Shown piece by piece: positions 1 through 64,000 of a DNA stretch of 64,000 nt. Source of the DNA: Plicaturopsis crispa FD-325 SS-3 (taxonomy: Eukaryota > Basidiomycota > Agaricomycetes > Amylocorticiales > Amylocorticiaceae); contig KN832559.1 in assembly GCA_000827205.1 (NCBI GenBank), positions 371,167 through 435,166 on the forward strand. Reading direction: 5' to 3'. Numbering within the stretch: position 1 is the stretch's first letter; each line of letters starts with the position of its first letter. The notes under the pieces are model-generated. The model made no database searches. It saw nothing but the letters and a program-made list of their open reading frames with translations, and was not told where the DNA came from. Made by a program: the position numbers and the translations under genes.

Positions 1-359
1 TCTGTGCACCGATCGCTACCCGCGCGCACAAATGACGCCCTTGGCTGCGAGACACCCGGAATGTTGGCATAATAAAATCGCTGCTCCATCCCGGCCTCTG
101 TGGATTTGGCTCGGATCTCCTTTCGGGGACTGGCAAGCTGCAATCGACTATGCGCTCTCTTGTCTGATCGCAGTGCGTGAATATCCAACAAAGTTACTTG
201 GGGCCGATCTCTCCTTGAATTGATTGGACGGAATGAACAAGCCGTGGCTGACACAGGGCGCGTACCGACCGCTGAGCACAAGACACTCGGTAGATCATAA
301 AGGGTCTTCTCTTCTAGTAACGGTTTCATTGCCACTCCCCGCTTTCCCCATACTTCACC

Positions 360-1600
360 ATGATCCCCACCCGCACCAATCTCCACCTCCCCGATCTCCT
401 GTCACTCTGCCCACCAGACCTGATCGGCCACACAAATCCACACAGCGACGCCGCCGCCGAGTCCACAGCCTGGGTAGCCAGCTCCGGCACACTCACAGCC
501 AGGCAGCTCGAGTTCCTCCTGCGCTCCGACCTCGGGAACCTCTCCGCGCGCACGCACCCGTACGCCCCTCCCGCGCAGTTCCGCGCGTGCTGCGACTTCC
601 TCCACCTCGTCTTCGCCTTCGACGCGCTCAGCGACCAGAGCACGCGCGCCGCGCAGGACAGCGGGCACGTGCTGCTCAGCGCCCTGCAGGACCCCGCGTG
701 GGACGACGGCTCGTCCCTCGCGCAGATGACGCGCGAGTACGTTGCATCGCCACATATACTCTATACTGTGCCCGCAACGCCGTGCTGACCACCGCTAGAT
801 TCCGCACGCGCCTGTTCGAGTTAGCGCGGGAGGGACCCGTGCGGCGGTTCCTCGAGCACTTCGAGGGGTACGTCCGGGCGGTGGTGCGCGAGGCCGCGCT
901 GCGCTGCGCGGGGCGCGTCTTGGACGTGCGGGAGTTCACGGCGCTGCGCCGCGAGAACAGCGGCATACGCGTGTGCTTTGCGCTCTGCGAGTGCGTGCTC
1001 GGGGTAGACGTCGCTGCGGACCCGGCGCTCGCGAGTGTGTACTGGGCTGCGGCCGACATGGTTTGCTGGTCCAATGTATGTGTGCACACTATCTATAAGT
1101 ATGCTTGGGCTCGTCGCGCTAATGCATAAACCGCTGGTAGGATGTTGTGAGTGTATTCAGAGAGTCGTGTGTGTGCATGCACTCAGGTCGGAGGTGCAGT
1201 ATAGCTACGCCGTGGAAAAGCGCATGGGCCTCGCTGGAAACAACATCGTCACCGTGCTCATGAAGGAAAGAGGCATGGATGACCAAGCTGCGGCCGACTA
1301 TGTCGGCGTGTACTTTGCGGAGCTCATGTCTGTGTTCGTCGAGGGGCGCAAGCGTCTGACAACTCGGGGTCCGTTGGTCGACGCCGATGTAGCGCGGTGC
1401 GTCGACGCGATGGGGCACTGGGTGGTGGGGAACTTGGAGGTACGTGTCTCGTGCACTGCTTGTGGCATCCGTCTGATGTTCGTCGACCGTTGGTACAGTG
1501 GTCGTTCCAAAGCCAGCGGTATTTTGGGCGTGACGCTGCCGAAGTCAAGAGAACGCTTGTCGTTCATCTACTGCCTGAGAACGAGACGACGACGCCCTGA
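360..1600 (+). CDS. Sesquiterpene synthase (class I terpene cyclase)
   Basis: Likely cyclises farnesyl diphosphate to a sesquiterpene in the cytosol. I read four exons (360-736, 799-1081, 1200-1439, 1499-1600), giving 1002 nt and 333 aa, the usual size for basidiomycete enzymes. Seen: an aspartate motif FAFDALSD around residue 88, keeping the first and fifth Asp (D88, D92) but with Ala where Asp/Glu/Asn is usual; an NSE triad N218/S222/E226 (NVCYSYAVE); the stretch GNNIVTVLM after it; and the RY pair in WSFQSQRYFG (R307, Y308). The NSE triad has correct spacing only if intron 2 uses the weak donor GTGCAC at 1082. The better donor GTATGT at 1076 would lose residues or add 13. The first exon is very GC-rich. 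The window edge hides any left-hand cluster partners. The family call is firm; activity and product are unknown. Confidence 0.85.
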
Positions 1601-2577
1601 GATTGAGTACAGGGAGCGACAGAGGGGACGTTCGATGGGTCCGATGAGATTCGGCGCCTAAACAACGTGAGCTGTCAGAACCTATCAAAACCATTTCAAA
1701 AAGACTGAAAACGGTTCAGAACGAGTCGTTTCCGAGGGCACACGTTTAGGATCCGGCGATAGGCGCCGGGCCTTACTCGGAGCTCACGGTGTCGCCTGGT
1801 GGGGCGGCCCCGGTCGGGATCGCGCACAGCGTCGGGCGGGGCATGACCTACGCGCGTTTATGGCGGCGCGCTATCATGGAGCCTTTACGGCCCTGTTTGC
1901 GAGAGGCTATGACAGGCGCCTGCAAACTAATTGAATTAATTTCGATTTTTCATGTTTTTTAGAGACGCCAAGTTCGTCGCGCTCGTCGTGCGCGACGTCG
2001 AAGTCGCTCCTCTTTGGCATCTTGCTGTATGCGCACAAGCCGCATACTGGCCGGACATGTCGGAAACGGCCGTCGCCTTGCTAGGCGCCTATCGCTCTGA
2101 ATTACGGCGTGAGCTGATTATCTTAGCTCTGACAGCGACACGAGCCGGCCCTGACGCTATCTCATCGGACCCATCGAACTATGCCTCGCACATAGTAGCG
2201 GCAGGAGAGGGGGTACGGTTCATAGGCCCGGCAATGATTACGAAAGTAGAGAGATGAGCAGGTACTTAGCCGCCACGGTCGATCCTGTATATATAGTCTA
2301 AGTCCTGGCAAACAAATATCGTGTACGATGCCCTGCTATCGACGATTGGCGTCGAATAAATTCCTATACATAATGAAATGCAGATGCCTAAGAGAACGAT
2401 GAACGCTGATCATGAGTGCTGAACGAAATGCAGGAATACTTTCAGCGCGCCGGCGAACATAACAAGCCGATACGGGTTCACTCTCACGGCACTGCATTGC
2501 GGTGACAGGTGGATACGGTATAAACCTTACGGGCCACAAGTGAAGACAGCACGTTTGCATTCGTGTACAAGCCAACC
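1601..2577. other. Intergenic stretch, no supported gene
   Basis: Between the terpene synthase stop and the next gene. A 101-codon open frame at 1952-2257 has no recognisable family features, and I see no exon chain through it. The remainder would hold the 3' end of the synthase and the promoter of the next gene. Confidence 0.5.
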
Positions 2578-4436
2578 ATGTCAACCACAAACTATTGCCA
2601 GGTGTACGCAGAGTACGTATTCCATTCGCATTGCTCCAGACAGTCCGCTGAAGCTGAGGGTGTGTTCTCAGGCAATTAGCGCTAGAAGGACACGGTACAG
2701 CTCTGTGGTAGGTCGTCTGATTTGCGCTTTCTCTGATTCTTAGTATTGCTGACTGCCGTGTTTCTTTATAGGGACCCATCGCCTGTCATCGGCGCGGGTG
2801 ATGAGAGCTATGACTTCATCCACATCGGCGACGTTGGATGGATTGACTCTGGAAAGTTCCGTCTCTTGTTCAGGGCTGCAGAGCCTTTAGGAAATCGCAT
2901 CCCGGGTCAACACGTACCAGAAAAATTCGAACCCTTGGACTGTGGCAACGACGTGCAATTGACAGACTTGCCGCCTTATCGCATAACTGCAGGCTCCAGT
3001 AGCACAGTGGGTGCCTCCGCCGGTGTCGCTGCATCTGTACCTGCGTAAGCACATTGATAATTCTCCCTAGCCTAGGAAAACATCTGACAATGCAATAGTG
3101 TCACTACCATCGACATGGGCTCATCGCTGGGTTTCGAGTCAAGCCAAAGTAGGTGTGCCATCCTGCTCACTGAACGCCCCATCTTCAGGAAAGTTGCTGG
3201 GAAGGGTGGAAATTGCGAGAGATATATCAGGAAACACTACCCGTCTTGGCAGCGGTTCGCGTCCGACAGAGGGTATGGCGACATCGATTTGCTCCTCGTC
3301 ACTGGCACAGAGATGACCCGTGATTTCGCTGCTCTTGTACACGCGTCATCGTCACAGAGGCTACAGGCCAGGTTCAACCCAGTGTCATCAATTGGAGGCT
3401 CGGCCCATGTAGCTGTTTGGGGTCAATGGTCCCATTACGGCTCCGCACACACTATCTGTGGCCCTACCAATGTCGTGCAACAAGGCCACTATGATCAATG
3501 CGTGTTTCTGAAAGCCTGGCGACGGCGCAGTCGAATCTTTCCCCGTTTCACCATGAAGGCTGCTGCGGAGCCGGAGGACCTTTCGAAGCATCTGGACGAC
3601 GATAATCTGTCAGAGGCGGACAGGATGGACACACTAAAGTCAGAACAAGATGACGATGACACCTTCGAACAGGATGTGCAGCAGGCAAGGTCCAGCTCAC
3701 GCAATCCGAGCATTCAGACCCGTTTACCGAATCTTTTCTATTAGCAAAAGGACCATTTGGGTTCTATAGCGGAATACATATTCAAAGTGAGACAGCTAGC
3801 TTACGATGTCCTACCGTTATCACTGATATGTTCGCCCCAACAGAATTCAAACGCAAACGACGCTCTTGTCCATGACGATCATTGTATCGCAATTGTCAAT
3901 GTTAGTTGCGATACCTTCGGAAGTGCGATTCTTGTATGGGTCACACGTTTATTCAATCCTGTAGGCTGTCGACCCCCAATCTCGCAATTCACTCGACAAC
4001 GCGTTGTTCCATATTAACCCCAAGGTCGATGTCGACGAGGATGGCGGTCAGTTCCCTGCATCATTCAACTTATCTATCCTAATCTTCGCATTACGTTGCA
4101 GTAGCTCAAATTTGTTTTTTGCCCATGTCATTCGAAGGGTATCTAGTGGACAATCCCAGCATCAACCTTGAGGAGCTGGAGATGCCCAATTCAGCTGTCG
4201 ACGCCTTCGACACAGCACCTCTTTCCGATGGTGGCGTGCGCACTATCACGCATGGCAGTCCTCGATTCATGGCAGCAACAACAGCTCTCAACGAAACCGA
4301 TGGTCCACAAGGGAGCGTCCCCTTTCTAGATGATGCTGTCGCCGCGTTGCCTTCTCCGATTCCTGATAATTTTTCAAGTATGCTCGCCAAAATAGCGGGC
4401 ACGCCCGCTTTGGCTGATTTGGCAGACTTAGGTTAA
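2578..4436 (+). CDS. Basidiomycete protein of unknown function, 485 aa
   Basis: I do not recognise a function. Eight exons fit (2578-2612, 2672-2707, 2772-3044, 3099-3721, 3770-3786, 3844-3900, 3965-4046, 4102-4436), totalling 1458 nt with every phase matching; exon 5 is only 17 nt. The N-terminus reads HGTALWDPSPV then IHIGDVGWIDSGKFRLLF, resembling a family of basidiomycete orphans with an 'IGDVG' signature. The middle has VAVWGQWSHYGSAHTICGP, and the stretch after FPRFTMKAAAEPEDLSKHL is strongly acidic and probably disordered. No signal peptide or membrane segment is evident. The stop lies 17 nt before the ATG of the pseudokinase gene on the same strand, so transcripts may overlap or the two may be one unit. 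No frame-compatible splice joining them is convincing. The first two exons are the least certain. Confidence 0.7.
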
Positions 4437-4453
4437 GCTCAATTCCCGCTGTC

Positions 4454-6539
4454 ATGCCCCGGTCGAAAGCGCTAATAAATGATGCGTGGGCAGTCAGACG
4501 CATGGCGAGTGATGTGAAGAATATCAAGGTCTATCGTGTAAGTCCCAGAATTACCCTTGTGTTTCTCCGTGTCCACTGATACGCAGATGTAGCACCGATT
4601 CGCCTATTTGTACTACCGCAGTGCAAAGCTAGTACTGGCTTTACGGAAGAGCGCTTCCGAAATGGGAAGCATGGACACACTTGGACACACTGCTAACGAA
4701 GTAAAAAGGTGAGTACTCTATGATGATTCCCACAACACATGCTCTGACATTGGGCGTGGGTAGTATGTTACTGGGTGTTCATCAACAGACACAGATTTGG
4801 TCGGCTACGAGTCGTGTTGACAGTTTCGCCAAGCTTGATCTGATTAAAAAGGACCTCGACGCGTCGCACAACGCCATTGATGCCTTTGCCCTGCAGTTCA
4901 ATGTGCTGTTTACTTTTCATTCGGTCCTGGCTCTTTTAGTGCACGTACTGATATAATACATCCAGGTGTCTTCCAAAATAAATCCAGCTCAGCACCAAAA
5001 AGAGCTAGCCACTATCGAAGAACAGGATCAAGCGGACCTACTCCGTACGCCATTTTAATATTCGCTTTTCTGTCTATGTCTCATCTGGTCAGCAGAAGCT
5101 CTTCTGGACATTGTACAAGACCAGGAGGAGCTGAAACTTGTCGCACAAATGGGGACACCCGAGACGGAAAATTTCGTGCGAAAATTCAGAGAGAAATTTG
5201 GTTTCATGTTCAACATATCCTCGCATAAGGCCTCCTCTGGGGACCAAACTCGACGACATGCATTGCAAGCGGGGCTTTTGAAACCCGTTCAAGTTATTAG
5301 CCCGCTCCCTCCTGCGATAGATTGTAATTGCATTTTTCTCACTAGCTTGCCTATGGCTGATCCGTAACGCGTAGTGACAGACCAAGTTGTCGATGTGTCG
5401 CAATATCCTGCCATCTGCAGCGCGGAGAACGACATTTACACTGGTATGCCCATTTGTCAGAAGAAAAAAATTGTCTACTGACACTTCTGACAGGTTCTTT
5501 GCTAGGCGTTAAGGTCAGTCTGAAGTCTGAATGCCTACAGATGATCTGACTCATGCGCGTTCCCTCTCAGGTTGCCTTAAAGTGCTCAAGGGAGCGCAAT
5601 AATGGATCCAAGCTGTTTTTGGAAGAAACGAAGACATGGAGGCGTCTGCGACACCCAAACATAATTGGTCCTTATGGTGCCGCTTATCTTTGGGGCAGAC
5701 CAACTGTGGTGTGTCCTCATTGTGCATTCATCATCTGTGGATAGTACTGATGGATGGTAGGTCTGTGAATGGATGAGCAACTCAAATGCATTCACATATG
5801 TGATAAATAAGCCTAGCACTTGCAGACTCAAGATACTCAGCGAGGTCGCTCTAGGTGAGCACTATGCTGTGCTATAGGGATAAGGGACTGATACTCCACA
5901 AGGGATGGAATATCTGCATGCAAATGATGTCGTACATGGAGCGCTCCGAGGAGTATGTCAACATCTATCTACCGATCTAACGACCCTGACCGGAAACGTA
6001 GCAAAATGTTTTGATATCAAGAAGTGGTTCAGCTCGCATATCCGATTTTTATCATTCGAGGCCACCTATCATGGTAAGTCCTCGAACGACATTGCCTTAC
6101 GCAGGATTCAAAACGTAGCGATCCTAAGGGCATGCGATGGTGGTCACCCGAGCTAATAAATGCCTGGCTCCAGCCGGTGGAGGAGGAGGAGGAGTATTAC
6201 CGGCGCGGTACCAGCGCGGAACTACCGGTTTTCCGGACTACGGTGGGGTCGGCCTTATCACCACCTACGGATGTGTGGAGTTTTGGTATGCTATGCCTCG
6301 AGTTGATGACCAGCAAACCGCCGTTTCACATGCAAATGGACGTCCGGGCAGTGATGTCCATCGGAACCGGACACCTTCCCAAGCGTCCTTCGGACGTGGG
6401 GATCAGTGATGGCCTATGGGACATTATGCAACGTTGCTGGGCAAAAGAACCTGGAGCGCGCCCCTCCATGGCAGACATAGCTGCAGAATTACAGGGGCTG
6501 CGAAAGCTCACCGATCAAGGTCAGCCCTGCGACTACTGA
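4454..6539 (+). CDS. MLKL-like protein: N-terminal helical bundle plus pseudokinase
   Basis: Exons read: 4454-4537, 4593-4708, 4764-4902, 4966-5044, about 5093-5292, a short pair around 5376-5512, then 5571-5708, 5761-5854, 5903-5952, 6002-6073, 6105-6539. The exon 5 to 6 join is unresolved. The first ~130 residues are amphipathic helices (for example LYYRSAKLVLALRKS, and DLIKKDLDASHNAIDAFALQ), matching the layout of the MLKL N-terminal four-helix domain found in many Agaricomycetes. A TKL-type kinase-like domain follows: VALK keeps the ATP-site lysine and HPNIIGPYG the N-lobe core. The HRD/HGD loop reads HGALRGQNVLI, so the catalytic Asp is Ala. DFG reads DFY. SPE, DVWSFGM and GARPSM are intact in the C-lobe. 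By analogy with MLKL it could switch on a membrane-acting helical domain; that is inference. It would end at TGA 6537-6539. Confidence 0.78.
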
Positions 6540-7152
6540 GCATGCAATGCACGCAGTGATCTAATATTTCGCCTCTAGTTTGAGGCCCCTCGGTGCTCTC
6601 ATCATTTCAAGTCTGCACTTCGATCCTTCCCGAAACCTTCAGCTTGGACCTGAACGGATCCCGGCCGCCGCCGTTAGTCTGCACTGATGTGTGGGGTGAT
6701 TCCGGTCGGCAGCTAGAGCAGGCAGCTTGATTTGTAGTATAGTAGGCGCAGGTGTGGGTGCTAATTTCGGTATTCGCAGCATCGTTTGTTCATATTATGT
6801 TGTTTACGAGACATGAACTCGACGTGAGTCTGGTGTCAAAAATTTTCAAAGGTCCTCGAGTCTTTTCTCCGTCGACCGTGCCAGTACTATGCGGGAGACG
6901 CTACCGCTGACCTGCGAGATCGGGTTTCGTCGCTAGTAGTACTATTGATACAGTTTAGTACAGTGCCGTATCTTGCCTCTGCTGGGCCAAGACCTGGCAA
7001 GACGCGAGGGATATAGACGCCTTGTAACAAAAAGCGGGACACGCGTCGACGCGAAATGACTCTCTAAATCACGTTCCCGTACAAAGTGGCACGCGCCTCG
7101 ACATTATTCGCGCGAAACCATTCTTGAACTCGAACGGCCACCTCCAAAAAAC
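6540..7152. other. Intergenic, 3' flank and KU70 promoter
   Basis: No coding frame or exon chain seen. It must hold the 3' end of the pseudokinase gene and the KU70 promoter, but I recognise no specific element. Confidence 0.5.
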
Positions 7153-10100
7153 ATGGCGCCGTACGACGACTGGAACAACCTCGACTCCGACGACGAAGAC
7201 GACCTCCAAGACATCTCACACCTCGACTCCAAAAAGGACGTCATCCTCTTCTGCATCGACTGCTCCCCCTCCATGCTCGCCCTGCGCGAAGACCCCGCCT
7301 ACGAGGACGCGCAGACGTGCCATCTCTTCACCGCCCTCGAGGCCGCCGTGCAGATCCAGAAACGCAAGATCGTAGTCGGCCCGAACGACGCGGTGGGGAT
7401 CATGCTGTTCAATACGGTGAGTGGGCTTTGCTGGGTGTTTAGAGGCGGTGATGACGAGCTGAGGGGGTGTGTGAGGGCAGACACGCAAGACGGAGTCGCG
7501 CGATCACGCGTCGGAGATTAAGCGCAATAATTTTGTGTATCAGCCTATCGCGCCTATGAGCGCGCCGAAGATTCAGGAGCTTATGCAGCTGCTCGACGGT
7601 GCGCGTGCTTGATCTTCTCGCAGACGTCGTCCATTCCGCTGATTCACAGCGGATGTCAGCCTTCCGCGAAGACCCCCAAGAACTACGACGCACATTTCCG
7701 CCGCTGGAGGACAAAAAGGTCCCCATGGGCGACGTGTTTACGAGTTGTAACTGGGTGCTCCGGGACGGGTGAGTGCATCGCATGTGGTCTGGCTACACCT
7801 CTGCTCTTCTCGCCTCCCCCCCACGTTTTTTTTCACCTAACGCACTACTCACTCACTCCCACACACACAGAGCCCCGAAGACCGCGACCAAACGCGTGTT
7901 CCTCGTCACGGACGACGACGACCCGCACAGCACGGGCGACGACGACCCGCACAGCGGCGCGCCGAGCAGGCAGCTCGTCACGTCGGCGAGGACGACGTTG
8001 GGGGTGCGTTCCTCCCTTATTTTCCTTCCCTCCTTTCTCCTTCCCTTCCTCCTTTCTCCTTCCCTTCCTCCTTCCTCCTTCCCTTCCTCCTTCCTCCTTT
8101 CTTTCCCCGGCCATATCCCCCGACTGGCTGCACACCCCGACTGCACAGAAACTGACGTCCTCTACGCGAAACTGACGTCCTCTACTTCTACGCACGCAGG
8201 ACCTGAGCGCAGCAGGCGTAACCGTCGAGCCGTTCTTCATCAGCACCGACACGCGCGCGTTCGATCCTGACAAGTTCTACTCCGTGCGTTTCGCCTTTGC
8301 CTTCACCTTCACCTCCACCCACTTACCCTTCTGCTGCTTACTCCCGCTTACCCTGCCCCGCTTACCCTGCCCCGCTTACCCTCCACCTTCCCCCGCTCAT
8401 CCCCTCTACCTTCCCCCCGCTTACCCCCCCCCCCCCCCCCCCCCCCCCCCCTTACCTCCTCCCTCCACCCTCACATGCCCTCTCACCTTCTCCCGCTCAC
8501 CCTCCGCCCTCCCACTTCCTCTTTCCCTTCTTCCAGTCCCTCCTCCTCTCCCCCACCCCCACCGACTCAGACTCAGACTCAGACGACGCACTCCCCACCT
8601 CCCTCTCAATAACCCGCATCGACGACCTCCTCGCGCAGATGCGCTTCCACGAGGCGCCCAAGCGCGCGTTGTTCAGCGTCGCGCTGGAGCTGGGGGATGG
8701 CGGGTTTGTGTTGGGTGTTAAAGGGTGCGTCCGTGTTCGCCCTGCCTTTAACGATTAATGTGGAGGGTGTGCTGACGTTGCGACTGTTTCTGACGTACCA
8801 CCCGTTTCTGACGTTGCTCCTCCTTACCCTACAATGCTCCCTCCTCCCCCTGCGACGGCCCGCCTCCAATACGCGCTAAAGGTACGGCCTAGTAACAGAG
8901 CAGAAGAAGGGCGCGTACAAGTACTTCGTCGACCTGGGCGACAGGATGGAGGTAGTGGAGGCGAAGACGGTGTATATCGATGAGGTGTGTGTGTCGTGTT
9001 CCTGTACTGTTTGCTTATCGGCGTTTGTGGAGGCGTTTGTGGAGGCGTCGCTACCGGCGTTTGTGGATGCTCGCCGAAAACGCGTGCGATCTTCCCCTGG
9101 GACGCGTGCACACCGTACTTGGGACGCGTGCAAACTCCCCCTGGGACGCGTGCAAACTCCCCCTGGGACGCCTGCAAACTCCCCCTGGGACGCGTGCAAC
9201 CTCCCCTTGGGACGCGTGCAAACCCCACTTTTCCCTCGTTAACGCCACTCTTCCCCTCGCTCACTCCCCCACCCCCTAGGCCCAAGAATCCGAAGTCGAC
9301 AAGGCGCGAATCGTGTACGGGATGTCCCTCGGCGAGACGGTCGCGGACGAGGCGGAGGACGGGACGCCCACGCGCGTCGTCGAGGTCGGGAGTCGGGTGC
9401 GTAGACTGCCTGCATGCCTCTCGCCATTTGAGTCTATGCTACGCACATTTGAGTCTATGCTACGCACATTTGAATCTATGCTACGCATTTGAGTCTACGC
9501 CTCCCCCCATTTGAATCTACGCCTCCCCCCACCCATTTGATTCTACGCACTCGCTAATTCTTGAACACTCGCTAACACCGAACAACAGCCATTCTACACC
9601 GCCGAGGACGTCAAGTCGTTCCGCACGCTCGGGATGGAGCCTGGTGAGTGACCCCGTATTCCTTGCCCTTGCTATATGCGATCCCTTGCTATATGCGTAC
9701 TCCTTGCTATATGCGATCCCTTGCTATATGCGACCCCTTGCTATATGCGACCCCTTGCTATATGCGATCGGACATGGGACGTGGGTGGGAGCTGATTGGG
9801 ACTTACATGGCTGACTGGGATTTGTGGATGGACAGTGATAAAGCTTCTGGGGTTCAAGGACAGGCGCGAGCTCCTGTTCGAGGATAACATCAAGCACTCG
9901 AGTTTTATATATCCGGATGAATTTGTAAGTGGGCCTTTCTCCTTACCCCACCACCATCTACGTGTCCTTCGCCACACCATGCACCGTGAAGCGATTAAAC
10001 ACGGACACTACACTGACTATAATGACACTGACTCTAACGACACTAACTGACACTGACTACAATGAATTGCTACGCCAGGCATACTCGGGGAGCAGACGCA

Positions 10101-11453
10101 CATTCACCGCCCTGCTGAAGACGATGCTCGCGAAGGACAAGATCGCCATCGTCCTCGCGCTCACGCGCCGCAACTCGTCGCCCACGTTCTGTGCGCTCCT
10201 GCCCCAGGTACGTTCCCTTCCTTTCACGCGCTCCCCCCTCTCCTCATTCTCCGCCATATCACGCCACCATATCACACCACCTAGCATGGCAACGGGAGCT
10301 GGATCCGGCTGACCTTCGTGTTGTTGTTCTAGGCAGAGAAAGTCGAAGAGGGCGGGTGGAACGAGCCGCCCGGGTTCCACCTCATCCCTTTGCCCTTCGC
10401 GGACGACATCAGGGCCGCCCCGATCGAGGTCGCGCATCAGGGTGCGTGTCGCCTGGTCCCTTTCATATCGCCTGGTTCCTTTCATACGTAGATAGCCCCA
10501 CCGTCTCGGAGCGCTGGGACCCACCGTGTCGTAGCGTTGGGACCCACCGTCTCGTAGCGTTGAGGCGTCGAGTGCTGTCGCCGAGACGTCGAGTGCTGTA
10601 GAGTGTTGAGTGCTGAGTGTTGAGTCGGACTAACCACACCCACAGCCTCCGAGGACCTACGAACCGCCGCGCAGGCGTGGGTGCGCAAACTGTGCGTCAA
10701 AAACGGCGCGTACCCGCCGGATTCGTACCCCAACCCTGGTGCGCCCTTCTTTGCACCTACTTTCCATCTGTCACTAGATATTAATTTGTTGTTTCCGCCA
10801 TGTGTAGCGCTGGCATACCACAACGAGCAGCTGCAGGCGAGCGCGTTCCGCGAGGAGTACGACCCGCAGTCGTTCGAGGACCTCACCCTGCCCAATATCG
10901 ACATGCTGCACAAAGTACGTCCCCCCCCCCCCCAACACACACACACTTCCTACCCCTAACCTCCTATTTTCGCGCACTAACCGGCACCGATTCACAGCGT
11001 GCGGGAAAACTGCTCAAGGAATGGAAAGACGCGCTGCGGCAGGACGAGTCTGCTACTATCGTCGACGAGGGGACGGGGACGAAGCGGAAAGCCGTACGTG
11101 CTGTCCGTGCTGCTGTGCTCTCTCCTTTGAGGCCGGGATACTGATTGTTTGGGGCGGGGCAGGACACGAGCGTGGACGAGGCGGAGATCCGCAGCAAGTG
11201 GGAGTCGGGCACTTTAGCGAAGGTGCGTTCCGTTGCCTCCACGATTAATTCGCTAATGCTGATCGATCCATTGCGTTCTCTAGATGCGCGTGGACCAGCT
11301 GAAGGTGCGTAGTACTAGATGTGCGTTTGTGCGTTAGCTCTTCTGACGTTGCTATTGCAGGAGTTCCTGAAGAGCAAGAGCGAGCCCGTGTCGGGGAAGA
11401 AGGCGGACCTGTTGGAGCGCGTTTCGGATTGGTTGGACAAGCATGATTCGTGA
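7153..11453 (+). CDS. KU70: Ku70, DNA end-binding subunit of the Ku heterodimer
   Basis: With Ku80 it binds broken DNA ends for non-homologous end joining and acts at telomeres. The spliced protein starts MAPYDDWNNLDSDDEDD. A vWA-like alpha/beta domain follows, with DVILFCIDCSPSM and, across intron 1, VGIMLFNT/TRKTESRDHASEIK. Later stretches are KVPMGDVFTSCNWVLRDG, KRALFSVALELGDGGFVLGV, the beta-barrel core with SSFIYPDEF, then FHLIPLPFADDIR and DLTLPNIDMLHK. It ends in a SAP domain (LAKMRVDQLKEFLKSKS to LLERVSDWLDKHDS, stop TGA 11451-11453). The first intron starts at 7417 and the second exon at 7481. Many introns are unusually long for this window and carry tandem repeats, while exons stay clean. 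A serine/aspartate run (DSDSDSDD) sits in the vWA-side segment. Identification is near certain; some borders within repeats are approximate. Confidence 0.95.
8020..8105 (+). repeat. CT-rich tandem tract in a KU70 intron
   Basis: Short CTTCC/CTCCTT units repeat many times just after exon sequence of KU70. The tract is followed at 8150-8190 by a direct duplication built on AAACTGACGTCCTCTAC. Confidence 0.85.
8424..8451 (+). repeat. Poly-C run of 28 bases in a KU70 intron
   Basis: An uninterrupted run of 28 C inside a longer CT-rich intron segment (about 8290-8540). Its length may be unreliable in the assembly and is probably polymorphic. A G-quadruplex or i-motif is possible because the opposite strand is poly-G. 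Confidence 0.9.
9096..9230 (+). repeat. Minisatellite with 22-nt unit in a KU70 intron
   Basis: About six units built on GGGACGCGTGCAAACTCCCC, the first diverged. Most contain ACGCGT. In fungi this hexamer is also the MCB site read by MBF-type cell-cycle factors, but its position in an intron makes a regulatory role speculative. Confidence 0.9.
9425..9550 (+). repeat. Minisatellite with 21-nt unit in a KU70 intron
   Basis: Units built on CATTTGAGTCTATGCTACGC, then degenerate copies carrying CCCCC spacers. It lies in the intron after the exon ending VVEVGSR and is unrelated to the repeat in the previous intron. Confidence 0.88.
9661..9770 (+). repeat. Minisatellite with 17-nt unit in a KU70 intron
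   Basis: Six to seven units built on CCTTGCTATATGCGATC, with small variants, in the intron after the exon ending TLGMEP. This is the third distinct minisatellite in consecutive introns. Confidence 0.88.
10480..10625 (+). repeat. Degenerate tandem repeats in a KU70 intron
   Basis: Overlapping units around CCACCGTCTCGTAGCGTTGG, then units around GTCGAGTGCTGT and GAGTGTTGAGTGCT, filling the intron between the exons ending VAHQ and starting ASEDLRTAAQ. Confidence 0.8.
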
Positions 11454-11669
11454 ACGCCATCATCTTGGAGGAGGAAAGCTTCCCAGGTTTCAACTCTCGA
11501 GGACATCTGTGCATCTCTATAACATCTTATATATACACTACGAGGGATAAGCTAATATATTGCGTTGTATACCTAGGCCTCCGACGTCCGTCGCCGCTCG
11601 TGTAAATGCGTGCGTAGCTTGAGTTGCATTGAACAAGGGCTTGTGAGTGCCAGCCCCGAGTAGTTCTGT

Positions 11670-12605
11670 CTAGCTTGGAGCGGCGGATTCCCATTCCTGT
11701 GTGTCACAGATAGCCATATCCCATATGCTGGCTTGTCGTCTCGTAATATCCTCCCATCCCACCGCCGTCGCCCTCATGCGCGAGATGCACAGTCGGCTGT
11801 CTTCCCGGCGAACCTCGCCAAACCACGAAGTAAATTCGACATCTGCGAGAATACTCTCGTCCTTCGGCGCGAGCACAAGTTGTATCAGCGTAGGCGACAA
11901 GCACGCTTTGAACGAGCGCCGTGGATCAGGCGACGTCTCGTCGCTGTACTCGAACAGCACCTTCAGGTGCGTGAGGCAGCGGAACAGGCGCACGGATCGG
12001 GAGATCGTCGGCTCGTACGCACGGCTCACATCCAGCTGCGTCACCCAGTCCAGCATGCGCGGCAGCGGCGCTGCCGAGCCGCGATACAACGCCGTGCTCA
12101 TCCACTTCTGAAAGTCGTAGAACGCGTGGAAGTCCCGATCCTCAGCGTCGTCGGGCGTCACGATCGTCAGCTCCGCCGGCAGCGTCGGCAGCGACGACGA
12201 CAGGGAGGAGTTTATGTACTCCATGAATCTGCACTGCAGAGTGACGCGGAGGAAGACCCCGGCGGTTACGGCGATGTTTGTGAGGTTCACGCAGCGGGTT
12301 AGCACTTGGTTGAGGATCTGGACGTGCAGCCCGGAGATGTCACCGGAGACGTCGCAGAGGTTGCGGACCAGCAGTGCGCGCTCGCCGTCATGATCTAAAG
12401 CACGGAGGAATCTACGGGACGCCGTATGGCTGGTGAAGACCACAGTCGAGAATAGATGTGGTAGCGCGAGAGTGCGCGTCCAGGACGCGACGAGGGTGAG
12501 TGTAAGGCACGTTTGGCGGGATGAAGCGGCTGCGAAATCGAAGACGGAGAGCACAAGCTCGTTTGGGAGATCCTGGAAGGGAAAGTGGTCCGGAATAGCA
12601 GCCAT
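11670..12605 (-). CDS. F-box-like protein, tandem copy 1
   Basis: A single-exon frame. I start it at the ATG at 12605 (MAAIPDHFPFQDLP), because copy 2 begins at the same place (MSAVLCRFPFQDLP); an ATG 11 codons upstream is possible. An F-box-like motif is at residues ~8-40 (FPFQDLPNELVLSVFDFAAA), as in substrate receptors of SCF ubiquitin ligases. A region of about 270 residues follows, with weak leucine-rich spacing (LDVSRAYEP, LTHLKVLFEY, LSPTLIQLVL). The tail is SIWDMAICDTQEWES. The substrate is unknown. It is closely related along its length to the frame at 13049-13989 on the same strand, a local duplication. No intron is needed. F-box assignment is by pattern only. Confidence 0.72.
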   Translation of the reverse strand: MAAIPDHFPFQDLPNELVLSVFDFAAASSRQTCLTLTLVASWTRTLALPHLFSTVVFTSHTASRRFLRALDHDGERALLVRNLCDVSGDISGLHVQILNQVLTRCVNLTNIAVTAGVFLRVTLQCRFMEYINSSLSSSLPTLPAELTIVTPDDAEDRDFHAFYDFQKWMSTALYRGSAAPLPRMLDWVTQLDVSRAYEPTISRSVRLFRCLTHLKVLFEYSDETSPDPRRSFKACLSPTLIQLVLAPKDESILADVEFTSWFGEVRREDSRLCISRMRATAVGWEDITRRQASIWDMAICDTQEWESAAPS

Positions 12606-13048
12606 AGATGCCTCGGCGCGTGCTTGCACGGAAAGCACTCGCAGCCAAAATCCCTACGAGCAATGACAATAGTCGCTCGCTCAAGTACTTATGTAGTTCT
12701 GGAGGACACTCATCAGGCATTCGTGCTCGTGCCGTAGAAATACATCTGCATACTTACCGTAGCCTGAAGTTTAAATGGTCGAAAGTCGTCAATTGTACTG
12801 TGTCACTCTTGGTGGGGCTTGTGGTGGTAAGAGAGTATTAAGCACGTTTGGACACCCCGTCTTATGCCGCTATCTCGCCGAGGTTACAAGTCACTATGAG
12901 TAGAAGAACAAGGGATCTCGTATACAAGGACAGCAACCTGGATATGTACTATTATGTAGTAAGTACTGTGTACAAGCTTCAGGATACAGAGAACAAGAAT
13001 ACGTGAGTACATATATACAATCAGCGCCTTCCATGATGAAGTTGAAAT
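12606..13048. other. Spacer between the two F-box-like copies
   Basis: About 440 nt with no supported coding frame. It contains the promoter of copy 1 and the 3' end of copy 2, both read on the minus strand. Confidence 0.5.
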
Positions 13049-13989
13049 CTACTCGGGCTTGGGCATTGTGGACACCCATTGCTGCGTGTCGCGGATAGCC
13101 ATATCCCATATACTAGCCCGTCGTCTTACATTGTCCTCCCAGCTAGCCGCTGTTGTCCTCGTGCGCGAGATGCACAGTCGACCCTCTTCTTGGCGAGCCT
13201 CCCAGAACCAGGCAGCAAATACAACGTCCGCGAAGATGCCCTCATCCTCTGGAACGAGCACGAGCTGCTTCAGCGTAGGTGAGAGATACGCCCTGAACGA
13301 CCGCTCTAAGTTGAGCGACCGCTCGTCGTTGTAGTAGTCGAACAGCACCTTCAAGTACGTGAGGCCGCGAAACAGGGACACGACGCGAGAGATCATCACG
13401 GGGTCGTATGCGCGGCTGATGTCGAGGTGCGTAATCGAGTCGAGCATCCTCGTCAACGGCGACTCGGTGCTCGGAAACACAACCGAGACCAGCCACTCCT
13501 GCAGCACGTAGAGGCCGCGGAAGTTCACGTCATTGGAGTCGTCGTGTGTCACGATAGTCAGTTCCACCAGTGGCAGAATCGGTAGCACCGACGTCCTCAA
13601 AAATTAGCGAATATGAGCATGGCGAGCCGGTGCAAGGTCGCAGCAGGCATAGCGATGTTCGTGGCGGTCACGCAACGGCTCAACACTTCTTCGAGGAAGA
13701 GCGCGGCGTACGTCGCGCTAGAGTCACAGGACACGTCGCAGAGGTTGTGAACCAACAGAGCGTGCTCGTTGTTATGGCTTAAGGCGTTGCTGAATGCAAG
13801 GAATGCATTGTGATTGGTCAGGACCACGGTTGAAAAGAGATGTGGTATTGCGAGCACGCGCGTCCATGATGCAACGAGAGTGAGTGCAAGGCACGTTTGG
13901 AGTGACGAGGCAGCCGCAAAATTGAACACGGAGAGCACAAGCTCGTCTGGGAGATCCTGGAAGGGAAAACGGCATAGGACGGCAGACAT
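13049..13989 (-). pseudogene. F-box-like protein, tandem copy 2, frameshifted
   Basis: Paralogue of the gene at 11670-12605. The N-terminal frame from ATG 13989 reads MSAVLCRFPFQDLPDELVLSVFNF and stops just after LAMLIFANF (about 13597). The C-terminal frame begins immediately there (RTSVLPILPLVELTIV) and continues to the stop at 13049 with the same tail as copy 1 (SIWDMAIRDTQQWVS). The frames overlap by a few bases at a run of T, about the size of a 1-nt slip, and no intron of plausible length fits. It is either a recent pseudogene or a sequencing slip in a working gene. An upstream extension of the N-terminal frame (to 14346) has no counterpart in copy 1, so I leave it out. Confidence 0.65.
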
Positions 13990-14694
13990 CGAGCCCTCGA
14001 CAAGTGCTTGTCGTACGGGCGCCGAGTAGAAAAAGTCTTCTGCGAGTGACGATAACTGAGTTATGAGCCCCAGTATTACATGAAATAGAGCTGCCTGCTT
14101 ACAGACGGTTTGACTACTCGGGCATTCGTCTTGAACTTGAAGGCCGTTCAAGTTATGGCTACGATAGTACGCGTAGTTCTGGTGGTGGAATTGGACCGAT
14201 GCAGAATGATGCTCAAAGTAGACGAGGCTGATTGACTTGAGCGCTCTTGAGCGTTTCGGCGTTTTTGAAAGGTCACCAAAATTGATGTCTTTGGCTGTCC
14301 GCAACAAGTCCGCAACTGTATGTAATTTACAAGTAATTTCACGCACGCGTCCAAGGCGGAGTGCGCACTCGTCCGCGACGTCGAGTGCTACCTAGCTGTC
14401 GCGCCTCCTCCTCGACGCGTAGACTCCGCAACTATTGTGCTCTATACGCGTACGTATTGAAGCGCCCGTGAACAAAAATTGTCGCGTGTGTACTATTGAG
14501 GCTGTCGCATCTTCAAGATCGAACAGTTCGTAACTTGTGTACCTCAGCCTACAATTATATGCGTGCCGGGAATAGCTCGGTTCCAAAAAAGACAACAAGA
14601 TGCCTGCACGCCCATGTCCCGAGTATGTACAGGGCCGCCAATCATACGCTGCAAAAAAAGCACCAAGAATGTCCAAGTAACACCGTACCATCAA
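13990..14694. other. Intergenic, no supported gene
   Basis: Holds the upstream region of F-box copy 2 and the 3' flank of the DUF1295 gene. Short frames here (for example 14392-14717) overlap on both strands and look like chance. Confidence 0.5.
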
Positions 14695-16114
14695 TTACAC
14701 ATTTTTCTTCACGGTAACGAGCCCCGCCCCGTACACGACGCTATCGATCTCCTTCTTGCGGCCCTGCAGCTTCAAGAGGAAGCCCCACACCGGCGTCGTG
14801 AGCGGGAAGAACATCGAGACGCGCTGACGGTACGCGCGGTACGCGACCGGGTATTTTGCGAGCGAGATCTTCTCGGTGAACAGCGTCGAGCTAAAGAACA
14901 GGAGGCAAAGCACCAGGGCAGGCGCGAGCGCGGCGAGCGACGTGAACGAGTTCGTAGAGTGGACGGGCAGCCGCGGGGCGTCCGGAGCCGCCAGCGGGAA
15001 CAGGGTTATGATGATCTGTAGCAAAGTCAGCATGTGCGGAGGCACGACGAGACGGCGATGCTCACCCAGAAGGTCTGCTCGCACAGGAAATTCGGGTGCC
15101 GCGACCAGCCCCACAGGCCCTTCGTGAGGAACCCGCGCGCCTTGTCCTCTTGGGTCCAGCGCGTGCGCGCGAATGGCCATTCTTTGCTGACATCGTGCGT
15201 GCCGCCGGAATGCTTCCAGGTCTGGTAAGAGTATTGCTGGTTATCCGCCGTGAACTCGATTGCGAGGGTCAGGAGAGCGAGGGCGCCAAGGATGTAATCA
15301 GACTGGGCGAGCGCGGTGTGGGGCTGGAGAGCAGCGATCTGAGTGGGGATTCCGAGGAGGAAGAGAATGACGTTTTGGATCCCGGCTGTACAAAGAACGC
15401 GTCAGATAGTGCCTCTGATAGTGGAAAAGATGGAAAGTACCTATGAAAACTAGATTGGTAATTTGGAATAGCCAGGGAGGAATTTCTTTCCGTAGTACAG
15501 CCCAGCGGTAATCCTCGTCACCACTACAACACGCAATTAACAAGTGAAAAATAACACGGCCTGATCTACACTCACAGGTTGAAAAGACCTCTGCGATACG
15601 TGTTGTAGCTCAACCTACGAGCCCGCGTAGGTTAAGAAAAAGCGTGCGCAACAGTAGCAGTCCCAACTTGCCTGAGCATCCACAGCGTCTGAAAATCCGT
15701 TCAACAATACGTCAAACAACGAGTATGTAGTACTTACTACGAGACCAAGCATTACAAGGGCCCTCGGGCTGAAGTCTTTGATGGTTGAGACGCTAACGTC
15801 GTCGGGCGTGTATGGGAAAAGGGGCAGAGGTGCCTTGCTAGGCCATAGCGGAAGCAGCGCGAAATACGCGGTGTATATGTAGGGCAAGAACGTCCAGACC
15901 TATTGACACGTATTCGAGATGGTGCATTCAGTGTAAGTGATGGATCATTGGGCAGTTGGCACACAAGACGCACCCTGTCAACTTGCGAGACGTTCCCAGT
16001 GAGAATGGACAAAATGTAGGTTGCCGCAGTCATTCCAGCGCAGAATTTTACGGGCCATTGGAAAGTGGGTGGGATCCCGTCGACAATTTCTGCAGCGATT
16101 TCTGGGACAGACAT
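14695..16114 (-). CDS. DUF1295 / steroid 5-alpha-reductase-like membrane protein
   Basis: Multi-exon, starting at ATG 16114 (MSVPEIAAEIVDGIPPTFQW). Exon 1 ends at NVSQVDR and continues with VWTFLPYIYTAYFALLPLW. Later exons carry GDEDYRWAVLRKEIPPWLFQ, ILGALALLTLAIEFTADNQQ and KGLWGWSRHPNFLCEQ. The last exon is LFPLAAPDAPRLPVH to GLVTVKKNV, stop at 14695-14697. Five or more hydrophobic helices are visible. The WSRHPNF motif near the C-terminus is typical of the DUF1295 and related steroid reductase/methyltransferase families, which use lipid-like substrates in the ER membrane. The substrate is unknown. A short hydrophobic exon around 15590-15690 is placed only roughly. Neighbouring genes give no functional clue. 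Confidence 0.8.
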
Positions 16115-16338
16115 CGTGGAAGGAAGGAAAAGTGAGACGACGACGGTTTCGGCGCGGCGACGCGTTTTGCTTGAAGCTCAGTCGATTACCCCGCACTCGC
16201 GTCCGCGATCGACGTCATTTTTCAGTGACACGTAGGGTTCATAGCAATAGCATAGCAGAAAATTCGAGATAATTTACCAGACGCAAAACAAGACAGCGAA
16301 AAATAACGTATGCAAAGTACACAGGTATAATGATACCA

Positions 16339-17613
16339 TCAGAGGTCTATGCTCGCCGGAGGAGAGTGCCAACCAGGTCCGAAATCGCGTTCCAAAACAT
16401 TCTGCATCCCCAGCACCCGCGTCACCCTACACGTCGCCCTCTTCCGCCACAGCGAATCCCAATGCCACCGGGCATCCCATACGGCACGCATATGCTTCCG
16501 ATCAGCTGGGCTCGCGAGCCAGAATCGGTAGTACGATCGTAGGGGCCCGCAATTCCCAACGTAGCCGTCGTCAGTGGTGGGCACGAGCCCACCGTGCGCG
16601 GGAGCTTCCAAATCGCGCGGCCAGACGGTGATGAATCGCGAAGGGTGCAGCATGACGAGCGCGTTGATGATAGCCTGGTCCTCGCCGATGAAGAAGCTTC
16701 GCGAGAGGTACGCGTCGTGATAGGCGTAGTACGCCCTGCGCCACCAGGATACGGCCTGAACAGGCCCGCCAAAAAACGAACCTACAGTATGCACAGATAT
16801 CGTCAGGTCAGAGAATAGTAAGTTATACGACATAGGAAACGGACCTTCGCTGAAGTCGTTGGTGAGAGGCCCCATCATCTCCTGCCAGAATTGCATGCTA
16901 TGGTTCGGCAGATCCCACATGGGGACAAATACCAAATCCTCCTTCGCCATCCCATTGAGCCGATTGCCTTCGTCCCAAATCTCCTCCAACCGGCGGGCGT
17001 CCGGCCAATGGACATACGTATGTTCTCCCCGGAAGCTCTGAGCGTCCGTCCAGAAGGCGTACTGGTACCGTTGCCCTGAATTCTGTACGGCTTCGTCGAG
17101 GAAATACGCTTTTGCAGCGCGTGCAGCGTACAGCATTGTCGAATGGCGTTTCTTCTCCCTACTCAGCTTCCGCATGTCTGCGTACTGCTCCTCTAGTCCT
17201 TCAAGCGGCAGGATCCCAAACGGTGAGGCAAATGTTGTGTTTACCGTCAGGGGACGCGAGCCGCGTACCTCGCGGACGAGGGACTCCATCTCAGGTGGTA
17301 CGAAGATGTACACATCCGTGTCTATGTGCCCCAGGAAGCGTGTGAGAGATGAGCGGTACTCGGCAATGGTGTGCTTGGAGTTCGGAGACGGGAAAAATGC
17401 AGAGACGAGGAGGATGGTCGGCGGGGGCGAGCTGACCTCGGTGCTGTTCGAGGGGGATCCGTCGAAGACATGTTCATCTGGCAAACGTATACGGGCAGTT
17501 CTTGGTCGGATGTAGGTGTCAAAAGACATGTAGGAGACCAGCCCCAGTGCTATGAGACCTGCGAGCACGAGAATCCGACTCCTTCCTGTCTGCCAGAGCG
17601 CCAGGCCGGCCAT
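16339..17613 (-). CDS. HtrL/YibB-like type II membrane protein, paralogue A
   Basis: A short cytosolic start, then one membrane anchor (ILVLAGLIALGLVSYMSF, residues ~14-31), then a large luminal-type domain, as in Golgi glycosyltransferases. Domain stretches: TILLVSAFFPSPNSKHTI, DTDVYIFVPPEMESLVREV, YAFWTDAQSFRGEHTY, SFFGGPVQAVSWWRRAYYAY, FFIGEDQAIINALVMLHPS, GYVGNCG. The 'D-A-x-S-F-R', 'FFGG' and 'G-E/K-D-Q' pattern resembles the HtrL/YibB (WlaTC) family, sometimes treated as glycosyltransferase-like; I infer this by eye. One intron (16782-16844, 63 nt) lies after FSEG; it is a multiple of three without a stop, so the frame is also open unspliced. Spliced length is 403 aa. The divergent neighbour at 18341 is its paralogue. 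Confidence 0.72.
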   Translation of the reverse strand: MAGLALWQTGRSRILVLAGLIALGLVSYMSFDTYIRPRTARIRLPDEHVFDGSPSNSTEVSSPPPTILLVSAFFPSPNSKHTIAEYRSSLTRFLGHIDTDVYIFVPPEMESLVREVRGSRPLTVNTTFASPFGILPLEGLEEQYADMRKLSREKKRHSTMLYAARAAKAYFLDEAVQNSGQRYQYAFWTDAQSFRGEHTYVHWPDARRLEEIWDEGNRLNGMAKEDLVFVPMWDLPNHSMQFWQEMMGPLTNDFSEGPFPMSYNLLFSDLTISVHTVGSFFGGPVQAVSWWRRAYYAYHDAYLSRSFFIGEDQAIINALVMLHPSRFITVWPRDLEAPAHGGLVPTTDDGYVGNCGPLRSYYRFWLASPADRKHMRAVWDARWHWDSLWRKRATCRVTRVLGMQNVLERDFGPGWHSPPASIDL

Positions 17614-18340
17614 TGCAAGACTGAAAGTCTTGTAAGAAACTGCGCTGCTGCAGTCCGGCGGTATCTAGTCGTGGACGAAAAGGTGCTGTAGGAAAGGCTG
17701 GTAACGTCGATGCCCGGGTGCAGAATAGCGTTTGGCTAACGTTACAGTTGCGTAGGAAAGCAGGGAGCCTTCCAAATTTGCCGAGAGCTTTGCTTTCATC
17801 GCGACTGTCCACTTGAAGATCTTGCCCTCGTCGACTTGCTCATCGACTTGAAAGCTTCAAGTTCGTCTCTGAATAACCTCGACCATATTATTGAACTAGG
17901 AAATCTGTCGCTCGTGTTTCCGGTCTCGTTCTCTTTTCAATGCTGCTTATACGGAGATAGCGTGTATCTGAATCCAAGGCTGTGCCCACCGGTGTCGACC
18001 TAGTACGACGGCGTCGGCCAGCGCGGAAATGTTTTATGATCAAGTGCATACATAGCTTTTGCCCAGCATAAGTATGCTTGTGCTTTTGTCGGTTCCAAAG
18101 GATCCTGCCCATCCGTCGGCGAGCCCGTAGGCGTCTCATACAAGTTCAAGGTAAGGATCCGGGTCCCGCGGCTTCGTGAAATATCAATGCGCAGTACTTA
18201 CAGTCGCATTTTGCAGTGACCTTGCCGCCGCCGCTTGACCACTCCTTTTCCTCCGTTCACAACTACCAAACGACAAAAAACTCTTCGTTTCCAGCGCTGC
18301 ACTCGTTTTTGGTCCTGGATTCGCTTTAAACCGACTCACC
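17614..18340. promoter_or_regulatory. Shared upstream region of the divergent HtrL-like pair
   Basis: About 727 nt between two start codons on opposite strands. No convincing coding frame is present, so it should hold both promoters, possibly coordinated. I did not identify a specific factor site. Confidence 0.5.
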
Positions 18341-19616
18341 ATGGCTGGAGTCGCAATGCGTGGGAGGGGTCGAATGCTCGTCCTCTTTGCAGTGACGGCC
18401 CTCGGCCTCGTCTCCTACCTGTCTTTTATCGCGTACGTTCGGCCAAAAACGTCTGCCGTACCCTTCGACGACGAATCGTCGCTTTCCCATCTCGTTAACG
18501 CCCACTCAAACACGACTGCAGACGCGACTACGCCCCCGCGTATCCTCCTCGTCTCTGCGTTTTTCCCGCTGTCCAAGTCGAAACACACCATGCACGACTA
18601 CCGCAACTGGCTCGCGCGCTTCCTGCAGCCCATCGACACCGATATCTACATGTTCGTGCCGCCCGAAATGGAATCGCTCGTCCGCGAACTGCGCGGCGCG
18701 CGCCCCCTCACCCTCAACACCACGTTTTCCTCGCCATTCGACATCCCCCCGCTCGCGGGCCTCGAGGATCGTTACGCAAAGATGCACACGCAGGATCGCG
18801 AGAAGCACCGCCACTCGCCGGAGCTGTACGCCGTCTGGGCGGGCAAGCCGTATTTTCTGGACGAGGCCGTGCGCAACGCTGGCGTGCAATACGACTATGC
18901 GTTCTGGAGCGACGCGGGCAGCTTCAGGGACGAGCATAGGTACGCCGCGTGGCCGGACGCGCGGCGCGTGCAGCGCGTGTGGGAGGAGGGCAGCCGCCTT
19001 AGCGGGACGCCCCAAGAGGATCTGCTGTTTTTCCCGACGTATGGAATGCCCCGGAGGAGCATGCACGATTGGAGGGAAGACATGGGCCCCGTCGACGACG
19101 AGTTTAGCGAAGGTATACCGCAGTCCTCATTATTTACGCGCCGCAAAATGGCTAACCACTTAATCAGGCTCTTTCTTTGGCGGATCCCCCAAGACCATCG
19201 CGTGGTGGCGGACCCTGTACTTCGCCTACCACGACCTCTACCTCTCCCGCGACATATTCGTCGGCAAGGACCAAACGCTCATCAACGCGCTATTCCTCCT
19301 GCACCCCTCGCGCATAATAACCGTGTGGCTCAGCGACCCCGACGCGCCCGCCCACCGCGGCCTTGTGCCCTTTGTCGACGAGGGCTACCTCGGGAACTGC
19401 GGGTCCGACTGGTACTATTACCAGTTCTGGCTCGCGGGCGCTGCGGAGCGGACCGCGATGCGCGCTCTGTGGGAAAAGCAGGCGCGCTGGAGCTGGGGTT
19501 GGTGGCGGGAGAGGGAGACGTGCAGACTGACGAGAGTACTAGACATGACAGGACTGTTAACGCATCATTTCGGGGAGCCGTGGCATGCGCCTTCGGCAAG
19601 CTTAGATATTCCGTAG
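18341..19616 (+). CDS. HtrL/YibB-like type II membrane protein, paralogue B
   Basis: Two exons (18341-19112, 19168-19616) give 1221 nt, 406 aa. Same plan as paralogue A: anchor MLVLFAVTALGLVSYLSFIA near residues 12-30, then ILLVSAFFPLSKSKHTM, DTDIYMFVPPEMESLV, YAFWSDAGSFRDEHRYA, SFFGGSPKTIAWW, IFVGKDQTLINALFLLHPS, GYLGNCGSDWYYYQFW, and the C-terminus GEPWHAPSASLDIP. The 55-nt intron sits at the same codon and phase as in A (after SEG), proving common descent of the pair; here retention would break the frame. A secretory-pathway transferase is the best guess; no acceptor or donor can be named. The start ATG at 18341 follows CACC and is the only one giving the anchor. Confidence 0.75.
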
Positions 19617-19691
19617 GCCGCAAGGGACGATAACTTATACAGATGTTGTAACACTAACTTTCATTGGGCTTGTGCGGTACATTTCAATAAA

Positions 19692-21734
19692 TTAGTTTTG
19701 GACCGTGAACGCAGTGTCGGGATGGGGCGGGAACGGGCTCTCGACTTCGGACGCGCTGGCAAGGCCTTGCAAGCGTGTCTCGGTGAGCTCGTAGACGTCG
19801 GGAAGGCCCGTCGCTGCGAACGGTTCAGTCGGATGCGAGATGAGGTAGGCTAGCGAAGGTGCGGCTGTGAATATCCTCGCTATTCGCCAAGTCAATGCTA
19901 GTCTCCGACGCATAATGAGGAGACCACGTACCCATGCCATGACCATTGTGCCCCGCGATGACCCAGTTCCCCTCAAGACCCGGTACCTTGCCGACGTAAG
20001 GTACCTACGGTGAACATCAGCCACACCATTCAGTGGAAGTTGCGGAAACAAAGCCCACCCCGTCCTTGCTAATGCCGAGTACGCCACTCCAGCTATAGTC
20101 CACGCCCTCCCCTACACTCATATCCTCAAACTTCCCCCAGCCGTCGAACTCCCTCTCGGCAAACTCGACGACGGCGTCTGAGATAGGCTTGAAGGGCCCA
20201 AGCCGGTCATCACCAGCAAGCTCGGGATGCTCCTCTAGGAGCTTGTCCAGCTGCGGCTGGCCGGGGTTGTCGCCTCCAAAAAGAATCACTCCGTCCGTGC
20301 TCGTCCGAGGGTTGATAGCTGCACGACCAGCCGCATTAGCGGACGGAGGAGGTAAGGGGAAGCGGCTTACAGAAGAGAGCACCGCCGGGCATGAGCACGC
20401 CATACGAATTCTGGAGCGCCTTTGACCCAGAGAACGACGGGGGTGGGACGACCTTTGTGCAGATAAACGCGGTCGGGCTGATATTGTCCTTCAGTAGTGG
20501 GAGGAGCGTCCCGGCGAACGCGTTTGTAGCGTGCACGACCGTTGGTGTGACGATGCTCCCGCGGTCTTGGGTGTTCACCGACCAAAGGGGCTTGCCCGAT
20601 GCAGAGGATGCAGCTCGCGTCACTGAGGTTACGCGCGTGTGCGTCTGGAGGTTGAGCCCGAGGGCAAGCGCAGACTCCAGTATATGCGCGACCACTTTCC
20701 AGGGGTAGAATGTGGTCGCGGGCCACCTCCAGACAGCCTCAGCTCCTTTTATCCGAGAAATCTACGACCGTTTGAGTGATGATTTAAAATGAGCGGCATG
20801 CAAGCATACATACCCTAGCTGCCTCTGCTTTGTCGGTGATCATTTGCACTCGAGAAACGTTTCCTCCAGCCCGCGCATAGGCTTCAAACTCGGATATTCC
20901 TGCTTGAGCGATCTCAGCGGTCATCGCGACGTCTAGCTGAATCAACTTCGCGTTCAGTACGAACAACAAGTATGTTTATTGACTAGCATCTCACCGTATC
21001 ACCGAGCCACATGTCTGCATCGATTTGTTCTTTGCGAACAAAATCGACCAGACGAGAGTACGTCTCCCATTCATTATCACTTTGTAATGGGTTCGGTGAA
21101 CATTCTTACACGAAATATGACAATGTTTCTTACAGAATCTATGCAGTGAGAATATCAGTCTAGAGTAGATGACAGATGCATATCTTGCCGCACTTTCTTC
21201 GCCTGTTCAGAGCCAAATTTCTTCTCGTATTTGGAATAGCCTCGCCATTGGTCTGGCTTGCAATGTCCAGCGTTTCTGCCGAAAGTGTTGCTGATGAGTA
21301 GCTGGTGCTCAGCCTGACCCAACAACGTTGCTCACCGTCCTGTTGCTCCCGAGCACGTTTCCCGTGCCTCTAATATCACAACCTTTCTCGAAGGATCCTC
21401 TTTCAACAGCTCGTACGCAACGAGCGACCCCGACATCTGCAACATATGCCCTCAGTCTGCTTCCTCCTAGAAATGCATGTAGTGCACTTACGCCGGAACC
21501 GATGACGACGACATCTGCCGTCTGCGGGAGATTCTCTGTGGTCCTGTGATTCAAAAGAGGCTTAGAACGTACACCCTGGAGCCAGTACGAGAGAGACGGG
21601 TGAGGTACGGGGAAGAGCCCGTCGCCCGGAGGGTTGAACACGGGTACAGTAGTGTTCAGAGACGGTTTGCTAGAGATCGCTGAGCTGGCAAAAGCAGACA
21701 TAAGGACGGCCAATTTCAGCATCGACGGGAACAT
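19692..21734 (-). CDS. Secreted FAD-dependent oxidoreductase (DAO family)
   Basis: Starts at ATG 21734, because MFPSMLKLAVLMSAFASSAISS is a good signal peptide; an ATG seven codons upstream would spoil it. The mature protein has YWLQGVRSKPLLNHR, the FAD-binding VVVIGSGVSG with the glycine triplet split by an intron, VSRVQMITDKAEAARV, WPATTFYPWKV, PTVVHATNAFAGTLLP, GVILFGGDNPGQPQLDK, WSGVLGISKDG, PGLEGNWVIAGHNGHGM, and a C-terminal stretch ending PDTAFTVQN. This is the pattern of DadA/glycine-oxidase-like enzymes of the DAO family that oxidise amines or amino acids. At least seven exons are needed. The signal peptide suggests secretion, unusual for DAO members but common in Agaricomycete copies. 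The substrate is unknown. Confidence 0.85.
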
Positions 21735-21924
21735 AGTGTTCTCTTCCAATTGCAAGGAAGAACGCGCAAACCTATCTTCTGCTTATTTATTGCGCTACGA
21801 CATGAGCGCAAGACGAAAGAGTCCGTTCAATCCGTTATCACGCTTAGATAGTGGCGGCGGACATCTCCGACTAATATTTCGGCCGTCTATTGTATTTCCT
21901 GGGCATAAGGCAAACCCAGAAACT

Positions 21925-21962
21925 ACCACCACCACCACCTCCTCCTCCACCTCCTCCTCTAG
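21925..21962 (+). repeat. CCA/CCT simple repeat
   Basis: A short run of ACC then TCC/CCA triplets in the space between the FAD oxidoreductase start and the F-box gene at 22141. Probably untranslated or promoter sequence. Confidence 0.75.
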
Positions 21963-22140
21963 TTGCAGCTTGGTTGTAGCCATACTAACTTGCGAAAGAG
22001 GACCTAGGTCTTCAAGAGGTATCCGTCGCGAGTGTGGATGCAGAAGAGAGAATAACCAAGTCGGTGCCAAGTCCTAGCTCGTACGCCGCCACTCACCCTT
22101 ATTATTTGAACTATATCTCAGGACTGTGGCCTTACAAGAC

Positions 22141-23607
22141 ATGCTTTCTAGTGAGGAAGCTCGTGAGGAGCTAAAGGACATTGATGAGCGTATCGATGGA
22201 CTGGACGCCACCCGGAGTCGTCTTTTCCAAGACCTCCGACGAGTAGAGGCGTCGCTGAGAGCGGAACGTGCGCGTCGCGCCGAAATCAACAACACCAACA
22301 TCCCCGTTGGTTCCCTACCGCCAGAGATCCTTGCTATGGTTTTTCAGGAGACAGAAGAATTGCAATCCGCTGAGGCGCGTCCCCGATTCCGCGCTAAAAT
22401 TGCCTCCGTGTCACGGCGGTGGCGGTCTGTTGCTGTCGACTTGTTTCGCTGGTGGACGGATGTACACATCAAGATGTCTGCCCTCGAATACAAACGACTG
22501 CACACCATCCTTCCAGAAATACTCGCACGATCCAAGGGGGCCGCTCTTGCATTGACTCTCATATTTGATTGCGAGGTCTCCCCGTCCCGCTGCGGCAATG
22601 CCATGGACCTCGTTTCAATGCATCTCCACCGTTTGGAAGAGCTCACAATTATTCTCGTCGAGACCGCCATTCCATGGGCCGCTTTGAAACGACTTGGTCC
22701 TGCACATGCGCCTATGCTTCGCCGCTTCACTCTCAACGGAAGCTTTCGAGACAAACGCACGGACCCGGTCCCTGATGACACCACCTTTTTCGGTGGTGGC
22801 TCACCGTCTTTGCAACAGCTGCACTGCATCCAGTTCAGCCCAACGCTAGCCCTTCCACCCGATTCTCGCTCAATCACCACTCTCGATATCTATATCAGCC
22901 GCAAAAATGCTAGCATCGATTTCCCCGAGCTCCGCCCTTTCTTTCGTAGCTTCCCGGCCTTGGAGATCCTTCGTGTCACGGACAATTTTGTTGCCGCATG
23001 GCCCTTGAATGAAATCGAGCTATCGAGCGACCCGGCGATCCTTCCTTGTCTGCGCTCGCTATCCATAGCAATAGGCACATCCTCCAGTCAATACCTTGTT
23101 TCCAATGTCCTAGCCTGCCTGGCCGCGCCCCTCTTGGAAACAGTGGAGCTGGAGAACATCTCCGCCTTCGACGAAGCTCTTCTAGAGGCGTTCAGCCCCG
23201 CTGCCAACGATGTTGGCCCTACCCGGTTTCCCAAAGTGCGCACATTGTCGCTAGTGGCCTGCGACTGGGACTCGCCCGAGGTGGTGTCGACCTGGGTTCT
23301 GGGGAGCGTCTTTCAAGAGCCTTCACATCTACTGTTCAAAGGTGGTGCGCCTGAGGTCGACAGTGCCATGCTCTGGTCATTGTTTATGGCCCCCAATGGC
23401 CGCCCATATGCGTCGGAACATATACGGGATGTTACTATTGGATGCGTTGATAACACCGCACTCGAAGTCCTCTGTGAAATCCTGGATGCCAGGAAGCAAC
23501 GCGACATCCTTGTACCGACGATTCACATTGACCAGGATCCTGAGTACTCCCAGGCAACGTTGAGTCGGCTGAGGACTCTCGCGACGGTGAAGGAGATGGA
23601 GGACTGA
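22141..23607 (+). CDS. F-box-like protein with leucine-rich C-terminal region
   Basis: A single exon of 488 aa, starting at the first in-frame ATG (MLSSEEAREELKDIDERI). Residues ~5-50 form a heptad-like coiled coil, then the F-box-like motif VGSLPPEILAMVFQETEE. ASVSRRWRSVAVDLFRWWTD is the WR-rich stretch that follows the F-box in many Agaricomycete proteins. The rest shows irregular leucine-rich spacing (LEELTIILVE, LQQLHCIQFSP, LEILRVTDNF, LETVELENIS). Expected role: SCF ubiquitin-ligase receptor; target unknown. The gene at 44193-45653 shares this plan and many positions, so it is a dispersed paralogue. It is distinct from the pair at 11.7-14 kb. Confidence 0.78.
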   Translation: MLSSEEAREELKDIDERIDGLDATRSRLFQDLRRVEASLRAERARRAEINNTNIPVGSLPPEILAMVFQETEELQSAEARPRFRAKIASVSRRWRSVAVDLFRWWTDVHIKMSALEYKRLHTILPEILARSKGAALALTLIFDCEVSPSRCGNAMDLVSMHLHRLEELTIILVETAIPWAALKRLGPAHAPMLRRFTLNGSFRDKRTDPVPDDTTFFGGGSPSLQQLHCIQFSPTLALPPDSRSITTLDIYISRKNASIDFPELRPFFRSFPALEILRVTDNFVAAWPLNEIELSSDPAILPCLRSLSIAIGTSSSQYLVSNVLACLAAPLLETVELENISAFDEALLEAFSPAANDVGPTRFPKVRTLSLVACDWDSPEVVSTWVLGSVFQEPSHLLFKGGAPEVDSAMLWSLFMAPNGRPYASEHIRDVTIGCVDNTALEVLCEILDARKQRDILVPTIHIDQDPEYSQATLSRLRTLATVKEMED

Positions 23608-23748
23608 TTGACGTGTTGTCTGAGATAGCATGCGTAGGCAAACTACGCACACCCTCAATATTAATGATACTAGCGGAAAGCAACAAGAATACATTTATAC
23701 AATATGAACTACGAGTGGGAGCAGAGTAAGAAAGCGGCATCCAACAGC

Positions 23749-25037
23749 CTAGTCGTCGTCCGAGTCGCTCCCATAGTCCGCAAGAGCAAGCGTCGCGGAT
23801 TTGAGTGGCGGGGCAGATTTCTGCACCACAGGCGCAACGCCATTCCGTTTCCGGATCTCCGCGAAGTACTTCAAACCCTCTAGCGTATCGGCACTGAGCA
23901 AGCCCATCGCCGCCGGCTGCGGCTGTGGTTCTGGAGACGCGCTTTCCTCGATATCGACTCTTCTCCGCTTGGCTCCTGGCTCCCCATCGTTCCCCTCACC
24001 CTCTTCTTCGAACTCGATAGTGTTCCCCTCTTCATCAAGCACATCGCCATCCTCCAGGGCACGCACTGACCGCATGGCATCGACTATGCGCGGGTCCATC
24101 CGTGCGCGTATCGCTTCTTGGCCCATGTCCTCTAGCCGCCGCTTTTCTGCCACTTTTTGCACAGGGTTCGGGTCCTCCGTTGCCCAGCGGACATTCAGGA
24201 TCTCATCGTTGTCGAGGGATTGGCATGCCATTGCCTCCTTGGCGAATTGGGCGTGAACTTCATGCACGTATGTCACAAACGCGACACTGCGATATTGTAG
24301 GATTCGTACTGAACGCGTAATGGGAGTTAGTGGCTGAACATTGTGCATTTTCGGAAGAGACGTACTGCGTTCAATGACCCCGAATTCTTTGAAATGCCTA
24401 TTCACGACTTCCTCCGTCTCCTGCCCGTTCCCCGTCTCCTTGATCCGACCGACATACAGTGTCCTGTTTTGTCGGTTGAAACTACCAACACCACCCATGT
24501 CGTCTCTGTAGTCCGAGAACTTGTCGCGGGCGAAGCAGTCTTTCGAGCTATCCGGCATAGCGGTGTTGGGATCGGGTAGTGTGTGCTGGTACTCGCACTC
24601 CCAGCCGTATGGACAACAGCCGCGCGCAAAGAATATACAGCAGTACTTGATGCCGGTGGTATTGGCACGGGTGAGCCCTGCGTCGCGCTTGATGCTGCAT
24701 CGCGTCTGGGATTTTGTTTTGCTGCAAGATGGCGTCAGTAGCAGCCTCACATCTTATGGAGTGGAAACATACTTGGAGTAACTATCCTCACGGTCGCCTC
24801 CTGCCCATTTGTTGTACCATATATCTGCGCAACGAGTTAGGTATATGAAAGTGTTTTGGCAACAAACAAAGGGTACTCACTGTACTCCTTGCCCGTCTGC
24901 GGCGTTTCTTTCTTCTCTACATCTCCTGGCTTGACTTGCTTCCGTGCAGGCTTGAGCTTTTTCGCGGGTTTCGGGACGGCGGCTACGGCTGCTTGCTCTG
25001 GGATTGCGACGGCAGTCTCGGTTTCGTTGGAGCTCAT
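23749..25037 (-). CDS. CWC2: Pre-mRNA-splicing factor CWC2
   Basis: CWC2/RBM22 belongs to the NineTeen complex, contacts U6 snRNA and helps shape the catalytic core of the spliceosome. Exons run from ATG 25037 (MSSNETETAVAIPEQ) through a lysine/proline-rich start and the short YNKWAGG exon. The Torus/zinc-finger region includes CSIKRDAGLTRAN and the CCCH finger CCIFFARGCCPYGWECEYQH, then DKFSDYRDDMGGVGSFNR. An RRM follows with RNP2 TLYVGRI and RNP1-like YRSVAFVTYVH, and LNVRWATEDPNP after it. The C-terminus has an acidic stretch, an RRR cluster and ends ADYGSDSDDD. An intron lies within the RRM after FGVIERS. Length and order fit the fungal family. The gene is divergent from the DUF2415 gene, sharing about 236 nt of upstream sequence. 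Confidence 0.93.
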
Positions 25038-25273
25038 GGTTATAGACGGAGGAGTTGAAGCTGAAGAGCAATGATGACCGTGAGGTGCAGAGGAATTGGC
25101 GAGAACTACATGAAAATAGTACTTTTTGACCTGTAATTACTATATTTAGATGCGATTGCGTCAAATATTAGCCCCGCCCCCTTGTCCCGTCTCCCCACCA
25201 TTTGCGCGCATGAGCTTTCTCAGTCTGCAACCTCCATCACGTTGCTTATATCGATACGAAAACACTGTCGACA
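25038..25273. promoter_or_regulatory. Divergent promoter region between CWC2 and the WD40 gene
   Basis: Only 236 nt separate the two start codons, so basal promoter elements must be shared or overlap. No specific site was recognised. Confidence 0.5.
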
Positions 25274-27119
25274 ATGGCAAGGCATCCGCCGTTACTACTG
25301 TCGCCAGTGCCGCTGACTCGTCCCGCGACTGTCGATATTGCCCATGTGTATGTCCTTCGTTGTCCGTTTGCAGATCCCCCATACTTAGTGGCACCGATGA
25401 TCGAGACAGGCAACTGCGCGATCTCGTCATATGTCCGCAGGAGCGCGGGGTGCTGAACTACGTCCAGCACGAATCCATTATCGAGCATGACATTAGGCAC
25501 CCTGACTCGGCGCCGAGGACCATCGCAAAGCTGGGATTCAGGCCCAATTCCATCGCGTCGCTTTCGCTGCCGGATACGGACAACACCCTCCTAGCTGCGG
25601 GAGGGCAGGACACGGAGATATACGTGTCCATGTACGGTGCACGCCCGGAAGGACGTCGGAAGAGGATCATATGGAGCGTCCAGGATCAACTGGGAGCGTC
25701 GATCAATAACGCGGTCATGCTCACTTCGTTGAACCTGACGAATTCCAACGAGAGCAGCGTCGAGCCCCGACTGGTGGTCAGTAACAACGATGGGGCTGTT
25801 CGGTTTCGTGACATCCCTATTCGCGGAGATAACACGTCGAAGATGCTTCAGGATGCTGGTATGCTGAGATTAGACGTGCCCGTCAACCACTGTACGTCGG
25901 TATCCTATATCACGCCACTGATACTTCTTGACCGTCTTTGATGTAGCCTCGATTTCGCCTGACGGACGTACTCTGCTTAGTATTGGTGACTCGTCCGAAG
26001 TGTACCTGCACCATCTTTCAGGTGGCTCTCGCATATCCTTCAGCCCTATCGGCACTCTCAATATTCCACCCCATTCCACCACGCGCACACATATCAGGCG
26101 CTCTGCTCTAGCAGCAGCCTTTTCTGCGGCTTTCTCTACGAACGGGTCGAAGTTTGCCGTCGCTTCGCAGGAGGGCACTGTCACCGTATGGGATGTACGT
26201 AGCACAAAGCCACTCAAAATATTGGAGACGGATGTGTCGCGTGGCTCCTTTGGCAGGGTGGATGGGAACGGGCTTGCTAGTGGATGGCTGAGCGACGATC
26301 CTTTTGACTGGTCGAAGAATGGCCCGCACTCTAGAGCTCCCGGATGGTGTGTCCGAAGTGTGAAATTTGGCTCTGGAGGGTGCTATGGACATTCGGGCAG
26401 GGAGGTCATGGCATTCACAGAGGTGTGTCAATCTGCATTCGAGTTGAAGTGTGCTTTTGTTGATGCTTGTAAATTAGCACACGTCCCTCGTTCACATCGT
26501 CGACGCGACGACATTCGAAACAGAGGAAATCGTGCGCATTCCGAATATAGCCAACCCACCGCCACTTCGCCCGCCATCTTGCTCTCGCTCACCGACACCT
26601 CCGCGATATCTTGTGTCGCGTACCGGCGCGCGCACAATCCTCGCCCCCTCGCATCCCCTATCAGAGAGGCGTGTTCCAGGGATGACGGCCGCCCCGCCGA
26701 GCGATCGTGCAGAAGACAACTTCTCGGACGAGCTGCGGATCGGAAGACATGGGTCGCATATACAACACATAGAGCGTCCCATGTACGAGGACAACGACGA
26801 CGGTCGCGACGACGAGCCATATACCGAAGAGAATTACGACGAGAGGTTTGACCGCGACATGGAGGTGGAGGTGGAGGCGGACGAACTGGACACCAACTCA
26901 CATTTCTCCTCCGACTCGCGCTCGCCATCTCCCGACGATCTACGCACACCGCACGATGTCGGCGTCCGCGGTGAGGTTGAAATCGATTTGACAGGTGTTT
27001 GCTTCGACCCTAGCGGAGGGTGGCTATATGCTGCGAGCACGACCGGTGTAGCGGAATGGAGGATACGCGGTGCGGAAAAACGGTGGTGGCTAGGATCCGA
27101 GGACTCTGAATGGGCATGA
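25274..27119 (+). CDS. WD40 repeat protein with DUF2415
   Basis: Exon 1 is 25274-25347 (MARHPPLLLSPVPLTRPATVD), joined over a 41-nt intron to 25389 (GTDDRDRQLRDLVICPQERG). The protein continues LNYVQHESIIEHDI, AAGGQDTEIYVSMY, PRLVVSNNDGAVRFRDI, then SPDGRTLLSIGDSSEVYLH, FSTNGSKFAVASQEGTVTVWDV and WCVRSVKFGSGG: a beta-propeller with recognisable WD units. HTSLVHIVDATTFETEEIVR leads into DUF2415-like sequence, an acidic low-complexity insert (around 26780-26900), and a last repeat GVCFDPSGGWLYAASTTGVAEW. This resembles the uncharacterised WD repeat proteins of yeasts that carry DUF2415. No biochemical role can be assigned; scaffold function is likely. Stop TGA 27117-27119. Confidence 0.85.
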
Positions 27120-27445
27120 CAGCGTTGCGTCCCCGTTCCTGTCGCCTGCTTTGTTCGCACTGGACGTTTGTACTGTTTTTTTGGATAGGTCTGTACTTAC
27201 TAGTGTATATCCCCCTGCTATGTAGCATATTTTCTTCTAGTTGAACATGATCTTGGGGCAAAATCTGATAAACAAATGGGTTGAAAAATGATAAGATAAA
27301 GTAGCACGCCATGTGCAAGACGAATTGCTCCGAGTCCTTGCTGTTGCTCATAAACCGCGCGCTGTCCATCGTGTATTCTCCGTCTTGCTTTCACTTCCCA
27401 GTTACAAACCGACGCAGTTAGCGCTTCTGCGCGCTACAAACTTGC

Positions 27446-30144
27446 ATGGCGTCGCTGGCCTTCCGCGCAGTTCCGTGCTCGCGCAGGACACTCGTCAGCT
27501 ATTTCGCCTCTACCGCTACTGCGGTGCGCCCAAACCCCCTCAGTGCTGGAAGCGTGCGGGGCTTGCAGCGGCTGGCATGTAGACCTTCGCCTTCGCCCAG
27601 GTTCTTAGGCCGTGCATTCCAAAGCACAACACCCCAGCAACCGCCCTCGCAGCCTCCTCCGACACCTGTACCCAAGCCTTCGGCGCAGGGTCCGAAGGAC
27701 TTGGTGAGCGACTCCGACAATGTCAGCAATAAAGAGCAGAGACGGCGCGATTGGAGCATAATGAGCAAGCTCATAGAACATGTGTGGCCGGCTGGTGACT
27801 GGTGGACGCGAGGGAGGGTCATCTTCGGATTCGCATTGCTCATCGGCGGGAAGGTCTGCTGCACCTCTTTTTTCCGCCGTAATGATGATTTACTGAACTC
27901 TGTCGTAGGTACTGAACGTACAAGTTCCATCACTATTTAAGAATGTCATAGATTCGTTGAACGTAGACATTGCGGACGCGTCGACCGTATGGGTCGTCGC
28001 AGGCTCTTTAATCCTTGGCTGTACGTGTCAGGAATCACTGGGGAAAACCACAGTACCACTGACGACTAGAATATAGATGGTGCTGCTCGGGTAGGCGCAT
28101 CGCTCTTCGGCGAAATGCTCAACGCCGTGTTCGCGAACATCGGGCAGCGTGCCATCCGCAAAGTCGCTCGTGAAACGTTTGGCCATTTGTTGGACATGGA
28201 CCTTAAATTTCATCTCTCTCGTCAGACGGGCGGGTTGACGCGTGCCATCGACCGCGGGACTAAGTACGTTGCGCTTACAACAACAGTCACCTGCCATCCC
28301 TCACAACTAGACTGCATTGAAGAGGAATCACGTTCCTGTTACAGGCAGTCATATTCCGGATAGTTCCAACAGCGCTGGAGATTTCTCTCGTCTGCGGTAT
28401 ACTAGTAAGTCAAGCATTCACTTGCGCAAGTGGTCGCAACCTGCTGACGCTACCAATTGCAGACATACAAATTTGGATGGGATTTTGCAGCGATCACCAT
28501 TGCTACGATGGCCGCATATACGTGGTTTACGGTCCGGACAACATCCTGGAGGTACTCTAAAGCTCTTCCATCATTTTTCACCGTTGCATTGCTGACTGAG
28601 CCATCTAGGACGCAATTCCGCCGTGAGGCAAATAAAGCTGACAACAGAGCTGCATCCACCGCTGTAGACTCCCTCATAAATTACGAGGCCGTTAAGGTAC
28701 AGTGCATACTCATGCCTTCTGTTGTGGACATCCCCAGACGCGAACTTCCTAGTAGCATTTCAACAACGAGAAGTACGAGATCGCGCAATACGACAAGCAC
28801 CTATCCGCCTACGAAAAGGCGTCGGTCAAGATCACGACCTCGCTCGCGTACCTCAACTCTGGACAGAACGTCATCTTCTCGAGTGCTCTCACGTTGACGA
28901 TGTTCCTTGCCGCGCAGGGTGTACTCAATGGTGGGCAACAGTTCTTTTTTGAAATTCGACCAGGCTCAGAATGATAACGATGGACAGGAACCATGACCGT
29001 TGGCGACCTCGTAATGGTCAACCAGCTTATTTTCCAGCTTTCGCTTCCCCTGAATTTCTTGGGGTCCATATACCGAGAAATGAGGCAAAACCTGCTCGAT
29101 ATGGAAGTTCTGTTCAGGCTGCAAGCAGAAAATCCACCTCCTAAGGTAGGCTCTTTCCATTCCATTCGAACACATGATACTGAGCGATGGAGCAGGATAA
29201 ACCGGATGCGAAGCCATACGACTTTAAGGGTGGTGCGATTCGCTTCGAGAACATTTCCTTCGGGTATCACCCTGCGCGCCCAATCTTCCGCAATCTATCC
29301 TTCTCCATCCCCGCGGGAAAGAAAACCGCCATAGTTGGACCGTCGGGCTGCGGCAAATCGACTGTCTTCCGCCTTCTCTACCGATTCTACACGCCATCAT
29401 CGGGGCACATATTCGTAGATGACCAGGACATCCACGAGCTGCAGCTTCAAAGCTTCCGAAAGTCCGTCGGTGTCGTCCCTCAAGATACGCCCTTGTTCCA
29501 CGCGGACGTCATGCACAATGTGCGGTACGGCCGCCTGGATGCGAATGACGAGGAAGTGATGAAGGCCGCACAGAAGGCGAACGTGCACGAGAGCATCATG
29601 CGTCTGCCCGAGGGCTACGCGACCCCCGTTGGTGAGCGGGGCCTCATGATAAGTGGCGGCGAGAAACAACGGTTGGCTGTGGCACGGGTACTTCTCAAAG
29701 ACCCGCCGATCTTGTTCTTCGACGAGGCGGTGAGTTCAGCTTAGGGTCCTGTCTGCGGTGATCGTCCAGTGTGCTGACCCTTGCCCTTAGACGTCGGCAC
29801 TGGATGCGCACACCGAATCCGAGTTGATGAAGAATATCAACACTGGTCTGCTAGATCGGGCGCGCACGAGCATCTTCATTGCGCATCGATTGAGGACGGT
29901 CGTCGAGTCAGGTATGTACCTTGTGCCCCTCTCTTGGCATGTCGCTAAATTTTGCGGTGTGGCAGACCTCATCATTGTGCTCAAAGAAGGTGAAGTCGCC
30001 GAGCAAGGTACACACGAGGAATTAATGCGGAAAGGAGGGCTGTACTGGAGTATGTGGCAGCAGCAAGCGTCCTCGGACATCTTCGCCGACATCGACGTTG
30101 AGGAGAAGGATGGAAATGGTGCCTCTAGGGAAAACTCGGTGTAA
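27446..30144 (+). CDS. ATM1: Mitochondrial ABC half-transporter ATM1 (Fe-S export)
   Basis: ATM1 exports a glutathione-linked sulfur or Fe-S species from the matrix for cytosolic Fe-S protein assembly and iron sensing. Seen: an Arg/Ser-rich start ([19 protein letters not shown]) fitting a matrix-targeting sequence; a Pro-rich linker; [21 protein letters not shown]; the transmembrane region with [18 protein letters not shown] and [19 protein letters not shown]; and, spliced, [17 protein letters not shown]. The nucleotide-binding domain has Walker [11 protein letters not shown]-loop VVPQDTPLF, signature [15 protein letters not shown], Walker B ILFFDEATSALD (split by an intron) and the switch IAHRL. 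Spliced order and motifs match Atm1/ABCB7 throughout. About ten exons; stop TAA 30142-30144. No defect seen. Confidence 0.95.
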
Positions 30145-30619
30145 AACGGTCCCATCGCAATGCATTCGATGGATATACCATTAGCATGCATTGCACGTCG
30201 GTTTGAGTTCACATAGGCGGGCGGATGTCCGTCTCGGTCCATCGGTAGGTGCGACTGCTGGTGCAGAAGCTCGAGGTTCTGCGTTCATGTCTCGATGCCT
30301 TGCCATTCCTGAGACCCGAGAGCGCTTGTGCGCCATTTATGCCATTCAATCCCCAGTCTCAGTAATAAGGCGCCTGCGCGCTGAGCACCGGGCTCTTACC
30401 ATGACCTACCATGAGGCTCATGATCACTTGTTTTACCGTGAAGATCGGAGTAGAACTTGCGGGGGGAACAGCCCGCATGACGTGGAGCACTTACGCGTTA
30501 GATGTGCCAACATTCGACCCGCCAAAGACATGTTATGGAACCAATGCGAGGGAGAATATGAACATGGGCAGATCCGGTGTTATGCGGGGAAATCCGAGGT
30601 ATGTGGTCTTGAACAAAAC
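30145..30619. other. Convergent 3' intergenic space
   Basis: Lies between the stop of ATM1 (plus) and the stop of the LRR gene (minus). Open frames here are short and overlap on both strands. I see no gene. Confidence 0.5.
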
Positions 30620-33300
30620 TCATTCGATCCGGCCTCTCAGCCAGCTGAGCAATCCTTTGGTTCCCTCGCGCTCCCACACCCGTCGCTGTGGGACACGGAA
30701 ACTGCCCGGAACAAGAACGATTGAGCGCCAGCCACCAAATATTCGTATGCGGCCGAAAGAAAAACTCACATATTCCCGTCGACCAAAAACACATCGAGAG
30801 GCAGTAGGCCCAGTTCGGGCGCGAGCTTTCCAATCTCGTTCTCGCGGAGATCGAGCTCCTCGAGCTTCCATCCTGGCACGTCGCGGTTCCCTTTGAACAG
30901 CTCTGCAACGCTCACCAGGCCGTCGAGCTCTGTGAGTCGGTTTCCTCGGAGACGCAGCTGGCGAAGCCCTTTACGCGGGGGCTGTGCGAATTCACCGGTC
31001 CCAGGCGATTCCAAGATTAAGTTCGATAGTGTCTCCGGCGCCAGTGCCGCACTTGTCAACACGTTGAACGAGAGATCCAGTGTACGAAGGCTGGGGAATA
31101 ACTGCACGAGCAGAGGCAGGAGCGGCTCGGTCGTCCGTGGGGGCGTTGACGCACCGGAGACGGTCGCATCCGCTCGCGAGACTGCGACCCTGTCGCCGAG
31201 CCCACATCCCTCGAGGCTTAACTCCTCCAGTCTCGGAAGCAGCTCCCCTTCGCTTGCCGGCGGCAGGCTGAAGCTGATGTCCAATCGGCGGTTTGCGAGA
31301 GTGAGTGTCCTCAAAGTCTGTGCAAAAGGCTGGACGGATATAACGCTGAGCGGCAGCGTGGGTGTAGGCAGCATGAGGTCTGCCTTTTCAGACGTGCTCC
31401 GCGTAGACCAAGACGAGGAAGCCAAGGAGATCGCGCGGCTGTGGTTCTTCGGAAGTGGTGCGGAAGGGGGCAGTACCAGCGTTTGTGTGCTCGCCGAGTA
31501 ATAGTGAGAATTGGCGAGCATGTCGGAGACACTCGAAGAAGCTGGGATGGGAGATGCCGAGGGTTGTCCATGCCCCAACGTTGAGGGTGATGACGATGCA
31601 GCGGCTTGCGCTGCCGCTGCTGCACGAGCGCGCCTTTTCCCTCCTTCCGTCAACAACCCCTGCTCGGCTTCAATCTCCCATGGTTCCTTCGCAAGAGGCT
31701 CTGCTGCTGCTTTCTTTGCCTCCGTCTTGTGAGCTGTGACCGCAGGTTTTGGGGCGCTGCGAGCGGATCTTCTTTCCAACTCGAGCTCCCAGGGCTCTTT
31801 GACGACCTTCTTCCCCACAACCAGCGACAGAGTACCCGCCGGTGGCTCTCCGCTCGTAGTCACGTCCACGCTGATATCCTGCTTGACGCTCTTCAGTGCT
31901 ACCTGGACAGCATCTGCGGATATACTGGTCTCTGAGAGATCGAGCAGTGACAATTTGGGGAATGGAGGGGCAGACGCGCCGTCGAAAAGGTCGGCGGGAA
32001 ATGATGCGTCTCCGCCAAGGTCGGCGTGTTCGAAGCGCAGCTGTTTTAGATTCTCCAGCCTGCCCAGCGCACGGAGCAGGGAGTCTGTACCTTTTCCCAG
32101 CGGGTTTGCAGACAGGTCGATTTTTGACAAGGACGCAGGAAGCCCAGTGGGGGTGTGGTCAATCGATGAGGCGGTTAATTTGTTATGCGACACATCGAGA
32201 GTGAGCAAACGAGGTAGCGGAGATGAGGCACGCGCCACTGCAGGAGCAAAGAAACTTCCGCCGCTGTAGCTGGACCGCGATTTCTCTTCAGAATAACCTG
32301 AAAAGGTCTCAGTGAATGGCAGCGATGTAAGGAGATTGTGCGAGAGATTGAAGTATGTGAGATGCGGAAGTGCGAATATGTTTATGGGCAATGCGGTCAA
32401 TGCGTTATGCGACAAGTCGAGGTTCGTGAGAGCCGTTAGATCGGCGAATGTGTCCGGTAAAGTAGCAATTTTGTTCTCGTGGAGCTACAGACAGCGCATA
32501 TTGAGATCAGTGGGATATCGAATATGTAACAAGAGAGTAGCAACCTACGTCAACGGTCTTCAATGACCCGAATAATGATATCTCATGTTGAATTTCGACG
32601 ATATCGTTATGCCACATTTTCAGCACTTGTAGGTCCTGCGCTTCAAACCAAGCTGGAGCGTGTTTACGCCCTGGTATATCTGTCGTTTCGCTGGCTGAAG
32701 ACAGCGGCGGTTCATTCGGCACAGAGGGAAGTGGATCGGGTGTCATTCCCAAGTGTATCTCAAATAGTGCCGATGGTATGCATGGTAAAGATCGCGTTGG
32801 TAAACTGACAATTCCTTTTCGCAAATGCCTTGAATAGTCAATTCCGCTGAGCCCAAGTATCACATAAGTGTAGAATCACCTGTGTTTCTTCCGCGCTCGA
32901 TGGTTTCTTTGACGCTCCATCGACCCAGCTCTGCAACATTGTCGTCATCCGAGGGTTTAACAGCATCCGCCAATGCGTATTCCAGAGAGTCCATAGTGTC
33001 TAGCCCGCCGCCACCAGTACCACTTTTCATGGCAGATTTCTTGGCCTCGGCGCGCTTCAACGCGATAGCCTCTTTGATGCTAAGAGCTGGTTTGGTGGGA
33101 ACATCGGAGTCAGGAAGCGGTGGCGGGGGTGCAGTCGTTCGCGATGGCTTGTTGGGCGTCGATTTAGTGCGTAGGCGAGGCGTTGAAGGAGATCCAGGGG
33201 GCTTCAGTGGAGATGGTGCCCGCGACCGAGAAGGAGTCGCCAGAGTCTTTGGTGGCTGATTCCGGGGAGAACGCGCTGACGATTGAGGTATTCGTGACAT
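30620..33300 (-). CDS. LRRC40-like leucine-rich repeat protein
   Basis: Start ATG 33300 (MSRIPQSSARSPRNQPPK); the ATG four codons upstream is possible. The N-terminus is basic, Ser/Pro-rich and disordered, with helix SIKEAIALKRAEAKKSAMK. After an intron ending just before GIVSLPTRSLPCIPSALFEI come leucine-rich repeats (LQVLKMWHNDI, LTNLDLSHNALTALP, LTYFNLSHNLLTSLP, LLTLDVSHNKL). A Ser/Ala-rich linker with two copies of 'EPWE(L/I)E' follows, then more repeats (LRTLDLSFNVL, LRQLRLRGNRLTEL, LEELDLRENEI). The last intron begins after VDGN, and the final exon reads FRVPQRRVWEREGTKGLLSW, ending RGRIE at 30620. That tail is shared with LRRC40-type proteins. The role is unknown; protein binding is implied by the repeats. 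Confidence 0.85.
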
Positions 33301-34773
33301 TCTGTATGTCAATCAACGACAGAAACGAGAGTCTTTCTGTCTTGAAGACGTTGTATAGTGGCGAGACAGAGAGATTGTGGTGGTTTACGATAGAAAGTGA
33401 ATTCGCAAGGGCCGCTGCGTTTCTAGACGCGAGATACATGGTCCACGTGCGCGGGGCTTCTACAAGTTCGTCGCCGTATCGCAGACTCGCAAACTTGAAC
33501 TCCATTTTTCTTGCCTCGGGCGTATGACACCTCTCTGCGACAAGACTTGGATAAAGCGTTGACGAGACAGACCAGATATTGAACTGTGAGCTAGGATTCT
33601 GTCGCATTTGCTGTGTTTTCTCAACTTTACCACTGTAGTGAAGTTCCAGATACTAGACGAGTCCTCACGCTCGGATACGGGCGTCATACTGGATCACTAC
33701 AAGGCAAACGGAAATACACCCCGAATTTGCCCACTTCGAAATGCAAAATTCTATAGGCCAGTGGCTAATGGTCCCATCCACCCTCGAGTATCGCGGTATC
33801 TCAAATTCATGCCATACAACCAGCGCCAATAGCGTCAGTCGAGTCAGTCCTTGACATCTGTCACGGCGTCTTGTCCTGAACAGTTTTATCCTCATATATG
33901 TATGTTTGATACGGGGAGCTCACCGAGCCAGATGCTATGCCATTCCGTCATTTATTCTACCTCAGGTACGTCTTAGTTGCCCGAGCTCCCTGGATCGACG
34001 ACCACAATGCTGATAGCAACGCCAATCCACACTAGATTGCAGCTTATAGGCATTGTACAACACCTTCCCACTGGAGCCATGCTGTCTGAATACACGAGCT
34101 CTACTTCCTCTCATGCCGTCATGCACCGGATCTGCGGCCGAAACCGTGAGCGCGCTTAGATACAAAACAGACCCGTCGGTCTTCCCGAGGATTGCCAAAT
34201 TGACTTTCGTTCATACTGTTTGACTTCTATCGTACATACCGCACAATCCGAGAGCATACGAAGGTAAGTATAATCATGCCGTCCTCTACACTTAACACGC
34301 ACTGACGGATATTACAATGTGCATAGCTCACTCGTGATCCGCTCTCGAGGCCATCCCATATCCTGTCCCGAAATCGTCAGTGCTTGGCCTGATCGTCGGC
34401 ACGTTTATAAATGAGCCTGCATGGAGCTTTCAAAACACCTAACGCGCTGCAAGGGCCATCATCTCATACCCACACTCGCCACTCTTCCTGGTCTTTTCTG
34501 CTTACAGATGCACGATGAGAAGTCTGCGCCTACCTGCCCTCCGGTCTTCACAGCGCTGCACGGGATCCCCTCCGAACACAAGACATCACCTGCACTGGCA
34601 CAGCTCGGATGCCGTCCGAGATTTTATCGTGAACATTATCTTCGGCGATTTCCACCACGGCGATTTGCGATTCTGACAGATGTTTCACTGGCCTGCCACC
34701 GTCGAAAAGAGCATATATAACCTTCATGTTCGTGTACGTTCTCAGAGTCATCACCCGTCGTAAACTACTCACT
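33301..34773. other. Large intergenic region before the zinc-finger genes
   Basis: No exon chain found. It separates two divergent genes. A minus-strand frame at 33164-33607 extends the 5' side of the LRR gene in another frame and looks like chance. GC content is lower here than in the genes. Confidence 0.5.
34714..34720 (+). promoter_or_regulatory. Probable TATA box of zinc-finger gene 1
   Basis: TATATAA lies 54 nt before the chosen ATG (34774). The earlier ATG at 34726 begins only 5 nt after the box and would precede any transcript start, which supports the later ATG. Confidence 0.55.
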
Positions 34774-36251
34774 ATGCAGTCTCTTTCAGCACCTGGCATG
34801 GATCAATATCTGTATAGCCAACCCGACAGGGATTTTTCTGTCGGTGCATGCGAGTACACATGTGCACGACCGCGTATTGATAACTTCGTCGCCTTCCCCG
34901 CCACCTCGGTCGGCTGGCAGCCATCCAATCTTCCTCCTTTACCGTTGCAAACACTGCCTGAGGAGACTTCAGTGCTCCCAGTCGATCCTTGCTCCCATTC
35001 TACTTGGCAGCCTGACCCGTCATCTCTTTTCCCTCCGTCCTCCATCTCACCATCTTCCGATCAAACATTCGCCTCTGATCTCGTATGCGACAATGACGTT
35101 TACAAGGCATGTAACGACGCGATGGTCATAGGTATGTTCACGCGCACTTTTAGCTGCTTGCTAATGCAATATCAGCAATATCAGACCAGAGGGGTAATGT
35201 CGGATGCTATAATGCGGATATGCTTTCGCACCCGTCTGTGCTTCAGGAACAGATGTCCACTCCGTCCTCCTGGAACCCGTGGATGAGTTTTGGGAATGAA
35301 GTAGGTGTCGGCTCGGACATGGACTTCTACGCGTTTGATTCCTGTACCCCCTCATCATGGACGTCTCAAGCAGTTGATACGAGTGGAAACAGCTACATGT
35401 CTGCTGGATCTTCGGACTCCCCTGGCCTCGCTCAATTCGTATGTTACTCTGCTGTGTATCGCTCTGTTGTTCTCGTGTAATTAATCGTCGCCGTTGTGAA
35501 GGGTAATCATCGCGAAATCGGAGGCGTTCAGGGAGAAAACCTCCCCACGACTACTGCCACCAACACCTGCTTCCCGCCAACTCGTATCGCTAGCCCTAGC
35601 TCGGCTCTCCCAGGTCTTCGCCGCTCTTTCAGCATGGAGCACAATTTATCATCCTACGCCGGGCCCCGTATCCGTGAAATTGGTTCACGGAGCGCGCCTG
35701 CGTCTCCCCAGTCCGGCCAATATGGGCCGGCAGCGGCTTATGGCGGACCTCCTGGTAACCCTTGCGGACCGAGCTCGTCAGCTTCGCGCACAATTTCGGA
35801 AAACGGTTCCGGCGGTTCCCTCACCTCCATCGCCAGGCCTGTCGTCGCTACTTCGAACGTAGTTCAGGCAAACCATAACAGGAGAAAGAACAAGGCGAAT
35901 TTCTACTGTCCCGTGGATGGCTGCGGCGGTTCATTTACGAGGAAGGATTCTCTTCGAAGTGAGTTCTCTCTCGTTTCCCCGCGGGGTTTCTCTGCTCGCT
36001 TCGTGTATTGATAGTATAGCACCAACATCTGCGTAGGGCATTTGATATCGCATACTGGTGAACGGCATCATATATGTATTCATTGCAGGCACGCATTCTA
36101 CAATCGAGACGATAAGAAGCGACATGAACGAGAGCAGCACACCGATTTGAATCGATTGAATGGACAGTTTGGGTCGGTACCCGCCCCTCCGACTATACAG
36201 TCCAAGGCTACGAGTCCTAGGTTTGTCCCAAACCAAACGCCATGCCAATGA
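34774..36251 (+). CDS. C2H2 zinc-finger protein, tandem copy 1
   Basis: A probable transcription factor. The long N-terminal part is Ser/Pro-rich and disordered (MQSLSAPGMDQYLYSQPD; later SRSAPASPQSGQYGP). A basic family segment follows, RPVVATSNVVQANHNRRKNK, then two C-terminal fingers. Finger 1: C-x4-C then FTRKDSLR/RHLISH. Finger 2: CIHCRHAFYNRDDKKRHEREQH. A phase-1 intron (35959-36036, 78 nt) splits finger 1 just before its first zinc-binding His. Two other introns lie near 35131-35175 and 35438-35500. Two closely related genes follow on the same strand (37491, 40642), both with this intron position. The last residues after finger 2 are low complexity. Targets are unknown. The start is chosen from a TATA box at 34714. 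Confidence 0.82.
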
Positions 36252-37490
36252 CTGCCCGGTTATCGGGCACGGTGGGCGTCAATCAAAAGCGTAGGCTGCT
36301 CCAATCCATGATATCGTGCACTGATGATACGTTTTATCTCGCTTACAACTCTCTCTTTCGTTTGCTTTCCACGGACTCTTACGCTTACTTTTCTCTTCTC
36401 CCTTCACCCCCCGAATCCCACCGAACAGTTACTCCGCTATTGCCCCGCTATAGAATTTCTTGCTCTCAGCTTGTTACACCCCGCGTGCCTGACTGTGCTA
36501 TACCTCTTGCTGACCACACAGCGTTCGGACAAATCCTGGTCAACCTCCTTCCTCTGACGTATACTGACAGACAGGTCCTTGCAGACCCTTGCGCCACATT
36601 CACCCTCCCATTCAGTCAGCGACGACACCTGGCATCGAATGCAAAGTCCGAAATCGCGCTCGCCGTTCGCGTATCAATGACAGCTGCGCATACTAGTACT
36701 TCTGCGACGCCTCCAAAGCTCTGCCACTGTACCTATAACGAGCGTGCGTCCTTGCCTTGGGCTCTGGTGGGCTTGGCAGTCCCAATGCTTCTAGGGGGAA
36801 TTCTTGGGGAATTCGATGGTACGAACATATGGATTTACCGAAGTCCTTTTCTCATCCTCAACGCACAGCCTTCGCAATTTCCTTCTCGCCGAGTTCAATC
36901 AAGTATCTCGGTCTCCTAACGCGACAGCTCTGCACACAGCTAGTCCTAAGTACGCCCGCGACGCTCAGCTTTATCCGGGGTATCGTGGCCTTCTGTGACT
37001 GCACACGCTCCTTGGGTGCAAGGGGGCGCGGACGGCATTGTCCGCGGACGACCACTCCTCTGTCTAGCTGGTACGCAGCCTCATCTTTGTCGTGCTTTAT
37101 TTTCTTGGGGTTCTAATTTATGTTTCCGGAAACTTCAGTGCCCTTGAGCATACTCGGTGCTTCAGTGTATTCTGCTTTTTTCAAACTGTTCCCCGCGCCT
37201 CGCCGCAGGTCGTGTTCTGGCTCCGCCCCATTCTGCCTTCGGGCCGAGCTGCGTACCATCCTTGAGTAGGCAAACAGCATTCTACAGCCCTGGCCACAGC
37301 ATCTGTGGGTCACAGTTTTCGCACCATACATCTGCCACCCTCCGCCATCGCTTTCTCTTTCATCTCCTTTCACTTTCTCCCATGCTTTGTGAGGTCTCGA
37401 GTCTCTCTTCGAGTACTCCTTCCCATCGTTAGAGCTCCTTCCTGCCTTTATCTGAACGTGCGAGACTGCCTTTTTGATACTGAATTTTGC
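36252..37490. other. Intergenic / long 5' leader of zinc-finger gene 2
   Basis: A 225-codon frame at 36242-36919 overlaps the end of gene 1 but shows no domain, biased composition or paralogue support, so I do not call it. The stretch before 37491 is CT-rich (around 37320-37440), typical of fungal 5' leaders. Confidence 0.5.
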
Positions 37491-38948
37491 ATGGACGATT
37501 CTTCATTCGTGGACAATGTCTCCGTGGGCAATGGCATAGAGGTGCCTGATATCAGGGTGTCTTCCTACGACGATGACGACCTCGCTCTCGCCCAGCTCCA
37601 TGCGAATGCTCCATACTATATACCAGAGGTATTGTATATGTACCGAAAATCGTCGCCATTTCTGATCTCGTGGGCTCGGACAGGCTGACGTAGAAACATT
37701 ATTCTATGGTCCTCTCCTCTCTTCCTTTTTGCAGGACAACCTTGGAGGGCCAAATGCAAGCCGCATTGTCGCAGGCGATCACGATGGTAGTGGCCAGAAC
37801 GGTGGTGGGTGATTCTTTCATCCTTCTTCACTTCCATTCTCATTCATCGCCCATCCTAAGACTGGAGTCGTGAGATCCCGCGTGCTAGTCACGGTCAGGA
37901 ATTCGCTCACGAACAATTCCTTCAACCGAGGTCCCGTCCCATTCTATCCACTATACAACAATCACAGGATGCGTCGTATTCTATGCAACCGACAGCCCGT
38001 GACCGTGACCTTACATATGCGATGGAAGCTCCCGCATTTTCGTATACCTCGCCCATGAGTACGAAAGTCAATCCAAGCCCGTCTCTACCCCTCCCCTACC
38101 GTACGACGGTCTATTCCACTGCTCAGAACAGCAGCGACAGTTTCTCAGAAGCTCGTATTACCCCGGAGCGGCTCCCGACTCTTCAGATCGATCAAATCCC
38201 CATGAACGCCTTATCTATTTCTTTCCCGTCTACCCCAGACAATGTGGTATACGGAGGCGCCCTGTCACCAGGGGAACCATTGTGGCTAGGGCTGAATGTC
38301 GACATGGCGGGATCTGCCGACGGTTATCGCAGCTACCTATCCCATGTTCCTCCCGCTGACATAAAATGCCCTCCAAGCTCCCCGGGAGATGATCTTCTCT
38401 CACCTTTCAGCGGTGAGAGCAGTGGTAGCCCGGGATCAGCTAGCGACTACATGTCCAGCCCAGCATGCGAATCTCCATCATCTCCATCTCCGATTCGAGG
38501 GCGTGGCGTGTCAAGAAGCGCTCCCGCCTCCCGCAGAAGCAGCCCATACTCTTTTTCCCATGTCACCAGGCATCACCGACACCGTAGTGCCGACGAATCG
38601 ATCGATGATATGCGCCTCGAGGATATCGCGAGGCCTGTCGTGGGCTCGTCCAACATGATGCGAGCCAATCACAGCAAAAGGAGGTCTGAAGCCACTTGGG
38701 AGTGTCCCCTGTGCGACGGCACGTTCACGAGAAGGGGGAGCTTGAAGAGTGCGCATCTCGCCCTTGCTTCCGATAAGATGTACTCATGGATGCGACCGCG
38801 GGTGCTAGGACATATGAATTCGCACAGCGGACGCCGTGATTTTCATTGCTCACATTGCAATTCCACCTTCCTCAACCGGCCCGACATGACACGGCACCAG
38901 AAAAACCTGCACGGTCAGGAAGGCGCTACCGAGCAGACTCCAGGGTAG
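37491..38948 (+). CDS. C2H2 zinc-finger protein, tandem copy 2
   Basis: Exon 1 starts at ATG 37491 (MDDSSFVDNVSVGNGIEVPD) and ends before GTATTG near 37629. A short exon (DNLGGPNASRIVAGDHDGSG) follows, then a long exon with Ser/Pro-rich sequence (GRGVSRSAPASRRSSPYSFS), the family segment RPVVGSSNMMRANHSKRRSE and finger 1 (CPLCDGTFTRRGSLK/RHMNSH). Finger 2 is CSHCNSTFLNRPDMTRHQKNLH. The finger-1 intron (38749-38808) is exactly 60 nt, phase 1, without stop codons, so the unspliced frame is also open and would put 20 residues inside the finger. I end the frame at TAG 38946-38948, but a GTAGGT donor overlaps the stop, so a further short exon is possible. Presumed nuclear regulator; targets unknown. 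Confidence 0.8.
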
Positions 38949-40641
38949 GTACGCCTTGTCCTCTACTCCCCCGGATGCTCGGCGATACTCCAGGATTGTG
39001 GAATTGGGGTTGTATCCATCGTGGCTACAGCGTCCTGAGTTCTCGGAGAACCAACCACCACACCTTACACTAAGTACGTTCATCTCATGTCACGTTTCCA
39101 TGTTCTCCCGCGAAATTTTCCGCTGTCGTCGCATCTCCCATTGCTTTTCGTGTCTAGTTTTCTGTTTTGTGTCATCTTGATCGCCGCTCTCGTGTTTGTC
39201 GCGTGTTTTCAATATATGCAATCCCTACTTTCTCGCGATATGCTCGTATACCGACGCCGCTGTATCATGTTCTTTGGATCCATGGACATTGTCTTGACCG
39301 CCGATCACGAGTAATGTGAATATTCATGTTCGACTTGAAGAGGTCGAGCATTAGTACTATGCATGCACCGTTTCTAAATCATCGCTCACGGAACAATTGC
39401 GGTGGGCTTTCATGCTGAGAGAAGCTGCTTTTTTTCGACGAACTACATACTTACATCGCATATCCCAAACGATAAGGAGGTCCAAGTTACTAACTCAGAT
39501 ACTATAGCTTCACCGTACATGTCGGAAGTTTAGCCGGAGTACTACTGTATAGAAAACTTCCCCGACGTCTTCATATCTCATTCAAGGAAGGTACTTGTGC
39601 TGTAGTACTTGCACCGGCGTACTCAGCAAGCACTTCCATTTTTATTTTCCCCCTTTTGACCGTGACGATGTGAACTCGCAAAAGTGCATGTTGTATATAT
39701 CTTATCTAACCCACGCGTCGGAGGCAATTACGTCATATTACTAGGTTTGAAATTTCCAAATTTCCAACTCGACGCATACCGTGATCGTCGTCGATTGCAT
39801 CTTCCTTCTACCCCTAGTCTCAGATCTCAGTTTTCTCCAGTCCCCAGTGTATCCGGCACTGTACAGCAAGTTCATAGCATGCCTACGAAGGCTACGGCTG
39901 GCTGACCTCGTCTATACTTTCGATACTGTGGGCTTGATCTCTTGCAGATCATTTGTTATACTGCATTCTCTGGTGTAAATCACTATTGGCGCGAACTCTC
40001 AATCGCTCATGCACAGGCCACTTCTCTTCGTACCTAGCGATCGACTTGGGTCGTCACAGATGGATTCAAACCTGTCTCGGAAAATGACGGTAGCAACATC
40101 GCCTTGAGGCTCGGAGCGCAAGGTTGGCGCATTTCTTATTACATATCCCGATCTCGAAACCTCTGAACTGTATCGAGATTAGGATACCTCCTACTGGTGG
40201 CCTTCGTCTTGACCGGATCAAATCTTTGTGTTAATCGTGCGTAGTGTGGGGTGATTAGAGCTGTGAGCAACAATATTGGAGCATTCCTATGGTAAGCATC
40301 CAGTGACGATGTGCCACGAGTCAAAAGACATTTTCCTCGTCAAGCTCCGACCTAGTACGGGACATCACTATCACGCATTGTGAGTGTCGTAGCATATCTA
40401 TTGCGCCAAAACCACTCGATTCGAAACCTTCAATTTATCAGGTGCTTCGAGTACGAATAAAGCGAGCTGCGCCGATTGCTTTTCGGGTTCTTCGCAGCTC
40501 AGGATACCGCACTCGGGACGCTTTGTCGCAGCTCACAAAGGCAGAGTAATGCAGTGCTCCTGTGTAACGGTTATAAGTCATATACAGCCCTTGCGATGTT
40601 TCTCGTCTTGCGCACCCCCTCCTTTTTTTTCTTTTGTGTCT
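38949..40641. other. Intergenic space between zinc-finger genes 2 and 3
   Basis: About 1.7 kb with only short frames (for example 39087-39314, 39684-39905) lacking any family feature. It probably contains the regulatory region of gene 3. I see no transposon or RNA gene. Confidence 0.5.
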
Positions 40642-42342
40642 ATGTTCCCGAGTCCCTCTGATTCTCAGTTTGATTATAACTTCAGTATAGTAGACCGAGA
40701 TGGTCAGGCTCTCCACTCACCTCTCGACTCTTCTTATAGAAATCGGCGAGGTTTGACCGTTATAACACCTCCGCACCTCACGACTGTAGGGCACCATGAT
40801 GGTACCTCTCAACGCCATGCCTCTACTCTCCTCGACAATCCTTCCGCCCTTTCGTCGCCTGGCAATTACGGTGGTCTCGGCAGCCATCTTTCACCCCACT
40901 TGTGTATGTACTTACCTATATCTAGCGGCTGTTTACCTCCTCGACTAATTATTTTCTTTTGCATAGCGCGCAGCTATACCCCCTTCCCGCACGACCGGCC
41001 TTCGGACAATGTTCTCGTCGGAGATTTCACTGTCGGTCAGCCGCCGCATGCGCTAAGTGACGGTTTCCAGAACCTCACACTCTACCAGACCCCGGGCCAA
41101 CACAACAGCGCCCCTCAGCCATCCAGCGAAAGCGCCATCTCCTATCGACCATACGCTCCCCTTGTCAGTGACCGTACGGGGTCCAATCATGATAGCGTTC
41201 ATGCTGAATATAGTGCGGACGACTCCCCATACGTTTCGGCTAGTTCAAGCGACCTCTCGCATCCTTTTGAGTCCGACACCAGCCCCTTCTCTCAATCGAG
41301 TCACCACTATCCTCTGCAGCGCATTTACGGTGCTCTAGATGAACTACACTCTGCCTATACCGATGGAGATACCCTTCGTGTTCCGCCTACCCCGGGCGGA
41401 GACTCGCCATCATCAGTCTCGTCTGTCTCTGAATTCAATGACGGCGCGATGTCTCCTCATATACCCGCGCCCCTACCTGAGCATGGCTCGGCTGCATTCG
41501 CGCTCTACCCTCTCTCTACTTTCAGGGACACCCTCGATGTCCCGCGAGGCCAAATATATGGCTCCTCATCTCCGCGCTCAGCTACATCCGACTTCAGCGG
41601 CGCCTCGCTATGTCCTTGCATGTCCGAGATGCTCAATCTTCCCGGCGACATGACGGACTTCCAGGACCGCTCCTCCATCAGTGAGGACTCGTCGCATGTA
41701 CAGCATAGCGCACCCAGCCTCTCGCCCTCAGTGCCAATCATCAACAACGCTTTCCTGTCTGTGTTCAATCCGGCGCCAGATGAATGGACTGTGCAAGCGG
41801 GGCACACCCGCCAGAGAGCTCACAGTGCACAGGGCCTCGTATCTCATACGACCCGATCTGCTCATGGCCTCGACTCATTCCGGAGTGCCCCCTCGTCGCC
41901 TCGGCCCCCAACTTATACCCACGCACCTGCGACCGTTCCCGGAAGCCAGATATCTGTTGGTGACGGCCTGCAGACATCGCCCGGATTCGGACATCCCAGC
42001 GCAAGCAGTAGCTCGAGCCTACAGCCGAGGGCCGTAGTTGCGTCCGACAAGGTCTTCACCGCCAACCATAAAAGACGCACACATAAGGCCAAATTCTTCT
42101 GCCGCGGATGCGGCCAGTCGTTTACCAGAAAGGCATCACTTCACCGCACGTTTCTTTCCCATTCATTCCATTGTGCGGGCCTGACAAAGAATTATCCATA
42201 TGCAGGACATGACAACTCGCACTCGGGTCAACGCAAGTACGCGTGTACAAAATGCCTTCACCGTTTCGTCAACCGCGACGATTGCAAGCGGCACTTGATC
42301 TGTGTGCATCACATTGGGACTCGATCTTACGAGGACTTGTAA
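40642..42342 (+). CDS. C2H2 zinc-finger protein, tandem copy 3
   Basis: Start ATG 40642 (MFPSPSDSQFDYNFSIVD). A frame open further upstream starts in a pyrimidine-rich leader and is not used. Most of the protein is Ser/Pro-rich and disordered, with SFRSAPSSPRPPTYTHAP near the C-terminal third. The family segment PRAVVASDKVFTANHKRRTH leads into finger 1 (CRGCGQSFTRKASLH/RHDNSH) and finger 2 (CTKCLHRFVNRDDCKRHLICVH). The finger-1 intron fits 42146-42205, again 60 nt and phase 1, but its donor would be GC rather than GT. A second intron lies near 40904-40966. Both introns are stop-free in frame, so the genomic frame is continuous for 597 codons. It is more diverged from copies 1 and 2 than they are from each other. 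Confidence 0.8.
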   Translation: MFPSPSDSQFDYNFSIVDRDGQALHSPLDSSYRNRRGLTVITPPHLTTVGHHDGTSQRHASTLLDNPSALSSPGNYGGLGSHLSPHLCMYLPISSGCLPPRLIIFFCIARSYTPFPHDRPSDNVLVGDFTVGQPPHALSDGFQNLTLYQTPGQHNSAPQPSSESAISYRPYAPLVSDRTGSNHDSVHAEYSADDSPYVSASSSDLSHPFESDTSPFSQSSHHYPLQRIYGALDELHSAYTDGDTLRVPPTPGGDSPSSVSSVSEFNDGAMSPHIPAPLPEHGSAAFALYPLSTFRDTLDVPRGQIYGSSSPRSATSDFSGASLCPCMSEMLNLPGDMTDFQDRSSISEDSSHVQHSAPSLSPSVPIINNAFLSVFNPAPDEWTVQAGHTRQRAHSAQGLVSHTTRSAHGLDSFRSAPSSPRPPTYTHAPATVPGSQISVGDGLQTSPGFGHPSASSSSSLQPRAVVASDKVFTANHKRRTHKAKFFCRGCGQSFTRKASLHRTFLSHSFHCAGLTKNYPYAGHDNSHSGQRKYACTKCLHRFVNRDDCKRHLICVHHIGTRSYEDL

Positions 42343-44192
42343 TGAGTCGTATATCCCCTGGTTAGTAGTTCTCGTCTATACTTTCCTCTATGGCACGAAG
42401 CTCTCATCTAGTTTTCTCTTCGTAGGTCTACCCGGACTACGGTGGACTCGGACTTTGAGCGTATATTTCCTCTCGGACCCATCCCACATCCCTGCCATGC
42501 TGCTTTCTCCATGTTTTCCTCTGTGGACTCGGACTTTGAGCGTATATTTGGACCTTGATCACATGCGCCATGCTGCCTTGCTTTTTGTTCTCTTGCTAAG
42601 TTCGCGCTTTCTTCCTCGTTCTGTCATAGTCGTCGTCGTAATGCTTTCCTTGCGCATAACCCTACTTATACCATAATACACTGATACCCATTGATACCCA
42701 TTATTCCTCGCAGTTTAATCATCAACGCGCCGAGCGTGCTCGTTCAGTACTGGCATGAAGTGGACGAAGGTGCCCCAAGATCGAACTTCAACCCGATTTC
42801 TTCACCGCGCGTGGCGGCACGTCGGGCCGCGGGTCGTACGCGACAAGCGTGAAGATCTACTCAAGCGTCTTTTGCTCACATTTTTACTCGACTTTGCATC
42901 AACTTTGCATACACGATATCAAGTACAATCAAGTACAGCACCCCAGTCCCCCCGGCATGTGCGAGCAACAAGTCGATACCAGGTGGGGCACGGGATTCTG
43001 ACGACTCCAACCGAGTCCAGCAGTCACAGCAGGTACTGCAGCTGTATCCTACCAAAGTCTCCTCGATCGCGCTTGGCTCTGCACAACGATGCTCTTGGCT
43101 CCATCTGGTGCCTACTAGTCTCCCTTAACAAACGAGAAATCAACCTCACATGCTTGGATATCCTTGTCTGACGCGCTTAACGCGTATGCCTTTCCTCTCC
43201 GACCCGGGACACATCTCCACCAAAGGAATGCGCGGCGCCTGCTGGAACTTTATGAGGCCCGTAGGACTCACTCTGCCACCTATGTGCAATAGCTTTACCA
43301 CGACCACATCCATAATAGGCCTGAAGGCAATAGCGTGCGCGTTCGACGATCGGCATCACAATTATTGCTGGTACAAACTAATCAAAGCCCTAAGTGGGAT
43401 ACACAGACGCGGCGCTGCATATACTATATACGCAGTCTGGTTGTCCGAGCGCCACACCATCCGCGCCCCCATGGTCCATGGATGGCCGGATTAAGATCAT
43501 TGTTTGTTGTAAGTTATCGCAGGCCGCTCAAGATCTGGTTTTCCTCATGCACGCCATATATTTTTGCAGGATATAGTGTTGTACCAATGCGATGAAGTCC
43601 ATGTCAAAGTGAAGGCGACGTAATGACCTTCCGTGACGCCATCTTGTAGCGATAACCATCCGTCCGAAGATCCACAACTCTCCGAGAGGGGGGAGATTCG
43701 GTATCCTTGATACTACCGTGGTTTCCGTGGGTCCCTTTGACTGTGCGTGCTTTGCTGCTATCCCTCTTGGAGATCGTTGGAGGGTGCCTTGCGTGCCTCT
43801 GTCTAAGAGGGAGGTAGTCCCATGCGTCGGAAGCACTCGGAGGTATGGCATCAAGGCGTCTGCTCAGTTCGATGCCGTGTTAGAGAGCTTGATTGGCCGA
43901 CGACCGGAGCCTTGTGATCCCCACAGCCAGCATAACTGCCCGTCCAGGTGTCCTTGACTTGACAGTTCTCGATCTGGTTGGCTCGGTGGGCGCACGATTA
44001 AGCTTTCGCCCGGTGAGCGGGCACCTTTCTCCATATGTAAATGCGATCATGCCACCATCTTTATTAGAAGTTTTCAGCTCGCGCTTATCATCTCATACTC
44101 GTCCCCCAACTAGGATGCCAAAAGTGTCAGTGCGTACGGTTTTGAGCTATGTATGGCCAGTGTACAATGATCATTTACACCGCTCACAGATT
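42343..44192. other. Intergenic region with a 27-nt direct repeat
   Basis: Frames here (42755-43171, 43150-43494) show no family features. Short direct repeats are present, the clearest at 42442 and 42523. The segment must also hold the promoter of the F-box gene at 44193. Confidence 0.5.
42442..42549 (+). repeat. 27-nt perfect direct repeat, copies 81 nt apart
   Basis: GTGGACTCGGACTTTGAGCG and the next seven bases occur at 42442-42468 and 42523-42549. They lie about 100-200 nt past the stop of zinc-finger gene 3, so they are probably in its 3' untranslated region. Confidence 0.85.
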
Positions 44193-45653
44193 ATGCCTCT
44201 TCCAACTACTCGACAGGAGCGAGACGACATAATGAGCTACACTGCTGAAGAGGTGCACGTCCCCCGGCGGCAGCTCAGAGACGCGGCGGACGGGCCCCCT
44301 TCTGCGCCTACCATCGCCTTCGATGCTAGACCAGTGACTTCACTGCCAAATGAGGTGCTCGCCCTTATTTTCGAGGCCGGCCACTTCTTGGATCCACCGG
44401 TAGCATACAAGAAGAAAAACTTCCGGCAACTTCAAAAGCCAGGACCGTTTCGCGCCACAGTCGCCTCCGTGTCGAGACGTTGGCGCGCGATCGCGACCAG
44501 GCTGCCATCTATCTGGCGGTCGATTCACATAGACCTTGCATGCCCCTCCGATGCGCCGATAGTAGCAGAGGTCCTGCGGCGTTCCGAACCGTCAGGGATT
44601 TTTTTGACACTTAGTTCAGAGCCTTCGTCTGACTCTCGCTCCGAGGACGCCGTCTTACTGGACCTCGTTCTCATGCACATCGAGCGGTGGGAAGAGTTCG
44701 TCGTCGAGACTGGGTCTATCCCAATGCTGGTGGAGCTGTGTGCGCGCCTAGGGCCTGCATTTGCACCCTTGCTCCGGCGAATTGTCGTGAACGCGCACAA
44801 CGTGGGACCTGCCAGCGCCTGGCAGGGTTACACGCCAATATTCGAGGGCGGTACACCATCCTTGCGACACCTGTCATACCACGGTATCGCGCTGCATATG
44901 GCTCCCCCGTGTTGTCATTCAGTAACTACTCTCAATCTAGAGTCCATCCATCGCGACGAATTCCGAATATCGTTTCACGACCTCCGCGAGTTTCTTAACG
45001 GATTCACTTCCCTCGAAAGGCTTCGTCTCAAAGGTGATTTCGTCTACGGATGGTCTATAGATGGATGGCCCGCTAGCCAGGACAAGCCGACACTTCCTCG
45101 CTTGCGCTACATGGCTGTCCAAGCAGAAGACAAGGCCGCCCATTCAATAGCAAACATACTCGCGTTTATACGGGCACCGATCCTGGAGACCGTTGTGTTG
45201 GATTCCCTTGAGGGATTCAGCGGGGGGTTCTTCCAACGGATTGCCGGGGGATCAAATCTGCTAGCCGTGCGTACGATGAAGCTCACGTTCTGCCGCTGGG
45301 GGAATGCGAATTCCCGGCAAATCATGAAGGCGTTCCCACAGCTATCGCACCTGCACCTCAACGGGCGCTGGGAAGACTGCTATCGCGCACTGCTCTACGA
45401 CGAGACCGGCCCGCCCCTGTGCGCACATTTATGTCAAATCACACTTCCAATCTACGGACTTACGACCGCTCAGTCCGGCGCGCTGTGTGAGGCGATGAAG
45501 GTGCGCACACAGCAGGGTGTGCGCGTACCCTTGATTCGCATACCTGCGTTTGCTGCGCAGTCATGGCATGCGACGTCCCTCGAGCAGCTCAGGGTAGCGG
45601 CACCTGTGGAGATTATCGCGCTGTCTGGTAATGTGGGTGCGGATGGATCGTGA
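44193..45653 (+). CDS. F-box-like protein, paralogue of the gene at 22141
   Basis: A single exon of 486 aa from ATG 44193 (MPLPTTRQERDDIMSYTAEE). The open frame extends upstream to 43893, but that part has no F-box-family character and seems untranslated; ATGs at 44049 or 44115 remain possible. F-box-like motif VTSLPNEVLALIFEAGHFL, then ATVASVSRRWRAIATRLPSIW, parallel to the 22141 gene. Leucine-rich spacing follows (LRHLSYHGIAL, LERLRLKGDFVYGW, LETVVLDSLEG, LSHLHLNGRW). Expected role: substrate receptor of an SCF ubiquitin ligase; target unknown. It stands alone between zinc-finger gene 3 and the AIFM3-like gene. The two paralogues differ at most positions outside the F-box, so the duplication is old. 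Confidence 0.76.
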   Translation: MPLPTTRQERDDIMSYTAEEVHVPRRQLRDAADGPPSAPTIAFDARPVTSLPNEVLALIFEAGHFLDPPVAYKKKNFRQLQKPGPFRATVASVSRRWRAIATRLPSIWRSIHIDLACPSDAPIVAEVLRRSEPSGIFLTLSSEPSSDSRSEDAVLLDLVLMHIERWEEFVVETGSIPMLVELCARLGPAFAPLLRRIVVNAHNVGPASAWQGYTPIFEGGTPSLRHLSYHGIALHMAPPCCHSVTTLNLESIHRDEFRISFHDLREFLNGFTSLERLRLKGDFVYGWSIDGWPASQDKPTLPRLRYMAVQAEDKAAHSIANILAFIRAPILETVVLDSLEGFSGGFFQRIAGGSNLLAVRTMKLTFCRWGNANSRQIMKAFPQLSHLHLNGRWEDCYRALLYDETGPPLCAHLCQITLPIYGLTTAQSGALCEAMKVRTQQGVRVPLIRIPAFAAQSWHATSLEQLRVAAPVEIIALSGNVGADGS

Positions 45654-45864
45654 TGTAGGCGCGCGTAGCAGTGAATTTGCGGTGCGTACAGCCAGAGCAG
45701 GCCACGTCAGGACGATGAATCTTCTTTCCTTCCTTCTTCCCAGTACTAGTACCATTACGATATTCATTCACACTTTTAGCCCTCGATACACAATACACAA
45801 TACAACACTTGTAATTACACTTCGTTTGCCCTTCGTCTTTGCGAATCATTAATGATATATGCCT

Positions 45865-48283
45865 TCATGATCTCGTGCCCGCGCTTGAGATATCGACCGT
45901 TAGCAGATCCTGTACAGCATAAACAATAGTTAGCGCTATCCGTCGTGTCCAAGAGTCGATGGACGCACCTTTCCGGCTTTGAATTCGTCTGCGGACGGCA
46001 TCAGTCCGAGCCTAAGCAGCTCGCTCGCCTTGCTGACGACGGGATCGTTCTGCATGCTGCGAAGCCCAACATATAGTTGAGACGGTGTATTTCACGGACT
46101 TGTTATATGAAAGACTCACGTAGCCACTGCGATTACCGTCCCTTGCTTTGCGTAATACGCAATGAACTAGACGGAAATTATCAGGTCAACGGGGGTGATG
46201 CAGGTACGACGTATGCCGACCTTGAGTTCTCCTGGATCGCCTTTGACAATGACTTCATCATATCCAATGCCAGATCCGCAATACCGTAGCTGCTGGCCCT
46301 CTGGCGCACAGTCAAGGTAAATGGTTGCACAAAGTGAAGTCAGGGAGAATATGACACGCACGAGCACTCCAAAAGACCGGCGTCTTCGCGAATTTCTGAG
46401 GAGACCTGGCAATGTTATGTCCAACCGCACGGCCGTGGTTACCCGCAACCTGTCAAACGAGCCGTGAGCAACATTCGGAATCATGCATTCAAAGAAAGAG
46501 GAAAGAGTATCTACATTCCAGTGTTCAATTCTCCTTGACTCTCCTCCGATGGGGAAGTGCGCGATATCGCCAATTGCGTATACCTTGTCTAGCCCCGGGA
46601 CACGGAAGTACTCGTCGACCTTCACTCCACCATCTTTCTCCAGCGAGAAGCCAGGGCTGGTCGAGAGGAATTCGGTTGCCGGTGATACGCCAACTCCCAG
46701 GATGACAAAGTCTGCGGGGAGCGTGGTCTCCGTTCCATCTTGCCCTTTGACGACAACGGCGGACGCAACAGAATCAGCAGCCTCGATCCTGGACACGCCG
46801 GTCTGCATGTGGAACTTCACACCCTGCGACTCGTGGTACTGATTCATGCACGCAAAGGTTAGTTGTGGGTAGCAATGTGGGTGCCAATGATAGGCAGACC
46901 TTCTTCAAACCCTTCCCAACCTCCTTGCCAAGGACAGCCTCGAACGGGAACTCTTCCATCCCGACCACATCGATCGAAGCGAGTTTACGCTTCGAGACGG
47001 CGGCAACGAGCTCCATGCTAATGAAAGAGCTGCCAATGACCACCATCCGCTTCCCCTCCTGAGCCGCTGTAGTCGCGAAGTTAATTGGTGGACATCATGA
47101 TTTCCCTGGGCGAAACTTACCAGCATCGACTTTCTTGGAATCTTCAATTCCCCTGAACGTGTATACATTGTCCGAGTCGGCGCCTGGTATGGGAAGGCGT
47201 CTTGGAGTTCCTCCTGGAGCCAGTATAAGGGTCTCATAGTTGACGAGCTCCTTCCCATTGTCCAGAGAAACCTTCTTGTTGGGGACATCAATGGAAGTGA
47301 CGGTCTAGATGCACGTTAGATAAGTACGCCCTCAAAACGGTCATTGAAACATACGGTGCCCGTGCGGAGGGTAGTGCCGTATTTGATCTTCAGGTCAGCG
47401 GCGGTGCGAAGCTCAACTTTCGAGGCGTCCGTGATGAGGGCTTTGCTCAGCTTAGTCCTATGGATGAGCGAATTATCACTACTGTGGCGATACCGATGTG
47501 TAGACGGACGAACCTGTCGATAGGTGCGTATGTTTCCTTGGAAAGGATGGTGATAGTTCCCTTATATCCGTTCTATGTCGGATTCTGGTTTGAGCGGTTT
47601 GTTCCTCTCTAGCAGTAATTCATTTACCTCGCGCAGGCTCTCTACAGCGTGGAAAGCGCCAGAACCTCCACCAACGATCACGACACCCTTTCCGGAGGCT
47701 TCGTGACCGGAGGAAAGAAGCTTCGGAGGCCTCGACATGTTTTCCTTGAGCGCGCTCGCAGGGTCGGCAGTAACATGGATTTTGCCACCGGAGATTTCTG
47801 CCTTGAACGAATGAAGCGACGTAGGTGCAGGGGCGTCCTCTACATCTGCATTTAGAATCTGTCTCGACTTAGAATAACATGGACGTACCAATGTCACCGC
47901 TGCAGACATTGAAGCAAGCTGCAATGTTGCACAGTTCATATGAGCAGTCATACACGGCTAACTTCAAATTTACCTCCGTGCCACGGGCTACCATTTCTGT
48001 CAGCGATCGTTTGAAGATAAGATCTGTAGGACTTACCAGACTACCCTCCCATCGGAGGTCAGGACGCCTTTGGCCAGGGGTGCACCATAATGCGTGCAGA
48101 ACGCGCTCGTCGCGTGCACTTTGTCTCCGAGCCTCGAGACGAGGACCTTGCCTTTGTCAAAGTCGACTTCCTTCCTGTTCAAATGTCAAAAAACGCGTGA
48201 AATAGAGTGAATATCGGGACGCCGTACATCTGGCCATCCTTGAGATCGGCCTCGTCCAGGACCGCTATAGTTTTGAATGACAT
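45865..48283 (-). CDS. AIFM3-like Rieske / pyridine nucleotide-disulfide oxidoreductase
   Basis: Start ATG 48283 (MSFKTIAVLDEADLKDGQM); last exon DLLTVDISSAGTRS, stop TGA at 45865-45867. The N-terminus is a Rieske [2Fe-2S] domain: CTHYGAPLAKG, then CPWHG encoded by a 14-nt micro-exon (47974-47987), then ACFNVCSGDIEDAPAP. The FAD/NAD domain follows: VVIVGGGSGAFHAVESLRE, TLILAPGGTPRRLP, RMVVIGSSFISMELVAAVSK, DFVILGVGVSPATEFL, VYAIGDIAHFP. A reductase C-terminal domain follows (RRIEHWNVAGNHGRAVGHNI). This order matches AIFM3/AIFL and bacterial ferredoxin-reductase relatives. It transfers electrons from NAD(P)H through FAD and the Rieske cluster; partner unknown. No clear mitochondrial presequence. 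About a dozen exons; introns lie within most domains. Confidence 0.88.
47974..47987 (-). other. 14-nt micro-exon encoding the second Rieske ligand loop
   Basis: Between a TAG acceptor (47988-47990) and a GTAAAT donor (47968-47973), CCCGTGGCACGGAG completes C-PWH-G across both junctions. It is needed to restore CxxH of the Rieske motif in the AIFM3-like gene. Confidence 0.8.
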
Positions 48284-48590
48284 TTTGGGGGCGAATGCAA
48301 TGCTAGGTCGTGGGTGGTTGGTGGTAAGATGCAAGGTGCGAATGCGACGGAAAACGAGCATATATATGCGCGAGAGTCGCGGTGTGGGTGTCCTTAATAG
48401 AGAGGGCCTCGATAGCCGCCTCTTATACATATGCTTCCAGCCAATGACAGCATTGCTTTTATGACGGCCGTTTGTGCGTCAGTGTGCACGGCGCAGATTG
48501 CAGATATGCGGAAAGACAACAACTCGATTTAGAGGCAGCAGATGGTAAGTAATTCGTACAGGAGGGTAATCCAAGAAATATTCAGACAGA

Positions 48591-50330
48591 TCAAACAAAC
48601 AGCCACTTGCCTCTCCCTTCAACCCACGCGGCAAGGTCTGAGATACTCTGCGACTCGAAATTTCCACGCAGAGGGTCGGGGGACACATCTCCTTCGGCAT
48701 CTCTGCGGGTTGACGCTTCGTTGGGAGTCTCAGGCGGTGTGACTGGACGAGGGGCAGACGGTTCGTGATGCTGGCCGTACGGGGACAGTATACCCAGGCC
48801 GCTGCCTCCCACAGAGGTGAGATACGGGTCAAACCCATCACCAGCCAGGTTCGCGACCAATTCTCGGAGTGCCGCGTCTTCAAAGTCTACACACATAACC
48901 GTGGTCAACTTTATAATTGTGAGGTTCCAGACGATCGAAACTCACTGTCAGGCACTAATGTCACTGCACATCCACCGCCTCCTGCACCGGTGAGCTTGGT
49001 GCTTAGGTTGTAAGGAGCAGACTTGGTCTTCGCCCTTATAGCCTCCAGAGCGGCGTGCGAGACGCCCAATGTAATCAAATGGGCGTGGTTCTCGTCAATC
49101 AATGCCTATACACAATGAACACTTGAAAAAACACCGTGACGAGCATAGAAAGCAACTTACGGCTATGCCAGAGAGCAGAGAATCCCGAGATAACTCGGGG
49201 TCAGCCAATGCGCGCCGAGCTTCGTCACAGATCGTTTGGATGGCATCCAGTATACCGTTCACTAGTTCTGGCTCCTGATAAAGACAAAGTTAATGCTGTA
49301 GAGACTTCCCAGAGCATTGGCACGAACCTGCGATTTCTTTAAGCCGACGCCTGCAACAAGACTCTTGGTGTCTCGAGGCACTTTGGAGTTGGTGAGCAGG
49401 AAGCGAAGCGACTTGAATCTACGGCAATGTCGATGTTAGGTCGCGCACGCCGGAGGTTAGGTAGGCAACTTACCCTTGGATGGGCTCCATGCCACTCTTC
49501 TTCCCAAAGCCAGCACGATTGTATGCCAATGCACCCCCAAAGACAGCTACGCTGTTGTCAATACCACTAGGGTTGCCATGCAAGATCTTCTCGGAAACGA
49601 ATGCCCAGCGGTTGACCTCTTCTGCGACCAGTGGCGGGATGGCACGCCGCCCGTGGTGCGAAAGGTTGACGTGGCCCGGTTCCCCTGCCCGAGGCTCACG
49701 AGAGGGGGGTGGCACCGGAGGTATAGAGATGCGCTGATGGAGAAGAAGAATCGCCGTGGCGGCGCATGTAGAGAATGACGCCGAAGACCCGAGGCCTGCG
49801 CCGACTGGCAACGTCGAGCGTGCTGTGAAGTTGAACGACGGCCGCTCGTCCCCATGCGCCAGAATCATATACATATACAAGAAGGCGACGGCAGCCACAC
49901 TTGCGTGCGCCCCAATGCCTTCAGGAAGTGCACGGGTTGTGATAGCATCGACAAGTCCCTGGTCCAGGACTTCTGGATGCTCTTCGCCTGGATCTACGGG
50001 AGTGACGACGTCCCATGGAAGGTCATCGAGGTCCCACTCGTGGTAGAAATTCCCGATGTCGGAGAAGTGCACGGATAATTTGCCGTCATGCCGGGGCGTT
50101 GTAAGACCGTAGCAGCGTAGATCGACGGACGCAGCGATAGCGGTCTAAAATGAGATGATTGGTGAGCATTAGGTGAAGATATCGCTCAAGATAGAAGAGC
50201 TCACGGTTCCATGAACAACTGCATGTTCTCCGAACAGGATGACTTTACCAGGGGCGCTAACGAACCACTCCCTATTTTCCTTCTCTCGGCGACTGAGCAA
50301 TCCCAGCCCAGCGTTATCGTTGAAAGCGAG
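48591..50330 (-). other. ERG12: Mevalonate kinase module of the fused gene
   Basis: GHMP kinase motifs in order: SAPGKVILFGEHAVVHG; after an intron AIAASVDLRCYGLTTPRHDG; then LPVGAGLGSSASFSTC (ATP-binding loop), VSEKILHGNPSGIDNSVAVFG with the catalytic Asp, and KLTGAGGGGCAVTLVPD. An insert rich in Pro and Arg sits between the ATP loop and the catalytic stretch (ISIPPVPPPSREPRAGEPGH). The C-terminal tail after SGLGILSPYGQ is Pro/Glu-rich and longer than in yeast Erg12. No ATG lies in frame within the first kinase exon. Confidence 0.88.
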
Positions 50331-51831
50331 TTTCTCTACAGCGCGGCTAATTGCGTGGCTTTCCTTGGGAGCGGAGGCGCGAACGTAGTGGTGATCGGTG
50401 CTGGCGTCGATGGTGATAGCACCTGCCTCCAACAGCGCACGCTCGAGATCTTCCAGAAGGTCGGCGGGATCCTCGATACCGACGCAGAGCCGAATGAGAT
50501 CCTCGGGGAGTCCGCGCTCCGCACGGGTGGCGGCGTCGATGGACGCATGGCTAGTAACCACACATAAAAACAGTAGTCAAATCTCATGTTTTTCGATGAA
50601 GCGAGACTGCAAACTCACGACATCACGCAGGGCATGCTGATCAACGAGTTCACACATCCGAAGCTGACACTGATTCCCCAGAGTCGCGTCGCACCCACGA
50701 CGCGCTCGCTCATCGCCTTGTCGCCGGTGGTAAAGCTCAAAACGGCACCAGGTCCGTTGGCAATCCTGTTGTGTACGTCACGGCCAGGATGGCTCTCGAG
50801 CCCAGGGTAGTGCACTTTGAACCCGAGCCCCTCGAGCATATTCGCGACGCTCATCGCGGTAGTTTGTTGGCGGTCCATGCGTATAGCGAGTGTCTTGATA
50901 CCGCGTAGGAGAAGGAAAGAATCAAAGGGTGTCAAGGCGTTGCCAATCGAGTTTATGACGAACGCCATTTGCTATAACGGCCACATTGAGAATTGACATT
51001 CGGATGGAAAGCGGATATGGGAACGAACCTGGGCAAGGTCATCCCGGTTGCAGGTAATCACGCCAGCCATGAGATCGTGGTGCCCGCTGAGGTACTTGGT
51101 AGCGCTGTCGTACACGATATCTACGCCGTGCTCCAGCGGCCGTTGGAGATAGGGACTCATCATGGTGTTGTCTACCACGATTACCGCATCCGGAGCGCGC
51201 TCCTTCACGTCTGCGCTGATTGTGGCCAGGTCGGCGATCTTGAGGAGGGGGTTTGTAGGACTCTCGAGAAGAACCATCGCCGTTTTTCCCGCCTTGATAT
51301 GCTTGTGAAGCGTCGTAGGGTCCGTAGTGTCCACATTGTGAACGACAACACCTCCGTGTGTCTTGAGGTAGTTCAAGAGACGATTGGTCCCGCCGTAGAG
51401 GTCGTCGCCGGCAATGACTTCGTCTCCCGGCTTGAGAAGGCGCAATATTACGTCCAGAGCCGCCATGCCGGACGATACGGTCATGGCATATGAAGCGGAC
51501 GATATTTTGGCGATATGGTGCTCTGGAATAGCAACGCAATCAGTCTATTCGTCTTCTGCATGGGTTCATTTGTGTATGCCGACTGCTCACCTAAATGACT
51601 CCTAGTAGGATTTCCGCTCCTGGAGTAATCGTACTCTCCTCCGACACCTTTGAAGGTCGAAGTCTGGTATATGGGCACTGAGCTGCTGCCATACTGGTCC
51701 TTTCTGGAGGGGTTCTCCACGGTCGCACAGAGCGTAGAAAAGCGGTAAGGCTGGCGCGGACGCAAAGGCGACTCTGGCTCTGGCGTCGGGAGGTCGTGGT
51801 GCGGATATGTGTCGATTTTGGGGTTAGACAT
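48591..51831 (-). CDS. Cystathionine beta-lyase fused in frame to mevalonate kinase
   Basis: One reading frame joins two enzymes from unrelated pathways. The N-terminal half (from ATG 51831) is a PLP lyase of methionine synthesis that cleaves cystathionine to homocysteine. The C-terminal half phosphorylates mevalonate in isoprenoid synthesis. The exon at about 50216-50517 carries the lyase C-terminus (HASIDAATRAERGLPEDLIR to LLEAGAIT), a linker of about 50 residues, and the kinase N-terminus (WFVSAPGKVILFGEHAVVHG). It has no stop and no in-frame ATG, so the kinase has no start of its own here. The kinase then continues through four or five exons to GRGKWLFV, stop at 48591-48593. Either this is a bifunctional protein, or the kinase starts at an unseen exon, a non-ATG codon or after cleavage. 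Both halves keep key residues. About nine exons in all. Confidence 0.75.
50420..51831 (-). other. Cystathionine beta-lyase module of the fused gene
   Basis: Exons read MSNPKIDTYPHHDLPTPEPE, QTSTFKGVGGEYDYSRSGNP, AMTVSSGMAALDVILRLLKP, GDDLYGGTNRLLNYLKTHGG, DNTMMSPYLQRPLEHGVDIV, then YDSATKYLSGH with the PLP-binding Lys. They continue with FDSFLLLRGIKTLAIRMDRQ and WGISVSFGCVNSLISMPCVM, spliced (AT|GTC + C) to SHASIDAATRAERG. The Cys/Met-metabolism PLP fold is complete. The 'SVSFG...SLISMPC' signature favours beta-lyase (STR3/metG type) over gamma-lyase, though I cannot exclude the latter. Its C-terminal helix runs on into the kinase module. Confidence 0.85.
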
Positions 51832-52059
51832 TGTTGCGAAGGTCGTCCTGGAAATCTAGGACGATGACAGCGTTATTGTAGGGGACGTCAACGATTTCGA
51901 GAATGCGTTGGACGTCGACGTTGAGAGCAACGAAAGGCAGGCCTGGTCTTTACAACCGACTCACCCCACATATCGATGGCGTGATTGTTTTGCGCTCGGC
52001 CGACTCGGAAATTGGTCTGACTTTTCTGCTCTTTACCACCACTCCATTGCACAATAAAA
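51832..52059. promoter_or_regulatory. Divergent promoter of the lyase-kinase gene and ZNHIT1
   Basis: Only 228 nt separate the two ATGs. CGACTCA at 51957-51963 is one mismatch from the Gcn4-type TGACTCA, which is too weak to call alone. Confidence 0.5.
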
Positions 52060-52738
52060 ATGCCTCCTAGGCGTGGAAGACCACAGCGTATGTTTCACAG
52101 TCTGAGGGATAAGGCACGATAGATGTGACACTGGATCTGAAACAGCGGCGAGACAAGCGCAAGCAAGCTCGCATCAGGCTCTCGCGCCTGAGGTCATCGC
52201 GAAGCGCACCAAACGCCATCTCGATGAGCTCGAGGTATGCATTCGTTATATGCCTGAAAATATAAGCCGTTCAACTGGATCCAGCGGTCAAATTACGCGG
52301 AACCGTCGACCTCCTTTCTTGGTGTTGACGACGACGATGACGAGGAAGGTGGCGGCAAGACGGCGAAGGGACGCGCGAGACAGACGGTATCGGACAAACG
52401 CACCGGTCAGAGGAAGAAGTCTACGACGAACATCCGCAGTGCTCTTGTATATCGCAAAAACCTAGCTACGCTCATTGAGGAATCCGTGCGTGACTCTGTA
52501 CTTTCTTTGTATGGCGCCTGAAACGACCTGGACGCGGCAGGGCATCGCGAACCTCCCACAGCATGTGCCCACATATCTAACGGCTATTGCGCCTCCCCCG
52601 CGAGAGCCCCCTCGACTTATGTGCTCCGTATGCGGGTACTGGGGCCATTACAAGTGCAAACGATGCGCCATGCCATACTGCGACCGGAACTGCGAGGGTG
52701 TACACAATGAGACTCGATGCGAAAGGAGAGTTGTGTGA
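52060..52738 (+). CDS. VPS71: HIT zinc-finger protein, ZNHIT1/Vps71-like SWR1 subunit
   Basis: The SWR1 complex swaps H2A.Z into chromatin, and this subunit helps hold the nucleosome-binding arm. Exons: MPPRRGRPQ from 52060; RRDKRKQARIRLSRLRSS-like basic sequence or its alternative frame AARQAQASSHQALAPE near 52144-52232, the latter leading to KRTKRHLDELE; then SNYAEPSTSFLGVDDDDD and KSTTNIRSALVYRKNLATLI to about 52486; and the last exon with VPTYLTAIAPPPREPPRLMC. The zinc finger is CSVCGYWGHYKCKRCAMPYC, then DRNCEGVHNETRC, matching the HIT pattern, and it ends RRVV as family members end close after the last Cys. The third-exon Asp run is typical. The exact join into the last exon is not settled. 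Confidence 0.82.
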
Positions 52739-54073
52739 ACTAATCGGTGACTATCGTCCTACATTGAATCTCGCCGTGCTGGCGCTAAATCAACCGTATT
52801 TCAGAGCTCCCTTCTGTCCCCTTGCCTCGTCTTGGACAGGCTACACTCCACAATGCTCTGCACCACTGCCTGGCATTAATTTACGTTTAACGCACCACAT
52901 CGGGTATGTCCCTTGTATATTCTCAGGCTCTGATGCGCTCTAACCATCGGACATGCCTCGTAGGCATGGCAAGAGCACGGCATGACGCGATAGTTTAGGT
53001 CCACGCCAGGATGGGCTCTGCCGGCGGAGATATTGTCACCGCCTTGATTTACTGGACTGCCGTTACATTCTTGGTATCAGAAACCATGCCGGTATCTCCC
53101 TTATTCGAGTGCTCGGTGTTTCCTCTGCTCCGTGATCCATTGTGGCTATTCCGGATGCTGGCAGGGCGGCGTTGAGAACGTAGCTCCAATGCGCGGCAGA
53201 TGGACCCGAAGCACACGGCCATTTCCCGGACGCGCGCCTATCATATCCTGCCCCATTTCCCCCCTCAACGTTGCAGTCGAATCTGCCCTGTACACTACCC
53301 CCCTTTGCCCCATGTTTTCTTCCGGTTCCTTCAGCCATGTTTTATCATCAACGTTTCGCTAAATGCATTGAAATGCTGCTTACATTCAACATACTTATGC
53401 TCCCATGAGAAATGTCGCGCTCGATTCGATAAATCAACCCGAAATGCGCCCAAGGAAACGCTTTCGAACATCCTCGACTCCGCCGTCTTGCGCAAACGAA
53501 CCTACTGCGGACCATCCTGATGGATAGGCCCCGTAATATTTACATGGAAGTCGGCTACTCTCTTTAAACTGCTCTGATTTGTTTTTGAGTGTCCTTTTGA
53601 TCTCGCAGAGCCTCAATACGCCAACTTGGTGCACTAGAATGCAAACGTTTTGATTCGAGGGACGGGCGCCGCAACTACTACCTGCTCTTTTCGGAAGTGA
53701 CCCCTGAACCGAACTCTCTCTCTTTGACTTTACAAACAAATACTGGTCATCAATACATATAAAGTGCATATAAGTAACTGACAATACAGTTTATGCTTGC
53801 ACCAATATCGGCGCTGTCCGATAGCTAACATGAAAAACTTCGCCAAAAATTGAAGGAAAATGGAATATTTTGTAGCGATGTCAAGATGTCAAAAACCTGT
53901 TCTCGGCCGAAACAGCTAAAATAATGCTGTAACGGCACGTGCCCATGACTCAATTTCTTAATTGACTCCTGACTCCAATCGTACTTTTTCCTTTACTCCA
54001 TCCCAAAACTCCACCAGCCTCTCTTTTTCTTCCGTCCCATTCTACACCTTTTATCACTTTATATTCCACCAAA
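52739..54073. other. Intergenic region upstream of homocitrate synthase
   Basis: No gene supported. Frames at 53063-53338 and 53434-53784 are overlapped on the other strand and lack features. The 3' part is AT-richer and carries the elements described separately. The last 70 nt before the ATG are CT-rich, as in highly expressed fungal genes. Confidence 0.55.
53934..53976 (+). promoter_or_regulatory. E-box palindrome plus Gcn4/CpcA-type element
   Basis: GGCACGTGCC (53934-53943) is a perfect 10-bp palindrome with a CACGTG core. ATGACTCA (53945-53952) is a perfect site for the Gcn4/Cpc1 activator of general amino-acid control. TTGACTCC and TGACTCC follow at 53963-53976 as weaker half-matches. 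They lie 98-140 nt before the homocitrate synthase ATG, a gene expected to be under this control. Confidence 0.7.
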
Positions 54074-55780
<1,707 letters not shown>

Positions 55781-56130
55781 GCAATATATGGCGGCCAAAA
55801 CTGATTCAAAAGCTCGGCGTGTAGCTGAGAACCATTGTTATTGTATGAAGGGGGATGTATCGATACCGGCAGTCCAATGTAACAGTCATCTACCGAAACA
55901 TAATTTTACTATTACTATCTTGAACGCTCGGCTGCCTCTCGTTAGGTTCCCATTTTCTGCCTCTCGACGATGGAACGAACAGGAAACGGACCTATTGTGC
56001 AACATCTGGAGTACCTGTATCGAAATCCGGATGTCTGACCATGATACAGCTGTCCATTTCGTGTGCGACTCAATACATATTACCTATAGTCTCAAACGAC
56101 GCCTGCTCTAAACACACCCCGAGTTACAAA
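55781..56130. other. Convergent 3' intergenic space
   Basis: 350 nt between the stops of homocitrate synthase (plus) and the DUF7721-like gene (minus). Nothing recognised. Confidence 0.5.
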
Positions 56131-57642
56131 CTAGAGCAAAGCCATGGCCGCACCAATCAGGCCCTGCATCTCCCCAGACTCAAAGCTCGCTTTGCCGGTC
56201 GTACGATACTGATTCGCCATGCGCATCGCGATATTCGCTGCGGAATGCATAGCTGTGCGGGCACAATCAGCACGATGTTCAGCAGAGGCGACACGGCAGT
56301 CAGATACCTTGTGTTTTTGCGCTAGACGCAGCGGACCCGCCAGTAGGCGACCCCCCGGACTGTTTATCGAAGAGTTTCGCCGCTTGCGCCATTGCGAGGG
56401 CGATCTGCCGACATAACGCATGAGTACCATAAGATAGAGTACATTTGGCCGATTGACCACTCACGAGTTTGTCTTGCGGGTTGCTCGGTGGGGAGTTGTT
56501 GGCTTCCGTGTTGGCGGGTGCCTGCGAAGTGTGCTTGTGTTCATGCTCCCCGCTCGCGGGCTCGGCCGACGGTGAAGTAGCTTGTGCCTGAGCGGCGCTC
56601 ATCTTCAATGCTTGCATGGCAGCAGCAGAGCCCATCGCCTCGGAATCCATCGCGCTGGCTCCGGAGTGACGACTTGATTGGCAGTCAGGTCATGTGCGAG
56701 TGTCCGTGTAAACGGAAAAGCAAAGGAGGGTTGCACGTACCCATACGCCTGCTCGTGGGCGGCATATGCGGCCTGTTCATCCACAGGCACGGAGTTCGGC
56801 CGGCTCGGATGCGCATTCGTGCGGTGGAACTGTTGCGTGGCCGCAGCGAATAGAGCTGGGTCGGTCTCCTGGTGGTATTGTGCAGCGATTTGCGGCAAAT
56901 GAGAATGTTCTTGAGCTGTACACACAACGGACGGATAGACATGATTAGATAGATATTGATAGAAATGGTGTGAAAAAGACTAACGGCGCTCATAATTTTC
57001 GTGCGGTGGTGGGTTGTAATATGAGCTTGCTTCACCATTGTCCGGGCGGAAATTGTCGGACTCATACCCAGGACGTAGGTCCTGAGGAACTTGGTACTCA
57101 TTTCTGTTTTCATAATATCCGGAGTGGCCAGGGGGTGGTTGGCTCGGAGGTGTATAGTATGGTTCCTGCGGACGTGGCTGGGAGTATTGCGAAGTCGCTG
57201 GGTCATAATAATTGGAGTCGGGCGTAGCATATCTACCCTGACCGTACGTATCCGTAGGGCCGTTGGATGCATCTTCGTGGTGATGATGATGATGCCCGGT
57301 AGTAGATGCTGTCGTAGAGCTGGCAAAAAGGTAGGTCTCCGTCATTTTCGACCGGTCATAAGATACGTTGTCATCTTACTATGCGTTCTCTGCAGCGGAT
57401 GGGTGGTTTCTGCCGTAGACTTCTGGTCCACCAGCAGCGTGCGCGTGTGGCCGCTCGCCTCTAAACCTTTCGGGAACCTCGTCGAAGTCCGAGACGAAAT
57501 CCTCTGGTCCGATGTCTGGTCCAAAAGTTGGCTTCGGCGGTGGAGGGGGCCCTTCCGCGTTTCCGTGATGATGCTTGTGCCGAGGTTCACTCTCGTAATA
57601 TCCGCTCTGCTCGATATCATGAGGGGTACGTCGAATGGGCAA
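56131..57642 (-). CDS. DUF7721-like low-complexity protein
   Basis: Exon 1 from ATG 57642 (MPIRRTPHDIEQSGYYESEP) ends in ENA, then joins by phase 2 (TA|C) across a short intron to STTASTTGHHHHHHEDASNG. The N-terminal half is rich in His, Tyr, Pro, Gln, Asn and Gly (YATPDSNYYDPATSQYSQPR, QEPYYTPPSQPPPGHSGYY), like a prion-like or condensate-forming region. The C-terminal half is helical: LPQIAAQYHQETDPALFAAA, AQQFHRTNAHPSRPNSVPVD-like sequence, ASAMDSEAMGSAAAMQALKM, then IALAMAQAAKLFDKQSGG and AMHSAANIAMRMANQYRTTG, ending MALL at 56131. This order resembles a basidiomycete family with DUF7721, function unknown. If exon 1 is a separate small gene, the main start would be the ATG at 57345. No signal peptide. 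Confidence 0.72.
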
Positions 57643-58262
57643 GGAAGCTCGAACTGCGCACCATTTCAGTTGTATTTCAGTCGTTTTATTGGATCCAAAA
57701 ACAATATTGGCGAAGCTGTTGTCGACGTTGCGGAAGAGAAAGGGACAGCCATCGCTCTCAAGCTGCGGCTGCTTGACGTGAGCTATGAATAGATCAACAG
57801 TCTAGAAAGCGCTGTCACGGTTGTGCCCCGTAGCGCACCGTGCATATACGCGTTTCCTGACTCGACTGGTAAGCATCGTTCAGTCGTACTGCTAGAGCAA
57901 TTGCATCGCGAACGGTATAAGTATTGCCATTAGGACCTCGTTGAAGGTTGTCAACTTCAAAGTGCGCGAAGACTCGACGTTCGACGGAATCGAGCCCGTT
58001 CGCGCCAAATTTAGCCACGTGGCACTTCAAAAATAGACACGGAGGACTCAGGCGAACAATTCTCTTGAATTGCTCTTGAACGTTTGAACCTGTACTTAAC
58101 GTCTGAACGTCTGTTGACGATCCATTTCTCTGCCTTTTGTCTCTGTGACGCTCGTCAAACTGCCTCGGTCAACGTCCTCACCGTCTCCGCCGACCTCAAG
58201 GCAGGTCGCGTCCCGCAACGAGCGTTCTCGAAGGCTCTCTTCGAACCAGCGCGCTGCAAGGC
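57643..58262. other. Divergent intergenic region
   Basis: About 620 nt between two start codons on opposite strands. The frames seen are short and unsupported. It should hold promoters for the DUF7721-like gene and SEC59. Confidence 0.5.
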
Positions 58263-61200
58263 ATGGCTCCGTCGACATTCGCAACTCGAACGGACCAAAA
58301 CTACCGTTGGACTGGAGTACAAGCTATCAAGCAGGTTCTTCGAGGTGCGCACCGACAAGATGCACGCGTTAGCGTGGATCTGACAACATACGCAGCCCGG
58401 GTTCCGAGAGTATCACGGAAGATGACACGGACGACGAGTTACCGCCGAACAGAGGCAGGACTTACTCGTCGAACGGGTTGCACAGAACAAATAGTGCTCT
58501 GAAGAAGAGACCTCCACTCGCGCAACGGCGGTCCAGCTCGCAGCACCATCCTCAGCCAGACGACGCATCACGGAGGAGCTCGAGCCGCGGCACCTTCACT
58601 CGTTCCCGCTCACCAGTTCTCCGAAGTACACCCAACTCGGGCAATGGGTCCGCCCCCTACCGCACACAGTCGCCTGCTGTCTTTGGCCGCCACCGACAGC
58701 AACCGCTCGTCCGACATCTCCTGCCCGAGGCCCTGCACGCTTCTATCCGCATTCCACTGACTCGCAGGCGTTGGACATTCTACATGGACTCTCGGCAGGT
58801 GGGGGAATCCACCCTGCTCCTAGGCTCGCTTTTATACACTACAACACAACTATACGGATTCCCGGTGGATATGGATGGATATCTCACCACCAACATGGAT
58901 CACGCGGGGATACAACTTTACCTTCTCATTATAGCCTCGTTTATCTACATCATATGTGCGCATACTTCTTCGTCCCTTGACATTCGGACTCCTCCCGCGG
59001 ACCCCACTTCGCCTCGGCCAGCTTCCCCGCGTGAAATGAAGCGCGCCGTAGTACCGCCAGCAAATAAGTCGCGGTTTGGTTTCGTCTGGATGACGGTACC
59101 AAAAAATTACAGGTGGGCTGCAACGACGTTTTCGCTTGGAAAAGCTGGCGCTAATAAGCCATGTAAGAATATCACCCGACGATGGAATCTTCACTGGCCT
59201 GTTCTTTCCACCGTTAATTTCATCCGCCCTCCTCATATCGTCCCTGCGACAATCTAAATCCAAAGCTGCCCATATCAACCCTCTGCCTGACAACTGGTTG
59301 ATTGAGCTCCCTGGGTCTCTTAACAATTCCCGCTCCCCCGCCTCAGCGTTGGATGCGCTCATTTTATCCCGCCAGAACCTTGTCGGAGTTGCCACACTGT
59401 GCTCTACCATCCTGCTGCTGCACGTGAGCGCATCATGGTGGAACGAGCGCCGATGGAGGATTGGCGTAGAGACTCTGGAAGGCGAACGGAAGTCGGTACC
59501 CAGACGCGAGTCCAGACGGTTTGCACGGTACGTATTGTTCGCCCTCGGTGTTAGCGCTGGCGCGCTCTTCCTGTGCGGCCTCTCTACAGAACTCGGAATT
59601 GGGATATGGCAGCGTGCGTCTGTTCTTATTGCTCACTCACTGGTAATAAAGCTGAACTTACATGTGTATGTAGACATGAGCTACTTCGATGTCGCAGTAG
59701 TTTCGTTCTTGTACCAAGCTGCGCTTTACATCGCTATTCGACTGGCGCACCGTGGATTCAGCCTTGGCGAACTCGGCTTGGTGTGTTTCGGAGGTACAGC
59801 GATTATCATGGAGCTTATCAATATTACCATAGCCCGCGTATGTCCTCGCACAGATGGGTCGTTTGACCACGCTGACCGATTTTCAACAGATATGGCCCGT
59901 CACAACACCGTATATCAAGACCTATCGTCTCCCTACACCCTTGCTCATCTTCCAGCTCGCCCTCATCGGTGGCTCTTTCCTCACTGGCTTCCTTCTGTCC
60001 CCCCTCTTAGTGCTCTCCCGTCATATTGCCCAGCGACCCGTCCGCCGTCTCCGCTTTCCGCATGAAAAAGAGCGCCATCGCCGCGCACTCGCAGCTGGTT
60101 TCTACGTCGGTGCCATCGTCATCATCGGCGCCTTGATAGGCATGTGGACGCGATGGTGCCTCCGCAACAGGGATCCGTGGCTATGGGCAATCTTTTGGAT
60201 CCTCGAGGGGCGGAAACAGTGGAGTCGACCTGCGCTTCTCGCCTACTGGGGCTTGCTCTGCAGTCTCAGTGTTGCGGGCTGGAACCGGCAGCTAGCGCGC
60301 TCCAGGAAATACCGACCAAGGCAGACAGGCGAGTCCCTGATGTTCGCCGTGCCGTCGCACAACGCTGCGGCGCCGCTGCAGCAGCCCCCGCCAGCGGGAG
60401 ACTCTGCGCGTCCAGCAACGCCGCCGGGGGCGCTAGGGCTGACCTTCCCGAACTTGCCAACGTTGCCCAACAGCGCGGATATGCAGAATGCGGCAACGGA
60501 TTTACTGGACGCTGCAGACAAACATGTGCCCACCCTGGGACTGAATGCACGAAGGAAGTTTTTCCATGCACTTGCGGTGGTCATGTTCCTTCCCGGAATC
60601 GCCTTCGATGTACGTCCAGTGATTGTTGCCCTTCCATGTGGGTGAGCTAACAACCAACATGTGCAGCCTGCGTTTACGCATCTGTCCTTCAGCGTAGCCT
60701 TTGCGCTGTTCACTTTCACGGAATATGTGCGATACTTTGCGCTATATCCCTTCGGCATTTCTGTACACCTTTTCATGAACGAATTCCTGGACCACAAAGA
60801 CGGAGGTACGGCCATCCTGAGCCATTTCTATCTATTGACGGGATGCGCTGGCTCCCTCTGGCTCGAAGGGTGCGTGCGCTGTTCCATTTACCACGGCTGT
60901 CACTGACCTCGTGCCAGGGCTACGCCCCTCCTCCAATTTTCGGGTATCCTGGTCCTTGGCGTGGGGGATGCTCTGGTGAGTGATTCCCGAAGCCGTTGGA
61001 CCCACTTGTTGAGCAGATATATATAGGCTTCTATTGTGGGGAAACGCATGGGTAGACACCGGTGGTCCCCGAGCACAGGCAAAACCCTCGAAGGCAGTCT
61101 GGCGTTCATGCTCTCGATTGTTGTGTGTGCCTGCCTCCTGCAGGCATGTGGGCTTACCGAGAAATTTTCGGTGCGTCTTCTATTTGCAACGCCGGAGTTG

Positions 61201-61361
61201 GAGCTCTGTTACTCATCGTGTCTGCCGGCTGATGCTTGCAGGTTGGGCGCTACGCTGTCATCGTGAGCGTGTCGAGTCTGTTAGAGGCGCTGTCAGACCA
61301 GAACGATAACCTAACTCTCCCTCTGTACATGTGGAGTATGCTTGTTGTTTCTGGTGTATGA
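58263..61361 (+). CDS. SEC59: Dolichol kinase SEC59
   Basis: Phosphorylates dolichol with CTP in the ER membrane, supplying the carrier for N-glycosylation and GPI synthesis. The N-terminus is disordered (ESITEDDTDDELPPNRGRTY, SRSPVLRSTPNSGNGSAPYR). Multiple membrane helices follow: STLLLGSLLYTTTQLYGF, LYLLIIASFIYIICAHT, ISSALLISSL, FARYVLFALGVSAGALFLCG, FQLALIGGSFLTGFLLSPLL. The conserved C-terminal catalytic part has HALAVVMFLPGIAFDPAFTH, YFALYPFGISVHLFMNEFLD, HKDGGTAILSHFYLLTGCAG, GVGDALASIVGKRMGRHRWS and SPSTGKTLEGSLAFMLSIVV. The GDA...GKRxG stretch is the CTP-binding loop. About eight exons; stop TGA 61359-61361. The first exon (ATG 58263, MAPSTFATRTDQNYRW) joins by a 42-nt intron and is the weakest part of the model. 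Confidence 0.9.
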
Positions 61362-61569
61362 GAGCATTACACACTTGAGCTTAGCGAGCGTATCAATGTG
61401 CACCGCTACCTTCGGTTTGCTCTCTCTCTCTCAATTAATAGCGTCGCACCAGTGAATCAACGAAAGGACGCTGCGGTTGAGTACAAGAGGAGCCAGCTCT
61501 GTATGTACCGCACAAAAATTTCTCACGAGGCCGCCGACGTCTGTCTTCCTTCTGACCATCATAAGAAAC

Positions 61570-62858
61570 ATGTCATCTTCTCTTGACCTCCAGACGAAAC
61601 AAAAGGTGAAGAAATTAGCAGTCAGAACATCAAGTGTACTGATGTCCATGCCTACAGTTGCGAGATGGTAACGAAATACCCGTCATAGGTTACGGTTAGT
61701 CGGCTATACTCCGTCCTTTGCAGAATACACGCTTAGAGCAACTTTTTATACAGGAACATACGAACTGGACGGAAAGGACGCGTACAACGGAGTGTTATGG
61801 GCCTTGGAGGTGAGTTAGAAAATCTGGTCTTTTCTCGTGAGGTTTGACCGATCAATTGTTCAAGGCCGGATATCGCCACATAGTGAGTTTCTACTCCGTT
61901 TCCAGTCGCCATAACGCGAATGCTGACCGGCTCTCGAACAGGACTCGGCAGCGTGGTACGAGAATGAAAAAGAATGCAGCCAGGCCATCACCGATTTTTG
62001 CAAGACCAAAAACATCCCCCGTTCTGACATATTCTTCACGACTAAGCTGAAGGCGAACCAGGGATACGCGGCTACTCAAAAAGCCATCGATGCGTCTCTC
62101 AAAGAATGCGGGAAAATCGACCTGTATCTCATACACGGACCGCTGGGCGGCCCAAAAGCCCGGCAAGAGAGCTGGCGCGCCATATGTGACGCGCAAAGGG
62201 ACGGGAAGTTCACGAGTATCGGTGTAAGCAACTTTGGACTGCGACACTTGGGCGAGTTCGTCGAGGCTGGTGTTCCCCTGCCTGTTATCAATCAAGTGAG
62301 CATTTCAACGGTAGCAGTTTTGTAAAAAAATCCTCATCCTGATATTCAGATCGATCTCCATCCGTTCATGACAAGGACAAAGATCGTCGCCTTCTGCCGA
62401 GAGAACAACATCGCGTTAGAGGTACGTCCCGAAATACTTATCTCAGTATGTTCCTGCTCTGACCCGAATCCATAAGGCATGGGCCCCGCTCGTCCGAGGA
62501 TGGCGTTTTGACCATTCTTCTATTGTCAAGCTCGCACAAAAGTACTCGAAGGAGCCTGCCCATGTCCTGCTTCGTTATTCGCTGCAGAAGGTAGGATTGC
62601 CCTTAATCCTTGTCAAAATCCGATTGCTCATTTCTTCTGTGCAGGGATATATCACGCTCCCGAAGTCGGCGCACAAGACCCGTATTATATCCAACACAAA
62701 GATATACGATTTCGAGCTGTCCGATGCTGAAATGGATCATCTAGATTCACTCAACGAGGGTGCGCATTCTCCTGCAGTCTCTTGGTTTTGCCTGGGCCAC
62801 TTAACCCGATTCTTCTACAGATTTGGTGACTGACTGGGATCCCTCTGACTGTCCCTGA
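61570..62858 (+). CDS. Aldo-keto reductase
   Basis: NAD(P)H-dependent carbonyl reductase of the AKR superfamily. Exon 1 from ATG 61570 (MSSSLDLQTKQK) joins LRDGNEIPVIGYGTYELDG. The catalytic tetrad is visible: Asp and Tyr in YRHIDSAAWYENE, Lys in IFFTTKLKANQGY, His in IDLYLIHGPLGGPK. It continues with FTSIGVSNFGLRHLGEFVEA, INQIDLHPFMTRTKIVAFCR, LAQKYSKEPAHVLLRYSLQK and the cofactor-binding ITLPKSAHKTRIISN, ending EDLVTDWDPSDCP at TGA 62856-62858. Nine or so exons with very short introns; one exon covers only AGYRHI. Length is close to the family norm of about 300 residues. Substrate unknown; nearest types are 2,5-diketogluconate-reductase-like AKRs. No cluster context. Confidence 0.9.
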
Positions 62859-63556
62859 TCCTAACAATAAAAATGTACTTGTCGCAGAAATAGTTGCAGC
62901 GCTGTATATCCGAGCCCCACCATCCATCTGACCTGAATAGACCGGATTTGGTTCGAACCTTTACCAGTGTTACTCTCGCTCGCAATGCACCCAAGAGGAT
63001 CCTTGGACGGTGCGCATTCTCAACCTCATAATTCCTCGCGAGTCGGCAATCCAAGATATTGGTTTTCCTTGACCTTGATACCCGTTGTTTTGCGCACATT
63101 GCGTCGCAGCCTGAGGGGCAACTTATGGCTCTGTTTGTGAAATTTTCCTCATCCTGGCAACAGAAAAGGCTTACCAGTGTGCGCAGCCTACTGAAATCCG
63201 TAGTACCTCGACTGTAAGTAAGTACCACTGCTTGGCACCCGTGCCTCAATATCATATCCCCCTTTGATTAGAGCGACTGGTAAAGGTAGTATTTGGGTCG
63301 GAGATGAAAATGACGTAGATGCCGACGGCTGGGTTTAGTGGAGCAGACTGTTCTGGACGTCGAGAACGGTGCATGAACGATGGCTAACGTTTGTTCTGCC
63401 CATCCTCCAACGCTTTGACCAGCCGTGTTTCCTCTTCACGTCCCCCATGTCTGCCTGTTAATTCTCACCGTCGCACACACTTAATTGCCTGCTTGAACCC
63501 AACCTGAACGCAGTCTCACACAACGAAGCTGGACGCAGTCGCGGAGTCTCCGATTA
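62859..63556. other. Intergenic, no supported gene
   Basis: A minus-strand frame at 62815-63255 overlaps the 3' end of the aldo-keto reductase and has no family features. A GGTTCGAACC box at 62950-62959 is not part of a foldable tRNA. Confidence 0.5.
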
Positions 63557-64000
63557 ATGGAAGATCACACCCCAGCAGAGGATCATGGGGTGTCTGTATC
63601 GTCGTTTGCGCTCAATGGCAGCTCTCTCGCAATTCCTCTCGCGAAAGCCGCTCAGGGACAGGCATTGCTCTCCTCGAATTCGCAGCTAACGCTCCAAGCT
63701 AAGCGAAGTAGGAGGCAACTCAGGCCATCCACAGCCCCTCCGAAAGAGGAGAAATCCGACATTATTCCCTCTGCGCCGCCCGGCCTAGGAATACTTTCCG
63801 AGGCGTCCTCGAGAGCGTCCCCGGCGAACGAACCGATTTTAGGATCGCAGTCGCAGGGACGGGCAGATCGGTCGCGTGAAGATGATATGCACGATGCACT
63901 TTGTGCACTGACTGCGGATGTCTCGCGTCCTGACCTGGGCAAGTCGTCGCTGCAATTTTACTCATTTTGTGTTACTCATCTCTTACGTTTGCGATAGGGA
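63557..64000 (+). CDS. Unrecognised protein, N-terminal part (cut by window end)
   Basis: Starts at ATG 63557 (MEDHTPAEDHGVSVSSFALN). The visible ~140 residues are Ser/Ala/Pro-rich and basic in places (LTLQAKRSRRQLRPSTAPPK, GLGILSEASSRASPANEPIL) and look disordered, with acidic REDDMHDALCALTAD near the end. The open frame runs to 63997, but the last ~20 codons (after SRPDLGKS) are probably intron sequence. No domain is seen, so no function is offered. The gene continues beyond the window. Confidence 0.5.

Follow-up and report, generated by a model that had tools for sequence, protein, structure and literature searches.

Does one gene of Plicaturopsis crispa encode both a cystathionine beta-lyase and a mevalonate kinase, or do two adjacent genes only appear to be joined? 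The original prediction placed the two enzymes in a single reading frame at 48591-51831 of the window, that is, the whole stretch of 64,000 nucleotides that was analysed. These coordinates are right, and the strand is minus.

The gene model and its two enzyme halves

According to our splice model the minus strand holds, from 51831 to 48591, one nine-exon gene for a single protein of about 921 residues, ending in a TGA stop codon. The gene, its exons (all taken from the splice model) and the parts of the protein are as follows.

48591..51831, minus strand: fused gene in full, lyase (cystathionine beta-lyase) plus mevalonate kinase, 921 aa from 9 exons with 8 introns
51831-51591, minus strand: exon 1
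51522-51029, minus strand: exon 2
50971-50619, minus strand: exon 3
50550-50205, minus strand: exon 4, the sole exon across the junction
50144-49474, minus strand: exon 5
49418-49328, minus strand: exon 6
49274-49161, minus strand: exon 7
49105-48946, minus strand: exon 8
48886-48591, minus strand: exon 9
50415..51831, minus strand: lyase part, aa 1-408 (TIGR01329 match at aa 38-406)
50274..50414, minus strand: linker, aa 409-455 (within exon 4; no ATG, no stop)
48783..50273, minus strand: mevalonate kinase part, aa 456-858 (PDB 1kvk match; Lys465, Ser599, Glu663, Asp674)
48594..48782, minus strand: C-terminal tail, aa 859-921, past the region aligned with the rat kinase

All eight introns are of the GT-AG type and measure 53-68 bases. 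Introns 2 and 6 have GTTCGT as donor, and of the eight, introns 2 and 7 show no match to a simple branch-point pattern. Where intron 6 ends is ambiguous: using 49272 in place of 49275 makes the protein one residue shorter, and the acceptor at 49268 leads to a premature stop. For intron 3 a donor at 50621 (920 aa) changes VMSHAS to VIHAS and was not adopted; the donor at 50618 is preferred because it retains MSHAS, as in 1ibj.

Whereas PDB 1ibj and 1kvk are two separate proteins, here both are matched within one, each aligned almost end to end. The lyase half aligns with 1ibj at an E-value of 3.8e-102, and the cystathionine beta-lyase model TIGR01329 scores 533.6 bits over residues 38-406, above its curated cut-off of 487.5. 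Lys223 of the fusion aligns with lysine 278 of 1ibj and is presumably the PLP lysine, the role that we take Lys278 to have. Residues 459-858 align with 1kvk (E-value 4.6e-66), which we take to be the rat mevalonate kinase; its Lys13, Ser146, Glu193 and Asp204, presumably the key residues of that enzyme, align with Lys465, Ser599, Glu663 and Asp674. The Pfam domains Cys_Met_Meta_PP, GHMP_kinases_N and GHMP_kinases_C follow in this order, each above its cut-off, and the galactokinase signature stays below its own.

The family call is less clean for the kinase. Exon by exon, the mevalonate kinase model TIGR00549 reaches 91.4 bits, under its cut-off of 163.05, which counts against a clean assignment, and in a whole-protein NCBIfam search the best 25 of 50 matches all fall on the lyase half, with no mevalonate kinase model among these 25. 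Compared with 1kvk, the fusion carries 17 extra residues, spread over three gaps in the middle of the kinase. The 63-residue C-terminal tail is rich in Pro, Glu and Ser and its last residues are WVEGRGKWLFV.

Two neighbouring genes were also inspected. Upstream and divergent (window 52060-52738, plus strand) lies a HIT zinc finger gene (PF04438), whose putative ATG and that of the fusion gene are separated by about 230 bases; we take it to resemble a Vps71-type SWR1 subunit. Downstream (window 47562-48283, minus strand) a Rieske [2Fe-2S] domain is followed by a VVIVGGGSG motif, presumably as in AIF-type reductases. Neither neighbour points to a pathway cluster.

The junction and the start of the kinase

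Exon 4 contains the C-terminus of the lyase, a linker of 47 residues and the N-terminus of the kinase in one frame without a stop. Since all three share this exon, the join is independent of any splice choice at the junction, and the predicted run of the lyase exon into the kinase start is confirmed. The stretch between HASIDAATRAERG and GEHAVVHG comprises 106 codons (not about 115, as had been stated) and has neither a stop nor an ATG; going upstream, the nearest ATGs in frame encode Met358 and Met362, both within the lyase. The missing ATG had been taken as a sign that a separate kinase gene has no visible start. The absence itself holds, but it is unremarkable, as 1368 of 5000 base shuffles of the junction codons are ATG-free too. 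A stop-free stretch of this length is rarer by chance (167 of 5000). Strong evidence for the join is the presence of two almost full-length enzymes in one frame; the lack of an ATG alone is weak.

The linker itself looks coding. Its G+C content by codon position (0.62/0.45/0.64) is close to that of the remaining gene (0.62/0.46/0.64), and its codon-usage score, trained on the remaining codons of the fusion gene alone, is +9.4 bits, a value matched by none of 2000 shuffles; the two remaining forward frames come to -13.2 and -24.0. As a counter-sign, however, one reverse frame of the linker is also stop-free and scores +5.7.

A joined message might still be made while the kinase that works is shorter, owing to an internal promoter, alternative splicing, a start at Met358 or Met362, or proteolysis in the linker. 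We consider this very unlikely. For the polycistron-like or cleaved product named as an alternative in the original prediction, the sequence gives no sign. From both methionines the frame does stay open across the linker and on into the kinase. Under a strict splice rule (donors GT[AG]NG, acceptors [CT]AG, one intron of 45-100 bases), however, all seven routes to the kinase begin inside exon 3 of the lyase and pass through the normal intron 3. Because this donor rule misses the GTTCGT of introns 2 and 6, the search for a separate start was rerun with every GT and AG allowed (one intron, 40-150 bases). It then gave 97 in-frame routes to the kinase from 13 ATGs, and more than half of them (53) begin at ATGs 50587, 50565 or 50548, in or just past intron 3. 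Such an abundance is nevertheless expected by chance, and the 97 routes speak neither for nor against an unusual separate start of the kinase. Still further from plausible, and in our opinion next to excluded, is an error of sequence, assembly or splice model that fused two adjacent genes. The two basidiomycetes named in print as being without the fusion, Laccaria bicolor and Postia placenta, would fit such an error, but the junction lies in one exon, where an error must delete a stop and the ATG of the kinase yet keep the frame. Moreover, separate groups report an equal architecture in the publications discussed below, once from an RNA-seq assembly.

Copy number and the bifunctional reading

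The copy number was studied by searching one genome of 33.2 Mb in six frames. As this was done exon by exon and the best candidates alone were scored, "only gene" here means the only one found. With this search neither a second mevalonate kinase nor a better cystathionine beta-lyase than the fusion was found among the scored candidates of the 33.2-Mb genome. All six matches of the kinase-half query are exons of the fusion gene itself. For the lyase half this holds for four out of seven matches (90-98% identity), the three others being 34-40% identical.

Several candidates for additional copies were assigned to other families. Three other GHMP matches, each judged from one or two exons, are a homoserine kinase (C12), a diphosphomevalonate decarboxylase (C3:1602843) and a galactokinase (C15). 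The C-terminal exon of the latter fits galactokinase best, at 59.0 bits against 22.0 for mevalonate kinase, whereas its N-terminal exon by itself is ambiguous between galactokinase and mevalonate kinase (35.8 against 34.9 bits). A further site (C3:2294302) gives a weak TIGR00549 match of 17.7 bits. With respect to the lyase, two of the weaker matches (C12, 39-40%) have cystathionine gamma-lyases as best solved structures, and for the third (C16, 34%) the best model is O-acetylhomoserine sulfhydrylase. Further PF01053 matches occur on C9 and at two C1 sites (C1:598061 and C1:3220622); TIGR01329 scores C9 at 26.9 bits and C1:598061 at 29.3 bits, and C1:3220622 is absent from its matches.

Judged from the sequence, one messenger RNA that is translated into one bifunctional lyase–kinase protein is very probably the correct reading. 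It is the best one because two near-complete domains with their key residues lie in one frame, and because a second gene of either kind was not found in the searched genome and cases of the same architecture have been published. Laccaria bicolor and Postia placenta as exceptions, together with the kinase score under the TIGR00549 cut-off, count against it. The gene structure, the single frame, the domains and the key residues rest on the sequence; what we infer is that each half is active within the whole protein, that the fusion has a single ancient origin and that the link brings any benefit.

In such a protein the N-terminal PLP enzyme would split cystathionine to homocysteine for methionine synthesis and the C-terminal GHMP kinase would phosphorylate mevalonate with ATP for sterol and isoprenoid synthesis, using two independent active sites. 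Channelling is unlikely, as the two reactions have no common intermediate. The fusion would supply both activities in a fixed proportion, and expression at a fixed ratio would be the least demanding benefit. Alternatively, the join may have been neutral and, after the kinase start was gone, irreversible. In fungi the methylation of sterols at C-24 uses up S-adenosylmethionine. A regulatory link across the pathways, by which the fusion would be kept to balance the supply of methionine and S-adenosylmethionine with sterol synthesis, is improbable; in its variants the lyase oligomer would scaffold the kinase, or one domain would sense the state of the other pathway.

If both halves of the bifunctional protein work, the sterols and terpenoids of the fungus depend on a protein that makes homocysteine, and removing or engineering one step would therefore disturb the other. 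There is also a warning for annotation: a fused gene that is named for its lyase can make a genome seem to be without mevalonate kinase. For Ustilago maydis, excerpts of PMC7396576 give mevalonate kinase as the sole enzyme of the pathway that was not predicted in KEGG. Our guess is that a fusion caused this gap.

Comparison with published fusions

The lyase–kinase fusion is already known. In the available excerpts of the papers it is in print since 2012, twice in that year and again in 2013 and 2014 (PMC3342255, PMC3468542, PMC3720577, PMC4129116), which refutes the hint of novelty in the original prediction; the published surveys bear out its suspicion that the fusion may be common among these fungi. 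What we say on conservation in other fungi rests on these papers. In viral contigs no relatives were found: two stretches match a pattern, neither coding for a relative.

Liu et al. 2012 describe a "metC-MVK" fusion that begins with cystathionine beta-lyase and ends with mevalonate kinase, with a mean length of about 886 aa, in 12 basidiomycetes and not in Laccaria bicolor. It is the sole K00869 homologue and the sole gene with K01760 as best match, is missing from the other species that they checked, and shows a 16-residue insertion in the middle of the kinase in seven species; Table 5 gives the MVK gene as G_lucidum_10009892. The authors propose an origin in the ancestor of the Basidiomycota (PMC3342255, from excerpts). 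In October 2012 about 450 extra C-terminal residues, mevalonate kinase-like (30-40% identity), were independently described on the STR3 orthologue of every basidiomycete examined but Postia placenta, with a stand-alone kinase absent there; ascomycetes carry two separate, unclustered genes (excerpts of PMC3468542). The surveys disagree on the exception (Laccaria bicolor in one, Postia placenta in the other), a discrepancy that suggests gaps in annotation rather than true losses. In Pleurocybella porrigens mycelium the fusion is present as an RNA-seq unigene and therefore speaks for a joined message (PMC3720577, in part).

In their available text three of these papers (PMC3342255, PMC3720577 and PMC3468542) each leave the function of the fusion or the reason for it to further study. 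Titles and the beginnings of abstracts yielded no study on what the fused protein does, most subscription journals being outside the search, and the excerpts of a Flammulina paper (PMC7568368, with the terms in its reference list only) and a review (PMC11121823, with MVK in a figure legend only) contain nothing relevant on the fusion.

The gene described here is a further example of a known architecture, and the interest lies in why the fusion is kept. It resembles metC-MVK in its lyase-then-kinase order, in length (921 aa against an average of about 886) and in being the only mevalonate kinase found (excerpts of PMC3342255). Compared by description only, the printed 16-residue insertion stands against 17 residues over three gaps here, and the roughly 450 extra residues of the fused STR3 orthologues against 513 after residue 408 (excerpts of PMC3468542). 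GME67_g of Lignosus rhinocerotis, likewise compared by description, has 918 aa, an equal domain order and is the sole mevalonate kinase match there (excerpts of PMC4129116); the 921 aa of the Plicaturopsis protein fit both published lengths.
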